DNA of 64,000 nucleotides, from NCBI GenBank assembly GCA_935421135.1, contig OW285191.1, positions 5,837,504 to 5,901,503 of the forward strand, written 5' to 3'. This DNA comes from Bugulina stolonifera (taxonomy: Eukaryota; Bryozoa; Gymnolaemata; Cheilostomatida; Bugulidae). Numbering within the stretch: position 1 is the stretch's first letter; each line of letters opens with the position of its first letter. Both the position numbers and the translations under genes were made by a program. The notes under the pieces are model-generated. The model worked only from the letters and a program-made list of their open reading frames with translations. It ran no database searches and was not told the origin of the DNA. This document shows, in pieces, positions 1 through 64,000 of the stretch.

Positions 1-3000
1 GAATTGGTACTGAACTTTGACCCCAGCAAGAGACTATCTGCAAGAGATTGGCTCGTGAAGCTGGATGACTATAAGTTCTAGAACCACCTTCAGGGCGTCA
101 TAAACACTACTAATTAGTAAATTAACTCTATAGCAATTAAACATTCACATTATGTAATTCCATGCTATCCTCACAAGGCTTCAGGTACTAGTGTACATGA
201 ATATATTTTAGCTTATATATCCAGTAGATTTAAAACCATGATTCATATAAAGATATGCAAGGTCTTTTAGCTAGCATAGGCTCTGCCAGTTGTTAATTTG
301 GAAATTTATGAATCGTACTAAACCGATGTTGGTTGTTATTATATTGACATGTACCTTCCTGATGACTGCATTCTGTTAATGATCAGACATTCTCATAAAA
401 CATATTTAGTATTTAGTTAACTTCTTCCAAACTTACTTAATATGAGATTTACAATTATTGTCAAAAACTGATTGCTTCTAGTGTTTGTCGTATTATCATA
501 CACTAGTATCATAATTATTGTGAGTTACAGACACAACTATTTGTGATAATCGTAATACTAATTTAAATTGTGTAACATTGCTTAGTCTACTATCTTGTTA
601 TGGAACATATTATGATAAATTATGTGTTTTAGTAGTGGGAAGTTTAGGTAGGTTGATTGTGTTTGTGGATAGATTCCGAAAACAATACAATGCCGTGCTT
701 GACACCAAAATACTGTGTTTTATTGATTTAATAGAGTTGTATTTAATAATGAAAAGTTGGACATGCTCTCGTCATCTCAGTGACACTGATAGGTGTACAA
801 AGTTTAGAACCATGAGGGTAGATGCTATTTATTTCTGTTTGAAGTTCTGCATTCCTCAACAACTGATCAAGCTTGATAATTCGTGGAATGTGACACGTTT
901 TACATATTGTACTTTCAACGTTTGACAGTCCGCTGATGAATTTTGTTTTATAAAATTTGATCTTCCGAGAAACATCAGCATGCAGGTAGTGGTGTTTGAG
1001 TTTGAGTTTTTGAGTTTTTAAGTTTTTAAGTCTGAGAGACGTGAACCAAATGTTCGCTTTTTCCATTATAGTTCTTCTGTGCTGTCCTAGGAGCGATTTA
1101 GAACCTACAATTATACGTCCCTTGTATTTACCCTTCTCTTCCACCTCACCAAACATTTTAACGACATGCACTCTAAAAGGTTATGCTATTGTATTGGTGA
1201 AGAAATCTTGCATTAAATAACTCTTCAATGGGAATAAGGTCAAAGTTCATAGAATAGTCAAATAGTTCAGTTATTGTACAACTCAGGCTAGAGGAGTTCA
1301 CCAACACCTTAGTCTCTGCTAAAACTTGATAACACAAAGTAATCATAGACCTTAACAGGCTAAACACTATTCTGTGTCTGTCTGCATTTTCAATTTCTGT
1401 TATCTACAGCAAATATACATGTTACTAAGTCTAATGGCAGAGCAAATAATAACAAAATTACAAATGTGTAATATGGTTTGATGTAAGAAAAGGTATGCTG
1501 TGTGTGGTACAGAGCTGCTGTACTCAAATATTTTACTGGCATTGCAGTAACCATAGTATAAATTAATATTATACGTATGTGATGTGGTTTCTTCATATAA
1601 ATAACCTACTAGACTACATAAATAGGCGTGAAAGACAGAGAATAGACATGTTATTTATTGCTCACACTGGCCGCAACTTTCATGCCGAAAAGGATTTTAG
1701 GAGCAACAATTTATTAATAACCGTAAATACATAGCAACTTAATCAAATAATAATAAATATAAATTTTATTTGTGTTGTATTTGTTTGGCTTATCTATTCG
1801 ACGCACTTAGCAAGGTTGAAATGTCTATGATAAGGAGTGTACCATGTGGTATACAGGTGCTCCAAAATTTCATATATAATAGCCTGCAATCTATAATCTA
1901 TAGAAAACAAAATATTACTCGTATTTAGTTTAGTTTAACTTGAACACAAAAAAGACTTATGGTGTAATAGCACTTCAGCTAGTCGAGGCACCAGGCTTTG
2001 CCGCATCAGCAGTCAGCTCTGCTAAAAGTCACCCACTAATGAATCCAATGATGCTGCAGGGATCTTTGAAGTCATCATCCACCAGCCTTACAGCAGAAAC
2101 TGAACACGGCAAACCCTTCCTTAATGAAGCACACTGGTGGCCCTTTCTGCTATGTCCTGTATCAGCAGTCAATTTTGGAAACAGAAAATTTTGTTTTACT
2201 GTAGATTTTATGGGCTGATAATTTGTATGACATACAATGTACAATGCCTATTCTCATAACCATAAATGGCTGGTAAATATTACTTGATATGTGTATCTAG
2301 TAGTTACCTAACAATCATAGCTCTGGATACTAGGGTATACTTTATATACCCACCACCCCTGCAACGAACCGCAGATCACAGGCTAGTAGGATTTGCTAAC
2401 ACTGTTATTAATGCAATAGAGTAGCGAATCGAACCAGATCTCTATAAAATACTGGATGGTGGTGTATAATATACAGTGTACATGTATATGTATATGTATA
2501 ATATAGTAATACATGTACATGTACAATGTGTGTACAAACTCTAATCTGCATTTAGTTCAATACTTAGTAATACAATAATTATAAATTTGTTTTTTTGTGA
2601 AAGGCCGAGAGCTGACTCATTGTCTATTAATAGTATAATAACCATTACCTACATCAAAATCCCCCCGTACTTGTGTCGTGTTGAAGTTTTTTATGGAACT
2701 CTCAGGTACCTATTGCTTTATACTGCATGTAGTTGTCCCTCCCAAAGGTATATCTAGCCTGAGAGTTTGTGAAATAAATACATGTATTACATAGGCATCT
2801 CCTGTGAGCCGATGACCCATTGACCCCTCTATGAAACTGCAGTGAAAAAAGCTCTGTATAAAATGAACTGTTTTTTGTAACATAATTAAGTTTGCTGCAG
2901 GGATATCAATAATGTTGCCTCTCTATATATGCAGTGCATATGTGGTTCTTCACACTACCCTAGCAGCCTTTCAGCCTCAGTTCCCTGTAGGACTGCTGCA

Positions 3001-3375
3001 TAAAGGTAGCACACAGGTGGCAATATAAATGTCATACCCATATACTTGAGATATCAGTTAGACTCATTGGTCACTTATATCATAACAATGTAGCTAAATT
3101 TTTCTCAGTGATAGAGCAGTGCTTGGTAGAACCAAGGGCTACATAGCTAGTTCAGTGCATCGTATAGTTTTGTGTTGGGTGCAACCCATGGGCAAACTTT
3201 ACAATAACATAGCAGCAGAACCTAACAATACACCTTGTAGGTTATACACATTTTTTATTTGTATAAACTTCCCCTCATATCTGAAAAATAACGAAGGCAT
3301 AATAAATGGCTACTATGTCTGTGCCATTTCTCACATAAGTATAGAGCAGTTTAGCTGTACTTCTCTATGTGCATT
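1..3375. other. Non-coding or unrecognised stretch
   Basis: No open frame here carries a recognisable domain; those present are short and lack convincing splice context. The DNA is AT-rich with small microsatellite patches such as the GTATAT run near 2470-2525. The segment at about 1388-1560 recurs in diverged form at 3376-3490. A distal exon of an unrecognised gene could have been missed. Confidence 0.5.
1388..1560 (+). repeat. Diverged local duplication, copy 1
   Basis: This stretch shares the blocks TCTGTTATCTACAGCAAATA and CAGTAACCA, in the same order and orientation, with 3376-3490. Both copies keep a CTGTTAT-TACAG block that resembles a 3' splice acceptor, but no coding meaning is apparent. 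Probably an old local duplication or two copies of a low-copy repeat. Confidence 0.4.
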
Positions 3376-3490
3376 ACTTCAATTTTCTGTTATTTACAGC
3401 AAATACACATGTTATCAGCTCTAGTGGCGGCGCTAATAGCTTGTGTAAACTTATATTATTTTGCTGGCAATGAAGTAACCACATCTTGGC
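3376..3490 (+). repeat. Diverged local duplication, copy 2
   Basis: Partner of 1388-1560, sharing the acceptor-like CTGTTATTTACAG block and the GTAACCA end. It lies directly before the 9-bp minisatellite. No function is assigned. Confidence 0.4.
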
Positions 3491-3498
3491 ATTACGTT

Positions 3499-3770
3499 AT
3501 CAGGGGCATCAGGGACATCAGGGGCATCAGGGACATCAGGGGCATCAGGGGCATCAGGGGCATCAGGGGCATCAGGGGCATCAGGGGCATCAGGGGCATC
3601 AGGGGCATCAGGGGCATCAGGGGCATCAGGGGCATCAGGGGCATCAGGGGCATCAGGGGCATCAGGGGCATCAGGGGCATCAGGGGCATCAGGGGCATCA
3701 GGGGCATCAGGGGCATCAGGGGCATCAGGGGCATCAGGGGCATCAGGGGCATCAGGGGCATCAGGGGCAA
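3499..3770. repeat. 9-bp minisatellite (CATCAGGGG)n
   Basis: About 30 head-to-tail copies of a 9-bp unit (CATCAGGGG) with almost no variation; only the first units carry a G to A change giving GGGACATCAG. The unit length is a multiple of three, so several frames stay open through it as artificial Gly-Ile-Arg, Gly-His-Gln or Met-Pro-Leu repeats. These are not taken as genes. The homogeneity implies recent expansion. Confidence 0.95.
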
Positions 3771-4246
3771 GTTATCAAAAGGATGGCGAGATCAGCAGGC
3801 CGGGGGTCCAGGGGGCCGCCTATGAACCAGCCAGGTATAGGAAGGGCAACTTTTGGAATGATAATGTCTAGATTTAATCATGCGGTATAGACAGACAGAT
3901 TAGATACGGGCTAAAGTATATTTGTTGTTCAGTTTGGCTAGATAATTCAGTTTACATGTACATACTTCCAAGCACTGATTACAATTGTAGAAGTTCTACG
4001 ACTGCAGTAGGCGTATATTATGTAGCCTGGTATTTATTGTAATACAAAACCATGTTTAACACAACTTATAGTTAGAATACACCAAATGTGTTCTTTACTA
4101 ATTACGAGAAATTAAGATATACATGCAAATATATCCAGACCCTTTAAAGACTATTGAGTATTCAAATATCAGATAGGTCTATATCATATTCAAAACCTAA
4201 AGAGAGCAAGACAAGTGGTCACAAACAGATTATCGAGGCATCGCAC

Positions 4247-4345
4247 GTTACACCCTCTTAAGGGTGTAACGAAACCACCTACCCCTACCCTACCCACAAA
4301 ACTGCCTACTCTACCCTACCCATACGAAATCTCCTACCCTACCTT
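4247..4345. repeat. Short perfect hairpin followed by CCTACCC-rich run
   Basis: Positions 4247-4256 and 4261-4270 are perfect 10-bp inverted arms (GTTACACCCT / AGGGTGTAAC) around a 4-base loop. A C-rich stretch with CCTACCC-like motifs follows to about 4345. The run is too irregular for a telomeric array. No function is assigned. Confidence 0.6.
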
Positions 4346-4722
4346 CGATACCACCAACCCTTCACTACACAAGCCTTGAAGGCTTTAATTACAGGTAATG
4401 ATTATCCCTAAGGTTAGTCTACTCCATTTACCATCAAATCAATGAAAAATATTATGAAAAAGCTAGTAGATTATCTATAATAGAAGCCAATACTATTAAA
4501 AATTTATTTTTGATTTTCAGATTTTCTCTCTGCCTGAGTACTATAGATTATATCACAGCACAGCTTTATTACGTTACTATAGAGAAGCGCATAATCTAAG
4601 GCTAACATCAATACTTATCTTCTCCCTGAGTTCTTAGGTTGTGATGAATATACATAAGGGTCACCACAGTGACAGCAGTAGTCTTAGTTTAATTATTATT
4701 ATATTATTATTATTATTATCAT

Positions 4723-6414
4723 TGTGACGAAATATGCTGATTTGTGTATATCAAACCGTTTGGAATAACAGTTCGATATACAAGGACACAGGATTAGCAC
4801 CAATCACAGGTACCACAACATGAAGTTGTGTACACCCAGTGACTAGTGCCAATAACCTATGTCATCAGCACATTCGCAGCGAGGTGCAGAGATATCAACT
4901 TGGATGTTGGGTTGACCTTTTGGGTCATCCCTACTTCCATTATGACATCCACAATTATTATAACATGTATAAGTTATTAGCCACCGATATACTTGTAAAC
5001 AACATTAATCTGATTGGTTTACCATAATACACTTAGCACATGTAGTAAATAATGGTCATAGCACACGTCTAACTAATTAGCATATTTTGTCATTTGTCCC
5101 TACTACTACTAAGTGACAATTCAGGTTCCATGTGCATGTAACATACATTGAGATTGCTAGCAACTCTAGACTCTTCGCGACTGCATTGTCTACATGTACA
5201 TGTACTTGTAATAGCAAATTATTCATTACCTAACTTATTATTATATAACAGATATCTCTGACTGACTATCAACTAAACCCTGCAATCTGAATTCAAATGG
5301 CGTGTATTAATGTCCGAGTTATTATGTTCCTTAAATTACATTCAGAACCAAATGTGAGATTCAAAGTTCAATTTAATATCTTTATTATTAAAAGCCTAAC
5401 TATAAAATATAATACATATTATAAGCTATAAAGTTGATTACTACATTGCAAAACTTACAGTTTCAGTCCTTTTTGGTTGCTCTGCGTTCTTGACAAATTG
5501 ATACAAAAAGTATACTGTAAAAGTGTAAGATAGATATTAGTAAGCTCTATGTAAAAAGTCTTATGTCCTTATACCCGCCTCTCTCACTCTCTCTCTGTCT
5601 GTGTCTCTCTGTCTCTCTCTGTCTCTCTCTGTCTCTCTCTGTTTCTGTCTCTATCGCGGTGCCTCTTTTATATCAACCAGATTGGTATGTCATATAAATT
5701 CCAAACTGCATGTACGATGTATCCAGCAGACCCGGGTATATCTAGATGGTACTAAGCTCCGGTTTTTGTTTCTGATGCCATACTCATGGCGCCATACTGG
5801 GTCTATGTTGCCTGTAGCACACTAGGATATTCTCATGATATGACTTGTGCTGTTATATGAATATAATGTCATACCCATCACATCATGCTTGATCTTAACC
5901 AATTCTAAGTTTTCTGTCTCAGACAGTAAAGCCAATGTTCTGTGCTGCTTGTACTGCACCAGGATATTCTCACGATAATTAAATAATTAAATAACTAATG
6001 TCATATTTTTTGTGTGTGCTTTCTGTAGCACACCACAAACAAGTTCAGAGCAAACCATAATTGACGTCAACTTATATTGCCATGTAAATTCATAAAATAA
6101 CTTTATAAAATGTGTATACTACATGTACATGTATATGCATGCAACATCCCATCACATAAAACAATGCTACGCTTTACCAAATTTCAAAGCAACTTTATTT
6201 ATGTAGTATTATTCAATATTCAAATTATTCAAAACTGTATATAATAATGCTCAAAGCCATGTATTTATAAAGCTATGCAATAATATCCACAAGCATGTAT
6301 TTATAAAGGTATAATATGTGTATAAGGTATAATATGTGTTTTGTATTATTTATAGCACTATATTAGTACGACACTAGTGTGTCAAAGGGTAGTCATATAA
6401 ATAAATACATGACA
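4723..6414 (-). repeat. Gypsy-A 3' LTR
   Basis: 1692 bp, the copy downstream in element orientation. In element sense it begins TGTCATGTATTTATT and ends CGTCACA. It includes a TCTC-rich microsatellite (about 5580-5650), and the short open frames in it recur unchanged in the other LTR. Those frames have no domain and are not called as genes. Confidence 0.93.
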
Positions 6415-6426
6415 TCCCCCTTTTTT
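6415..6426 (-). promoter_or_regulatory. Gypsy-A polypurine tract
   Basis: The minus strand reads AAAAAAGGGGGA immediately before the TGTCATG start of the 3' LTR. This is the expected position and composition of the plus-strand primer of an LTR retrotransposon, and it confirms minus orientation. Confidence 0.88.
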
Positions 6427-6462
6427 CACCAGCGTCGTCCCGACGCAACTGCTCACCGCCGT

Positions 6463-6999
6463 CTAATCATCATAGCGATAGAACTTGAGTAGATCCATCG
6501 CTACATTGATAGACTGCTTTGCAGCTACCAGCTCTTTCCAGGCTTGAAGGTATAATGTTCTAGGCATCGACCTAGCAACATTTACCCTCCTGCCAATGTG
6601 TCCACTGGCGTGCTGTACTGGTACAACACGCCGTGACCCCGTAGCTTCACTAGAGGCCCCCACCGAAGTAGCTGGCCTAGTTACAGCAGAAGAGGTCGCA
6701 TTATGAGTTGGTCCGCTTGCTGCCTCTGAAGCAGGTGCAGCCACCGCAGCCTTCTTTTTCAATTTTCTCCTCTCTCTGAGCTTCAAATTCTTTTTATAGT
6801 TCTTTCCAGGAACATGCTGTACAAGATCTGATGCTGCCACCGCAGGCAGCTGCGCCACATCTTGTTCTGCATGTGGTGTAGCCACTGTGTGTGCTTCCAC
6901 CTGTGGTGGATGCTCACCCAGAAGCTCTGCCTCCCTCCTGGAATCTATCTCTATGTCCATATCCTGCAACAATAAAAGCATGTCCCTGGTCATAAACAT
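6463..6999 (-). CDS. Unrecognised 178-aa ORF downstream of integrase in Gypsy-A
   Basis: An uninterrupted frame lies between the integrase stop and the polypurine tract, in the place where env-like or accessory ORFs occur in some LTR elements. The protein has an acidic N-terminal third, a strongly basic stretch near residues 67-85 (KNYKKN, RERRKLKKK), an Ala/Ser/Thr-rich middle and a helical-looking C-terminus ending YRYDD. There is no signal peptide or membrane segment, so it is not a typical envelope. The basic patch would suit nucleic-acid binding or nuclear entry, but that is inference. It is open while neighbouring RT is broken, which may be chance or selection in a non-autonomous lineage. 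Confidence 0.45.
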   Translation of the reverse strand: MFMTRDMLLLLQDMDIEIDSRREAELLGEHPPQVEAHTVATPHAEQDVAQLPAVAASDLVQHVPGKNYKKNLKLRERRKLKKKAAVAAPASEAASGPTHNATSSAVTRPATSVGASSEATGSRRVVPVQHASGHIGRRVNVARSMPRTLYLQAWKELVAAKQSINVAMDLLKFYRYDD

Positions 7000-7036
7000 G
7001 CCTAGTTACTGGACAAAGACGCCGCCAATGGGTAGC

Positions 7037-8347
7037 CTATTGGCGAGCACCATAGTACACTGGCTGCCTTGGTCGAAGGTTGTAACCTTGACCTTCGGCA
7101 GCTTCAGGTTCTACATTGTCACCATCTATGACCTCCATTGCTTCAATCTCATCGTCCCAAACCACTTCCTTTGATGCATCAGACTTTCCGTCTTCTGAAT
7201 CAGAGGTAGCGTCTGGCCACGCCTCCTCTGCCTCCGCCGCCCAAGCCTGGCGAGCCTTGAACGGTTTACACTGATTCTTATGAACCCAACGTGTAACCCC
7301 GCGCTTGCCCTCCTGCTGCACCATTACTTCATCGCCCATAACAAGGCAGATGATGTATGGCCCCAGCCACTTTGAGTGCAATTTTGAATGTGCACCTTCA
7401 TCCGGGTCCACTCGGTGTATGTACACCAAGTCTCCCACCTGAAAGTTCACTTTCCTTGCTCTCCTATCATACAAATCCTTCTGCTTAGCAGATGAACGTG
7501 AATTAGCCTTCGTCGCCTGAGAGAAAGCCAACTGAAGGCTACTTCTTAGCTCATCAACATAGCTACAAACATCATCAAAGTCCCTTTCATCTGTGGATGG
7601 ACAAACAACATGCATGGGTAAACGTGGTGACCTCCCACATTCCAGTTCAAATGGCATAAAACCAGTTGAGCTGTGCACCGATGTCCTATACGCAAACAAA
7701 GCCAGATCCAAGTATTCGCACCATTGTTTCTTGTTTCGAGCAACGTAAGCTCTCAACATGGAACACAGTGTATTGTTGAATCTCTCTACCAAACCCTGAG
7801 CTTGTGGATGGTAAGCCGCTGAGTACCTGCCTTTCATACCAATAATACGTGCCACCTGCTTGAATAGATCAGAGGTGAACTGCGTACCCTGGTCTGTTTG
7901 GCAGTCCAACGGCACACCATGCCTACAAACTACCAGAGCCACAAAGGCCCTTGCCACGGTTTCTGCCCGTATATTCCGCAGTGGACAACATTCAGGCCAT
8001 TTCGTAAAGCGGTCCATGCAAACAAGTATGTACTTGTTCTGCTTAGAGCTTGTCGGAAATGGACCCGGAATATCCATCACTACGGAATTCCAGGGTGCTG
8101 ACGCCACTACTGGCCTTAAGGGCTCCTTCACTGGATGTGTAGGCTCCTTCTTTGAGGCACAGCTTGAGCAAGAGTTTACATAAGCAACAACATCATTACC
8201 TATATTAAGCCACCAGAATTTCTGTGAAATTCTTTCAAGAGTCTTAAATATTCCCTGATGCCCAGCTGTAACCGAATCATGCACCTCTGAAAGATAACCT
8301 AAGAATGGTAGACTCAACCTAGCAAAATAACATTTTGACAATTTCAA
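7037..8347 (-). pseudogene. Gypsy-A pol 3' part: RT thumb fused to integrase, RNase H deleted
   Basis: 436 codons. Residues 1-20 read like the RT thumb (KLSKCYFAR...FLGYLS). From residue 21 the frame is integrase: an HHCC zinc domain (H23, H30, C60, C63), then the DDE core with D92 (MDIPGPF), D152 (TDQGTQF) and E188 (GLVERFN). A C-terminal region of about 100 residues follows, ending YNLRPRQ. Autonomous Gypsy elements carry the rest of the connection domain and RNase H between thumb and integrase. Its absence places a clean in-frame internal deletion at about 8287. Integrase motifs are intact, so this portion may still encode a folded protein, but the element cannot supply its own complete RT/RNase H. 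Confidence 0.85.
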
Positions 8348-8354
8348 TTTCGAA

Positions 8355-9181
8355 TTAAAGATTTTCTAACCTTTGACCAACTTCCTCCAACTGATTTAAG
8401 TGTTCCTCAAAAATCCTAAATACAATCAAACAATCATATATACATGCATATATCACTATGGAATGAAATAGTAACCCGGACAGTACAAGTTGCATCAATC
8501 TGGCAAAAGCAGCGGGTGAATTCCTAGCACCTTGTGGCATTCTATTATACTCAAATAATTTCTTTGAAGATTATGAAAGCAGTATACTTCTTTGATTCCT
8601 CATCAATATTCATCTGGTGGAATTCTGAATAGAGATCAAGTGTAGTAAGGTACTTTGAACCTGACAAAAATTCTAGACTCTCAACTACCCTGGAAGTGGG
8701 TATGAGTCAGGCACCGTACGTTCATCCAGCGTTCCGTAGTCAATGCAAACCCCAGGCGAACCATCAGGTTTCTTGACCAGTACCACTGGACTATCAAACA
8801 GTGAACAACTAGGCCTAATCAGCCCAGAGTCTAGCATTTCGTCTAGCTTCTTATCAAACTGCTCCCTTTGGGCATGAGGTACACGATATGCCTTGTGCCT
8901 AAAAGGTGTGTCATTAGTCAATTCTATTTTATGCTCATAACAGGAGTGCCTGTTATTTGTGCATCATTAACAGCAAAGACATGTTTATACTTGAGCATGA
9001 GATCTTTCAATTTAAACTGTTCATCCCATGTAAGGGTTGAATCGTCTAATGAAAGTTCCTGTATCTGTCGTTCGACCATCGGGGCTTCAGTCGTAGTTTC
9101 GACCGATTCCACCGGCAGTCCTACGTCATTTGCTGGCTCACAAACACTTAATGTAGTATCTTTGTAATAATATATTGTCAA
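8355..9181 (-). pseudogene. Gypsy-A reverse transcriptase remnants
   Basis: Two separate frames carry RT pieces. 8685-8921 has the RT start (LDEMLDSGLIRPS, SPVVLVKKPDGS, CIDYGTLDERT). 8355-8540 has the later palm (MPQGARNSPAAFARLM). At the usual YxDD site it reads YACIYDC, so the catalytic Asp pair is lost. Between them the minus strand still reads LDLYSEFHQMNIDEESKKYTAFI with a frame change and a stop. 8924-9181 holds the linker before RT. The gene is clearly inactivated. Confidence 0.85.
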
Positions 9182-9479
9182 GAGGGGGCTCAGTAGGATT
9201 CAAAATCTTTATTGGAATTGAGATCCCAGCCATTACCACCAGTCAACTTTAGAAAGTAATCAATACTACTATCAAATTCCTGTTTAAATAACAATTCAAT
9301 TCAGGTTTTTATAAGCGAGCTAAAAACTCCCTCCACTACTACCATAGAGTGTGCTGGTCTTTTAAAAGTATTTAAAGCTGCTACCTTTTGTTTTACATTG
9401 CCAACTGCAGTCTGCCTGAAAGGCATGTAACTTTTTTCAACTTTAATCCCACAATTACAAATATCAAAAACAATAGAAC

Positions 9480-9660
9480 CAATTTTCCAATAATATCTAT
9501 ACCAATAATGCCATCATGGTTACAATCTGGAAATACATAAAACAAATGATCTACTACCGTTGAGCCTACCTTAATTTTTAATTCAACTTCTCCTAATAAA
9601 TTTAATACTTCTCCTGCTACACTAAAGACTACTAACCAACTAATATTTTAAAAACTCTAG
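9480..9660 (-). pseudogene. Gypsy-A aspartic protease C-terminal remnant
   Basis: Translating the minus strand from about 9620 to 9490 gives VAGEVLNLLGEVELKIKVGS, then FPDCNHDGIIGIDIIGKL. The GIIGIDIIGK segment is the second conserved motif of retroviral-type aspartic proteases (ILGxD). It lies upstream of RT, as expected. No DTG active-site motif was found upstream, so this is a decayed piece. Confidence 0.75.
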
Positions 9661-10842
9661 TAATTGCTAATGATGTGTAAATCTAAACTTAGGATAATAT
9701 TTACAGTATATCACTATATGAAGTGTTGCGACATAATTTATGTCAAGTATGAAATAGTCAGAGATCCTCAAATGACACAGTGTAATAATTTCCTCTAGCC
9801 CATATGGCTTAAACAATAATCTCTGACCATCTATTAGCCTCTAAAATAATCGTCTTGACCACTAGTTCATTTTAAATTAATCACTGCTAATAAATGGACT
9901 TTACAACTAAATAATAGGTTTCCGGGGATATTCCAACGCATGCACTCTTCACAAAATAACTACATGCCCTATGCATATACATGTAACGTTAATACAACAA
10001 CAATAATTACAACACATGTATGCCTCTAGCATACATCCACACTGTGTCTATCAATATCTACATAGTCCCGCGGCCATGGAAACCTCTCTACCTACAGCCC
10101 TGTGCTGTAAATGATATGCATATCAACAAAGCAATAGGAACCTAAGCCTATAACTATAACACGTGTATGTTAGATCACTGTACCAATTAGTCAGTCGACC
10201 CTTTGGTTTACTACAGATTATTTTTAAACATTTTTAATTGGCGCCATAAGTATGTATATATAATTTCCTAAATAATATATACATGGGGTTTTTTATTCAT
10301 TATTTTTAATATCTAACAATACACAAAATGAACTAACTTAATGTGGTCCGCCTATTTCATACTTGACACTAGCAACGTCACCTAAAGTTAATTTCTACAT
10401 GAATAATTTTAATAAAATCCTTACTGAGCCAAAATCACATATATCATATTGTGGCCAATTTCTTCATAAAATTAGACTGAACTATTATACCTATAAATAG
10501 CTAAATCATGGACAATTAACATTAATAAGAATTCACTAAGAATTATTACTGTAAACAATACATTGCACACTATGCAGTACAAATGCATGTAGTTGTATCT
10601 CACTTTATTTACAGTGCATTAATTAAATAATCTCTGTACAGACAACTTAATGACAAAACCTCATGAGTGGCATTGACATCAATTTTAACAACCAATTCAT
10701 TAATAATAACTATCCTCTATTATTATAATTATTTATAATATACTATAACCAATAGGAATACATGTGATACTTATTTTCCAAGATAATTATAATTAAGTAA
10801 GGAATGCAACAAAAGAACAATTCAGACAACATACAGCCACTC
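9661..10842 (-). other. Gypsy-A 5' internal region without gag frame
   Basis: The interval between the primer-binding site and the protease remnant should hold gag. It is AT-rich, has stops in all minus-strand frames, and I see no zinc knuckle (CCHC) or capsid-like frame. Gag is either decayed or replaced by non-coding sequence. Confidence 0.6.
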
Positions 10843-10860
10843 TCATATGGGAAGTATCCA
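10843..10860 (-). promoter_or_regulatory. Gypsy-A putative primer-binding site
   Basis: Directly inside the 5' LTR the minus strand reads TGGATACTTCCCATATGA, starting with the TGG that pairs with the CCA end of a tRNA. The matching tRNA was not identified. Confidence 0.6.
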
Positions 10861-12552
10861 TGTGACGAAATATGCTGATTTGTGTATATCAAACCGTTTG
10901 GAATAACAGTTCGATATACAAGGACACAGGATTAGCACCAATCACAGGTACCACAACATGAAGTTGTGTACACCCAGTGACTAGTGCCAATAACCTATGT
11001 CATCAGCACATTCGCAGCGAGGTGCAGAGATATCAACTTGGATGTTGGGTTGACCTTTTGGGTCATCCCTACTTCCATTATGACATCCACAATTATTATA
11101 ACATGTATAAGTTATTAGCCACCGATATACTTGTAAACAACATTAATCTGATTGGTTTACCATAATACACTTAGCACATGTAGTAAATAATGGTCATAGC
11201 ACACGTCTAACTAATTAGCATATTTTGTCATTTGTCCCTACTACTACTAAGTGACAATTCAGGTTCCATGTGCATGTAACATACATTGAGATTGCTAGCA
11301 ACTCTAGACTCTTCGCGACTGCATTGTCTACATGTACATGTACTTGTAATAGCAAATTATTCATTACCTAACTTATTATTATATAACAGATATCTCTGAC
11401 TGACTATCAACTAAACCCTGCAATCTGAATTCAAATGGCGTGTATTAATGTCCGAGTTATTATGTTCCTTAAATTACATTCAGAACCAAATGTGAGATTC
11501 AAAGTTCAATTTAATATCTTTATTATTAAAAGCCTAACTATAAAATATAATACATATTATAAGCTATAAAGTTGATTACTACATTGCAAAACTTACAGTT
11601 TCAGTCCTTTTTGGTTGCTCTGCGTTCTTGACAAATTGATACAAAAAGTATACTGTAAAAGTGTAAGATAGATATTAGTAAGCTCTATGTAAAAAGTCTT
11701 ATGTCCTTATACCCGCCTCTCTCACTCTCTCTCTGTCTGTGTCTCTCTGTCTCTCTCTGTCTCTCTCTGTCTCTCTCTGTTTCTGTCTCTATCGCGGTGC
11801 CTCTTTTATATCAACCAGATTGGTATGTCATATAAATTCCAAACTGCATGTACGATGTATCCAGCAGACCCGGGTATATCTAGATGGTACTAAGCTCCGG
11901 TTTTTGTTTCTGATGCCATACTCATGGCGCCATACTGGGTCTATGTTGCCTGTAGCACACTAGGATATTCTCATGATATGACTTGTGCTGTTATATGAAT
12001 ATAATGTCATACCCATCACATCATGCTTGATCTTAACCAATTCTAAGTTTTCTGTCTCAGACAGTAAAGCCAATGTTCTGTGCTGCTTGTACTGCACCAG
12101 GATATTCTCACGATAATTAAATAATTAAATAACTAATGTCATATTTTTTGTGTGTGCTTTCTGTAGCACACCACAAACAAGTTCAGAGCAAACCATAATT
12201 GACGTCAACTTATATTGCCATGTAAATTCATAAAATAACTTTATAAAATGTGTATACTACATGTACATGTATATGCATGCAACATCCCATCACATAAAAC
12301 AATGCTACGCTTTACCAAATTTCAAAGCAACTTTATTTATGTAGTATTATTCAATATTCAAATTATTCAAAACTGTATATAATAATGCTCAAAGCCATGT
12401 ATTTATAAAGCTATGCAATAATATCCACAAGCATGTATTTATAAAGGTATAATATGTGTATAAGGTATAATATGTGTTTTGTATTATTTATAGCACTATA
12501 TTAGTACGACACTAGTGTGTCAAAGGGTAGTCATATAAATAAATACATGACA
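10861..12552 (-). repeat. Gypsy-A 5' LTR
   Basis: 1692 bp, the same length as the 3' LTR and with no difference seen in the compared stretches. For a minus-strand element this copy holds the active promoter position. The flank ATCAT at 12553-12557 completes the target duplication. Confidence 0.93.
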
Positions 12553-12557
12553 ATCAT

Positions 12558-15156
12558 AATAAAAGTTGTTTTTAAAATTTATTATTACTATTATTATTAG
12601 CATCAATAAACAATTCAATAAATACCTATTTTTAATTTTACTATCATATGGACACAAAATGTTGCATTTTCACTTCAAAAGTCAAGTAGATTAGTAGTGG
12701 CAGCAAATTTGCCAATCCAAACGATGAATGGTAGTCTTTTCTATGCTACCCACAACGATTGAGAGAAAGGATCAAGTTAGCAAAGATTCGTAGAATTTGG
12801 TATACTAAACTCTATGAAATAGGTATCGTGGGTGACACAACTTTCCATTTTAGACGGTGCACACAGGCTATTGCTGGTTGCCCTAACAACCAACGAGGTT
12901 AAATACAATGTAGTACATAATCCGTTTTGACTTCTGATTAGTGCAAAGGGGGGTCGCACGACTCCTGCGACAATAGCTAGAAACGCCCTTGCTGAGTTAT
13001 ACACAATAGACGCAGTTTCTTTATAGAGATACTCCACTAGTCTACACAGAGGTACCTGAAACATTGTCCTTGTTCACAATGCCACAATGCCACAATGCCG
13101 ATTCCCCAATGTAAAAACTTTTAGTCATTAAACATGAATTAATGGCAACTACTTATTCCAATATCTATAATTAGTTGAATATGAATTCTCAAAGCTAAGC
13201 GGACCACCAAGTAAGAAGATAATTCATCCATTGGTATATGCTATATATATATAACCAACTTAGAACTCAACATGGGAGGACAACTCTTTAAAGCTAGTAA
13301 TACGACAAGTACTTGGTAACCTGTCAGAATTGGATGCAAGTACGCTTCAATTAGTGTCACTAATTGAATTATCCACCAAAGGAACATCATAATAAATCAA
13401 GTCTACTGGATTACTTGAGAATAACTTCACATTTACGTGTACGTGTACATGCGATGCTAATAACACTGATTAAGAAGGGAGGCAACGCCTAAGTTGTTGA
13501 AAGTAGACATGACACCTTGCAATAGAGTATATACTGATACAGTGGGTTAACATGGGTTAGAGAGTGAACCTTCAACATAGCAATGTTTATACATGTATGC
13601 CCAGTGTTTTGTATTGCTATAGGCTTTATTGTGTATTATAGTATTAGGTCCATATGTGTATTATAGAAGGCTTAGCATAGGTATTCATGTGAAGTAATAT
13701 AAGATAATGCTGTATGCATGGTACGGATAGATTTGTTATATGAATGAAAGAAAACGCACAAAATTTGTACACTAAATTCAACCAATCAGATCAAAGATAA
13801 CAATGTGAGAGACATTTAGGTTTCATTGGTTCTGAATATGTTGTCGATTGCAAGCAACGTGATTGGCTGATTGTGTGAATATGTTAAACACATATGCAAA
13901 TCATGTGCATGCATATATTATATCAGTTAATCATCCAATAGTCATAGCCTTAGATACCGGAGTGTGCTTACCTCCCACCCTATCTTACTGCTAAAACAAA
14001 AAATTGTAAAGAAATAGGCTTCATGTTACTATATTCAATGATTTCCAATTGCTAAACAAGTGCTGCAGCAAATCAATGGCATACATATTAGATACACTCA
14101 TTATTGTTATACTGGTACAATAATGCAAAAAGCTATGACAGGATAACTCCAATGTATTTAATAACTCTTTCTACTGCAAAATACAGGCTACCACTTGCAC
14201 ATTTTATAATATATTATTATAATTCCACAATTCCACAATAATTACACAATTCCACGATGGAATCAATGTGACTAATTCTGTTACCATGTATTACACTGTA
14301 ATATGCTAGGTATATCATGGACACTTACTAAAGTATATTCTCATCTACATGGTATATTCAAGGTTGACTTGCTGCTCTCTAACTTTGCTCAAAGTGGGAA
14401 GACTGTTAATTATCTCCACTTTGTACATCACGCAGACGTGTCAAGCTGAGGTAAATAATTATTGTCAAGAGTGCAAAATCTGAAGGTCAAATTTATGTTG
14501 AACAATATTGGAACCACATTGGTATCTCCCATTATCATTGTCATACATGGACATACTGCATTTGTATTTCTCTTATGGGTAGTTGGAGTCTAGTTTTCAG
14601 TAGAAATTTTTTTCACCTGTAATTGGTTAATGTTGGCTGTTGATGATTGGACAATGAAGAAATGGTTGAATGGCTTCCTTAACGAAATATGTCTAGCTAC
14701 AAGATGGGAAACTTCACATCCAATTTCATTAGCATTGTTAGAAGCAACTCCGTGCTGTACGACAAGTTAAATCACAATTATAAAGACACTGGCAGCGTGA
14801 AAAAACAACTGGTCTGCTGTTGCTAGCGAGTATAAAATAATCAGCAATGAACAGTTGAATGGTGAGAAATGAACACATTTTACTAGCTGTCCTGCTTTAT
14901 TAATTTTTCAAGCATCTCTTATGAACTAACTTGTCTTATTTTAAATGTCAGTGTTGTACATTGATGCTGCACATTTCTTTTGGTCAGTTATGCTTAAAAA
15001 GAACTGTTCATTTATTCCAGATGTGACTGCTAACAAAAAGTGGACCGGTTTGCGAGGCACTTTTGTAAAGGTCCACAAAGCTCACTTGGTGAGTTCAACA
15101 AGTGGGAGCTCACCAAAGCCGCTCTCAAAATGGAGATATTATTAAGATATGCTGTG
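12558..15156. other. Intergenic stretch between two LTR elements
   Basis: No frame here has a recognisable domain. It contains AT-rich simple sequence and short ACAATTCCACAAT-type repeats near 14220-14260. Short open frames near 14945-15252 partly enter the Gypsy-B LTR and have no supporting features. Confidence 0.5.
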
Positions 15157-15161
15157 CTATG

Positions 15162-15366
15162 TGTTATATACTTAATTTACTGTGTTACAGCTGGACCCAT
15201 AGACATAGCATGTTTACAGGTGGATAACTTGTATTCAACTGACTGCAAGTAACAAGTATATAATAATATGACTCATGCATATTCTTGTAAACATAACAGG
15301 AAGCAATCTATTTATATCATAGTGAATACTGGATAGAGTGTTTTTCCCTGTTAGCCAAACATTACA
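15162..15366 (-). repeat. Gypsy-B 3' LTR
   Basis: 205-bp LTR, in element sense TGTAATGTTTGG... to ...AAGTATATAACA. It is one substitution away from the 5' copy. Confidence 0.9.
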
Positions 15367-15375
15367 CTCCTCCAC
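15367..15375 (-). promoter_or_regulatory. Gypsy-B polypurine tract
   Basis: The minus strand reads GTGGAGGAG immediately before the TGTAATG start of the 3' LTR, the normal site of the plus-strand primer. Confidence 0.7.
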
Positions 15376-15491
15376 GCTAACTTTGAACGGTGTCAGTGCT
15401 TTAAAAAAAATACATACCATTATCATAATAAAACTAGTAGTCACTCTATTTATTGTTAGTCTGAACCACAGACGTTATGGTACGGTGTCCA

Positions 15492-18400
15492 TTACTTATA
15501 TCCAGGGTACTCCTCACTATAACGTACTGGTGGCTGCGATACCCTAGGACTACGGCGAACTGTCGTTGTTTCTGGCTCTATACGTACAGGGTCGCTATTA
15601 TCTTCCTCATTACTATCGGGAACCGTATTGTGAGTTGTGGTTGTTGGTAGTATTGGTACGATAGGTCTATTTGTCACAATTGGCCCTGGTATTGTTTCCG
15701 TATTTGGCTTTCTGAACTCCTGTGATGCTTTCTTTAGATGGTCAATATGACAATACCTCACTCGGCCATTTACTCTCACCAAGTATCCATGCGTGCCCTT
15801 AACTTTTACAATTTCACCTTCTAGCCACCTAGGGCCTGCACCGCCTTGCCTTCCCTCCTTCACAGACACTTTCTCACCAGCTCCAAACCCTCTCAAACTA
15901 ACCGACTTGTCATGGTATCTCTTCTGATTATCCTGTTGGATTCCCACAGACGTTGTCAGTGATGGTCGTACCAATGACAGCCGGCTACGTATCTGCCGCT
16001 TTAAAAACAACTCATCTGGCCTCCGTCCAGTAGTGCTGTGCGGTGTCATCCTATACCTCATAAGCACATTAGCTAACGCTATATGAAGTTTTAAATGTTT
16101 CATCTTATACATGCTTGTCTTTATAACCTGCACCGCCCTCTCAGCAGCCCCATTGCTGGCTGCATGATATGGCGGAACCAGAATGTGCCTAATACCGTTC
16201 ATCCTGCAGAACCAAGCAAATTCTTCTGAAGCAAACTGAGGTCCATTATCAGAGACTAGTTCTTCCGGGCAGCCGTACGCTGCAACAAACCGCCTTACCA
16301 CCTGACATGTTGCACTCGCCGTAGTGCTGCTGACTGGAACCGCTTCTATCCATTTTGAGTGAACATCGACTATCACTAAAATCTGAGTACTCTGAAACTC
16401 ACAATAGTCAACGTGTATCCTTTGCATCGGCCTCTCTGCCCATGGCCATGGTCTTAAAGGGGCTGTCGCAGGGCTCCTCTGGTACGCTGAGCACTCAACA
16501 CATTCTTTCACCCATGCGTCAATATCTTTGTCCAAGCTTGGCCACCAAATAAAACTGCGCGCCACTGCCTTCATCTTCACTATCCCAGCATGCGTCTCGT
16601 GTAGCTCCGCTAAGATGCGTTTTTGCAGAGAATGGGGAATTACTACTCGGTAGCCATAGACTAAACAACCTTGATCTACTGATAAATAGTCTCTGTTCCT
16701 ACAAAATGCCTCCAATTCTTCGTTGACCATGTTGCGGGGCCAGCCCTCCATAACATACAGCATCACACGTGACAATTTAGAATCACTTGCAGTCTGCCTG
16801 GCTATTTCATCGGAACTGACTGGTAAACTACCTAGCATCGAGTTCACTCCTTCTATCGTTGCCACTTCGACCTCAATTTGATTAACTGGAAACCGTGACA
16901 GCATATCCGCATTACCGTGCTCTTTTCCCGGCCTGTACTCAATGTCGTACTCATACGCTGCCAGAATCAGGGCCCACCGTTGCATTCTAGCGGCTGCTAA
17001 AGTGGGTATTCCAACTTTCGGCCCCAGCAAGGCTTGAAGTGGCTTATGATCTGTTACTAACACAAACTTTTTGCCGTACAGGTATTTGTGGAACTTAGTG
17101 ATCCCATATTTCAGTGCCAACGCCTCTTTTTCTATCTGGCTGTAGTTCTTCTCTGCGTCTGTTAGAGTTCTAGAACCAAAAGCTACTGGTCGTTCATTTC
17201 CTTCCACAACATGGCTCAACACCGCTCCAACCCCATAGGATGAGGCGTCACAACTTAGCTTTATAGGTAGTTTCTGGTCATAATGAACCAACACGGAACT
17301 CCCTGACAACAACTCCTTACATTTAGCAAATGTCTGCCTACAAGACTCATTCCAATCCCATACTGCCTCCTTATTGAGCAGTCTGTGGAGTGGAGCCAAT
17401 AGTGTAGATAAGTTTTTGATAAACTTCCCATAAAAGTTCACGGCTCCCAGAAAACTCCTTAGCTCTGAGACATTGGTAGGTGTTGCCGCTCCCCTTAGAG
17501 CCTCTACCTTCTCGTCTGTAGGACTAATACCCTCCTTACTAATCGTGTGTCCCAAGTAAGTTAGTTCACTCTTACGAAACTCACATTTATCTTTGCGCAA
17601 GCGAACTCCATGCTCATCTAGTCGTGCCAACACTCTCTTGAGTATCGACTCGTGTTCTTCGTCCGATTTAGAACCAATAAGTACATCATCCAAATATATT
17701 GCAACCGGCAGTCCAGCTAGCATCCGCTCCATTACCGACTGAAAAATAGCAGGAGCTGTTGAAATACCATACGCCAATCTGGTATGCCGATAGAGTCCTT
17801 TATGTGTATTAATCACCAGGTAATCCTTACTATCCTCATCTAACTGTAGCTGCTGATAGGCCTGACTGAGGTCCAACTTGGTAAACACTCGTTTACCGGC
17901 CAGACCAGCTAAAATATCCTCTATACAAGGAATTGGGTGATTATGCTGCTTCAAACTCTGATTAATGGAGACCTTGAAATCCCCACATAGTCTAATAGCC
18001 CCATTAGGCTTAGGCACCGCCACTATTGGAGATGCCCAATCGCTATGAGTAACCGGTTCCAAAACCCCTTCAGCTACTAGCCGATCTAATTCATGACCCA
18101 CCTTGTCCTTTAATGCGTAAGCTACCGGTCTTGCCTTACAGAAGATGGGTTTTGTGCCATCTTTTACCTCAATTTCTGCTTTGTATCCTCTTATTGTCCC
18201 AATACCGGTTTGGAAAATGCCTCCATCCTCAACATCCTCTGGTTCTAGCTTCTGTATTTGACTAACTGACAACCAGTCTAGTCTAACCTGTGCTAGCCAG
18301 TCTCTACCTAAGAGTGGAGGTCGCTGCTCTCCAGACACAACAATTAAGGGTAACTTATGTGACTTATCCTGGTAACCAACATCTACTAGGGCTTCACCTC

Positions 18401-19364
18401 TTACTGCAATCACATCCTTTGTATAGGATTTTAGCATTCCCCCTCTATACTGCCTTAGACTGCCTTCTGGGAATAGTTCCTTCCACTGACTGTGACACAT
18501 TAACGAGACTGCTGCTCCAGTGTCTATCTCCATCACAACTGGTTTCCCATTTATGCTAACCGAAACCACGTATGCCCCGCGATTGTTCTGATGCACTTTG
18601 TATACATACTGGTTTTCACTGCTTTCATCCACTGCACCAGCGTCCTCTATGTGTTTTACTCCTTGCCCGTTGCAAACTTTCATCAGATGTCCCTTTTTTC
18701 CACATTTGTTACATGTAAGATCTTTGTATCTGCAGCGGGAAACAATATGCCCAAACCTACCGCAACAATAACATCTCACATTTTTGTCACCTTGTCTAAA
18801 CATCTTCCGACCTACTTGGTTCACGTTCTCCGTATCACTTGTATTCTCTACACTTGGTGTACTTTGTTCTGTTACCTCAAGCCTCGCCATCTCCATTGCA
18901 TTTGTCAGGCTTACTGCTTGTTCCAATGTCAGGTCCTTCTCCCCCAACAATCTCTTCTGTACATTACCATTCAAAGGCAGCCCACTTACAAAAGCCAGTA
19001 GCAGAGCGTCATTCAGAAACGCCCCGAACGAACACGGTACAGCCAACTTACGTATACGCAGCAAATAGTCATTGACCGATTCATCAGCATGCTTAGATGC
19101 TCTCATAAACGTAAACCTCGACGCTATAACTGGAGGCTGCGGTTTATAGTGTCCTATCAATACCTCCTTCAGTTGCTGTAACGTCTTTCCATTCGGGGCA
19201 TCGGGGCTGAGCAAATCCTTCAAAATGCCATACACTTCCACACCAACCGAGCTCAACAGCACCGGAACTCTCTTGTTATTCGGAGTCTCCTGCACCACAA
19301 AGAACAAGTCCAACCGCTCAAAATACGTCTCAATATCCTCCTTGCCGTCATACCTATCAAACAC
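15492..19364 (-). CDS. Gypsy-B Gag-Pol polyprotein
   Basis: 1290 codons without interruption. Gag-like region about 1-165; two CCHC zinc knuckles near 198-211 and 218-231; aspartic protease with DTGA at 281-284 and LLGRDWL at 351-357; RT from about 420 with LDLSQAY (497-503) and YLDD (557-560). RNase H has D706 (CDASS), E745 (EKEAL) and D772 (TDHKPL); integrase has HHCC (around H922/H925, C955, C958) and DDE residues D986, D1039 and E1075. The tail is Thr/Pro-rich. Gag and Pol are in one frame. The frame begins with GTG at 19364 and runs open upstream through the primer-binding region with no ATG; the first in-frame ATG is residue 87, inside Gag. Initiation is therefore unresolved. Confidence 0.93.
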   Translation of the reverse strand: MFDRYDGKEDIETYFERLDLFFVVQETPNNKRVPVLLSSVGVEVYGILKDLLSPDAPNGKTLQQLKEVLIGHYKPQPPVIASRFTFMRASKHADESVNDYLLRIRKLAVPCSFGAFLNDALLLAFVSGLPLNGNVQKRLLGEKDLTLEQAVSLTNAMEMARLEVTEQSTPSVENTSDTENVNQVGRKMFRQGDKNVRCYCCGRFGHIVSRCRYKDLTCNKCGKKGHLMKVCNGQGVKHIEDAGAVDESSENQYVYKVHQNNRGAYVVSVSINGKPVVMEIDTGAAVSLMCHSQWKELFPEGSLRQYRGGMLKSYTKDVIAVRGEALVDVGYQDKSHKLPLIVVSGEQRPPLLGRDWLAQVRLDWLSVSQIQKLEPEDVEDGGIFQTGIGTIRGYKAEIEVKDGTKPIFCKARPVAYALKDKVGHELDRLVAEGVLEPVTHSDWASPIVAVPKPNGAIRLCGDFKVSINQSLKQHNHPIPCIEDILAGLAGKRVFTKLDLSQAYQQLQLDEDSKDYLVINTHKGLYRHTRLAYGISTAPAIFQSVMERMLAGLPVAIYLDDVLIGSKSDEEHESILKRVLARLDEHGVRLRKDKCEFRKSELTYLGHTISKEGISPTDEKVEALRGAATPTNVSELRSFLGAVNFYGKFIKNLSTLLAPLHRLLNKEAVWDWNESCRQTFAKCKELLSGSSVLVHYDQKLPIKLSCDASSYGVGAVLSHVVEGNERPVAFGSRTLTDAEKNYSQIEKEALALKYGITKFHKYLYGKKFVLVTDHKPLQALLGPKVGIPTLAAARMQRWALILAAYEYDIEYRPGKEHGNADMLSRFPVNQIEVEVATIEGVNSMLGSLPVSSDEIARQTASDSKLSRVMLYVMEGWPRNMVNEELEAFCRNRDYLSVDQGCLVYGYRVVIPHSLQKRILAELHETHAGIVKMKAVARSFIWWPSLDKDIDAWVKECVECSAYQRSPATAPLRPWPWAERPMQRIHVDYCEFQSTQILVIVDVHSKWIEAVPVSSTTASATCQVVRRFVAAYGCPEELVSDNGPQFASEEFAWFCRMNGIRHILVPPYHAASNGAAERAVQVIKTSMYKMKHLKLHIALANVLMRYRMTPHSTTGRRPDELFLKRQIRSRLSLVRPSLTTSVGIQQDNQKRYHDKSVSLRGFGAGEKVSVKEGRQGGAGPRWLEGEIVKVKGTHGYLVRVNGRVRYCHIDHLKKASQEFRKPNTETIPGPIVTNRPIVPILPTTTTHNTVPDSNEEDNSDPVRIEPETTTVRRSPRVSQPPVRYSEEYPGYK

Positions 19365-19372
19365 TGTCTTAG

Positions 19373-19390
19373 CAGCTATCCTCGTCGCCA
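19373..19390 (-). promoter_or_regulatory. Gypsy-B putative primer-binding site
   Basis: One base inside the 5' LTR the minus strand reads TGGCGACGAGGATAGCTG, beginning with TGG as expected for pairing with a tRNA CCA end. The coding frame also reads through it. Confidence 0.65.
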
Positions 19391-19391
19391 G

Positions 19392-19596
19392 TGTTATATA
19401 CTTAATTTACTGTGTTACAGCTGGACCCATAGACATAGCATGTTTACAGGTGGATAACTTGTATTCAACTGACTGCAAGTAACAAGTATATAAAAATATG
19501 ACTCATGCATATTCTTGTAAACATAACAGGAAGCAATCTATTTATATCATAGTGAATACTGGATAGAGTGTTTTTCCCTGTTAGCCAAACATTACA
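19392..19596 (-). repeat. Gypsy-B 5' LTR
   Basis: 205-bp LTR. The plus strand reads TGTTATATACTTAATTTACT at its left border and ends CATTACA. Confidence 0.9.
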
Positions 19597-19601
19597 CTAA
19601 T

Positions 19602-20205
19602 GCAGCATACCAAAAGAAACATGTAGCTAGGCTAATAGTTAAAATTATAAATTACCACTGAAACAAGACTGAAAAACGGAAATATTTAACACCAGTTTTT
19701 CAATTGAATTCACCTACATGTATGTTAATATATTTATAAAATCATGCATACCTACAGAAGAGAAAACTCACAACTTGTGCTTAAATTAAAATGTTATTAA
19801 AATCTTGGATTGCTCACATTATAGCCATTCAAGGACTGTATAACTGCTGAACATGAGAGGAATAGAGAAGTAGATTCCTATGCTGATCACTCCAACACAC
19901 CGAGTATGAGTAAAAAAAAAGAGCACAAATTAAACTTATGTTGCTCTGTTCATCAAAATTATTCTATTCTGTAATACAATATACAGACCATGTAGAGAGA
20001 ATAGTCTTTATTATTGAAAGCAAAAAATTATTAATATACAGTGTACATTAATAATGCTTTACATCCCACATGTAGATGATCGGTAAAATATTAATACAAC
20101 ATGTATGTAGTAGTAACCAGGTACTTGAATCTATAATTGTGCTAACAGTAATATTACTATGGTTTCAGAACATGGAGTTATATTCATGCAGAAGCAGCTA
20201 TTAGT
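19602..20205. other. Non-coding stretch
   Basis: AT-rich sequence without a recognisable frame or repeat, between Gypsy-B and a short tandem repeat. Confidence 0.5.
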
Positions 20206-20211
20206 GGGGTG

Positions 20212-20311
20212 CAGACAACTCCTATATTATGTTATGCAAGCAGAGGTCAGACAACTCCTATATTATGTTATGCAAACAGAGTGCAGACAACTCCTATATT
20301 ATTGTAATGTT
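20212..20311. repeat. 36-bp tandem repeat, three copies
   Basis: The unit CAGACAACTCCTATATTATG plus 16 further bases starts at 20212, 20248 and 20284. A single diverged unit (CACAACTCCTATATTATGTT) recurs near 21300. The three copies are nearly identical; a short open frame through them looks incidental. Confidence 0.85.
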
Positions 20312-20316
20312 TTCAG

Positions 20317-20913
20317 TGTAGGTTTACATGCGGGTGCTGAGGCATGAGCATGGGAAGGGCTTGGAAGTTGGTAGAGGACGACCAAGTGACCTTTCACACA
20401 TTACATAAAAGAGTGAACAGTTATTAGGTGCTCTTGTTATTATATATCTGACGTGGGGCGATGCTGAGACTTATTAAAGAGTCCAGGGTTGACGTAGGTC
20501 TTGTAGACTTTATACTCCAGAGGAGTGTAATAAAAGATCTGGTATTCTAGGATCTTCAGCCCGACGCTAGATTCATATAGAATCCGGGATCGACCTAAAT
20601 AGTAGAAGTGGTGTAGAGATATGCTTAAACGAGGATGGGGATGAACTCGAGCCGTATGGATCTATGGATCTGCCGGTGGAGTTACTCGCCTACAAGAGAA
20701 AGCCTCTATAGGTTTGAGTTAGGGGATGTTGCTTTATTAGAGCGCAATCAACAACTGATTTTATACAGAAAATGTGTTACCTTATATACTAAATCTACTT
20801 CCGGCAAAAAGAGGCCGATAAGGCATCGGGTCCGGAACTGATGCAACAACATAGATGGTTCCGCCCGACGTCGGTCACAAAAAGGATCGGCCTTGACACA
20901 AAAGGTGCTTACA
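20317..20913 (-). mobile_element. LTR-like dispersed repeat, copy A
   Basis: About 600 bp aligning, as reverse complement, with 51034-51658 along its whole length. Shared blocks include TCAGTTGTTGATTGCGC, CTAATAAAGCAACATC, GATCCCGGATT and GAATCTAGCGTCGGG. In element sense it starts TGTAAGCACC and ends ACA, has a TATA-like box and an AATAAAG signal about 40-50 bp later, and contains an internal diverged direct repeat of about 100 bp. That suggests a solo LTR. No target duplication was found, so a SINE-like or other class is possible. Confidence 0.6.
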
Positions 20914-21409
20914 ATGGTCCGAAAGTGGAAGTACATTATATAAGTATGAGCCTATTCCAAAATATCGGCGTCCAAAAGTACATGGTAAAAGACTCTGTTC
21001 AATGCAATCAGATAAGAGAAGATAATTGCTAAAACATGTGGGAAAAACCAAGTGTAATTGCAATAATCTGATTTGAGAATAACAATAATAGAGCACACAA
21101 TAAGTGGTTGATTATATAATATAGTATAAGCATGCATGTATAATAATTGTATAAGGTGAGACAATCATGCACGAATGGATAATATGGATAAGTATGTGTA
21201 CGCATAATCATGTAACAATGTTAGTGTTAGTGTGGTTAGCCCAGAGAGGCCATTGCTACGGAGGCTGTTTCACCACATTATGTTGTACAGATAGAGGTCA
21301 CACAACTCCTATATTATGTTGTGCAAGTACATGTATATGTAGAATGTAGAAATTTAAATCAATATAATTTTCAGTAATTTATATTTTAGTGATAAATATT
21401 GATTAACTC

Positions 21410-21525
21410 AGTAGAACTGATTGTTGCTACTTGACTAAATTTAAATCTGATTATACAATTAGACTATATTATATATGACACCTGCTGATAGTGTCAGCCA
21501 TTAAGTGGACAGGTGCTCTTTAGAT
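21410..21525 (+). promoter_or_regulatory. Conserved CTL upstream region (CTL1)
   Basis: The 110 bp before the CTL1 start codon is conserved before CTL2 (25530-25633) and CTL3 (36478-36570). Shared motifs are TTGCTACTTGACTA, ATTTAAATC, GCTGATAGTGTCAGCCATT (CTL1 and CTL2) and GGACAGG-ACTCTTTAGATATG. Conservation next to the ATG in three copies suggests core promoter plus 5' UTR, although recent duplication alone could explain it. Confidence 0.55.
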
Positions 21526-23585
21526 ATGGCTTCCATCTTGCTTCTCTCTTCCTGGCTAGCAGTTCTGGTAGTGAGTATTTCACCGTTTTATGTTATATTA
21601 GGAAATGGTTAATTTTATTTTCATCTGTTTTGTTCTCTATGATGATAGCTAATGGTAGAATATACGAAACTATGCATTTTGATTAGCATCACCTATTTAC
21701 AAGTAATCTTTGGAATTTAGGTGGGCAGTCTTTCATTTGAAGAACAGCTATTCAAGAGAGTAGATAACTCTACACTCAACACTACATCAGATATATCTGC
21801 TGTGTTTGGAATCAGATCAAATTTACAATGTATGGACTTGTGTGTTCAGAAGAGTAACTGTAAGACTGTAGCCTATGATCCTAAGAATAGAACTTGTCAG
21901 ATCTCTAAATTGCCTCCAGTTAGGGCTGAGGGCGAGAGTGGGGTTTATGAAGGTATGCAAATCTTTCAGTAAATACATAGTAGAAACATTTTGACCTTTG
22001 AACTTTGTAGCTTGCTTTGATAACAATTTTAATTCTCCTTTACTGGTTTTAGCCAAAGCATAAAATGCCATTAAAATGCCATTACACCGTAAATGTATTT
22101 TGCTGTGATGCGTTTCGTATCATTGGTCAAAATGTCGATCTAGCAATTAGATGGAGAGTCCATACATATTTAATTGACAGTTCAATTCAACCCAACTAGG
22201 TTTCCAAAACTCTGCTGAAAACAAAACGGCTAGAGACCTTGAAAGCATTATTGGTTCTGAAATCCATCAAGGGTATTTTATTTTAAAGCAGTTTGTTGGA
22301 GCTACGAATGTGTACAATGCTTCTTTACCGTGCTAAATATATTATGTATTGTTCTAGCTTTACCATGCCGGAAGAACTACTTTTATCATCCACACTCGGC
22401 TACCTGTATTAGACTAGTTAAAGAAAGGTCATCTTGGGAGGCTGCCAAGGAAAGCTGTGCTGCTGCTGGTGAAAGTTTGGTGAGACTTGATACTCAAGAA
22501 GCTTCTAAGTGGCTGAAGAACTACTTTAAACAGCAGAGGTCAGAAGAAGGACCAAATGCTCTAGGTATAAGAATAAGAAGCTGCTTCACCGTAATCATTA
22601 AGAACTACAACTTTTATAGTCTGCCCAGAAAGCACTGTTTCAAATAATCAAATGAGACAAAGCCGTACATTTGGATGTGTGAAATCATACTTACCGGTTT
22701 TGTTACCGTTTATTAACTTTTTGTATGAAAGTTAGGATCTGAAAAATATCGGTATTTTATTGAAAAATGTTGGTGTGGGATAATATTTTAATTATAAATA
22801 GTAGTACAAGACGCAATTTTTATTTTCGATTTATTACCTAATATTTCGATACTCGTCCGAATATCATCATCAGAGGATAAATCCTCTGATGATGATATTC
22901 GGACAAGTGTCGAAACATTAGGTAATGAATCAAAAATAAAAAATACGTCTTGTACTACCATTTATAATCGGTATTTTATATAATTCAGGGTGCGGAAGGG
23001 AACTGCACTGTTTATGATATTACTGTATGGCTACATAGAAGCTGTAGCAATTCCAAGGCATATCTAATTTACATATACATGCATTAAAATGAAGTGCATC
23101 AATGAACAAAACACCTGGATATCAAGATATACCCCGATACTACATACATACATGCATGTAGCGTTAATACATGTACATTAATGCATGTAACTGAGGAAGC
23201 TATATTAAGTATAGGGATATTATGGTACTTACATGTACATGTATAAAAAAGTATACACAATTACAATAATTGTATTATAATATAATGCAATATTGATGTT
23301 ATTAAATCAACCTTAGATGTGTTCGTAGCATTTATTTGTTAAATTTTAGATCCACCAAATGCATATGTTTGGATTGGTGGTAAAGCTATACAAGGTATGT
23401 CTTATTCTCATCAGTATCAGTGGTACAGCAGAGACGGCACCAAAACACAGATTTCACAGTTTGACTGGAGTATTGGACAACCCCTCTATAGTTCAGATGG
23501 TTGTATTGCATTTAGGGCAATAGCGGGCTGGTATGAGAGAAACTGCGGACATACTCACTGGTATTTATGTGAAATGAGCCCATAA
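21526..23585 (+). CDS. CTL1: secreted PAN plus C-type lectin domain protein
   Basis: Predicted exons 21526-21570, 21721-21952, 22358-22564 and 23350-23585 give 239 aa with GT/AG introns in phases 0, 1 and 1. Exon 1 encodes a hydrophobic signal-peptide start (MASILLLSSWLAVLV). Exon 2 encodes a PAN/apple-like module with the spacing LQCMDLCVQKSNCKTVAYDP...TCQ. Exons 3-4 encode a C-type lectin fold: CRKNYFYHP, CIRL, SWEAAKESCAAAGESL, WIGG, a C-terminal GWYERNC and WYLCEM. At the calcium/sugar loop it reads QPL and WYE rather than QPD/EPN and WND, so classical mannose/galactose binding is doubtful. Probably a secreted recognition protein. This is the first and best preserved copy of the cluster. 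Confidence 0.88.
22790..22967. repeat. Fold-back palindrome in CTL1 intron 3
   Basis: Two near-perfect arms of about 85 bp meet around a short loop near 22878 (CAGAGGATAAATCCTCTG). The outer ends read ATTATAAATAGTAGTACAAG and its inverse. The block ATCGGTATTTTAT occurs just outside both ends (22749 and 22967 onward). Likely a small fold-back MITE; it lies in an intron and does not affect CTL1 coding. Confidence 0.85.
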
Positions 23586-23785
23586 GGATCGATAAAAGAC
23601 ACAGACTTCTTAGAGCCTTAAATAATAATTTTTTCATGCAAACATTTGAAGTCTCTGGTACTCATTTTTAACAAACACAAGTTTCATGCAGCAAATTTAC
23701 TTGAGAATTTTGGTTCAAAAATTTTGAAACTTATTCTGCTTGTTCTGTTTAGAACAGTGTTAGTGTAAATGATTTTACATGGGTA

Positions 23786-23968
23786 CTTAAAGATGGACTG
23801 TACTGAAATTAGTTGCTAAAAAGACTAAATTTAAATGTGAAAACTGTGTAACCAGCGTGACGTCATCTTGCTGAGCTGGGCTTGTCCAAACTTGCCCAGC
23901 TGGGTATGGGCTTTCAGATTCTGTGAATCACTCCTAGCCTAAAAATTTCATTACAGTCCATCTTTAAG
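23786..23968. mobile_element. 183-bp MITE with TA target site (Tc1/mariner-like)
   Basis: Inverted ends CTTAAAGATGGACTGTA and TACAGTCCATCTTTAAG (about 26 bp with one mismatch) are flanked by TA on each side (23784-23785, 23969-23970). There is no coding capacity. TA flanks and size suit a Tc1/mariner-type MITE, and it lies just downstream of CTL1. Confidence 0.8.
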
Positions 23969-23970
23969 TA

Positions 23971-25529
23971 TTACTTCAAGTCAATCAAAACTATCAAAAC
24001 TGTCAAACTTGGTTGATATTTCCACATGCAGCTTGTATCTCATTGGTTGGCTGAAATTTCATCACACCAAGTATTCAAAATTGTCATGCTTGGGCTGTCT
24101 TATAGCATGATACTGTGCCCAGCGTCTAGCTGACAATATCACCACAGCGTACCTTTGATATTTCACCCACTGTCACGGAATTTTGCCTCAAGTGCATCTC
24201 TTGCTTTAGGCTATAATTGATATTACCTATTTATGTATTGTACATTATAATTAAACTGTGGAATGAATATCAACTACCTACTATTGAAAATTGTACCCTT
24301 CTACTAGTTACTAGTTTACTAATCTCATATTGTGTGCATATCTAAATATTAACATGCTATATGAATGATGATGAGAGTGAAGAATAAGAGGTAGTAGAGA
24401 AAATGCAAGAATGACGAATGATAAAGTATTTTTGTCAATTTGGGGTAAATTGAATTTTGCCAGAGTATTTAAATTGCAATGTTTAAATTAGCATCCAAAG
24501 GTCTGTAGTAAGTTTGCACTTTTTGAATAAAGATTGTTTGGATAATATGTATGTACATATAGCTTATTATAACATGTATTTTATCTACAGTGTCATAAAT
24601 ATAATATGTTCTTTGTCATACAAACACCAACGACTTACATTTAGCTGTTATTCCTAACAATATTTAGATTTAAAGTTGCAGATCTATTAATACAATATAT
24701 TCATACACTTCTACAGCAGTGATGAAGTACTTGGTTTAGATGTCAATTGTTGGTCACCAAGGCTTCATGTCCGGAATATTATCCAGTAGTTCACTCATTA
24801 TGCTGTTTCTAGAGAAATGAACAGATCACTTCATACATTAATCTGATGCTGTCCTCTTACTTAGATGACAGATTTCAATACCAGAATATTTGATCAATCG
24901 ATTGACACCTCTTCACTTAGCCAGTAGAGAGACTGCTTCCTCTTTGTATAACTATTGATCAAGAGGAAGAGATATTTATGACTTGTATAATATTATAGCA
25001 TGTGCTGCTAGTATTCTGTACATAAACAAGTTTTTATTGTGGTGGAGATTAGACATTATTTATATCAGTATGTCAGTACTTTGGACAGAAGACTAGTCGA
25101 GCTTTAAACATCTCGCTCAAATAGCGACAGCGACATTAATGCGAGTTGATTGGGTAGGGTTGACAGAATGCTTGGAAAATTGTGGTGGTGCAAGATATGA
25201 ATAAAAAAGAACTCAAGGCATAAACAAAAGTGACCTGGAATAGACAAACTACAGCAATAAAACCCTACAACATACACTATTGCTCTTGATTATGTGATTT
25301 TAGGATGAGGTCATTGAGTTACACTAATTTGACAGCAAAATATGACATTCAGAAAATATACTCGTATACACTATACTTTGTAAACACATCTTGTATACAT
25401 TATAATTCTATTACTTATAATGAAAATATTATAACACTAGAAACACTTCGATGATGCAGTATTATTATAACTTCTTGACAATAGGACGTACGTAAATACA
25501 TTTGTAGAAGTTGATTTACTGATTTATTG
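23971..25529. other. Intergenic stretch between CTL1 and CTL2
   Basis: No frame with a recognisable domain and no clear repeat. It probably includes the CTL1 3' region and upstream sequence of CTL2. Confidence 0.5.
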
Positions 25530-25633
25530 ATTCAGTAGAATGAATTATTGCTACTTGACTACATTTAAATCCAATTAGATATATGGCGCCTGCTGATAGT
25601 GTCAGCCATTGATTGAACAGGTACTCTTCGGAT
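25530..25633 (+). promoter_or_regulatory. Conserved CTL upstream region (CTL2)
   Basis: Same motif series as before CTL1: TTGCTACTTGACTACATTTA, then CCTGCTGATAGTGTCAGCCA, then an ACAGG-ACTCTTCGGATATG start. It is retained although the gene behind it is broken. Confidence 0.5.
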
Positions 25634-26946
25634 ATGACCTCCATCTTGCTTCTCTCCCTTGTTCTGGTGGTGGGTATCTAATTTTTATTGTTGTATTAAG
25701 AGATGATCTACATTTTAGGCTTAGATTTTTGCTGATAGTATTGATCATAGAATACTCAAGGTCAATTGTTTTATAGGCCTCATTGTGCTTTAACTTGTTA
25801 TTTAAATTTTGGATTTTCAGATGAAAATATTTTCATTAGAAGAACGGTTATTCAAGAGAGTAGACAACTTCACACTCAACTTTACATCAGATATATCTAC
25901 TGTGTCTGGAATCAGATCAGATTTACAATGTATGGACTTGTGTGTTCAGAGGACAAACTGTAAGACTGTAGCCTATGATCCTAAGAATAAGACTTGTCAG
26001 CTCTCTGGTTTACCTCTAGCTAGCAACATTAATGCAACTGAGGCTAGGAGAAGGCGTTTTGAAGGTACATTGTATATGTATATACATTATATTCTACAAG
26101 TCAAGCTGAAACAGTACTTGGAAAGAAATTGGAAAACTTTGTTTTTAACTTTGGCTAGGTGTAGTTTGACATGTAAAGGTATGCATTGCTCTATATCAAT
26201 TGTATTACTTGACTTAATTAGAAACTCAGTCCACACGTATTATGCAGTACATGCACATACTTCAAACTCTCCCTCCATGAATTTTTAAATGAAAATGAAT
26301 AATAATAAGAGATCAAGTTAGTATATGACTATAGAGTATAGACAGTCTTGTTGGGAACATCAATCAAACTTATTCTTTTTTTATTGACCAATGCATGTAG
26401 TCATGTAAATATTGTGTATAAACTTTCAGTCTAGTTATTAATCATCTATTTTGTCTTACTGTAGTTTTACCGTGCCGGAAGAACTATTTTTATCATCCGC
26501 ACTTGGAAACCTGCATTAGACTAGTTGTAGAAAGAACTGTTAGCAGTCACTTGTGTTAGCAGTTGATCTTATGGTGTATCCACTATGTATTCAACAACAG
26601 CACAAAAGTCAACTCATGACAAAGGACTTAGAACACAGACAGAGGCAAGTAATAAAAACATGTGCAAGTAATTAAGGCTAGTACTAAAAACAATACAGAA
26701 GTTACAACTGACCAATCAGGTTAAACTCAGTATAAAAGCATGACAAACGTTGAGGTTAATATATAGGACAAACAGCAAGTAGTAATTACATGTAAGGCAC
26801 AGAGACTGTCATATGAAAGCCATCAATTGACAGTTGTGTATTACACTATCCTAACAAGAACAACTTGGAATGAAGCCAAAGCCAGTTGTCTTGCTGCTGG
26901 AGAAAGTTTGCTGAAACTTAATACACGGGAAGCTTCGAAGTGGCTA
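25634..26946 (+). pseudogene. CTL2: PAN plus C-type lectin pseudogene
   Basis: Exon 1 (25634-25669, signal start MTSILLLSLVLV), exon 2 (25821-26064, a 244-nt PAN exon as in CTL3-CTL5) and the start of exon 3 (26465-26537) are preserved. A 319-bp solo LTR then interrupts exon 3 and the reading resumes in frame at 26862 (TTWNEAKASC...EASKWL). Homology stops abruptly at about 26946 and unrelated sequence follows. Exon 3's end and exon 4 were not found in the next 9 kb. Besides the insertion, a deletion or rearrangement removed the 3' half, probably linked to the transposon-rich segment behind it. No functional lectin can be made. Confidence 0.85.
26538..26856. mobile_element. 319-bp solo LTR inserted in CTL2 exon 3
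   Basis: The insert begins TGTTAGCAGT and ends ATCCTAACA (inverted TGTTAG/CTAACA ends). A perfect 5-bp target duplication AGAAC flanks it (26533-26537, 26857-26861). A TATAAAAG box lies inside. No internal coding region exists, so it is best explained as a solo LTR left by recombination between two LTRs. Removing it and one AGAAC restores continuity of the exon 3 reading frame. Confidence 0.85.
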
Positions 26947-27257
26947 TGTTCGCCTGATGATCGCGGTCACACAGGAACCAGTCCCGTGTCCTAAGACGCT
27001 TAATGTTGTGGTCTTGGTAGACTATAGACTCTTTGGGGAGACTGTGCTTTCTTCATAACGGGATGTACATGTAAACACATTATACAAGTACATTAAAAAA
27101 TAATAATTTGTGATCTGAAGCTATTGAAATCGCAATGGGTCAAAGTAAGCTGTTAAAGATTTTCTTGCATGGCAGAACCATGAAACCCTTACAAATAAAC
27201 TAAAACAAAGTCTTATTAGCATCTGTTAACGTTTATGTAAGCCATAGTGCAGGAAAA

Positions 27258-29433
27258 GTGTCCATCACCAGTAATTTGAAAAGTTGCGTATTAGCCGCCA
27301 TAATCGGCAAAATAAAACATCTTTCCTTCTTCTCCGCACAATATGACGCAGTGGAGTTCCAACGCACAATGCGTGACATTGCGTGGTTCATAGTAAAGCC
27401 GATTACTAGCGATCAAAAATTGGCTTTTTTCAATCCAGTTTCATCTCCAAGAACATATAGCTATAGGGCCAATTCACTTGCCAGCCTCAAGATAGAATAC
27501 TTAATCTGTAATATTTGAAGGCTATAGCCTGGGAGCTCAAGTATAATTGAAGTAAAATCCAATTCAAGCACCCCAAGTTTCAGTATTCAACTTGCTAAAA
27601 GTTAAAAGGCTCTAGCGCTAACGATAGTGTCAAGGACAAACCTGTTTACCGTTCTAATAATTATACCTGCAAATACTTTCCTCCCTGTGTTGATTGGTTC
27701 ACTGTGAATGCGGCTCCTTAATTGGTCAATGCCTGGTATAATCTTACCTCAACTACCAATCGCTATGGGTAAGCCGCAGTGAAATGGTTCATGAATAGAC
27801 ATTCACTAGACTTGATCGTATTCCGACTTTTTTCAATCTTACTAACTAAGCTTTTGGTCAAGAAATTAGATCATCCTGTCAATAGCTTAGCATTATTACA
27901 GTAACAGCTTGCTGGGAGAAAAAAGATGCACTGCAGCACATTGTTCCAAACGTTCACAAACTGAGTCTTAGGTGTACATGTTTATGCTAGCTTTTCAGAA
28001 TTCAAGAATCTACAGCATAGAGTGTGGTGCTGGGTTAATGGTAACTCTGATTGGTGAACATGTGTCTGGGAGCTCATTGTTTTTGAAATAAGTGAACATG
28101 TGAGTTCTCTGACATGTTTTAACTTATTGGAATACACTCGTAAGAACCTACAGAGGAAAGATTATACATGTATTCGAGGCTGGTACATTGTTTGACAGCA
28201 AGGGGCAGCCAGAGTGACTATACATGTATATGCATGCACACCAACTACTTCCTACATGCATAGGTGGTGCTCCATAGGTGGTTACTCCTTGGGTGGTGTA
28301 AAGTACCAAGTTCTACATTGAGAAGAGCAAGTATTTTTTCACATTGGGACTTAGAAGTAAGTACAAGTTAGTAGAGCATAAGTGCAAATAACCATGTACA
28401 ATAGCACTACAGGTACAAGTATTAGTATAGATACAACTACTAGGAGTACAAGTACAGCTGTAGTAGCAAATTACAACTATAAATGCTACAAAAATGTATG
28501 TCATGTTCAATAATATCAGCTGTTCATAATTCACTACAGCACTAAGTTTCTTAGCTGTGGATTGGATTAGAGTTTAGGCAAAAGTTATATAAATTGCTGT
28601 TTGACTAGAACAGTTAAAGAATATGATGTCTCTTTCTGTCTCCATGTCAAAACTCCGACTTTTAAAAGCTACTACAGAACATGTTTGCTGATAGAAAAAA
28701 CTTCATGTGTAATGTCCTTATTGTAGCTTAGTTGCAGCAACCAACTAAAAGTGTGGTTAGTTTAAGTTGAGCCCTATCACTCACTGGCGTGTGCTTAGTA
28801 TATATTAATTGTTATGCTAACCAAACACTAGCCCCTGCAGCCAAGCTACAATGCTAACATCACACTAGTCTTGTTCATCATAGCAAAAACTACCTAAATT
28901 ATATTAGGAAAAACAAACTTTTTCTCATTGTCAGTAGGAGAAACCTTTCTTGGATGTACATGTAGCTTGCTAAAGAAAATGGTAATTGCTTTCTTTCTAT
29001 TTCTGTTCGGTGTCTGGCCAGCCATCTCCTCACTTGGTAGTGTGTCGCTTATTAATGGTGTACATACCTGAGAAATAATTAACTGAAATATGTTACAGGT
29101 GCAACATGTACATATTATTATATGCATGTAATAAAAGGTCATGTTATTTCCATTGGATAGCTCTCTCAACAGACATTTTATGAGACTAATCATTACAGTC
29201 GACTACATGTAGGCCTACAATAAGTACCAATCTCAAGCCATCAATAGGATATGGAATGAAGTTTAAGATAAGGCATTAAGAACCTAGGTATCTGTGCTCA
29301 GAAAATGGTAGACAGCTCAGCCAAGTACAGAGGTACAAATTGTACGTACCACATCAAGAGGTACTTCAGCCAAAGTTTCAGTACAGCAGGGTGATCGTGA
29401 TGCACTCGCACTGGTTGGTATCATTCAACTAAA
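27258..29433. other. Left interior of the TTAA unit
   Basis: No recognisable gene. An 86-codon frame at 27258-27518 directly inside the TIR has no domain. The rest is AT-rich and non-coding by inspection. Confidence 0.45.
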
Positions 29434-29733
29434 GCTGCATGTACACGGCACCGAATCACTTCAGATTCATCTGCTCCCGACAAACAGATTATCGATGACG
29501 TCATTTCAGACAGGTTTCAGACAGAATACTTGCCGATTAGGCAGATTGATTCAATTCAAAAAAGTTCCGACAGACTGGAGCAATTGACCAATCAGAAATC
29601 TGCAACTAGCGATTCCACTTCCGAGAAAGTTTGCAGAAGAAGACGTAAACATTTGCACTTCCGCCAAGCCTCCTTCAATATCATTACTACTTGGATTTCT
29701 CAATTACTTTGATTAAAATATAGTACAATAATA

Positions 29734-30982
29734 ATGGCCAGAGTTAATGCATCAGTGGAACAAATTAATTTATTTATTAATAATTTAGAACAATTTCCTG
29801 CAATATGGGATAGCAGACTCCCATTATTTAGCAATAAACAGGCTAAGCAAACTGCATTAACAACTTTAGGGAAGCTGATAGGACTGACTTGTGAGGGAGT
29901 TAAAAAAATGTACAATACACACAGGAAGTACTTTAAAGAAGTAAGTATAAAATAATTTTGTAACTACATGTAAACTTTCTGCTAAATTATTTTTTCATGG
30001 GTAAATAGGAGTTAAATGAACTATTTATTCTCAACAAGGGTAGTTCTGTATCATCTGTGTTTTATTATTATTCAGGAACACAACCACAGATTTGAGCAGC
30101 CATCTGGTTCAGGTGCTCCGAGGAGAAGCATGAAATCATATCAATATTTTGAGCAGCTGTTATTTCTTATGCCTACAGTGAGAGCCAGAAACACTACCAC
30201 TAATTTATTTCCTTCTGCAGCAGGCGGCATGCCTAGTGCCTCTGTAGGTTGCATGCCTAGTGCCTCTGTAGGTTGCATGCCTGGTGCCTCTGTAGGTCGC
30301 ATGCCTGGTGCCCCTGCAGCCTACACGCCTAGTGCCACTACAACCTGCATGCCCAGTGCCTCTGCAGCCTGCATGCCTAGTGCCTCTGCAGCCTGCATAC
30401 CCAGCACATCATCCACGTCCACTCCTACAAATTACACACCGACTTCCACGAACAGAAAGGTACATGTAATATGACAGTTTCAAGTTCAATGTTTAACTAA
30501 TATCTATTAACATTGGGACATGAAAAAATTTACAACAAATAGGATTAATGTTATTGTCAATAATTGCACATTTGCATAATGTTAAATATTTCTCTTCCGG
30601 AGAAAATCAGGGACAAATGATCAACTAAAACAAAGAGCATTGGAGATTTTAAACAAGGAATGCGATTCAGAAGACGCTGTACACCATTGGGCCATGGGTC
30701 TAGCCTGTGATATTCGTTCAATAAGGAGCATGGCTGTAAGTAGAGTATATGAGATACATGTACATATCTGACATTTACAAAATCAAAGTACATAGTACAT
30801 ATTTATATCACAAAAGCTATAAGTTATTCATAATTATGATACATCACTTCTTTTCATATTTTTCACAGACCAAGAGAAGACTAATGTCCAGGCTGACAGA
30901 ACAGGTGGTAGATGCTATTCTACAAGAGCAAGAACCATCTAACAATTTATCATATGTAGAACTTCTTAATTCCAAATTCTAA
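29734..30982 (+). CDS. Harbinger-associated MADF-domain DNA-binding protein
   Basis: Exon 1 (29734-29940, 69 codons) encodes a MADF/Myb-SANT-like domain: QINLFINNLEQFPAIWD, then GLTCEGVKKMYNTHRKYFKE. Exon 2 (30076-30459) continues with RRSMKSYQYFEQLLFLMPT, then 24-bp repeats coding Met-Pro-Ser-Ala-Ser-Val-Gly-Cys. Later coding blocks are about 30611-30735 and 30869-30982, the last ending in a helical BESS-like tail (SRLTEQVVDAILQEQ). In Harbinger elements this second protein helps bind the ends and carry the transposase to the nucleus. The exon 2 to exon 3 join does not keep frame with the obvious splice sites, so either a site is misread or a one-base lesion exists. Confidence 0.7.
30220..30400 (+). 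repeat. 24-bp coding tandem repeat in the MADF gene
   Basis: About seven units of GCATGCCTAGTGCCTCTGTA plus four bases, progressively diverged, encode repeats of MPSASVGC type. The unit keeps frame, so copy number can change without a shift. Confidence 0.85.
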
Positions 30983-31047
30983 ATATATGTCATTCTGTTG
31001 AATAAATGATTATGAAAGAGTGAATGGAGCAGGACTACAGCTTTTAA

Positions 31048-32904
31048 TTAGTTATATGGCACACCCTGGCCAACAGCAACCATCCTGTCTTGCCACTCAA
31101 CGCTTCCTACATTATTAAACCATTTAGTTAAAGTTTCTTGCATCTGTTTAGCAGTTCGTGATGAATTATTGCCACTCGACCTTCTTTGAAGAGGTAAAAG
31201 TTCTCCATCCACTTCTTCCCTCCAACTACCGTTGCTGACATAGGCATCCACATCTGTTGTGTAGGCCGTTACATTGTGGTCCAACAAGTAGTTGTGTAGG
31301 CAACAGCAAGCAAGCACCAGACTGTCAACTTTAGTAGGATTAAGGTCGATTGGTCTGTGAAAGATTCTCCACATTGCTGCTAGTCTTCCAAATGCATTCT
31401 CTATAATATATAGGGTAACTAGTGAAATAACATATCATGTAATTATTCTTTCAAAACGCTCGTTTGAAGTTGTCTTCCTACAGTGTACAAACATAACTTT
31501 GTTCACTACATGCCCCTAGAATGGCAAATAATATATATAAATGCATCGTTTAGATACATACCTACTATCCTTCTTGCTCGACTAAGCCTATAGTTGTAGA
31601 CAAGGCGATCATGATGTAGCTGCTGTGTTGCTCTGGGATAGGGCTTCATTAAGTATAACTTGAGAGGAAAAGCCTCATCTCCAATGAAGTGATAAGGCAC
31701 AGCATCAGTCGTGAGAGGGAGTGGTGTTGGTGGGGGTGCACCAATGCTTCCATTTTCTAACCTCCTCTGCAAATCAGAGTCTTTCCATATGGCTGCATCT
31801 GAGCTACGGCCATTTGTTCCAACACTGACATATATAAACCTGAAATCCGTATTAATGATTTATTACTTAGTAATAAGCTATCCAGTACTTTGTTCAAGTC
31901 TTGGCTTCTTAAATGTGGCCAAGAGAGCACAATTCCGTGACTTCCAAGCCAATTCTTAGTAACCTGAATAATAGCAGCTGGTTTGAAGATGGGCATAAAA
32001 CACATGGCATAACCCCTTTAAGCTAACAGTACTGAGCTGACATAATTAGTAATATGGACGTTGGTTTACACGACATACCTTTGCCGAGCATCGCTTATGG
32101 CCATGAGCACTAGACTCTCGAACCCTTTGTAGTTGTGGTACTCTGACCCAGCTCCTTTAGGCTTCGTAATTCTCTAAAGAAATTTATATTACAAATTATT
32201 CCATAACTGCACAAACTTGAAATATAAAATTCATACATACATGTACATGTACATACAAATAACAATCACTATGCATGAATGTTTTAATTTGAGCAATGTT
32301 TGTTTTAATGCCTAGTAGGCCTAATAATAATGTAATCACTTACGATGTGTTTGCCATCTAGAGAGCCAAGGCAATGAGGGTAATTCCACCGAGCCAAGTA
32401 CTCATCTGCCACCGCTCTCCATTCCTCTGCTGAGCTAGGCATGCAAAGGTGCTGTGGTTGTAAGACCTTATATAGGGCGGCACATGTTTCATGAATTATG
32501 TTTGAGATAGTTTTTACTCCTGCAATTATAAGAACATACAATATAAATAGACAAGTCTACTTGTCAAGTAAAGCCCATCGATAGTGCATTATTTAATTAG
32601 GAATTCAATATATTTGCTTACCAAGACGAAAGTCATAGTGGAGGTCAGCCATTGTGCATCCTGTAGCCAAATATCTTAGGGTGCAGCCCAATCTAGTTCT
32701 AACATCTATAGCTGGTCTCATGTTAGTGTCAGCTTTTTGTATGATAGGTGCCAGTTTCTGACACAGGTCTGCAAACAGTTCCTCGGGCATTCTGAAGTAG
32801 TGGATGAATGTACCTACTCTTCTTGAATGACCATCTTGCAACAGTCGAGGTACAGTAGTATTCATAGCACCTAGATGCAGAAGTAGGCTATAATAATGAT
32901 GCAT
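31048..32904 (-). CDS. HARBI1-like: PIF/Harbinger transposase
   Basis: Five exons on the minus strand join in frame with GT/AG sites: 32904-32622, 32519-32344, 32173-32079, 31839-31562 and 31400-31048, giving 394 aa. The N-terminal part has the helix-turn-helix-like RTRLGCTLRYLATG motif. The DDE_4 nuclease core shows Asp in GSLDGKH, then KGAGSEYHNYKGFESLVL, Asp in NGRSSDAAIW and Glu in GDEAFPLK, followed by YNYRLSRARRIVENAFGRL. All three catalytic residues and the conserved core are present with no stop, so this copy may be active. It would cut and paste the element with TWA target duplications. The similarity to domesticated vertebrate HARBI1 is at family level; here it sits in its transposon. 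Confidence 0.9.
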
Positions 32905-34002
32905 AAATCACCAGTAAAAGCTAAAGGATTATGTGGAGAGCTGAGGGTTTTCATAGCCAGTTTAATAGTATGAAATTATTTGCTAGTATCAGTATGTTAG
33001 ACTTTTCTTTTGGTAACTGTACTGTTTGCTTTGTTAGCAACTTAACTAAAATTTCCACTAAATACAATGTAGAAGTGCCCTTAAGGGCTGCTATGCTGGG
33101 GAGTGAATACTATACACATTGTTGAGTATGTAATTATGTAATTCTAACTGTATATTGGCATTGAACATAACTCTGATATTGGAGTCCAAGATAGATGAAG
33201 ATTTCCTAAGTTAAGTAGGCCTAATGGAAATGGGATATAATAACAATAATTCGAATTTCTTAATACATGTAAATTAATAGAACTTCTAGCAATGAGTGAG
33301 TGACAACAGATGTAGGCTATTTACTACTATAATTATATTATAAAATAAAAATAATATAATTATATTTTATTATTATTAAATTAAGGCCCTATCCCTATGC
33401 TTTACATTCATCTATGACTTTTGTCATACATGTACATTAAACAAAACTATGAGGTAAAATAAAACTATAATAATGGAAATATTAATTATAATAATATTAT
33501 ATATTATATATTTTCTTTTGTAGCAAGCTCAAGCTGAAGCTCTTTAGCCTCTTAGCTGGGCAAAAAATAATTTTGTAGCTCTAACCTTCACTAGCTCTTT
33601 CGGCACACTGCGGACCGACCCACCATCTCCTTTGACTCTTATCTTCCTCTTCCTCAGAATAAAATGCAATGTAGGCTGCGGCTGCTATTAATTGTTTATT
33701 ATTGCAAGCCATCCCAAAAATAAATAAATAAATAAATCAGGTAAGCTTTGGCCACATGAACGTAGAAAAATAATGATCTCCTACGGCTAGGCAGAAGAAC
33801 TCAATTATTCATAGCTGTGATCCTCAAGCTTTGTAAAGAACCTTAGCTTTAGCTTGACCAATTAGCATACATCAACGTCACAGCCCGCACATTTATAATC
33901 GGCTCTATTTTCTGTTCATCCGTTGACAAGGGAGTTGCGCTATCTGAGCTTGTCGGGAGTGGACAAATCTGAACCGATTCGGTGCAGTGTACATGCAGCA
34001 TT

Positions 34003-35268
34003 AGATCAAAATAGAGAGTATGACAGCTGGTGCCTTCTGGTGGATTAGGCATATCTTGTTTTGCTGCAGGTTCACCAGGTATCTGCAGGCTCTATACTAT
34101 GACCTGTTTCGAAGAAAGTCATCTATAACTATAAATTTATAGATGTACGTGTATGACCATACATGATACTTGGTTACAATAACTTACCCTAATTACATGT
34201 ATCATTGTCATGAAGTAAATAATATATTATGATAAAATAATAATTATCATTGTTTTGTAGCAGTCTGAAATTAAATAAAAGTCAAGTGAATCATAGATGT
34301 GTGGGACTAAATTTTATACTGAATTTAATGAATGGTTACTTGTAAAGTCATAAACTGTAGATACAACCAAATTATATAGGCCAATATATAACTAGTATTA
34401 ATATGTTACTATGATGTGCATTAACATTATTCCTGTATGAATAAAATATAGAAATAACTAGTCTATAAGACTATAATTAATAACAAAAATTATCTAATAT
34501 TGATATTGTATTGACTTGATGACAACAAATAATATTATTTGCCATTTTCTATTTTATAACAACATTTTAACTAAATGAAACTAAAACTAAACTAAGGTAA
34601 CTATAGAAAAATCATTATTCATGATCATCTCATGGTATTATTATCAAATTATACTTTAAAAATATTTTATATCATTTAGTTTACTTTATCAATTATATTT
34701 ATTATAATTATTATAATTATTGATTTATTGTAAATAGTAAATACTCAACAACATTGAACATATGAAATATAGTTTGATCAGTTGTTGTACCTGTAAGGTT
34801 GTGTATTTGAATCCATGTTATCATCTCAGCTACACAGTGTTGATATTAATCTATACAGTTAAAAATGCTGAGCTACAATGTACATGTGAATGTTATGCAA
34901 ATTTTACAATAGCTGACCGCGCTTTGGATGTATCTTATGTAGCCCTATTATTTGGCATTTTTATCTATCGTTATTACTATTCACAAGAGAGCTTTACTAC
35001 AATAATATTACGATTGCTTTAGGATTATGCATAGCTTATGACAAAAGACTTATTTCTCCAGCTTAGCTGATTGCAATTGAGGGCTATACGCTGCACCCAC
35101 TAAGATGATAGGTTCGACAGGCTATTCTAAAATGACCGCTGTGGAGTCGCTACATTTTTCATTCAGCACTTCAATACGTCATGAATTGCCGAAGAAGAAA
35201 GCAATTGTTTTTTTTCATCCATTATGGCTGCCAATGTATTACATTTACATATAATATTTTAAATGTTG
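34003..35268. other. Right interior of the TTAA unit
   Basis: Very AT-rich. A plus-strand frame at 34762-35022 (86 codons, Cys/Tyr-rich) has no recognisable domain and is probably chance. Confidence 0.45.
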
Positions 35269-35373
35269 TTTTCCGGCACTATGGCTTACATAAATGTTAA
35301 CAGATGCTAATAAGACTTTGTTTTAGTTTATTTGTAAGGGTTTCATGGTTCTGCCATGCAAGAAAATCTTTAA

Positions 35374-36477
35374 GGAATATTTAGTACTTTAGAGTTTAGT
35401 TCAGTTTTATCCACATTTTTTACATTGTACAGTTGTACCTATAATTGCCACCTTTCCTTCTACACAACTGTCTATTAAGGAGGCTCTATGTTCTAGCGTA
35501 GTGTCAGAAATGACTGTATCAATTTAACTGATGTGCATATGAATAATGCAAGAATGCATAATACGAGTATTTACAAACAACAACAGCACCCATGTTTGCT
35601 AGATAGAAAAAACTTTGCTCTGCAGTTTTAAACGTTGTTTAAAAACACTTGTAATATAATATTATGTAATACATGTATGTCCTTTTTCCAGGTAAAAAAG
35701 AGATAATTTCGCTAGAAAGAAGTGGGTTTTTAAAAATACAATGAATTGTTATTAGAAATAGCTGTCTATAGTCGGAAGGTAGTACAAAATGATAGCAGAC
35801 AGCAAAAGTAGCCCAACTACATGAGCATGTTGTGCAGTTGCCTATTAATATGTGCTAAGCAGTTTTTTCTCAAATATTTTATCAAGTAGTTTTGCTGGCA
35901 CGGTCATCCTAACAGAACTCAGACTATATCGGAGTGGTAGGTACAAAATACCATTAGTGTGTGATTTAAACTTTTAATCCAAGTACATTTATTTCAACTA
36001 ATAGCAAAACTTTTTATTTTATCAAAATCTCCAATTCAATAACATAATCAATTTGCTTACTCTTATACATGTACATTACCGCTAGCTGACTACTGGCGGT
36101 GGCTAATGGATGTATAGACACATAGATGCATATTAGCCCACCTTCTATAATATTTGTTGCTACTGGATGTTGCCAGTGTTTGAGGTTTCGCATATATTGT
36201 TGCATAATGTACATCATGAAGATCAGATAATACTATTCTACAAAACATGCAAGTCTACGTTGACTGAGGTAATTAGACATTGGTTGATGACAGCACTTGT
36301 TCTCTCCATTTAGTACTTGGTACACACTGTAAATACCTGTACTCCCTCTGGTCAGCTTGCTAACCCATTAGTAATAAAGCAGAACTCTTAAATTTACATA
36401 ATCCCATAGATTGGCCTGGTATTACATCACCACTTTTAGTATTTGATTATTGGTACTTGAGATGAATTTGTTTGTTG
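35374..36477. other. Intergenic stretch before CTL3
   Basis: No gene recognised. The missing 3' exons of CTL2 were looked for here and not found. Confidence 0.5.
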
Positions 36478-36570
36478 TTGAAATCGATTGTTGCTACTTG
36501 ACTAGATTTAAATCTAATAAATGCACTGTTGGTCTCTGATAATCATTAATTGGACAGGCACTCTTTAGAT
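36478..36570 (+). promoter_or_regulatory. Conserved CTL upstream region (CTL3)
   Basis: Contains ATTGTTGCTACTTGACTAGA, ATTTAAATC and GGACAGGCACTCTTTAGATA ahead of the ATG, matching CTL1 and CTL2. The GCTGATAGTGTCAGCC block is degraded here. Confidence 0.5.
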
Positions 36571-36768
36571 ATGACCTCAACTTGGTTTCTCTCTTCTTGG
36601 TTGGCAGTTCTGGTGGTGAGTGTGTCATTAATTTTACCGTATGCTACTGCTCCTCTTTAGTTACCTCATTGCCGGTCATGTTGAAAGAATAATATGTCTT
36701 ATTTTACTTTTTATTGTGCGCTATTCTATATTTTTCATTACTCTCACTAGTTTTTAAAGTTACTTTGG

Positions 36769-36814
36769 GGAATTTCAGACAAAAATAGTTTCGTTAGAAG
36801 ATCAGCTATTATAT
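36769..36814 (+). pseudogene. Vestigial PAN exon start in CTL3 intron 1
   Basis: A short stretch (acceptor GGAATTTCAG, then ACAAAAATAGTTTCGTTAGA and AGATCAGCTATTAT) resembles the start of exon 2 and its acceptor. It stops after about 36 bases and is followed by a second copy of intron-1 sequence also seen in CTL2 (GATCTA-ATTTTAGGCTTAGA). This looks like the scar of a partial exon duplication. Confidence 0.6.
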
Positions 36815-37920
36815 TGAGACATGATCTATATTTTAGGCTTAGATTTTTGCTGGTACTACTGTTGATAAAATACTTCAGGTACCACCTTCTTAATACATGT
36901 AGAGATCATAATTTTTAACTTAAGTTAATTTTGGAATTTCAGATGAAAACATTTTCATTAGAAGAACGGCTGTTCAATAGAGCAGACAACTCTACACTCA
37001 ACTCTACATCAGACATATCTACTGTACCTGGAATCAGATCAGATTTACAATGTATGGACTTGTGTGTTCAGAAGAGTAACTGTAAGACTGTAGTCTATGA
37101 TCCTAAGAATAAGACTTGTCAACTCTCTGATTTACTTCCAGTTAATGGCATTATTGAATCAGAGGCTAGGAGTAGAGTTTACAAAGGTATTCTGTATAAT
37201 TTTATATAATATTGGAGGCGATACTATACAATTCAGAGTCATTGTAATGATAGAAACTGCAATACACTAGCTAGACTTTGGCGGATAGATCTGCTCCCTG
37301 TGTGTTCACAGTCTAAGCGCAAAGTCTTTCTAGTGAGAGTACTCAATACATTTGGCCTGAGGTCATGTGAATGCTAATTACAAATCCATAAGTAGTTCAT
37401 ACAATCTAATGCACAACAAAATTGATTGTTTCTCCTATCCCTACAGGAAAGACAATGCCCATCATTGTTATATCTATAAGTGCAGGGATGTTGGAGGTTA
37501 AATGTTTCTTGTTACATGTCAGCTTTTCATGGCTACCAAAGTATGCATACACTTTATATTTTGGGTATTACAAGGCTATAGATGTTTTACATAGTATCTA
37601 TTTTATTTTAGCTCTACCATGTCCAGTGAACCACTTTTACCATCCATACTCGGATACCTGTATCAGATTAGTAAGAGAAGATTTATCTTGGCGTAAAGCC
37701 AAGAAAAGTTGCGCTGTCGCTGGAGAAAGTCTAATAAAGCTTGATACAATAGAAGCTTCAAAGTGGCTGAGAAATTATTTTGAGTTGCAGAATATGGAAG
37801 GAGGTCCAAACTCTTTAGGTAGGCCTATAGCATTCGAACTGCAGAAAACTATAATTTTAGGAAAATTCTTAAGGGTGTATAATTTCAATGGGTGTTGTTA
37901 TTAACAAGCTTTATTTAAAT

Positions 37921-38370
37921 CAGGGGTTCCCAATCTTTTTCAGCCTAAGCACCCCTTAGCAGTCATGTAGCAAACAACGTGCCCCTTTGTAAAACTGTGT
38001 TTAATCAAGGATATCTTTGGTTTAATTTGATTAATAATACATTATCAAAATGCTTCACTTAAATAGGTAGATACTTGTAAATGCAGCATGGTATAAAATG
38101 TTTATGCCTCAATTATTTAACTACATGACGTATATCTATGCAATATAACTTTCATCGACTTTAGTGTTTTATGGCTTTCGCACTGGTTTAGCTAAACTTC
38201 ATTCGCATCATTTGACGTTCAGTTCAGTAATAGATAATGGTAATTCATAACTGATAGTCTGTAACTGAAAATTATTGTCAAAATGTATTAAGTTGATAGC
38301 TTGCTTTGTACCTCATAAATTTTTAAAATGTACCCCTAAAGATACATGTACCCCAGGTTGGGAACCCCTG
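37921..38370. mobile_element. 450-bp hAT-type MITE in CTL3 intron 3
   Basis: It begins CAGGGGTTCCCAATC and ends GTTGGGAACCCCTG, the classic hAT end motif. Flanking octamers ATTTAAAT and CCTTAAGT agree at 5 of 8 bases, so the target duplication is decayed. No coding capacity. Confidence 0.8.
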
Positions 38371-38493
38371 CCTTAAGTAGAATAATAGGAAACTGATTGA
38401 ATGTTGCTATATGATATTAGGAAATATAGTTACATGTGCGTTGTGTTGTATATGCATGGAGTTATCTTCTTCTTTGATTGGGCACCTTGTGAG

Positions 38494-39241
38494 TAGAGGT
38501 GGAACGAGACTCGAGATTTCTCGAGTCTCGTATCGACTTGTCTTGTCTCGAAAGTCGTCCTGAGATGGCAATTAGTATTCGAGACTGGTAAACAAATAGC
38601 AGCTAATAATTTTTATGTATAATAAATTAATAATTATAATACAACTAATTGCTAATCAACAATAAATCTATCAAATAGAAAATCGTTATTCAAATTATTT
38701 AGTAATACTGCCTACATGTACATTCCCAGCACTGATTTCCTAGTAATAGCATTGCAGCTAACGCTGAGCTACTAGTCCATCACTACAAGCCATACAGAAT
38801 TACTCTACCACTATGGAATTACTAACGACTGTCAATCAGCACTCCCACAATGCAATGTTATGTCCTTACCAAAAGTTGTCTACTCGTGAGATTATTTCAT
38901 TAAAGGAAACATAACTCCATACTAATTTGTCAAATTGCATTTTATTATTTTAGTACCCATGTACAGTGTACATGCAATGTAATGTACATGGAATACATGT
39001 GCAATATATTTCACAGCCTCCTGTTCAACTTTTATTGAAATGCATAATGATAAAATACAGAGTTTACAGAGTAGCAACTGAAACTATTGGAGTTCTAACA
39101 TGCAGATATATAAAATTTGGCAAACTTTTTAGAAAAATTCCCATGAATCCTAAAACCCAGTCTCGTCTCGTCTCGAACTTTTTAGAAGTAGTGTCTCGAA
39201 TCTCATCTCAAATCCAAAAATGCTGTCTCATTCCACCTCTA
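38494..39241. mobile_element. 748-bp hAT-type MITE in CTL3 intron 3
   Basis: Ends TAGAGGTGGAACGAGAC and GTCTCATTCCACCTCTA are inverted with one mismatch. A perfect 8-bp target duplication CTTGTGAG flanks it (38486-38493, 39242-39249). Subterminal regions are rich in CTCGAGTCTCG and CTCGTCTCG motifs. Non-coding. Confidence 0.88.
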
Positions 39242-39395
39242 CTTGTGAGGTATTGCTAGGCTGCTGGTGACAATAGATATATGTATGTAATTGTTGCTAG
39301 CCTATTTTGTCCACTATTTTTAGGGACAAACAGTTTTCTTTGGATTGGTGGAAGATGCATAAACGATACCAATGAGTTTGAATGGTATGGCAGCA

Positions 39396-40104
39396 GTAGT
39401 ATAGTCAGTGCACTTCTAGACAGACACGCACTCATTGACCCCTGTTTTCAACCAATCACAAGCCGGTATTTCCGATTTCAACCAATCACAGAAGAGCACA
39501 AAAATTTTGCACACGACCTTGCCAAGGTCACCCCAAAATCCCCCCTTCTGATTGGTCGAAAAAACATTTGCACACTTGACCCCGAACCCGGCCACGACCC
39601 CTTCCCTCCCTCCTTCCCGCCCTCCTCCCCCTCCCCCACCTCCCACTCCTCCCCCACTCCCCGCCACCGCCCTCGTCCCGTCCGCGCCACCGCCGTCGCC
39701 GCCGCCGCCACCGCCGCCCTCACCGCCGCCGTCGCCGCCGCCACCACCGCCCTCACCGCCGCCGCCGCCACCGCCGCCACAACCGCCACCGCCGCCACCG
39801 CCGCCACCACCACCGCCGCCGCCGCCGCCACCGCCGCCGCCGCCATCACCGTCATCACCGCCACCCCTCCTCCACCGCCGCCCACCCTCCCCCCGCAACC
39901 CCCACTCACCCGAACGACCGATCGTTTGAGGCGGTCAAGCCGCGTCCGCCCACGTTGCGTGCGGCGCCGACCGTACACGTGGAGGCGACGCCGGTGCCCC
40001 GTATCCACCGGGCCAAGCGACTAGGCAGCGGCCCGCCGCTTCTCCCGAGCCCTCCACTCGAAAAGCTTGTGATCTAAACGAGCGAATTCGGCTGCGCTTC
40101 GCCT
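39396..40104. repeat. Left terminal inverted repeat of the 9.1-kb element
   Basis: About 709 bp matching 47765-48480 inverted. The outer 200 bp is unique sequence with a duplicated AACCAATCACA motif. About 39600-39900 is dominated by CCG/CCA triplets (very high GC), and the inner part is unique GC-rich sequence. Open frames through it are Pro-, Ala- or Gly-rich by-products of the triplets. Confidence 0.9.
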
Positions 40105-41060
40105 ACGGCTCTCATTAGCGATAAGAAGAAGTACTACGGAAGGCTTGGTTTCAGCGATAAGAAGAAGTACTACGGAAGGTTTGGTTTATGATGCGCATTG
40201 CATTGTTAATAAAGAAATGTGTAAAGTCTTGGCTATAAATATACTGATGGGAAGAAGGGTTGTTTCTATGATATACATTGTATTGACAACAAAGAACCGT
40301 GTGCATGTGTTAAGTCAGCATATATAATACATTAAATAAACTTTTCGCAATGGTGACAATAGAATGAATAAAAGATTGTGTACACGTGTTAAAACACAAT
40401 TGAAAGAATAAAAGACACATATTTAAAAGAGTATGTCATATCTGTTATTAGCAAGGAAGTCTGTGTGCATGTGTTAAGACAGTGTATATTATACATTAGA
40501 TAAACTTTTCACAATAGTAGCAATAGAATAAATAAAAGGTTGTGTGCATGTGTTAAGTCAGCATTATGTAATATATTAAATAAACTTTTCACAATAGTAG
40601 CAATAGAATAAATAAAAGATTGAGTGTATGTGTTAAGTCAGCATTATGTAATACATTAAATACACTTTTTACAACACTAGCAATAGAATGAATAAAAAAG
40701 CTACATATGTAAAGGAGTATGTCATAGCTATTGTTAGCAAGAAAAGTCTGTGTACATGTGTTAAGGGCAGCATATATAATACATTAAATAAACTTTTCAC
40801 AATAGTAGCAATAGAATAAATAAAGATTGTGTACACATGTTGAAATATCATTATAATATGATTTAAACACAATTGAAAGAATAAAAGACACATATGTAAA
40901 GGAGTATGTCATAGCTATTATAGCAAGAGACAGCTGTGTGCATGTGTTAAGTCAGCACATATAATACATTAAATAAACTTTTTACAATAGTAGCAATAGA
41001 ATGTATAAAAGGATGTGTATAAGTGTTAGAATACCATTATATAATAATTTAAAAAAATAA
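40105..41060. repeat. Left subterminal repeat array
   Basis: First a short duplication (GCGATAAGAAGAAGTACTAC, twice near 40118 and 40155). Then about six copies of a unit of roughly 80 bp spaced irregularly to 41040: GTGTGCATGTGTTAAGTCAG, ATACATTAAATAAACTTTT, CACAATAGTAGCAATAGAAT. Some copies alternate with AAGAATAAAAGACACATA / GAGTATGTCATA blocks. The right arm carries two of these units inverted. Subterminal arrays often serve as transposase binding sites; here they may also act as gene 3' ends. Confidence 0.85.
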
Positions 41061-41182
41061 TTTTAAAAAATCCTCACTGATTTGCTATCACATAAAAGTA
41101 AATGCAGAGGGAATGAGACACTATAGAGAGAGAGTGGGAGAAAGAGAGTGGGAGAAAAAAGAAAAAAACTAAAGAAAGATGA

Positions 41183-44109
41183 TTAGAGCTTTTCTTCACT
41201 GACTCGAAGGTAAGCTTCAGCTTGTGCTATTACCTCTCTGTGATACCCATTCTTCTTGAGATGAAAAATGGCAGAGCGGTAATACTCAACTGCTCCAGAG
41301 AAAAAAGATGGGGGGAGTCTGCTTCGATCAACTAGTTCACTGACAGTCTCCTCTTCTATGGGGGTAATAGTGGTGGGGGTATTAAGATTGAGTTCAGACG
41401 AACAAGAAGGAGATTGCGAGCTAAGTAGCTCTCTTCCAAAAGAAAGAGAGGGTGAAGCTAAAGAAAAGGAAGAAGTGGTAGTAGTAGAAGTAGTAATAAA
41501 AGTAGGTATTGAAAGACTAGTAATTGTATTATTAGATCTTCCAAGAGAAAAAGAGGGTGAATCTAAGAAAAAGAGTGGAGCAGGTGAAGAGGTGGGAGTA
41601 GAAGTAGGTATCGAAACAGTGGTAACTGTATCATCATATCTTTCAGGAGAATGAGAGAGTGAATGTGAAGAAAAGAGTGGGGGAAAAGAAGCAGTAGAAG
41701 GAGTGGTAGTAATGGTAGTAGTAATAGTAGTAGTTGTAAGAGAAGAAGTAGAGGTGGTAATGTCTCCATTAGTAAGAGAGTTACTGATGGAAGAAGCATC
41801 TGAATCAAAATGATGGTGAGAAGGGAGAGGAAATTGTGAAGAGCACACCCCAGACTTTACAGATCTTTCAGGAGAATGAGAGGGTGAATGTGAAGAAAAG
41901 AGTGGAGGAAAAGAAGTAGTAGAAGGAGTAGTAGTAATAGTAGTAGTTGTAAGAGAAGAAGTAGAGATGGTAATGTCTCCATTAGTAAGAGAGTTACTGA
42001 TGGAAGAAGCATCTGAATCAAAATGATGGTGAGAAGGGAGAGGAAATTGTGAAGAGCACACCCCAGACTTTAAAGAGAATGGAGTAGTAGACATCCCCTT
42101 AAAGAAGGGAGGGTATACTACCCCACCAACAGTTGTTGGAGTGTATGCGGGGATGAGTATTTTGGAAGGTGGAGAGTGACCAGTGACCCTTTGCAAAAAG
42201 GATATGGTCTTTTTTAATGAATAGATATCGGTTAGAAAGCGTGTGTTGAATGAGATGTGTCGGTGACAGGGCTTTCCATCAATATGATGATTAGATGGAA
42301 AGTTGTAGTGTCTATTCATCCCCTCATCATCTACTGTTATGTGATAGCAAAAACAGATTCGGAGCAAAAAATGTTGTTGAATGTGGACACCTCGTCGGTG
42401 CCCAACATTCTTATTGCATAAAAAGCAGGGGTCGTCCGATTCAAATGGCTTTGTTAGTGACATCTCCAGTCTTCTTTTTGTCTCATCACTAACAAAGACA
42501 TAGAATCTTAGACCCCCCTTACATATCGACTTTGCTCTGAGTCCTAAAAAAGAAAGAAAATAACAAGAATAAGTGAGAGAGAACATATGACTTACTTGTA
42601 AATCAGAAAAAAAAAAAAAAAGATTCTAAATATACAAATAGATACTAGATCATTCTTACCTATCTCGAACCCATCTACTCCCCCACATCCTTCAAATAAC
42701 GCAATTTCTTCTTCCCCTAGTTCTGTTTCTTTTTCATTCTATAATGTAAATAAAATGTGCAGAGACTAATTAACAAACTACATTAACATAGTTATTTGTA
42801 ATATATGATTTTTGAGGAATTTGATGAAAAAACTAGCACTCTAAGTACTAAGCAAGTCTACTAAAGCCTGTCTATTTACTCACATAAAGAGAAATACATC
42901 ATTAACATAAGAAAACCAGTTGTAATTTATGTTATATTTTTTCACATAAGAAAAGAAAAAAAGTGTCTTATTGATAAAAATAATACATAAGAAAGAAAGT
43001 GCAATACTTATAATAAAAATATCACTAATCTTTAACATCTTAGACATGGTAAGAGACTTATAGAATTAGAGAAAATCATACTATGGCTAATTAACATCTG
43101 GTTTTAAAAAGGAAGTAGTCTCTTTTGACATTCTAGACATGGTAAGAGGCTTATAGTATAAAAAAGTACATCATCATTATGTGTAACTAACATGTACTTC
43201 TGAAGAAATGTCAGTAATCTCCTTTGACATCTTAGAAACCCAACACCATAGTGGATTGAAGGTGTAATGCATGTGTGAACAAATAAGATAATAGACTAAC
43301 CATTTCTGGAGATGGGATTCTTTTCCTCGAGATTCGTCTTCTGTCTTCCGAATCGTACGTAATCATATACTTCATACCTTTCTTTGATGTTTTAATTTTT
43401 CTTATATATTTCTTTCTTTGATATTTAGATGTAGAAGCCTGTAAGTATATGTAGAGTAATAAACATATACCAAAGCATGAGTCAAGTAGATGGAACTACT
43501 AATGCAACATAGTTACTAAAGAAAGAAACACTACAGTGGTATAACCACTTATAATAAAGTTTCTAAGCTCTGGTCACACTGATTGTAGTATAGACAGAGC
43601 AGATCTCTACACACATGCTCTCATGTTGAGAATCAAAACAGTTTAATATATAAGCTTACAACGTTTTTAAGCCCTGGACATACCAAAGGAGAATTATACC
43701 ACTACTAAAATATAATTAGCCCCAATGTTAACTCAAATGAGTAAGTTCATATTAAAATACATATTAAAATAGCTAGGATGTACTAGTATAGCCAGTACAA
43801 GTGGTAATAAACTGTTTTGATACTTATTACACTACTAGTGGTATAACTACTCATATTGAAAACAAATCTCACAACATATAAAGCTTCTAAGCTCCGGTCA
43901 CACAAATTGTAGTATAGACAGATCAGATCTCTACATACTTGCTCTCATGTTGAGAATCAAAACAGTTTAATACATAAGCTTACAAAGTTTCTAAGCTCTG
44001 GTCATACCAAGGGAGTATTATATCACTACTAAAGTAGAATTAGTCCCAATGTTAACTCAAATGAGTAAATTCATACTAAAATACATATTAAAATAAGTTT
44101 ACTCACCAT
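41183..44109 (-). CDS. Gene B of the 9.1-kb element: unrecognised ~526-aa protein
   Basis: Predicted minus-strand exons: 44109-44107 (ATG directly before GTGAGT), 43438-43301, 42738-42660 and 42543-41183, joining in frame to 526 aa. The N-terminus is basic (SKYQRKKYIRKIKTSKK) with RRRISRKR. A Cys/His-rich segment near 113-141 (CFLC, H122, H127, H131, CFC, H141) could bind zinc. Then comes a long Ser/Thr/Pro region that includes a tandem 71-codon duplication (SGVCSSQFPLPSHHHF twice, DNA 41808-42073) and SHSPER motifs, and a helical C-terminus. I recognise no family. It is spliced and divergent from gene A. The first exon (ATG only) is the weakest part; translation could instead begin at a later Met in exon 2. 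Confidence 0.65.
43557..44097. repeat. Duplicated ~215-bp block in gene B intron 1
   Basis: 43557-43770 and about 43880-44097 are diverged direct copies sharing TTCTAAGCTC-GGTCACAC, CTCTCATGTTGAGAATCAAA, CAGTTTAATA and CCCAATGTTAACTCAAATGA. The second copy abuts the start exon. Non-coding. Confidence 0.8.
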
Positions 44110-44189
44110 ATTAATTGTTGAGTGATGTTTATTCAGAGAAATTAGTAAATATCCACAGAGTTGCAAGTCTTTACTAGGTGGTTGAGTGG

Positions 44190-44245
44190 TAATGATAAAA
44201 ATCCTCTCTCACGCTTGCTTTTATGGAAATCTCTGTCCAATCAGA
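44190..44245 (-). promoter_or_regulatory. Gene B putative promoter
   Basis: On the minus strand a CCAAT-box inverse (CTGATTGG, plus 44237-44244) is followed by a TATA-like CCATAAAAGC (plus 44217-44226), then about 110 bp of possible 5' UTR to the ATG at 44109. Spacing is normal for a TATA promoter. It faces away from the gene A promoter across the minisatellite. Confidence 0.55.
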
Positions 44246-44276
44246 AGTGATTTGCCTTTTTTTAGTCTGATTTATT

Positions 44277-45900
44277 GCATCCCGATGTGATTCGATGTAA
44301 CCCGATGTAACCCGATGTAACCCGATGTAACCCGATGTAACCCGATGTAACCCGATGTAACCCGATGTAACCCGATGTGTTTTCGACCTCCCCCGATGTG
44401 TTTTCGACCTCCCCCGATGTGATTCGATGTGTCTCGATGTGTTTTCGACCTCCCCCGATGTGATTCGATGTGTCCCGATGTGTTTTCGACCTTCCCCGAT
44501 GTGACCCGATGTAACCCGATGTAACCCGATGTAACCCGATGTAACCCGATGTGTTTTTTACCTCCCCCGATGTGTTTTCGACCTCCCCCGATGTGATTCG
44601 ATGTGTCTCGATGTGTTTTTGACCTTCCCCGATGTAACCCGATGTGTTTTTGACCTCCCCCGATGTGATTCGATGTGTCCCGATGTGTTTTCGACCTCCC
44701 CCGATGTGATTCGATGTGTTTTCGACCTCCCCCGATGTGATTCGATGTGTTTTCGACCTCCCCCGATGTGATTCGATGTGTCCCGATGTGTTTTCGACCT
44801 CCCCCGATGTGTTTTCGACCTCCCCCGATGTGATTCGATGTGTTTTCGACCTCCCCCGATGTGATTCGATGTGTTTTCGACCTCCCCCGATGTGATTCGA
44901 TGTGTTTTCGACCTCCCCCGATGTGATTCGATGTGTCCCGATGTGTTTTCGACCTCCCCCGATGTGATTCGATGTGTCCCGATGTGTTTTCGACCTCCCC
45001 CGATGTGATTCGATGTGTTTTCGACCTCCCCCGATGTGTTTTCGACCTCCCCCGATGTGATTCGATGTGTTTTCGACCTCCCCCGATGTGATTCGATGTG
45101 TTTTCGACCTCCCCCGATGTGATTCGATGTGTTTTCGACCTCCCCCGATGTGTTTTCGACCTCCCCCGATGTGATTCGATGTGTCCCGATGTGTTTTCGA
45201 CCTCCCCCGATGTGATTCGATGTGTCCCGATGTGTTTTCGACCTCCCCCGATGTGATTCGATGTGTTTTCGACCTCCCCCGATGTGTTTTCGACCTCCCC
45301 CGATGTGATTCGATGTGTTTTCGACCTCCCCCGATGTGATTCGATGTGACCCGATGTGTTTTCGACCTCCCCCGATGTGATTCGATGTGTCCCGATGTGT
45401 TTTCGACCTCCCCCGATGTGTTTTCGACCTCCCCCGATGTGATTCGATGTGTTTTCGACCTCCCCCGATGTGTTTTCGACCTCCCCCGATGTGATTCGAT
45501 GTGTTTTCGACCTCCCCCGATGTGATTCGATGTGACCCGATGTGTTTTCGACCTCCCCCGATGTGATTCGATGTGTCCCGATGTGTTTTCGACCTCCCCC
45601 GATGTGTTTTCGACCTCCCCCGATGTGATTCGATGTGTTTTCGACCTCCCCCGATGTGTTTTCGACCTCCCCCGATGTGATTCGATGTGTTTTCGACCTC
45701 CCCCGATGTGATTCGATGTGTCCCGATGTGTTTTCGACCTCCCCCGATGTGATTCGATGTGTCCCGATGTGTTTTCGACCTCCCCCGATGTGATTCGATG
45801 TGTCCCGATGTGTTTTCGACCTCCCCCGATGTGTTTTCGACCTTTCCCGATGTGTTTCGATGTTTCCCTATGTGTTTTCGATCTTTCCCGATGTGATTCG
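44277..45900. repeat. 1.6-kb CGATGTG minisatellite between genes A and B
   Basis: Composite array built from CCCGATGTAAC-type 10-mers (left part) and units CCCCGATGTG + TTTTCGACCTC of 21 bp, extended in 10-bp steps to 31 and 41 bp by inserting ATTCGATGTG and TCCCGATGTG. It is flanked by the two gene promoters. Long open frames exist on the minus strand (over 550 codons) only because unit lengths permit; they code monotonous GGRKHIESHR-type repeats and are not genes. It could be an enhancer, boundary or neutral satellite. Confidence 0.92.
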
Positions 45901-45945
45901 ATGCACTCTGATGTGTTTCCAATGCACTCCAATGTATATGCTGTT

Positions 45946-45988
45946 AGCCAATCAGCTTTATTTGTATCTTTTTATTCACTATATAAAG
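45946..45988 (+). promoter_or_regulatory. Gene A putative promoter
   Basis: A CCAAT box (AGCCAATCAG, 45946-45955) and a TATA box (CTATATAAAG, 45979-45988) lie about 85 bp before the ATG at 46074. Spacing and composition mirror the gene B promoter, giving a symmetrical divergent pair. Confidence 0.65.
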
Positions 45989-46073
45989 AGAGGTGGAAAC
46001 AGTAGTTTAGTTAACTCTTTCTAGCTCCAGTCTGTTCTTAATAGAAATTAAAGAAGGTTAGCACACAAATAGC

Positions 46074-47514
46074 ATGGAAAGTGGATATGGATCAAGCGAG
46101 TATAGCAACAAGCTAATGACTCCTATAAACCAAGAGCTGATGAAGGTAACAGTGGAAAGATGTACAGAACAAAGCAAGTATGAGAATAAAGACTTATTTG
46201 AGGGGGTGTCTGAGCTCTTTCTCCAAAAAAGCTTACCTCTAGACTGGCAGAAATGGGATCCTTTAACCGATATTCGTAATAAGCTTAGCACACAGTTACT
46301 AGAAGAAATTCGTTCTATCTTTTGGGAGCAAGATGGAAAGGATGAAGAGTTGTAAGTTATACATACTTCCAACTATTTTTTTTTTTTTTTTTTTGTTTAG
46401 TATTGTCTTTTATGATCAAAATAAAATATGATAGACAAATTTCCCATATAACTACCTCTCAACTATGTGAAAAACAAATATCATGCTAAATGATGTAGTG
46501 AGGTACTAGAAGCAGCCCGAGATAGAGATGAGAGAGCCGTTGCACTCGCGGTATTTGTTGCGAGGAGTCACAAACAACTGAATACAAAGAATGCGAATCG
46601 GCAGACGTTACTTCACCTAACTGTACAGTCTTATTGTTCGGATTCACTAATTCGCCTCATCATCACAAGGGGAGCGGATGGAGCAATAGCCGATGCTTGG
46701 GGTTAGTGTTTTATAGCACCAATGTTTGCATGCATTGCTTGTTAAAAAATAAAGTGTTGCAAAACTTGTAACAATTCGGTACTTATCTATATTGCTAATG
46801 TTTATTTGGAAGGTGACACCCCCCTTCACATTGCTGCACGTCTGGGTAGAGCTAAGGTTATTCATGCTCTAACCACAAGTTTGACCAGAGCAGAAGTAAA
46901 GCATCCATACTTCAGAGTTCCTTACAAATCACTTCCCCAAGACAATGTACAGAGCTACAATCATGATGGAAGGAGTGTAGTCCACCTCATTGTTGAAACA
47001 GCGCATAGCAGCAAGCATAGAGAGGCACTAAAGGTACTAAAAAAAAATACTCGGGCTGACTTAGATATGAGGGTAAGTGAATACATTACAGTGGAATAAA
47101 AGTAGAGTAGATCGAATTGATAAGTTAGATGGGGAGTTTAATTCTATTCTCTTGTTTGATATTATAGCGAATGGGAGATGGATACGCCCCATCTCACATT
47201 GCCATAGAGAATGAAGACTACGAATGTCTACATACATGTCTAAGATTGGGAGCTGATTCTGAAGTTCGTAACTACAAAAGTGAAACCCCTCAACAACTAG
47301 CTCACCTCTACAAATCAGCAGATATGGTAAGGGACCAACAACATAAAGAAGTATAGGTTTCTTGCTTGAGTGATATTCGTCTGAGTAAAAAACTAAAATC
47401 ATCTTGTAGGTAAGACTGTGTCAAGAGTTTGGAGCTGGAGCATATCAATTAGAGTATGCTGAGACCGAAGTCGTAAACATTATAGCTCCTACGACTTCTG
47501 ATGAAGATGAGTAA
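46074..47514 (+). CDS. Gene A of the 9.1-kb element: IkB/Cactus-like ankyrin-repeat protein
   Basis: Exons 46074-46351, 46499-46701, 46813-47072, 47168-47326 and 47410-47514 join in frame to 334 aa with GT/AG sites. The N-terminus MESGYGSSEY carries ESGxxS, close to the DSGxxS degron that IKK phosphorylates in IkB. After about 90 non-repeat residues come about five ankyrin repeats: LNTKNANRQTLLHLTVQ (about 120-155), GDTPLHIAARLG (about 160-190), NHDGRSVVHLIVE, GDGYAPSHIAIENE and GADSEVRNYKSETPQQLAHL. The end is acidic (TTSDEDE), like an IkB PEST tail. Known IkBs hold Rel/NF-kB in the cytoplasm; whether this one does is inference. It is inside the TIRs, with its own TATA promoter, so it is cargo. 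It could be a generic ankyrin protein instead. Confidence 0.8.
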
Positions 47515-47529
47515 TAAGTACCTAAACTC

Positions 47530-47764
47530 CTCTTTTATTTATTCTATTGCTACTATTGTGAAAAGTTTATTTAATATATTACATAATGCTGACTTAACAC
47601 ATGCACACAACCTTTTATTTATTCTATTGCTACTATTGTGAAAAGTTTATCTAATGTATAATATACACTGTCTTAACACATGCACACAGACTTTCTTGCT
47701 AATAATAGATATGACATACTCTTTTAAATATGTGTCTTTTATTTTTTCAATTGTGTTTTAACAC
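47530..47764. repeat. Right subterminal repeats
   Basis: Two inverted copies of the left-arm unit (TTTATTTATTCTATTGCTAC, GTGAAAAGTTTAT, CTTAACACATGCACACA) plus a CATACTCTTTTAAATATGTG block ending at GTTTTAACACAGGCGAAG, where the TIR proper starts. The left arm has about six units, so the two arms differ in copy number. Confidence 0.85.
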
Positions 47765-48480
47765 AGGCGAAGCGCAGCCGAATTCGCTCGTTTAGATCAC
47801 AAGCTTTTCGAGTGGAGGGCTCGGGAGAAGCGGCGGGCCGCTGCCTAGTCGCTTGGCCCGGTGGATACGGGGCACCGGCGTCGCCTCCACGTGTACGGTC
47901 GGCGCCGCACGCAACGTGGGCGGACGCGGCTTGACCGCCTCAAACGATCGGTCGTTCGGGTGAGTGGGGGTTGCGGGGGGGAGGGTGGGCGGCGGTGGAG
48001 GAGGGGTGGTGGTGATGGCGGTGATGGCGGCGGCGGTGGCGGCGGCGGCGGCGGTGGTGGTGGCGGCGGTGGCGGCGGTGGCGGCGGTGGCGGTTGTGGC
48101 GGCGGTGGCGGCGGCGGCGGTGAGGGCGGTGGTGGCGGCGGCGACGGCGGCGGTGAGGGCGGCGGTGGCGGCGGCGGCGACGGCGGTGGCGCGGAGGGGA
48201 CGAGGGCGGTGGCGGGGAGTGGGGGAGGAGTGGGAGGTGGGGGAGGGGGAGGAGGGCGGGAAGGAGGGAGGGAAGGGGTCGTGGCCGGGTTCGGGGTCAA
48301 GTGTGCAAATGTTTTTTCGACCAATCAGAAGGGGGGATTTTGGGGTGACCTTGGCAAGGTCGTGTGCAAAATTTTTGTGCTCTTCTGTGATTGGTTGAAA
48401 TCGGAAATACCGGCTTGTGATTGGTTGAAAACAGGGGTCAATGAGTGCGTGTCTGTCTAGAAGTGCACTGACTATACTAC
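47765..48480. repeat. Right terminal inverted repeat of the 9.1-kb element
   Basis: About 716 bp, inverted match to 39396-40104, differing mainly by small indels in the GGC/GGT triplet run (about 47990-48200). It ends GCACTGACTATACTAC, directly followed by TGGCAGCA and the rest of CTL3 exon 4. Confidence 0.9.
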
Positions 48481-48640
48481 TGGCAGCAATGACACTAAAA
48501 CACAGATTTCAACATCTGATTGGGCTATTGGGGAGCCAAGCTCCAAGACAGGATGCTGCGTCGCAATGAAAGTTAAATATGGCTGGTATGACAAGAGATG
48601 CAATTATAAATTCTGGTTTCTCTGTGAAGCAATACCATAG

Positions 48641-51033
48641 TGACTAATTATTTATATGATGTACCCGTGACAAAGTTAGAAGTTTATAAGGTCTCTCTAC
48701 TGTGTACCGAATAATTGCCATTTAAACTTGACCTCAACTTTATCAGTATGCCGTAATAGATAGAGTTTTTTCACTTGTTATACGACAGGAAGTAAGCCAT
48801 TTAATGTGACTTGTGAGTGGTTAGCCAGCTTGGTCATTGTAGGCATTTTAATAAGAAACTTGGCATGTATTAGACTGAGATTTGTGTTGTTTTCTAAATA
48901 ATGTTATTAAACTTTAGTTGTTGTGAAAACTATCAGGACATTTCCGTATGCATTCTTGATTAAGTTTGAGGGAAATTTTAAATTGAGGTTGTTCTATATA
49001 ATGTCCCTTACTTATTTTATTCCATGATACAACATCAAGGCTAACGTCTACACATGAAACAATAGAAGGGGTGATTATTCACCACATCGTGACAACAGGT
49101 TGTACCGCGTTGTCAGTCAGGATTAACCCTGAGATAAGCCCATTTTTAACAGTTGGATTTCTTCAATGCTATATCAGCACTGTGACTCAGTGGATAATTG
49201 CACCGGTGTATGTCTTCTCTCTGGTTTTAGTGATTTCCACAGATAAGGGTATTGGCACCAACAGCTGACCGTACGTACTTACCGCACGTATTTGATATTA
49301 TCGATGTTCTCGACAATCACTCAGGAAAATCAGTAGGATCTTTAAATTTTGGTGATAAAGCTTGATATTTTTAAGGCATTATTTTTATTTTTGATTTGGA
49401 TGATATGAGGCCTAGTTACGCTGTACATGTATATCTAGATATATCAAAGGCATTAATCTGATTGGTCAATTCTAAGGTTGGATGAGAAGAATCATAGGCT
49501 GATTTGGTCGCCTCTGGAGAGCACCTGTTGATATTTGAAACAGTAGACGGTGGAAGCATCTTGTAGGATGACAACATTTACAAATAGTTGATTTAACCTA
49601 GGGGGTGGGTATGAGATGAGTAGGATTATTTCTTAGCAATGTTTACATGAGTAATCTAACCTTTTATCTGGGTCTCTCCAGTGTCTTAAGATTTTAAACT
49701 AGTGCTAGTTGATCATGTTTGTAAACTTATATGAAGAAAACACAATAAATAATTCGTCACTTGAAGCAGAATCATAGATATCTTTATAAAGCAAGATGCT
49801 ATATGGAGTAATGCACATGTTTATGCACTGCTGAATCTCAGTCAAAGTGCTCAATGTTTACAACAGAGCTAATTAATATTTGGTAGAATCTCACTGTTTT
49901 ATCTCTTTTATTACTATTAGTTTCATGCTATATACGTATATAGCATGAAACTAATAGCAATAAAAGAGATAAAACAGTGAGATTTTACCAAATATCAAAG
50001 CAAGATGCTATTGTACTATTAGTACTACATTGTAGTTATCTGCTCTTCGACAGAGTAATGGTAGCGTGTCTATTTTACATGTATGTATTGGAACAAGAAT
50101 ATCATTTTATAATTATTCTTATTACATGAGTGTTATACTCGCATGCCTGGGGTACAGTGCTATATGAATATACACTGGAATCACATGTTATTGCTATGTT
50201 GGCTAACTGCAGACTCGTGATATTCGATATTCAATATCGATTTGTACATGTTTGTCTACCTTTTTATCTATCTGTAGACTAATTAATGGTTTTAAATATA
50301 TGACAAAGGCTTGAATCAATAATGTATACACATGTATTATAATATACATTTACTTTTTAATACATGGAAAACTACAAAACACAAGTCAACTTTGATCAAA
50401 GTTAATGTATGTTTGTCGAATATTACTCTCTTCACTGAGTCTTAAGTGGACACCAGCAACCGTTATTATTTATGCGGGCAACTAAGTAAAAAGTTTTGTG
50501 GAAATAAATTACATAATAACAATGGGGCTAAATTAGTAAAGCATACAATGAATTTCTTGCTCTTGTTTTATTTTGGCTATTTGTTGTCTATGTAATGGCA
50601 ATTACTATATTTATACACCAACTCTAAGCACAGGCCCAGTCTTGTATACACATTATAGGCTTATACTTATATTATTAAACATGTACGGACATCGGTGTAT
50701 ATATAGATATACATGCAATATTGTAGTGAATCGTCATAGCCTGCAGCCCATGGACTATATCTTGTGCTATTATTCTTACATTATGCATGAATCCTTATAC
50801 ATACTTGTCATTTACACTTATTATATTGTTACTACTCTTATCAACTACTGCTTGCCTAATGTGTATTGTATTATTATCAACCAATCAGGTCCTTGCATTG
50901 TTCTGTAGTCAATTATACTACTGTTGTGCAATTACTTCCTTACCTGATTATTGTTCAAGTCTTTTTACCTGTATGCACTTAGGGCCTATGTCATAGAATA
51001 TGGTCATAACATATTATCCTTTCTACCTTATTA
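48641..51033. other. Stretch downstream of CTL3 without recognised gene
   Basis: The first 300 bp resembles the sequence after CTL4 (TTTATATGATGTACC, AGTTAGAAGTTTATAAGGTC, TATAC-ACAGGAAGTAAGCCA), so it is duplicated 3' flank. The rest has no coding evidence except a palindrome at 49876. Confidence 0.55.
49876..49995. repeat. 120-bp near-perfect palindrome
   Basis: Arms of 60 bp meet at 49935/49936 (GCTATATACGTATATAGC) with only a few mismatches near the outer ends (ATATTTGGTAGAATCTCAC versus GTGAGATTTTACCAAATAT). It could extrude a cruciform. Probably a tiny fold-back MITE. Confidence 0.9.
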
Positions 51034-51658
51034 TAAGCACTTTTTGTGCAAGGCCGACCTTTTGATGGTCGGGCCTCGGGCGTTTTTCCGCCATGTTGTT
51101 ATGTAATTTCCGGTACAATACCTTATCGTACCCCCATACCATATCAGCCTTTTCGTTGGAAGTTTCTTATATAAAAGCTCACGCATTTTGCTGTAAGAAG
51201 TCAGTTGTTGATTGCGCCCTAATAAAGCAACATCTCCTTACTCAACCTATAGAATCTTACTTTTGCAGGCAGGCAGCTCCAGCCCTGGTCTTTTTTACCT
51301 CGGCGCCCGAGCTTGTCCTCATACTCGTTTAAGATCTCTTTCTACACACCTTGTGAGTGTAAACCATTGGACCTTAGCCGATCCCGGATTTTTCAATGAA
51401 TCTAGCGTCGGGTCTACGTCCCTAGATCAACACAGATACTTTCTACACTCCTTTAGAGTATAAACTATAAGACCTACGTCGACCCTTGGCTCTTCAATGA
51501 GTCCAAGCATCGGCCTACGTCCTCTACAATAACTACAAGAGCTTACTTAACTGTCCACTCTTTATGCAATGTGTGGAAATTTACCTTGGCAGCCCACTAC
51601 CACTACCAAGCACTTCCTGCACCCGTGCTAGTATCGGCACCCATGCGTTAACCAAACA
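51034..51658 (+). mobile_element. LTR-like dispersed repeat, copy B
   Basis: About 625 bp, inverted homologue of copy A at 20317-20913. In plus sense: start TAAGCACTTTTTGTGCAAGG, TATAAAAG near 51171, CTAATAAAGCAACATC near 51220, two diverged internal repeats (TTCTACAC...GAATCTAGCGTCGGG and TTTCTACACTCC...GAGTCCAAGCATCGG), end CCAAACA. No ORF with a domain. Likely a solo LTR of an unseen retrotransposon. Confidence 0.6.
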
Positions 51659-51684
51659 CAAATCCATGACAATATCAGGTGGAT

Positions 51685-52030
51685 TCTAAATTAAATATGC
51701 CTGAAACTTTCTTGAGATGTCCAATGAGTTGAATTTATAAGTTTAGTAAACTTGTGCCTATAAGAACCGTTCTGGAGAGGCACTCAAATTTATTTTGTGC
51801 ATTTGCTAGCATAAATTTATTTAGTTATTAATATACGGATGCACTTAAAAGGGTCATTTTGACTGAACAGGTTTGATATTTTCACTTCAGTAATTAAAAA
51901 GTCATACTGGAAAGAAAGTGTTTGTAAGATAACCAGAAATACAACTTAATATTAATATATGTCCAATTACACTTTTGTTAAGCTTAATTTGTTCATGACA
52001 CATTGTTGAACCAGATATCCCACAAAATCG
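51685..52030 (+). repeat. Duplicated CTL upstream segment lacking the signal-peptide exon
   Basis: Diverged direct copy of 56280-56640 (shared TTTCTTGAGATGT, GATGAGTTGAATTTATA, GGCACTCA, ATAAATTTATTT, GTTCATGACACCATGTTGAA-like). In the 56-kb copy this segment contains CTL5 exon 1; at the matching point here (about 51900-51935) the exon sequence is absent. A relic of a duplicated lectin locus. Confidence 0.6.
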
Positions 52031-53743
52031 TTAAAATGTTGCATCTTATATACAACCTGATATTGTAAATTAACGGAGTTGTTTCTCCGGTAATTAAGGG
52101 CAAGCCAACTCATAAATAACCTGTTTTGTATTGCCATTTTATAGGTGTAATGCCCCGTTCAAACCTGCTTGGTTTTGCAAGCAGGAAGAAGTAGTAGGTC
52201 ACCAGAGTTGGAGAGGCAATAACAAGAGTAATATCAATTAAATACCATCTCCATGATGTCTACCTGCATCAAAGCAGATAGTTCAGTAAAGGTGGGAATG
52301 GGAGAGTCAAAGTTATAATATTGTTATCCTCTGTAGCTAAAATCTACTGTTTGTAAGAAGGTGACATGGCCAGGTGTCAAATGCACATGTACATACATGA
52401 GCTCCATTAGTAGATGTTGCTACATCTTTTGTTATAGAGAGCAAATTTATCTATTCTCATGCATCCCAATGGACATACATTGCATTGTGCAGAGCATAGT
52501 TTGCAAAGAGACTTGTGAATAGTCCGGAAATATCAGGTTTATAATTATAATGGACCATTTTATCCTCATAGTGGCTACAGTCGCAGGAAGGAGCCAACAA
52601 TTTTGCTTTGAAAACCGCCAAACAATGTTCTTAACAGTTTAGGCCTGTTTTGCCAAAGTATATTCTAGAATGTTTAAGTACAATGTATACTGTTTGCTTT
52701 GAAATAGTTTTAAATTGCATTTCAAGTAGATTATAAATAGCTCAAGCATGTTGGTTCCATCCTGATTGCTGTTTAACTATTGAGGATTAAGGTTGACATT
52801 TATATGTAGGATCTTCCATAATTAGACAGCAGGGTTCAGTATTTGTATAGCTGAAACAACTCAGAGCTACAACTGCTGTAATTCATAAAATGTGTCTCAC
52901 ATCAATTGCATAATTTCATTGAAATCAATATAAAATAATAAAGTTTATTTTTATCCTTTGATACTGGTGCTATGCTATCTACAAAGAGCCATATGTTCTG
53001 CTTTAGTGAATCCTACTTTACTACACATTTGTATCTGCCAACTGCTACACCTAGACTCTACATGGTTCAGATTAAGACTCCAACCTAAATTGTGCTTATT
53101 ACCTACACTGATCATTTACATTAGAATAATAAACTGCTTACCACTGGTATCATAATTCTGAACAGCTGCTTATATATGATCAAATGCAATCACTATTGTT
53201 TTGATTAAAATGAAAGTGATATTAGTACAATAGATACACTAGTAAACGTAGCCCAATAACATAATTATTTACCTATATAATATAGATTTGCCATATAATA
53301 AAAGGGTATGGGCAGGGGAGGTATTAAATTGTGCATGTAATAGCTCTCTCGGCTGTACAATAGAAAATTTTGAGTGGAGCTGTTGGAATAAAACACTCTT
53401 ATTGCATTATTGATGTACCGCAGGTTTTTAGTTATAAATAAACATAGGCTAACGGGCATTTATGCCGAACATTTTCTATGCTTTGTGAAATTTGTCATGT
53501 ATCGCTTTATTTGCTTTTTATGTTAGCAAATTTCCTATTTGGGTATCTGTTGTATGCAATAGTTCTTTTGACAGCAGACTATGTAAAATAAAAATGAATA
53601 AGATAAACTTCCTGACCGGATGCTGAATTTCTTCAATGTATTAATAGTAGGTTCAAATACATGTATAGATCCATTTACCAATCACAAATACGGTTTACTT
53701 CAATTTGTCAGCTAGTCACATAATATAACCCCAAGGAGCAACA
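52031..53743. other. Stretch upstream of CTL4 without recognised gene
   Basis: No domain-bearing frame. About 52140-52320 shares a diverged block series (ATGCCCC-GTTCAAA, AGAGTTG-AGAGGCAA, AGTTAAATA-like) with 62298-62440, showing that duplicated CTL units extend into intergenic DNA. Confidence 0.5.
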
Positions 53744-55658
53744 ATGTCATCACTTTTCTATCTACATGTATATGTTTGTCTTCAGGCAGCTACTGTCATG
53801 ATAGGTGTTTCAGTAAGTTAGACATATACCTCATATTATTGCTTTTATATTCTACAAAATATGTACATTGTATAACGAAAGCAAGAGTGCTAAAAGCCAT
53901 TTAGAATGGTATGCCAACATTTCTACCTTAGTTTTATCTACATTGTACTATGTTTTCTTCAGTACTTTTCATATCACTTTGTATAATGGAGTAAACAAGC
54001 TGCCAGTTACAACCCCATGTAAATATATATACCATTATGCCCCTACATGCTTTTATGTGCGTTTCCTAGCTAGGCAGATTTTATTGTGACCATTTCAAGT
54101 GAAAAATATGTACATGCAAGCTGGATGGCAGTTTGCAACATTGTTAAATAATTGTAATTGGAATAATTGGATAACTTTCATATACACTAAGGTATTACGC
54201 TAACTCCCAATATATCCAAGTTAGTCTTTAGGTGTACTAGCACACATATATGCTTAACATTCTAGATCATATCTGCCCAGTCAGAAGAGCAGCTATTCAA
54301 GAGAGTAGACAACTCTACACTCAACTCTACATCAGATATATTTACTGTGTCTGGAATCAGATCAGATTTACAATGTATGGACTTGTGTGTTCAGAAGACT
54401 AACTGTAAGACTGTAGCCTATGATCCTAAGAATAAGACTTGTCAATTGTCTGATTTAATTTCAGTTAGCAATGTTGTTGGATCAGAGGCTAGAAGAAGAG
54501 TTTACGAAGGTAGTCTATATTTATAATATAATGATATAAGGTATATCTATAAAATTCAGAGTTATTGTAATCATAAAAACTAGTATCTGCTAAACACTAT
54601 TATTAGATTTACCAGACTTAAGGCAGCATATTGCCTCTCTGCTTTCATAGTGTAAAAATGCAAAGTCTTTCTAGTAAGAATAGTCCGTAAATTAGCCGGA
54701 GATCAAACACAATCGTACATATTCAAGCTAATTACATCTCTATACAAGAGCCGCATTTGTTTTATTTTAGCTTTATCATGTCCGGAAAATTACTTTTACC
54801 ATCTACACTCAGATACCTGTATTAGATTAGTGAGAGAAAGTTTATCTTGGAATAAAGCCAAGAAAAGTTGTGCCGCTGCTGGAGAAATTCTAATAAATCT
54901 TGATACCATAGAAGCTTCAAAGTGGCTGAGGAATTACTTTGAGTCACAGAATATGGAAGGAGGTCCAAACTCTTTAGGTATGTTGAATTGGTATCCGTTT
55001 TGGTTGCATGCTTTACTCTGGTACCTCTACTGAGTTTTTGCTACTGTACTTGTGTGTCACTATCCTTTTTTTATTTTGTCCCCAATAATAGGAGTTTGAA
55101 CTGCCCTTCTAGATAAAAAATAACATAACATAAAAGCTGCAGAATAATATAATAAATCAACATACTTATTTAACCTGCTCCATGCAACAAACATGACTCT
55201 TCTTCGAGAACATTAGTATCAAATCATGTGTGTAGCAAGTAATACAATTGTACATGTGTATAGCAAACTACATGTACATGTAGACATTGATTAATGATCT
55301 TGTAGAGTTTGTAGAACTGGTTATATTTCTCATCACAGTGATGACTGTGCTTACAATGTAAATGTATATCATTTGGTCTGGTGCCTAAATAGCTGTAGCT
55401 ATTAAATATATTTTACCATATTCATTATTTTTAGGGACGGACAGATTTCTTTGGATTGGTGGAAGATGCATAAACGGTACCAATGAGTTTGAATGGTATG
55501 GCAGCAATGACACTAAAACACAGATTTCAACATCTGATTGGGCTATTGGGGAGCCAAGCTCCAACACAGGATGCTGCGTCGCAATGAAAGTTGCAAATGG
55601 ATGGAATGACAAGAAATGCAGTTATAAATTTTGGTTTCTCTGTGAAGCAACTCCATAG
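53744..55658 (+). CDS. CTL4: secreted PAN plus C-type lectin domain protein
   Basis: Exons 53744-53812, 54266-54509, 54771-54977 and 55435-55658 give 247 aa with intron phases 0, 1 and 1. Exon 1 encodes a hydrophobic leader (MSSLFYLHVYVC...). Exon 2 (244 nt) is the PAN module with LQCMDLCVQKTNCKTVAYDP. Exons 3-4 form the lectin domain: CPENYFYHL, CIRLVRESLSWNKAKKSC, EASKWLRN, FLWIGGRC, WAIGEPSS, CCVAMKV, GWNDKKC, FWFLCE. The WND triad of calcium site 2 is kept, while the usual EPN is EPS, so calcium-dependent sugar binding is possible but uncertain. Exon 4 is nearly identical to CTL3, pointing to recent duplication or conversion. The upstream region differs from CTL1-CTL3. Confidence 0.88.
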
Positions 55659-56494
55659 TGACTGATTATTTATATGATGTACCAGTAACAAAGTTAGAAG
55701 TTTATAAGGTCTCTCGATTGTGTACTGAATAAGTAATATTTTGGAGATTTGATCTCTGCTTTACCAGTTTGCTGCAATAGATAGCGGTTTTTTCACTTGT
55801 TATACAACAGGAAGTAAGCCAATTAATGTGACTTGTGACTGCATGTATTAGCGAATTAGAAAATATTAGCATGCATTAGACAAAAACATTGTTGTTGTTT
55901 TCTTGAACTGTTAATAAACTTAAATTGTCGTGCAAATTGTCAGGCCAAGGTTCTTGGGCTTTCTGTCAGGCCAAGGTTCTTGGGCTTTCTGTCAGGCCAA
56001 GGTTCTTGGGCTGTGGGATTCATGAATAGAGATCAATAGTGTGATACTAGATATTATTCAATATTAATTGTATTTGCAAAATAAAATTAAATGTAAACTT
56101 TTAAACCACTTAAGTAAGCTTAGGAATAATTTTAGTCAACTAATTGTTGTCTATTTGATATGCCAGCAAATATATTTATTCAAAAACCCTAGGGCATTAT
56201 GCATAATTGTTGCTATTTGACCCAATTTTGTAAATATAGGCTTAAATTATTAAACATGTACAAATGTTAATGTTGATATAGCATCCAAATTAAACATACA
56301 TGGAGCTTTCTTGAGATGTTTGATGAGTTGAATTTATAGGTTCAGTAAACACGTGTGTATAAGAAAATTTCTGAAGTGGCACTCAGCTTTGTTCTGTGTA
56401 ATTGCTAGTATAAATTTATTTTATTGCTGAGATACAGATGCGCTGAGAAGGTCTGATATTTTTACTCAAATAATATTTAATCATATGGGAAAGA
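55659..56494. other. CTL4-CTL5 intergenic stretch
   Basis: No gene. It includes the CTL4 3' flank that matches the CTL3 3' flank, a 26-bp triplicate repeat, and the start of the segment duplicated at 51685-52030. Confidence 0.5.
55939..56013. repeat. 26-bp tandem repeat, three copies
   Basis: The unit GTCAGGCCAAGGTTCTTGGG plus CTTTCT begins at 55939, 55965 and 55991. The first two copies are identical and the third is identical up to its last bases. Confidence 0.92.
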
Positions 56495-59400
56495 ATGAAG
56501 CTGCTCTCACTGATTCTGATCATGATTTTCACACTGGTAGGTTTGTAAGGTGACCATAGTTGCAACATAATATTAATATGTTCAGTTATTTGCTAAAACT
56601 TTTTGTTCATGACACCATGTTGAACTACATGTGTTTTACAGTGGTAAATATATTAAGATGTTAGTGTCGGTACAAGTAGTTTAACGATGAATTAATTTAA
56701 AAAAATATATTTATCTTATTTTTTTGTAAAATTTAGTGACAGTAGTTCTGCTATCATCAATATTTCTAAATAATCAATTTTCCTCTGATGTTAAAAATAG
56801 ACTGTTACCGAAATATTTGCAAACAACGATAGATAAAAGTGGTGAATATATTTTACTAATACAAAATTGTATGCCTGGGAATTAAGCTTTACTCCCTAGA
56901 ATAATGTAAAGAATTTGCTTATAGGCCTAAGCTAAGCCAAATAGTCTATTTTTTGGCTGGATTAAAAGCACAGTTCACGGTAGCAAATAAATGAGTTCAG
57001 TTTCCACAAAATGAGTCTATATGCGTCGTGCGTCCAACTAGCAATTATTTTTCTAAAATGCGTCTGCAGGTTCATTAGATGTCCTAGATGGTCAGTGTGC
57101 CTGAAGATATTTAATACTCACTGTTGTCTAATATTTTAATGGGTATGTAGCCTCAGTCCACTTCAGCACTGAACAATATTTTAATTCTCAGGCATGCATA
57201 TTTAGATTAAGATTTAAGTTTAGGATCCGCATAAGAAATCCCACAAAAAATTCATTCATTGCTACCAATTTCACTTAGCTTTACACAGAAAAAGAAAGTT
57301 TAATTATTCATACATAATGCACAGCTCACTTTAAAAAAAACTGTATAATAATTTAAATTGTTGCGACTTCATACGACATAAAGTCCTATTTTAAAAGAGT
57401 GTGAGATTATTGTAGTTTACTAAAGACATTGAGGCAGCAGAGATGGTGGAACAGACGTTTAAGAAATTGACCAATCACATCATTCCATTCCAAGATTACA
57501 CGACTGTTGCATCAGGAATCAGATCACCATTGCAATGTATGAGTCTGTGTGCTGAGGAAACTAACTGTAAGACAGTGGCATACTTCCCTGAAGATGCATA
57601 TTGTATGCATTCAGTACTTTTACCAGTTGCGGTAGATAATGTTGAGGATGGTTCCATAATCTACGCAAGACATCTGGGTAATTATTTATTTGTTTATTAT
57701 CTTTTCATATTATTACATTGTAAGGGCGCTTTCGGCATCAATGCGATGGAAGAGCAAATAATACGATGGGGTACGATGGAATAAATTTTCTAATAATGCG
57801 ATGGAAATAATAATAAAAGAATAATAAAAATAATATTGCATTATTGAATATTCACCGTATTTTTATCGCATTAATTTAAATAAAAGTCACACATTAATGC
57901 GATGGATGTTGTTATTTTTCACGTATTATTGCCGAACACCTCTTAATTATGAGAAAGGCTAGGCTGGGAATTTCTAAATGAGCTCCAATAATAAAGTCAG
58001 TCAGATTACTTTAGATTACCATCAGTTAGAGAACAAACCTTACAAATAATCCTACATAGCTCACTACTCAGCATTTTAAAATTCTATTTGAATGTTACAG
58101 AAATATCTGCAACTTGTTGGTTGTTGGTTCACTTGGTATCAAAATTAATCTTTGATCTACAAGTCGTAACATTCAGTCCACATGTAAATAGTGTACGTTT
58201 GTATACAGCAGTCAAATCTAGCGAAGGGATCTTCATGCAAACGAATTTACCTGCATAGTATTGCGCATTTACCACATTGACATCTATAATTCTATTGATC
58301 GATCAGATCATTATGTAATAGGTTGAAGAAAGCAGTGATATTGGTCTCAATTGCTTTCGGCATTGGTTATTGATAACAAATATTATTATTATTTTAATAA
58401 TTTATTTGATGCATTCCCGAACGCCATCGCATTTTTTATTACAATGCGATCCATTACCGAACGGCCCCGTATAATCCATCGTATAATCCATTATAATACA
58501 TTAAATGAATATAATGCGATGTAGCCGAATGCACCCTAAGTTAAAAAAGAATTTATTTTGCGATTTTTGAAAGTAGAATTCAAAATGATGATAAAAGAAT
58601 GATAAAAATTGGTTAAACGAAGCAAAATGATAAAAATTAAGAATAATCTTCTAAATTAGGAATTAGACACTAAAATTTCAGATTAAATATTATCCCTCTT
58701 GCCATTTGAATAATGGTAAGTTAGAGGATGTAAAGTTCTACAATACTATTGAAATCATATTTTATAAATTACATGTAGATTGAACTTACATGGGAATTGA
58801 TTTTGCCCATTGTAGCTTACAATTAAAATACTATGTACATTTGCATTTGCTGCTAGTTTAAATTGTAGGTAGCAACAGATATAAACAATAGTATGGATAG
58901 CGCAAAACTTACTGTAGGTCTACTAAATACATGTTTTTATAATGGTTAGATGTTTTCCACCCGCTTTAATCAGAAAAGAAAGTCCAGAAATTTTCACTCT
59001 TAAAAGCGTCCTTAAATATGTAGTTTTATTTCTGACAATCTGTAAATGTAATTTTTATGATTGAAATAGAGTATTTGATTTTATATCTTCAATTGTTTTC
59101 ACCCTGTTTTATAGCCACCCTTTGAGTATTTCTGGCACATTTTGCGCATTAATTAAAATAGTAGCAGGCCGAGGTCAAACGTACATGCCATTGTCAAATA
59201 ATGCACTAGGCGACTTCATGAACTAAAATGTATTATTGAATCTATCCCTCAAAATTAATTCAAGTTCTTTTAGTGCCCTGCTACATGTTGGGTTGTAATG
59301 GATGTTTTGAGCTAGTCATTGAGATTAAACCTGCAGTCTACATGTATATAACATTTATGGTAATACAAGCATGTAGGTACATGTGTGTATATATTAGTAG

Positions 59401-60393
59401 CATCTGAAATTTGTTGTTCCTGATTTGTACAAAAAAATATACACTGCATGCCTTTCATACTTCGTGTTCTCTCACAACATTATCCATGTGGTTATGTTGT
59501 AGAATCATGCCCCAAAGGCTATTTCTACAACCTCGAGTCCCAGACATGCTTTAGATTTATCAGTTCTCCAGTTTATTGGCAGCAGGCACATGATAACTGT
59601 ACTGCTGCAGGAGAATACCTGCTGACATTTGGTGATGGTAATGAGGCTTCAGAGTGGCTCAGAGAGTTTATGCAGCATCAGTATGACAAGGGAGTAGGCT
59701 ACGAAGGAACATTGTACTTGCAGTACTTGTATTGTACTATAATTTTGTACAAAGTAGCTTCTTGCTTTACATTATTTTTGTTCGATATAACCACTGTCTT
59801 TGCCACTTTAATTGCCCTGTTCTTCTTTTCCTACATATTTCTAGATCCTTCCATTACATCTACAGTCACATAGTGTTTACTTAGGAGTATATTGTATAAA
59901 GTCAACATTGGCACTGAGTGTGTTGTACTTGCAGTTGAACATTTGGTATTCACCATTTTCTAGTGATTCCCGGTTTCTGCTTTTAACAAAGAGAAAGACA
60001 GAACAAGCAAGCAGTATTTCAGCAATATTTCTACTTCCACCGTTTTAAACAATTTGTGATTTCTGGTGATTTGACCATGGGTTCACATGCACATTCTTGT
60101 TAGATAGAGTTCTATAGTAGTTTTATGTCTATACAATGTACATTACATATTATCTTGTGACAGAGTGGAATAAACCCGTATGGATAGGAGGACAGCGGAA
60201 GGTATCTGGAGGAAACTTCACATGGGATGGAATCGCAGATGGTGAAGTTTCGTTAACAGATGGGATAAGTGACTGGAGTACCGGAGAGCCCAGCTCTCTT
60301 GAGAATTCTATGGCTCTGAGAGCTGATGGATGGTTTGACACAAGTGGCTCTAATCTGACTAACTACATGTGTGAGATGAAGCTGATGGTTTGA
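56495..60393 (+). CDS. CTL5: diverged secreted PAN plus C-type lectin domain protein
   Basis: Exons 56495-56536 (leader MKLLSLILIMIFTL), 57434-57677 (PAN, again exactly 244 nt: LQCMSLCAEETNCKTVAYFP), 59503 to about 59693 (CPKGYFYN, CFRFISS, YWQQAHDNCTAAGEYL, EASEWLREF) and about 60166-60393 (PVWIGGQRK, WSTGEPSS, DGWFDTSG, NYMCEM). The exon 3 to 4 junction is uncertain: GTAGGC at 59694 to an acceptor at 60165 keeps frame, giving about 234 aa. Two canonical cysteines of the long-loop disulfide are absent (MALRADGW and TSGSNLTN instead of the C-containing forms in CTL1 and CTL4). This is the most diverged member, with large introns. Confidence 0.78.
57722..58538. mobile_element. ~0.8-kb hAT-like MITE in CTL5 intron 2
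   Basis: The left end AGGGCGCTTTCGGCATCAAT and right end (inverse) AGGGTGCATTCGGCTACAT are imperfect inverted repeats. The interior repeats AATGCGATGG / ACGATGG motifs near both ends, probably subterminal. No clear 8-bp target duplication. No coding capacity. Confidence 0.6.
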
Positions 60394-62003
60394 ACTTATT
60401 GGAATTGCGTTGCTAAGGGAATTTCTAAGATAAGTTCATTATCTGTTAGCGTTAGCCTATAAGTAGAGTAGTACTCCGTTATATTGTTTTAAAACAAAAA
60501 AAAAAATACATGTAATTTTTAAACTTTTTTTCTATAATCACTATTTAGACAGTCATGATGTTGGCAATGAAACGTGTTTTCAGCATAAAAAGCCAATTTA
60601 GATAGTTTATATTTCAATGAAACGTTCTACTCTGCATTGTACATTTACATTTACTAGTAATATTTTATGCAGTTGTAATTTTATAATATTATTGTCTCTA
60701 CGATATACAGTTATACACTATCTACTTCCCAACATAAATTACGTTGTAACAACGATCTAAGGTCTATCCATTTAAACTCAAATTTCTATCCATAAAAATA
60801 ATATTTTGATGTAAGGCTAGCCTATTGAATTTCTTATTGTAAGCTGTTGCTTAGCTGCCTTAAAATAAAAATACTTTAACTGTATCTGCTACTTATGTAT
60901 TGTACACACTATTAGTTCAATAAAACCTTTTTTAAATTGATGATGGAAGTAATATGGCTGTTTATTGATTCCTGGCTTGACGCATGTGGAATGCCTTCTG
61001 TCCATAGTTACGTGTAGGATACTGCAAACAGTCAAACAAATTGTTTATTTATTAAACAATCAATTATGGATAAACATACACATACAGCAGATATGGCCTT
61101 TCAATGCTTCTCTAACCAGATGAATATAATGATGATATTCAGGTACAAGCAAGAAGTATTTCAAGTGAGGGTGGGGAGAGGTGCAAGCAATGACTACTAT
61201 AATTGCTAAGATTGATTTTGAGAAAATGCCAACATTGAACTAAATTTGGGACAAAATCATAACATGGAACAGAAAGAAGAGCACAGTACTAATACATGTA
61301 CATTAAGAACTTGAACACTACATGTGCATTCATGGTGCAGGCTCCGATTAAAATTTGCTAATAAATATTAATCACTTCCCATGACGTTGTGTCTTCAAGG
61401 GTACTGAATCTTTACCAGCCAGTTTATATCCAAAAATTTCCTGATGTTTGGCAACATTCCAAAAAGACGATTTGCTGTCAATGTACATTGTTATGGTAGA
61501 TTATCTTAATACCAAATGCATGCTATAATCTGAAAATTACACAACGTCATGGTTTATTCCTGTTACTGTTACCTAACTAACTGTATATTCTAAAAACTGT
61601 GCTGTACCTTATTAGTACGTAGTATACATACATTGTATTATGGTATATATATCACAACATTGGAACATACAATATGTAAATACATCATTGTATAACAATT
61701 ACAATTTCCAATATTTTAATTGTGCTGAGTTTCAATCCATACGCAGACCAGTTGTACCTCATGGACTCCGCTGTGCCGATATAAATGTATCTTTCCGTTG
61801 ATTACTAGTAGCACACCCATGTCATTCCAATACAGCTAATATACAAATATTATAGTAGTATATTGATGCCATTTGATACTTGGCCTAATGCAATGTGAAT
61901 CGCTACTCTATATTTATATGATGACATTTATTGGAATTAGTATTACACATTGTATTATTAGGTGTTAGGGGTTTGGCCATTTTTATATAGTGATGTATTT
62001 TTA
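60394..62003. other. Stretch downstream of CTL5 without recognised gene
   Basis: AT-rich, no frame with a domain. It contains the CTL5 3' region with AATAAAA near 60920 as a possible polyadenylation signal. Confidence 0.45.
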
Positions 62004-62098
62004 GGTTGCTTAGCTGGTGTAGTGGTAGCATGTTCTGTTCACTGTGCTAGGCAGTTAGGTGGCGTAGAAGCCCGGGTTCAAACCCCAGTCAGAGACTG
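62004..62098 (+). ncRNA. tRNA-derived SINE head or tRNA pseudogene
   Basis: Contains pol III-type control boxes: A-box-like TAGCTGGTGTAGTGGTAGCA (about 62011-62030) and a good B box GGTTCAAACCC (62075-62085). The spacing is longer than in a normal tRNA and the outer ends do not pair as an acceptor stem, so a functional tRNA is unlikely. A tail follows with TATTACACATTGT repeats, as in SINEs. Confidence 0.55.
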
Positions 62099-62164
62099 TT
62101 TTTTTCATGGATTTGAAACAAGTCTCTGACTCCTCAAAAATAATTACCTTCTGAAAATACATCA

Positions 62165-62290
62165 ATGTATTATTAGCATTACACATTGTATTATTAGTAT
62201 TACACATTGTGTTATTAGTATTACACACTGCATTATTACATTGTAGTATTACACATTGTGTTATTAGTATTACACATTGTATTATTATGC
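62165..62290. repeat. ~21-bp tandem repeat downstream of the SINE-like head
   Basis: Five or six units of TATTACACATTGTGTTATTAG with substitutions and one partial unit. A single unit also lies upstream near 61943-61960, so the SINE-like segment may have inserted into this array. Confidence 0.8.
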
Positions 62291-62567
62291 TAATCTTATA
62301 GGTTTCATGCCCCAGTTCAAAATCTTCTGCACATTATAAGCAAATGTGCTGAACAGAGTTGAAGAGGCAAATAGGAGAATAGGATAAGTTAAATATGTGA
62401 AAACCCATGAGTGGAATATTTGAGAGTAGGTCACATGACTGTCTCCCCAAATGGAGGATGCATGTTCAGAGTGTGCAATCATATAGTACATGCTTGAGCA
62501 TTGATAGTAGAAGTTATAAGGCATGTTAGGACATTGTGCGTGTAAGCTAGATAAATTGCAATATTGT

Positions 62568-62865
62568 CAGTGGTCAAAGTCTAAGAAAAGAGGTGGGGGT
62601 CTCTAGGGTAGCAGAGGCTGGAGAGTCGAGTCTGGGAGGGGCGTCTGAGCGCCCTCCTGGAAATTGGAAACTTTATCAAAATTAGACACCGAAAAATCCA
62701 AGAACTTCAGGTTAAAATGTGGTCCAAGATCTTAAGCTAAAGTATGGTTCAATTAGTATCATTATTATAATAGTAATCTGCAGGGGGGTCTATCAGTCTA
62801 AGAGACTCCCTGAAATTTATGGTGGGGGACTGCGTCCCTCGCGACCTGCCTAACTTTGACCACTG
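62568..62865. mobile_element. ~300-bp hAT-type MITE
   Basis: Ends CAGTGGTCAAAGTCTA and TAACTTTGACCACTG are inverted with one mismatch, typical of hAT ends. It has GC-rich interior blocks (GGGAGGGGCGTCTGAGCGCC). No convincing 8-bp target duplication. Non-coding. Confidence 0.7.
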
Positions 62866-63429
62866 AATGTAGAACAGCAAGAAAAATTGTATTTGCTCAG
62901 TACTACACAGGCGCCATACCGCTCAGCTGTATTATATTATATTGAATTATGTTATATTTATATCTCTCTAAATCATTCTAAGCATTGGAAAATTCCTAAA
63001 ATCAATATTAAAACCAAACAGTGCTTCTCTTTATAAATTATAAATAACGATGTGTATTGTTGCATTATTTCATCCATCTACACGTAGTTTTGGTAAAGTA
63101 TACAATCTTACACGTAGTATTTGTATGCCACCCCCTCTACCACTGCAGTGTTCTGACTGCCACCCCTGCTAATTATCATCAGTTCTGTTTACTTACATTG
63201 GATTACTAAACTAATGGCCACTGTCGATATGTACTACTTCTAAACAGTATGCAAGATATGGCCACAGGCTCTAGTCATTGTATTGTATTCAGTTGTTGTG
63301 CCAAGGTATTGCAATAATATAATATATTTCACATTGACCTGCAGCAGCATTTTGGATGATTTCAGGAGATGGCTGGTTATCAGACTGGGAAGGAGGAGGG
63401 GGTCAGGTGTGACAGTATTAATGTTGGTG

Positions 63430-63530
63430 CTGATGAAGACAGTTTTTCAAATGGATTTGTGTGTTCAGAAGACTAACTGTAAGACTGTATAGCCTATGAT
63501 CCAAAGAATAAAAAATAGCAGGCATTTAAG
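63430..63530 (+). pseudogene. PAN exon fragment (CTL6 remnant)
   Basis: About 75 bp nearly identical to the CTL4 PAN exon (ATGGATTTGTGTGTTCAGAA, then CTAACTGTAAGACTGTA), with a 2-bp TA insertion that shifts the frame right after CKTV, and loss of homology near 63520. It precedes a copy of CTL4 intron 1, the reverse of normal gene order. Broken and rearranged. Confidence 0.8.
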
Positions 63531-63589
63531 CTGTGCACCTATGCATACCTAATGTGTCTGAGATCCTCAAGCTTTGCTTCCTGTTCTTT

Positions 63590-63890
63590 CTATTTCATAT
63601 TGTTGCTTTCATATTCTACAAAACTTTTACATTGTATAACTAAAGCAGAAGTGCTGAAAGCCATTTAGAATGGTATGCCAACACTTCTACCTGAGTTCTA
63701 CCTGATATATTGTCTTCAGTACTTTATGTAAAGAAAGTGGCCAGTTATGACCTCATGAAAATATATATTTGCGATGATGCCCCTACATGCTTTTATGTGC
63801 GTTTCCTAGCTGGGCAGATTTTATTGTGACCATTTTAATCGATAAATATGTGCATGTAAGCTGGGTGGCAGATTGCAATATTGTTAAGGT
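63590..63890 (+). repeat. Duplicate of CTL4 intron 1
   Basis: Matches 53835-54150: ATTCTACAAAA, ACATTGTATAAC-AAAGCA, AAAGCCATTTAGAATGGTAT, GCCCCTACATGCTTTTATGT, GCAGATTTTATTGTGACCAT. In CTL4 this lies between the leader and PAN exons, so a further CTL-like exon could lie beyond the window edge. Confidence 0.75.
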
Positions 63891-64000
63891 TATGTAACTG
63901 GGGTTCTCAAAAATAAAATTCTTTTTAACACTATATAGGCATTACTACCTGGAAAGGCATAAGAAAAAAATTGGGAAAGTCTAAGAAATATTTTTCAAGT

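What the first reader, a model, noticed from the sequence alone, without database searches (positions are those of the whole stretch)
39396..48480. 9.1-kb inverted-repeat element with two cargo genes and no recognisable transposase, inserted in a lectin exon
Seen directly: perfect 8-bp duplication TGGCAGCA, ~710-bp terminal inverted repeats, subterminal arrays in mirrored arrangement, and two divergent spliced genes around a minisatellite. Excision on paper restores CTL3 exon 4 to the 224 nt of CTL4. Known cut-and-paste elements carry a transposase; composite cargo elements usually carry gene fragments. Two complete promoter-bearing genes, one IkB-like, in a symmetrical frame look like a distinct kind of cargo transposon. 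Gene B may be a new type of recombinase or an accessory protein.
Basis: partly seen in the sequence, partly recalled or inferred. Interest (0 to 1): 0.92.

Follow-up and report, generated by a model that had tools for sequence, protein, structure and literature searches.

The report
Polinton split into separate mobile segments
In this genome, probably a bryozoan's, a virus-like Polinton transposon appears to be split into three kinds of separately inserted DNA segments (polymerase; integrase and capsid; and this one, carrying a host-type immune regulator), an arrangement we did not find described.

Summary
The insertion is real: 39395-48481 (9,087 bp), TIRs of 710/717 bp at 98%, in a lectin exon whose uninterrupted paralogue lies at 55423-55841. 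The duplication is 6 bp (GGCAGC), not 8; all 23 copies examined that differ in their flanks have perfect 6-bp duplications. With AGTAGT...ACTACT ends this is the Polinton/Maverick signature.

It belongs to a large family: 771 + 785 matches to the terminal 22-mer at up to 3 mismatches, control 1 + 1. Its genes fall into separate classes: (i) rve integrase, A32-like ATPase and probable capsid/protease genes (mostly 10.6-11.1 kb); (ii) spliced pPolB (mostly 9.6-9.8 kb); (iii) the window's class, an IkB gene plus unknown gene B (mostly 8.4-9.6 kb). Diagnostic 36-mers occur 198, 272 and 147 times; by the listed places, 0 of 97 paired elements carries two. The classes share an 18-bp end, 6-bp duplications and a CCCGATG array.

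Best reading: a Polinton divided over three separately integrating segments, one carrying an IkB related to bryozoan Cact. The "missing transposase" is the integrase on sister segments; gene B is not shown to be a recombinase. Mobilisation in trans, packaging and NF-kB inhibition are inferred.

The parts
39389..39394 (.). left copy of 6-bp target-site duplication GGCAGC
39395..40104 (+). left terminal inverted repeat (AGTAGTATAGTCAGTGCA...), 710 bp
   Evidence: terminus found 271+279 times exactly (30-mer) and 771+785 times at <=3 mismatches (22-mer)
40299..41057 (.). left subterminal array of about 80-bp repeats
41183..42543 (-). gene B, last coding exon: Cys/His cluster, Ser/Thr-rich repeats, C-terminus
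   Evidence: 147 genome copies of its 36-mer; pN/pS 0.37 in 7 copies, one of them half covered
42660..42738 (-). gene B exon 3
   Evidence: GT-AG splice signals
43301..43438 (-). gene B exon 2 (basic)
44107..44109 (-). gene B start codon at the end of exon 1
   Evidence: donor GTGAGT
44281..45903 (.). minisatellite between the two divergent genes; 75 copies of the core CCCGATG
   Evidence: the same core array is in every fetched capsid-, pPolB- and gene-poor-class copy, none in the unrelated Polinton stretch L059
45980..45985 (+). TATA box of gene A
46074..46351 (+). gene A (IkB) exon 1
46499..46701 (+). gene A exon 2 (ankyrin)
   Evidence: boundaries read by eye
46813..47072 (+). gene A exon 3 (ankyrin)
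   Evidence: boundaries read by eye
47168..47326 (+). gene A exon 4
   Evidence: boundaries read by eye
47410..47514 (+). gene A exon 5 and stop
   Evidence: boundaries read by eye
47531..47764 (.). right subterminal repeats, inverted copy of 40386-40619 (99%)
47765..48481 (-). right terminal inverted repeat, ends ...ACTACT
48482..48487 (.). right copy of 6-bp target-site duplication GGCAGC
55423..55841 (+). paralogous lectin exon region, serves as the empty site
   Evidence: joined flanks align gap-free, 89.7% over 419 nt

Best explanation
The window element is one segment of a Polinton (Maverick) whose genes are divided over at least three kinds of separately integrating elements. The integrase/capsid segment supplies an rve-chromodomain integrase, a packaging-type ATPase and probable protease, major and minor capsid proteins. 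The polymerase segment supplies a spliced protein-primed-type DNA polymerase B. The window's segment supplies an IkB (inhibitor of NF-kB) related to bryozoan Cact and a second protein, gene B. Shown: the partition in the elements examined, common 18-bp ends, 6-bp duplications, shared CCCGATG array, high copy number, near-identity of scored copies, and purifying selection on the capsid-class and cargo genes. Inferred: the polymerase copies all segments from their shared AGTAGT ends, the integrase inserts them all in trans, capsids package them, and the IkB damps host NF-kB (Rel) signalling while the element replicates.
For: Duplications: (23 of 23 perfect 6 bp; control 2 of 506). Family size: 271+279, control 0+0; 771+785, control 1+1; second end type 313+318, control 0+0. 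Partition: tblastn of 13 gene products against 17 elements or loci (14 family elements end to end, 2 family pieces, 1 outside Polinton): no integrase/capsid gene, pPolB exon set or IkB/gene B pair occurs together in one family element. Of 97 paired elements from C1-C3, none holds two classes by the exact pattern places listed (6 unpaired ends dropped). All five listed cases of two classes within 20 kb lie in separate elements. Class counts 198 / 272 / 147, controls 0. Domains: rve 2e-11, Chromo 1e-6, Pox_A32 1e-6; polymerase pieces match the pPolB of another Polinton in this genome at 1.6e-13 and 3.5e-13, with motifs A, B and C by my own pattern. IkB: Ank_2 4.6e-13; 70% identity over 86% of the query to 'cact' of Bugula neritina, 59% over 85% to Watersipora 'NF-kappa-B inhibitor alpha-like'. 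Selection: capsid-class genes 79 synonymous / 60 nonsynonymous variants, pN/pS 0.21, p 5e-19 (5 copies); cargo exons 27/30, 0.35, p 9e-5 (7 copies). Shared array core. A 40-bp insertion made only of two fused 18-bp ends and GATC, with its own 6-bp duplication (L037:18-57), suggests that the shared ends suffice for integration, unless it is a later deletion.
Against: No direct evidence of co-replication, packaging or mobilisation in trans. The partition is not absolute: part of the divergent gene beside the array in the polymerase segment also occurs in 4 of 5 capsid-class elements (53-61% of it), and gene-poor elements keep a pPolB fragment. The polymerase class has a second TIR type that shares only the first 18 bp and a later CAGACAC with the window's. 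Tests for complete elements used capped listings of exact pattern places (100 of 198 integrase, 100 of 272 polymerase, 78 of 147 gene B). No host IkB locus was recognised, but only 104 of 895 candidates were scored and the list was cut. Selection p-values treat sites as independent; one capsid-class gene shows no constraint (0.94) and the protease is not significant.
Confidence: 0.72

Rival explanations
1. The IkB/gene B element is a satellite: a non-autonomous hitchhiker with Polinton ends that rides on the integrase/capsid and polymerase elements without giving anything back. (This overlaps with the best explanation: the other two classes would still be a divided Polinton.)
For: No replication or integration gene of the family was found in it. 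A gene-poor palindromic class with the same ends exists and can only be a hitchhiker (L046, L062).
Against: Both cargo genes are complete and spliced in the window, gene B's pattern occurs 147 times, and the cargo exons show purifying selection across 7 copies (27/30, pN/pS 0.35).
Confidence: 0.2
2. The classes are complementing defective derivatives of a complete Polinton that is rare, lost, or present only in other individuals; the division is recent debris, not a genome plan.
For: A canonical Polinton with pPolB and integrase side by side exists in the same genome (L059). Gene-poor elements keep fragments of the pPolB 3' part next to the TIR. Capsid-class and polymerase elements share part of one gene.
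Against: No complete element among 97 paired copies by the listed places. Each class has a narrow main size, many near-identical copies and intact genes (integrase frame open in 114 of 114 scored copies, the best of 383 candidates), unlike random deletion derivatives.
Confidence: 0.15
3. Domesticated provirus used by the host, as in parasitoid wasp polydnaviruses, with IkB-like segments delivered to another organism.
For: Segmented DNA with IkB-like ankyrin genes is known from polydnaviruses (PMC3210807, PMC3757122: start of abstracts); the genes are conserved between copies.
Against: Copies are dispersed over the chromosomes, have target duplications, and one interrupts a host exon, which is selfish behaviour; they end in terminal inverted repeats.
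Confidence: 0.05
4. Separate 8-bp-duplication cargo transposon with an unrecognised recombinase (gene B).
For: This copy's flanks happen to match over 8 bp.
Against: 6-bp duplications in 23 of 23 copies; ends shared with integrase-bearing elements; no recombinase match for gene B.
Confidence: 0.02
5. Assembly artefact or segmental inversion.
For: Long inverted repeats and minisatellites are hard to assemble.
Against: Hundreds of copies; all 100 listed exact ends form 50 inward-facing pairs; independent 6-bp duplications; gap-free empty site in a paralogue.
Confidence: 0.01

Closest known systems
Polintons/Mavericks (adintovirus-like elements of animals)
   Same: 6-bp duplications, long TIRs with (AGT)2...(ACT)2 ends, rve integrase, A32/FtsK-like ATPase, pPolB, and probable capsid and protease genes (definitions from passages of PMC4028283 and PMC8097293).
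   Different: Published Polintons are 15-20 kb with the core genes on one element, and intact vertebrate ones have no introns. Here polymerase and integrase/capsid genes lie on different elements of about 9-11 kb, pPolB is spliced, and a third class holds an IkB and gene B.
Bidna-like viruses such as Drosophila Vesanto virus (up to twelve segments; PMC8363768, abstract and passages)
   Same: A virus lineage with a Polinton-type PolB and a divided genome.
   Different: Those are ssDNA viruses with a parvovirus-like capsid protein and helicase (PMC11071296, passages); here the parts are Polinton-type and sit in chromosomes as TIR elements with target duplications.
Polydnavirus vankyrins (PMC3210807, PMC3359993, PMC3757122: titles and start of abstracts in the search listing)
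   Same: IkB-like ankyrin genes carried on separate DNA segments; such proteins bind or inhibit insect NF-kB.
   Different: Vankyrins lack the sequences for regulated degradation; gene A keeps an ESGxxS near its start where Bugula Cact has DSGxxS. No sign of host domestication was seen here.
Non-autonomous DNA transposons with captured genes (recalled)
   Same: Ends of an autonomous family, foreign gene inside, mobilised in trans.
   Different: Here the supposed partners are themselves split, and the cargo genes are complete and conserved between copies.

Membership tests
Polinton/Maverick | 6-bp target-site duplication | tested here: met
   23 of 23 copies with different flanks; control 2 of 506
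Polinton/Maverick | long TIRs with AG/AGT-repeat ends | tested here: met
   710/717-bp TIR starting AGTAGT; end-motif definition from PMC8097293 passages
Polinton/Maverick | rve integrase | tested here: met
   on sister elements: rve 2e-11, 198 copies of its 36-mer; absent from the window element
Polinton/Maverick | pPolB | tested here: met
   on other sister elements: E 1.6e-13 and 3.5e-13 to the pPolB of L059, motifs A, B, C; direct PF03175 scores of the pieces are weak (0.0028 and 0.094)
Polinton/Maverick | A32/FtsK-like packaging ATPase | tested here: met
   Pox_A32 1.3e-6, 28.5 bits against a cut-off of 22.8
Polinton/Maverick | double jelly-roll major capsid, penton and adenovirus-type protease | tested here: inconclusive
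   Capsid_N 0.21, Peptidase_C5 0.14, penton no match; S273R protease 0.089; MCP profile finds no capsid in the PDB; structure prediction unavailable
Polinton/Maverick | core genes together on one element (15-20 kb) | tested here: not met
   0 of 97 paired elements carry two classes by the listed places; matrix of fetched elements
hAT or other 8-bp-duplication transposon | 8-bp duplication | tested here: not met
IkB / Cactus | ankyrin repeats with closest relatives named as IkB | tested here: met
   Ank_2 4.6e-13; cact of Bugula neritina 70%
IkB / Cactus | DSGxxS phosphodegron and acidic tail | tested here: inconclusive
   ESGxxS near the start and a short acidic tail; function not testable here
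Segmented virus | segments co-packaged or co-transmitted | not testable with these tools
   needs particles, reads or expression data

The most novel reading that the evidence does not exclude
A tripartite endogenous animal virus: three linear DNA segments with common ends (replication; integration and capsid; immune modulation by an acquired IkB), each copied, packaged and inserted separately, making up an estimated 3% of a bryozoan genome and still active or very recently so.
Probability: 0.4. Interest if true: 0.95.

Novelty: new variant of a known kind. Interest (0 to 1): 0.86.

Why it matters
Polintons are regarded as relatives or ancestors of many eukaryotic DNA viruses. A Polinton divided into segments in hundreds of near-identical copies would show how a self-synthesising transposon can become a multipartite system, and would allow testing of how separate segments stay together. 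A segment devoted to a host-type IkB would be evidence that an animal Polinton carries a gene for handling innate immunity, converging on the vankyrins of polydnaviruses. It also warns that 'transposase-less cargo elements' may be parts of divided systems.

Tried and rejected
8-bp duplication: rejected. Gene B as recombinase: no convincing match (the last two covered residues 1-253 and 1-215 only); I note a C-x2-C-x10-H-x3-H spacing in its last exon, read by eye only. pPolB inside capsid elements: not found. The Pfam polymerase model has 11 matches genome-wide, none inside the listed elements of C1; the one examined (L059) is a different, canonical Polinton. Free relatives: no match in IMG/VR for the MCP alignment, a pPolB exon or the integrase, nor in the phage collection for the MCP; only 7 MCP relatives besides a 100% identical one were found in the protein collection. 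Host's own IkB: not resolved. Host identity: inferred only from the nearest named IkB relatives, both bryozoans. Literature: ten searches; in their listings I saw no paper whose title or printed abstract start describes a segmented Polinton or one with an IkB gene; the only paper holding 'polinton', 'segmented' and 'bipartite' (PMC12567637, passages) does not. The library holds open-licence papers only, and no paper was read whole.
Full report
What is there. The window element runs from 39395 to 48481. Its ends are inverted repeats of 710 and 717 bp at 98.2% identity, followed by mirrored subterminal repeats of about 80 bp. It lies in a C-type lectin exon: the flanks joined without the element and one duplication copy align without a gap to a paralogous exon at 55423-55841, 89.7% over 419 nt. 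The duplication is GGCAGC, 6 bp.

It is one of many. The terminal 30-mer occurs 271 + 279 times exactly with no control match; the 100 listed places form 50 inward-facing pairs 8.4-17.2 kb apart. The terminal 22-mer occurs 771 + 785 times at up to 3 mismatches, control 1 + 1, so some 778 elements if all ends pair; at about 9.6 kb each this is roughly 3% of the 235-Mb genome (my estimate; the longer lists also hold shorter pairs of 3.5 and 6.9 kb and a few unpaired ends). Of 23 copies with different flanks, 23 have a perfect 6-bp duplication. One search had printed 22 of 23; the miss was my script's choice of a second end in L037, corrected. Pairing left and right flanks of different copies gives 2 of 506. 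Two further locus pairs (L033/34, L035/36) have the same flanks as L031/32 and were not counted again.

Classes. Among copies with the window's end type, some carry the IkB gene and gene B; others carry an rve integrase with a chromodomain (2e-11, 1e-6), a Pox_A32-type ATPase (1.3e-6) and genes for a probable major capsid protein, penton and protease (these three are weakly supported). A second end type, sharing the first 18 bp and a later CAGACAC with the window's, occurs 313 + 318 times and carries a spliced DNA polymerase B with zinc fingers and a weak Vsr-like stretch (0.0022), plus a divergent gene. Polymerase pieces match the polymerase of a canonical Polinton in the same genome (L059) at 1.6e-13 and 3.5e-13 and hold motifs A, B and C. 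Gene-poor palindromic copies (L046, L062) retain a pPolB fragment beside the TIR.

The partition. A tblastn matrix of 13 gene products against 17 elements or loci (14 family elements end to end, L062 and L063 in part, L059 as an outsider) separates the classes: 7 elements with IkB and gene B only, 5 with the integrase/capsid set, 2 with pPolB, 2 gene-poor. By contrast L059 has integrase and polymerase within 5 kb. One gene crosses the border: part of the divergent gene beside the array in the polymerase segment is also in 4 of the 5 capsid-class elements. Of 49 paired type-I elements on C1 and part of C2, 23 carry the gene B pattern and 18 the integrase pattern; of the 8 others 3 carry the integrase, one is the gene-poor L046 and 4 are unassigned. 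Of 48 type-II elements on C1, C2 and part of C3, 35 carry the polymerase pattern and 13 do not. None of the 97 carries two classes, judged by the exact pattern places that were listed. Two unpaired type-I and four unpaired type-II ends were left out. Genome-wide 36-mer counts at up to 3 mismatches are integrase 198, polymerase 272, gene B 147, controls 0. Of the listed places (100 of 198, 100 of 272, 78 of 147 used), four integrase-polymerase pairs and one polymerase-gene B pair lie within 20 kb. Both on C1 are in neighbouring separate elements by coordinates; for the two on C8 an element end and a new start were found between them, and for the one on C4 the gene B element starts after the polymerase (the polymerase copy's own right end was not found in that 1.2-kb stretch).

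State of the genes. In one search all 114 scored integrase copies, the best of 383 candidates, have an open 359-residue frame. Across 5 capsid-class copies there are 79 synonymous and 60 nonsynonymous variants (pN/pS 0.21, p 5e-19); integrase 14/4, major capsid 18/13. One gene (189 aa) shows no constraint (0.94), and the protease is not significant (p 0.13). In 7 cargo copies gene B's last exon has 19/21 (p 0.002) and three of the five gene A exons together 8/9; pooled 0.35, p 9e-5. Some copies have isolated stops or indels. Selection on the lineage that copies itself is the natural reading.

The cargo. Gene A (334 codons by my reading of the exons) has ankyrin repeats and its nearest relatives are 'cact' of Bugula neritina (70% over 86%) and 'NF-kappa-B inhibitor alpha-like' of Watersipora subatra (59%). 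This points to a bryozoan host and a captured host-type IkB. Its N-terminus is shorter than in those proteins and holds ESGxxS where Bugula has DSGxxS, so whether it escapes regulated degradation, as vankyrins do, is open. Searching the genome with the Bugula protein gave listed hits of 68-76% per exon, many at known element positions; I did not check each, and recognised no separate host gene (104 of 895 candidates scored). Gene B (526 residues) matches nothing convincing.

Mechanism. Shown: shared ends, duplications, arrays and partition. Inferred from Polinton biology: the polymerase starts at the AGTAGT ends, the integrase joins copies to chromosomes with 6-bp staggered cuts, and the cargo segment uses both in trans. 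A 40-bp insertion in L037, two fused 18-bp ends around GATC between two copies of CTCATC, is what an end-only substrate of the integrase would leave, though deletion of a longer palindrome would look the same. The array core CCCGATG is in every fetched family element: 29-75 copies in 7 cargo elements, 44-55 in 5 capsid elements, 53 and 50 in the polymerase loci, 94 and 39 in the gene-poor ones, none in L059. It could be a shared promoter, origin or packaging site.

Comparison. Intact vertebrate Mavericks keep their core genes on one intronless element of about 17 kb with 6-bp duplications and (AG)3 or (AGT)2 ends (PMC8097293, passages); Polintons are 15-20 kb (PMC4028283, passages). Division of a DNA virus genome is known for bidna-like viruses (PMC8363768, abstract and passages). 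IkB-like genes on segments are known from polydnaviruses (abstract starts). I found no description of the combination in the searches named in Tried and rejected.

Limits. The window element alone fails the Polinton gene test; it is filed as a segment or satellite of a divided Polinton, not as a Polinton on its own. The odds given for the best and the rival readings overlap, since the satellite reading of the cargo class leaves the other two classes divided.

Noticed in passing
L037:18-57 (G000:C1, about 1.5 kb left of 14507032): A 40-bp insertion made of two fused 18-bp ends around GATC, flanked by CTCATC on both sides: an end-only element with its own 6-bp duplication.
   Followed up: partly
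L059 (G000:C1:12828300-12833300): A canonical Polinton of another family with pPolB and integrase side by side; PF03175 finds 11 matches genome-wide.
   Followed up: partly
L060:2214-4001 (minus) and L063:2-2431 (minus): The segment polymerase carries a weak Vsr-like endonuclease stretch (Pfam E 0.0022) and C2H2 zinc fingers (1.5e-6).
   Followed up: no
L063:4332-5099 (plus): The polymerase segment has a 256-codon open frame without Pfam match; by eye it looks like two repeated OB-fold-like halves, possibly a single-strand DNA-binding protein.
   Followed up: no
L041:2142 (plus), L048:2487 (minus), L063:3704-4276 (plus): Part of a divergent gene beside the array is shared by capsid-class and polymerase-class elements.
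   Followed up: no
23 copies, target duplications: Target duplications prefer A at position 4 (20 of 23) and T at position 5 (16 of 23), roughly NACATN.
   Followed up: no
L046, L062: Gene-poor palindromic elements with a pPolB fragment at both inner TIR edges: hitchhikers inside the family.
   Followed up: partly
L050 and L056: Open frames resembling other transposons inside two long copies (a hAT-like and a reverse-transcriptase-like frame, recognised by eye), which may explain their extra length.
   Followed up: no
G000:C1:14200014, 14298523 and 14359530: Three integrase-class copies within 0.16 Mb share the same flanks, so one insertion was duplicated with its surroundings.
   Followed up: partly
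window 5579-5652 and 11717-11790: The same simple repeat occurs twice, 6.1 kb apart, with the same repeat-finder rows, suggesting a local duplication.
   Followed up: no
window 3499-3769: Minisatellite of 30 copies of ATCAGGGGC.
   Followed up: no
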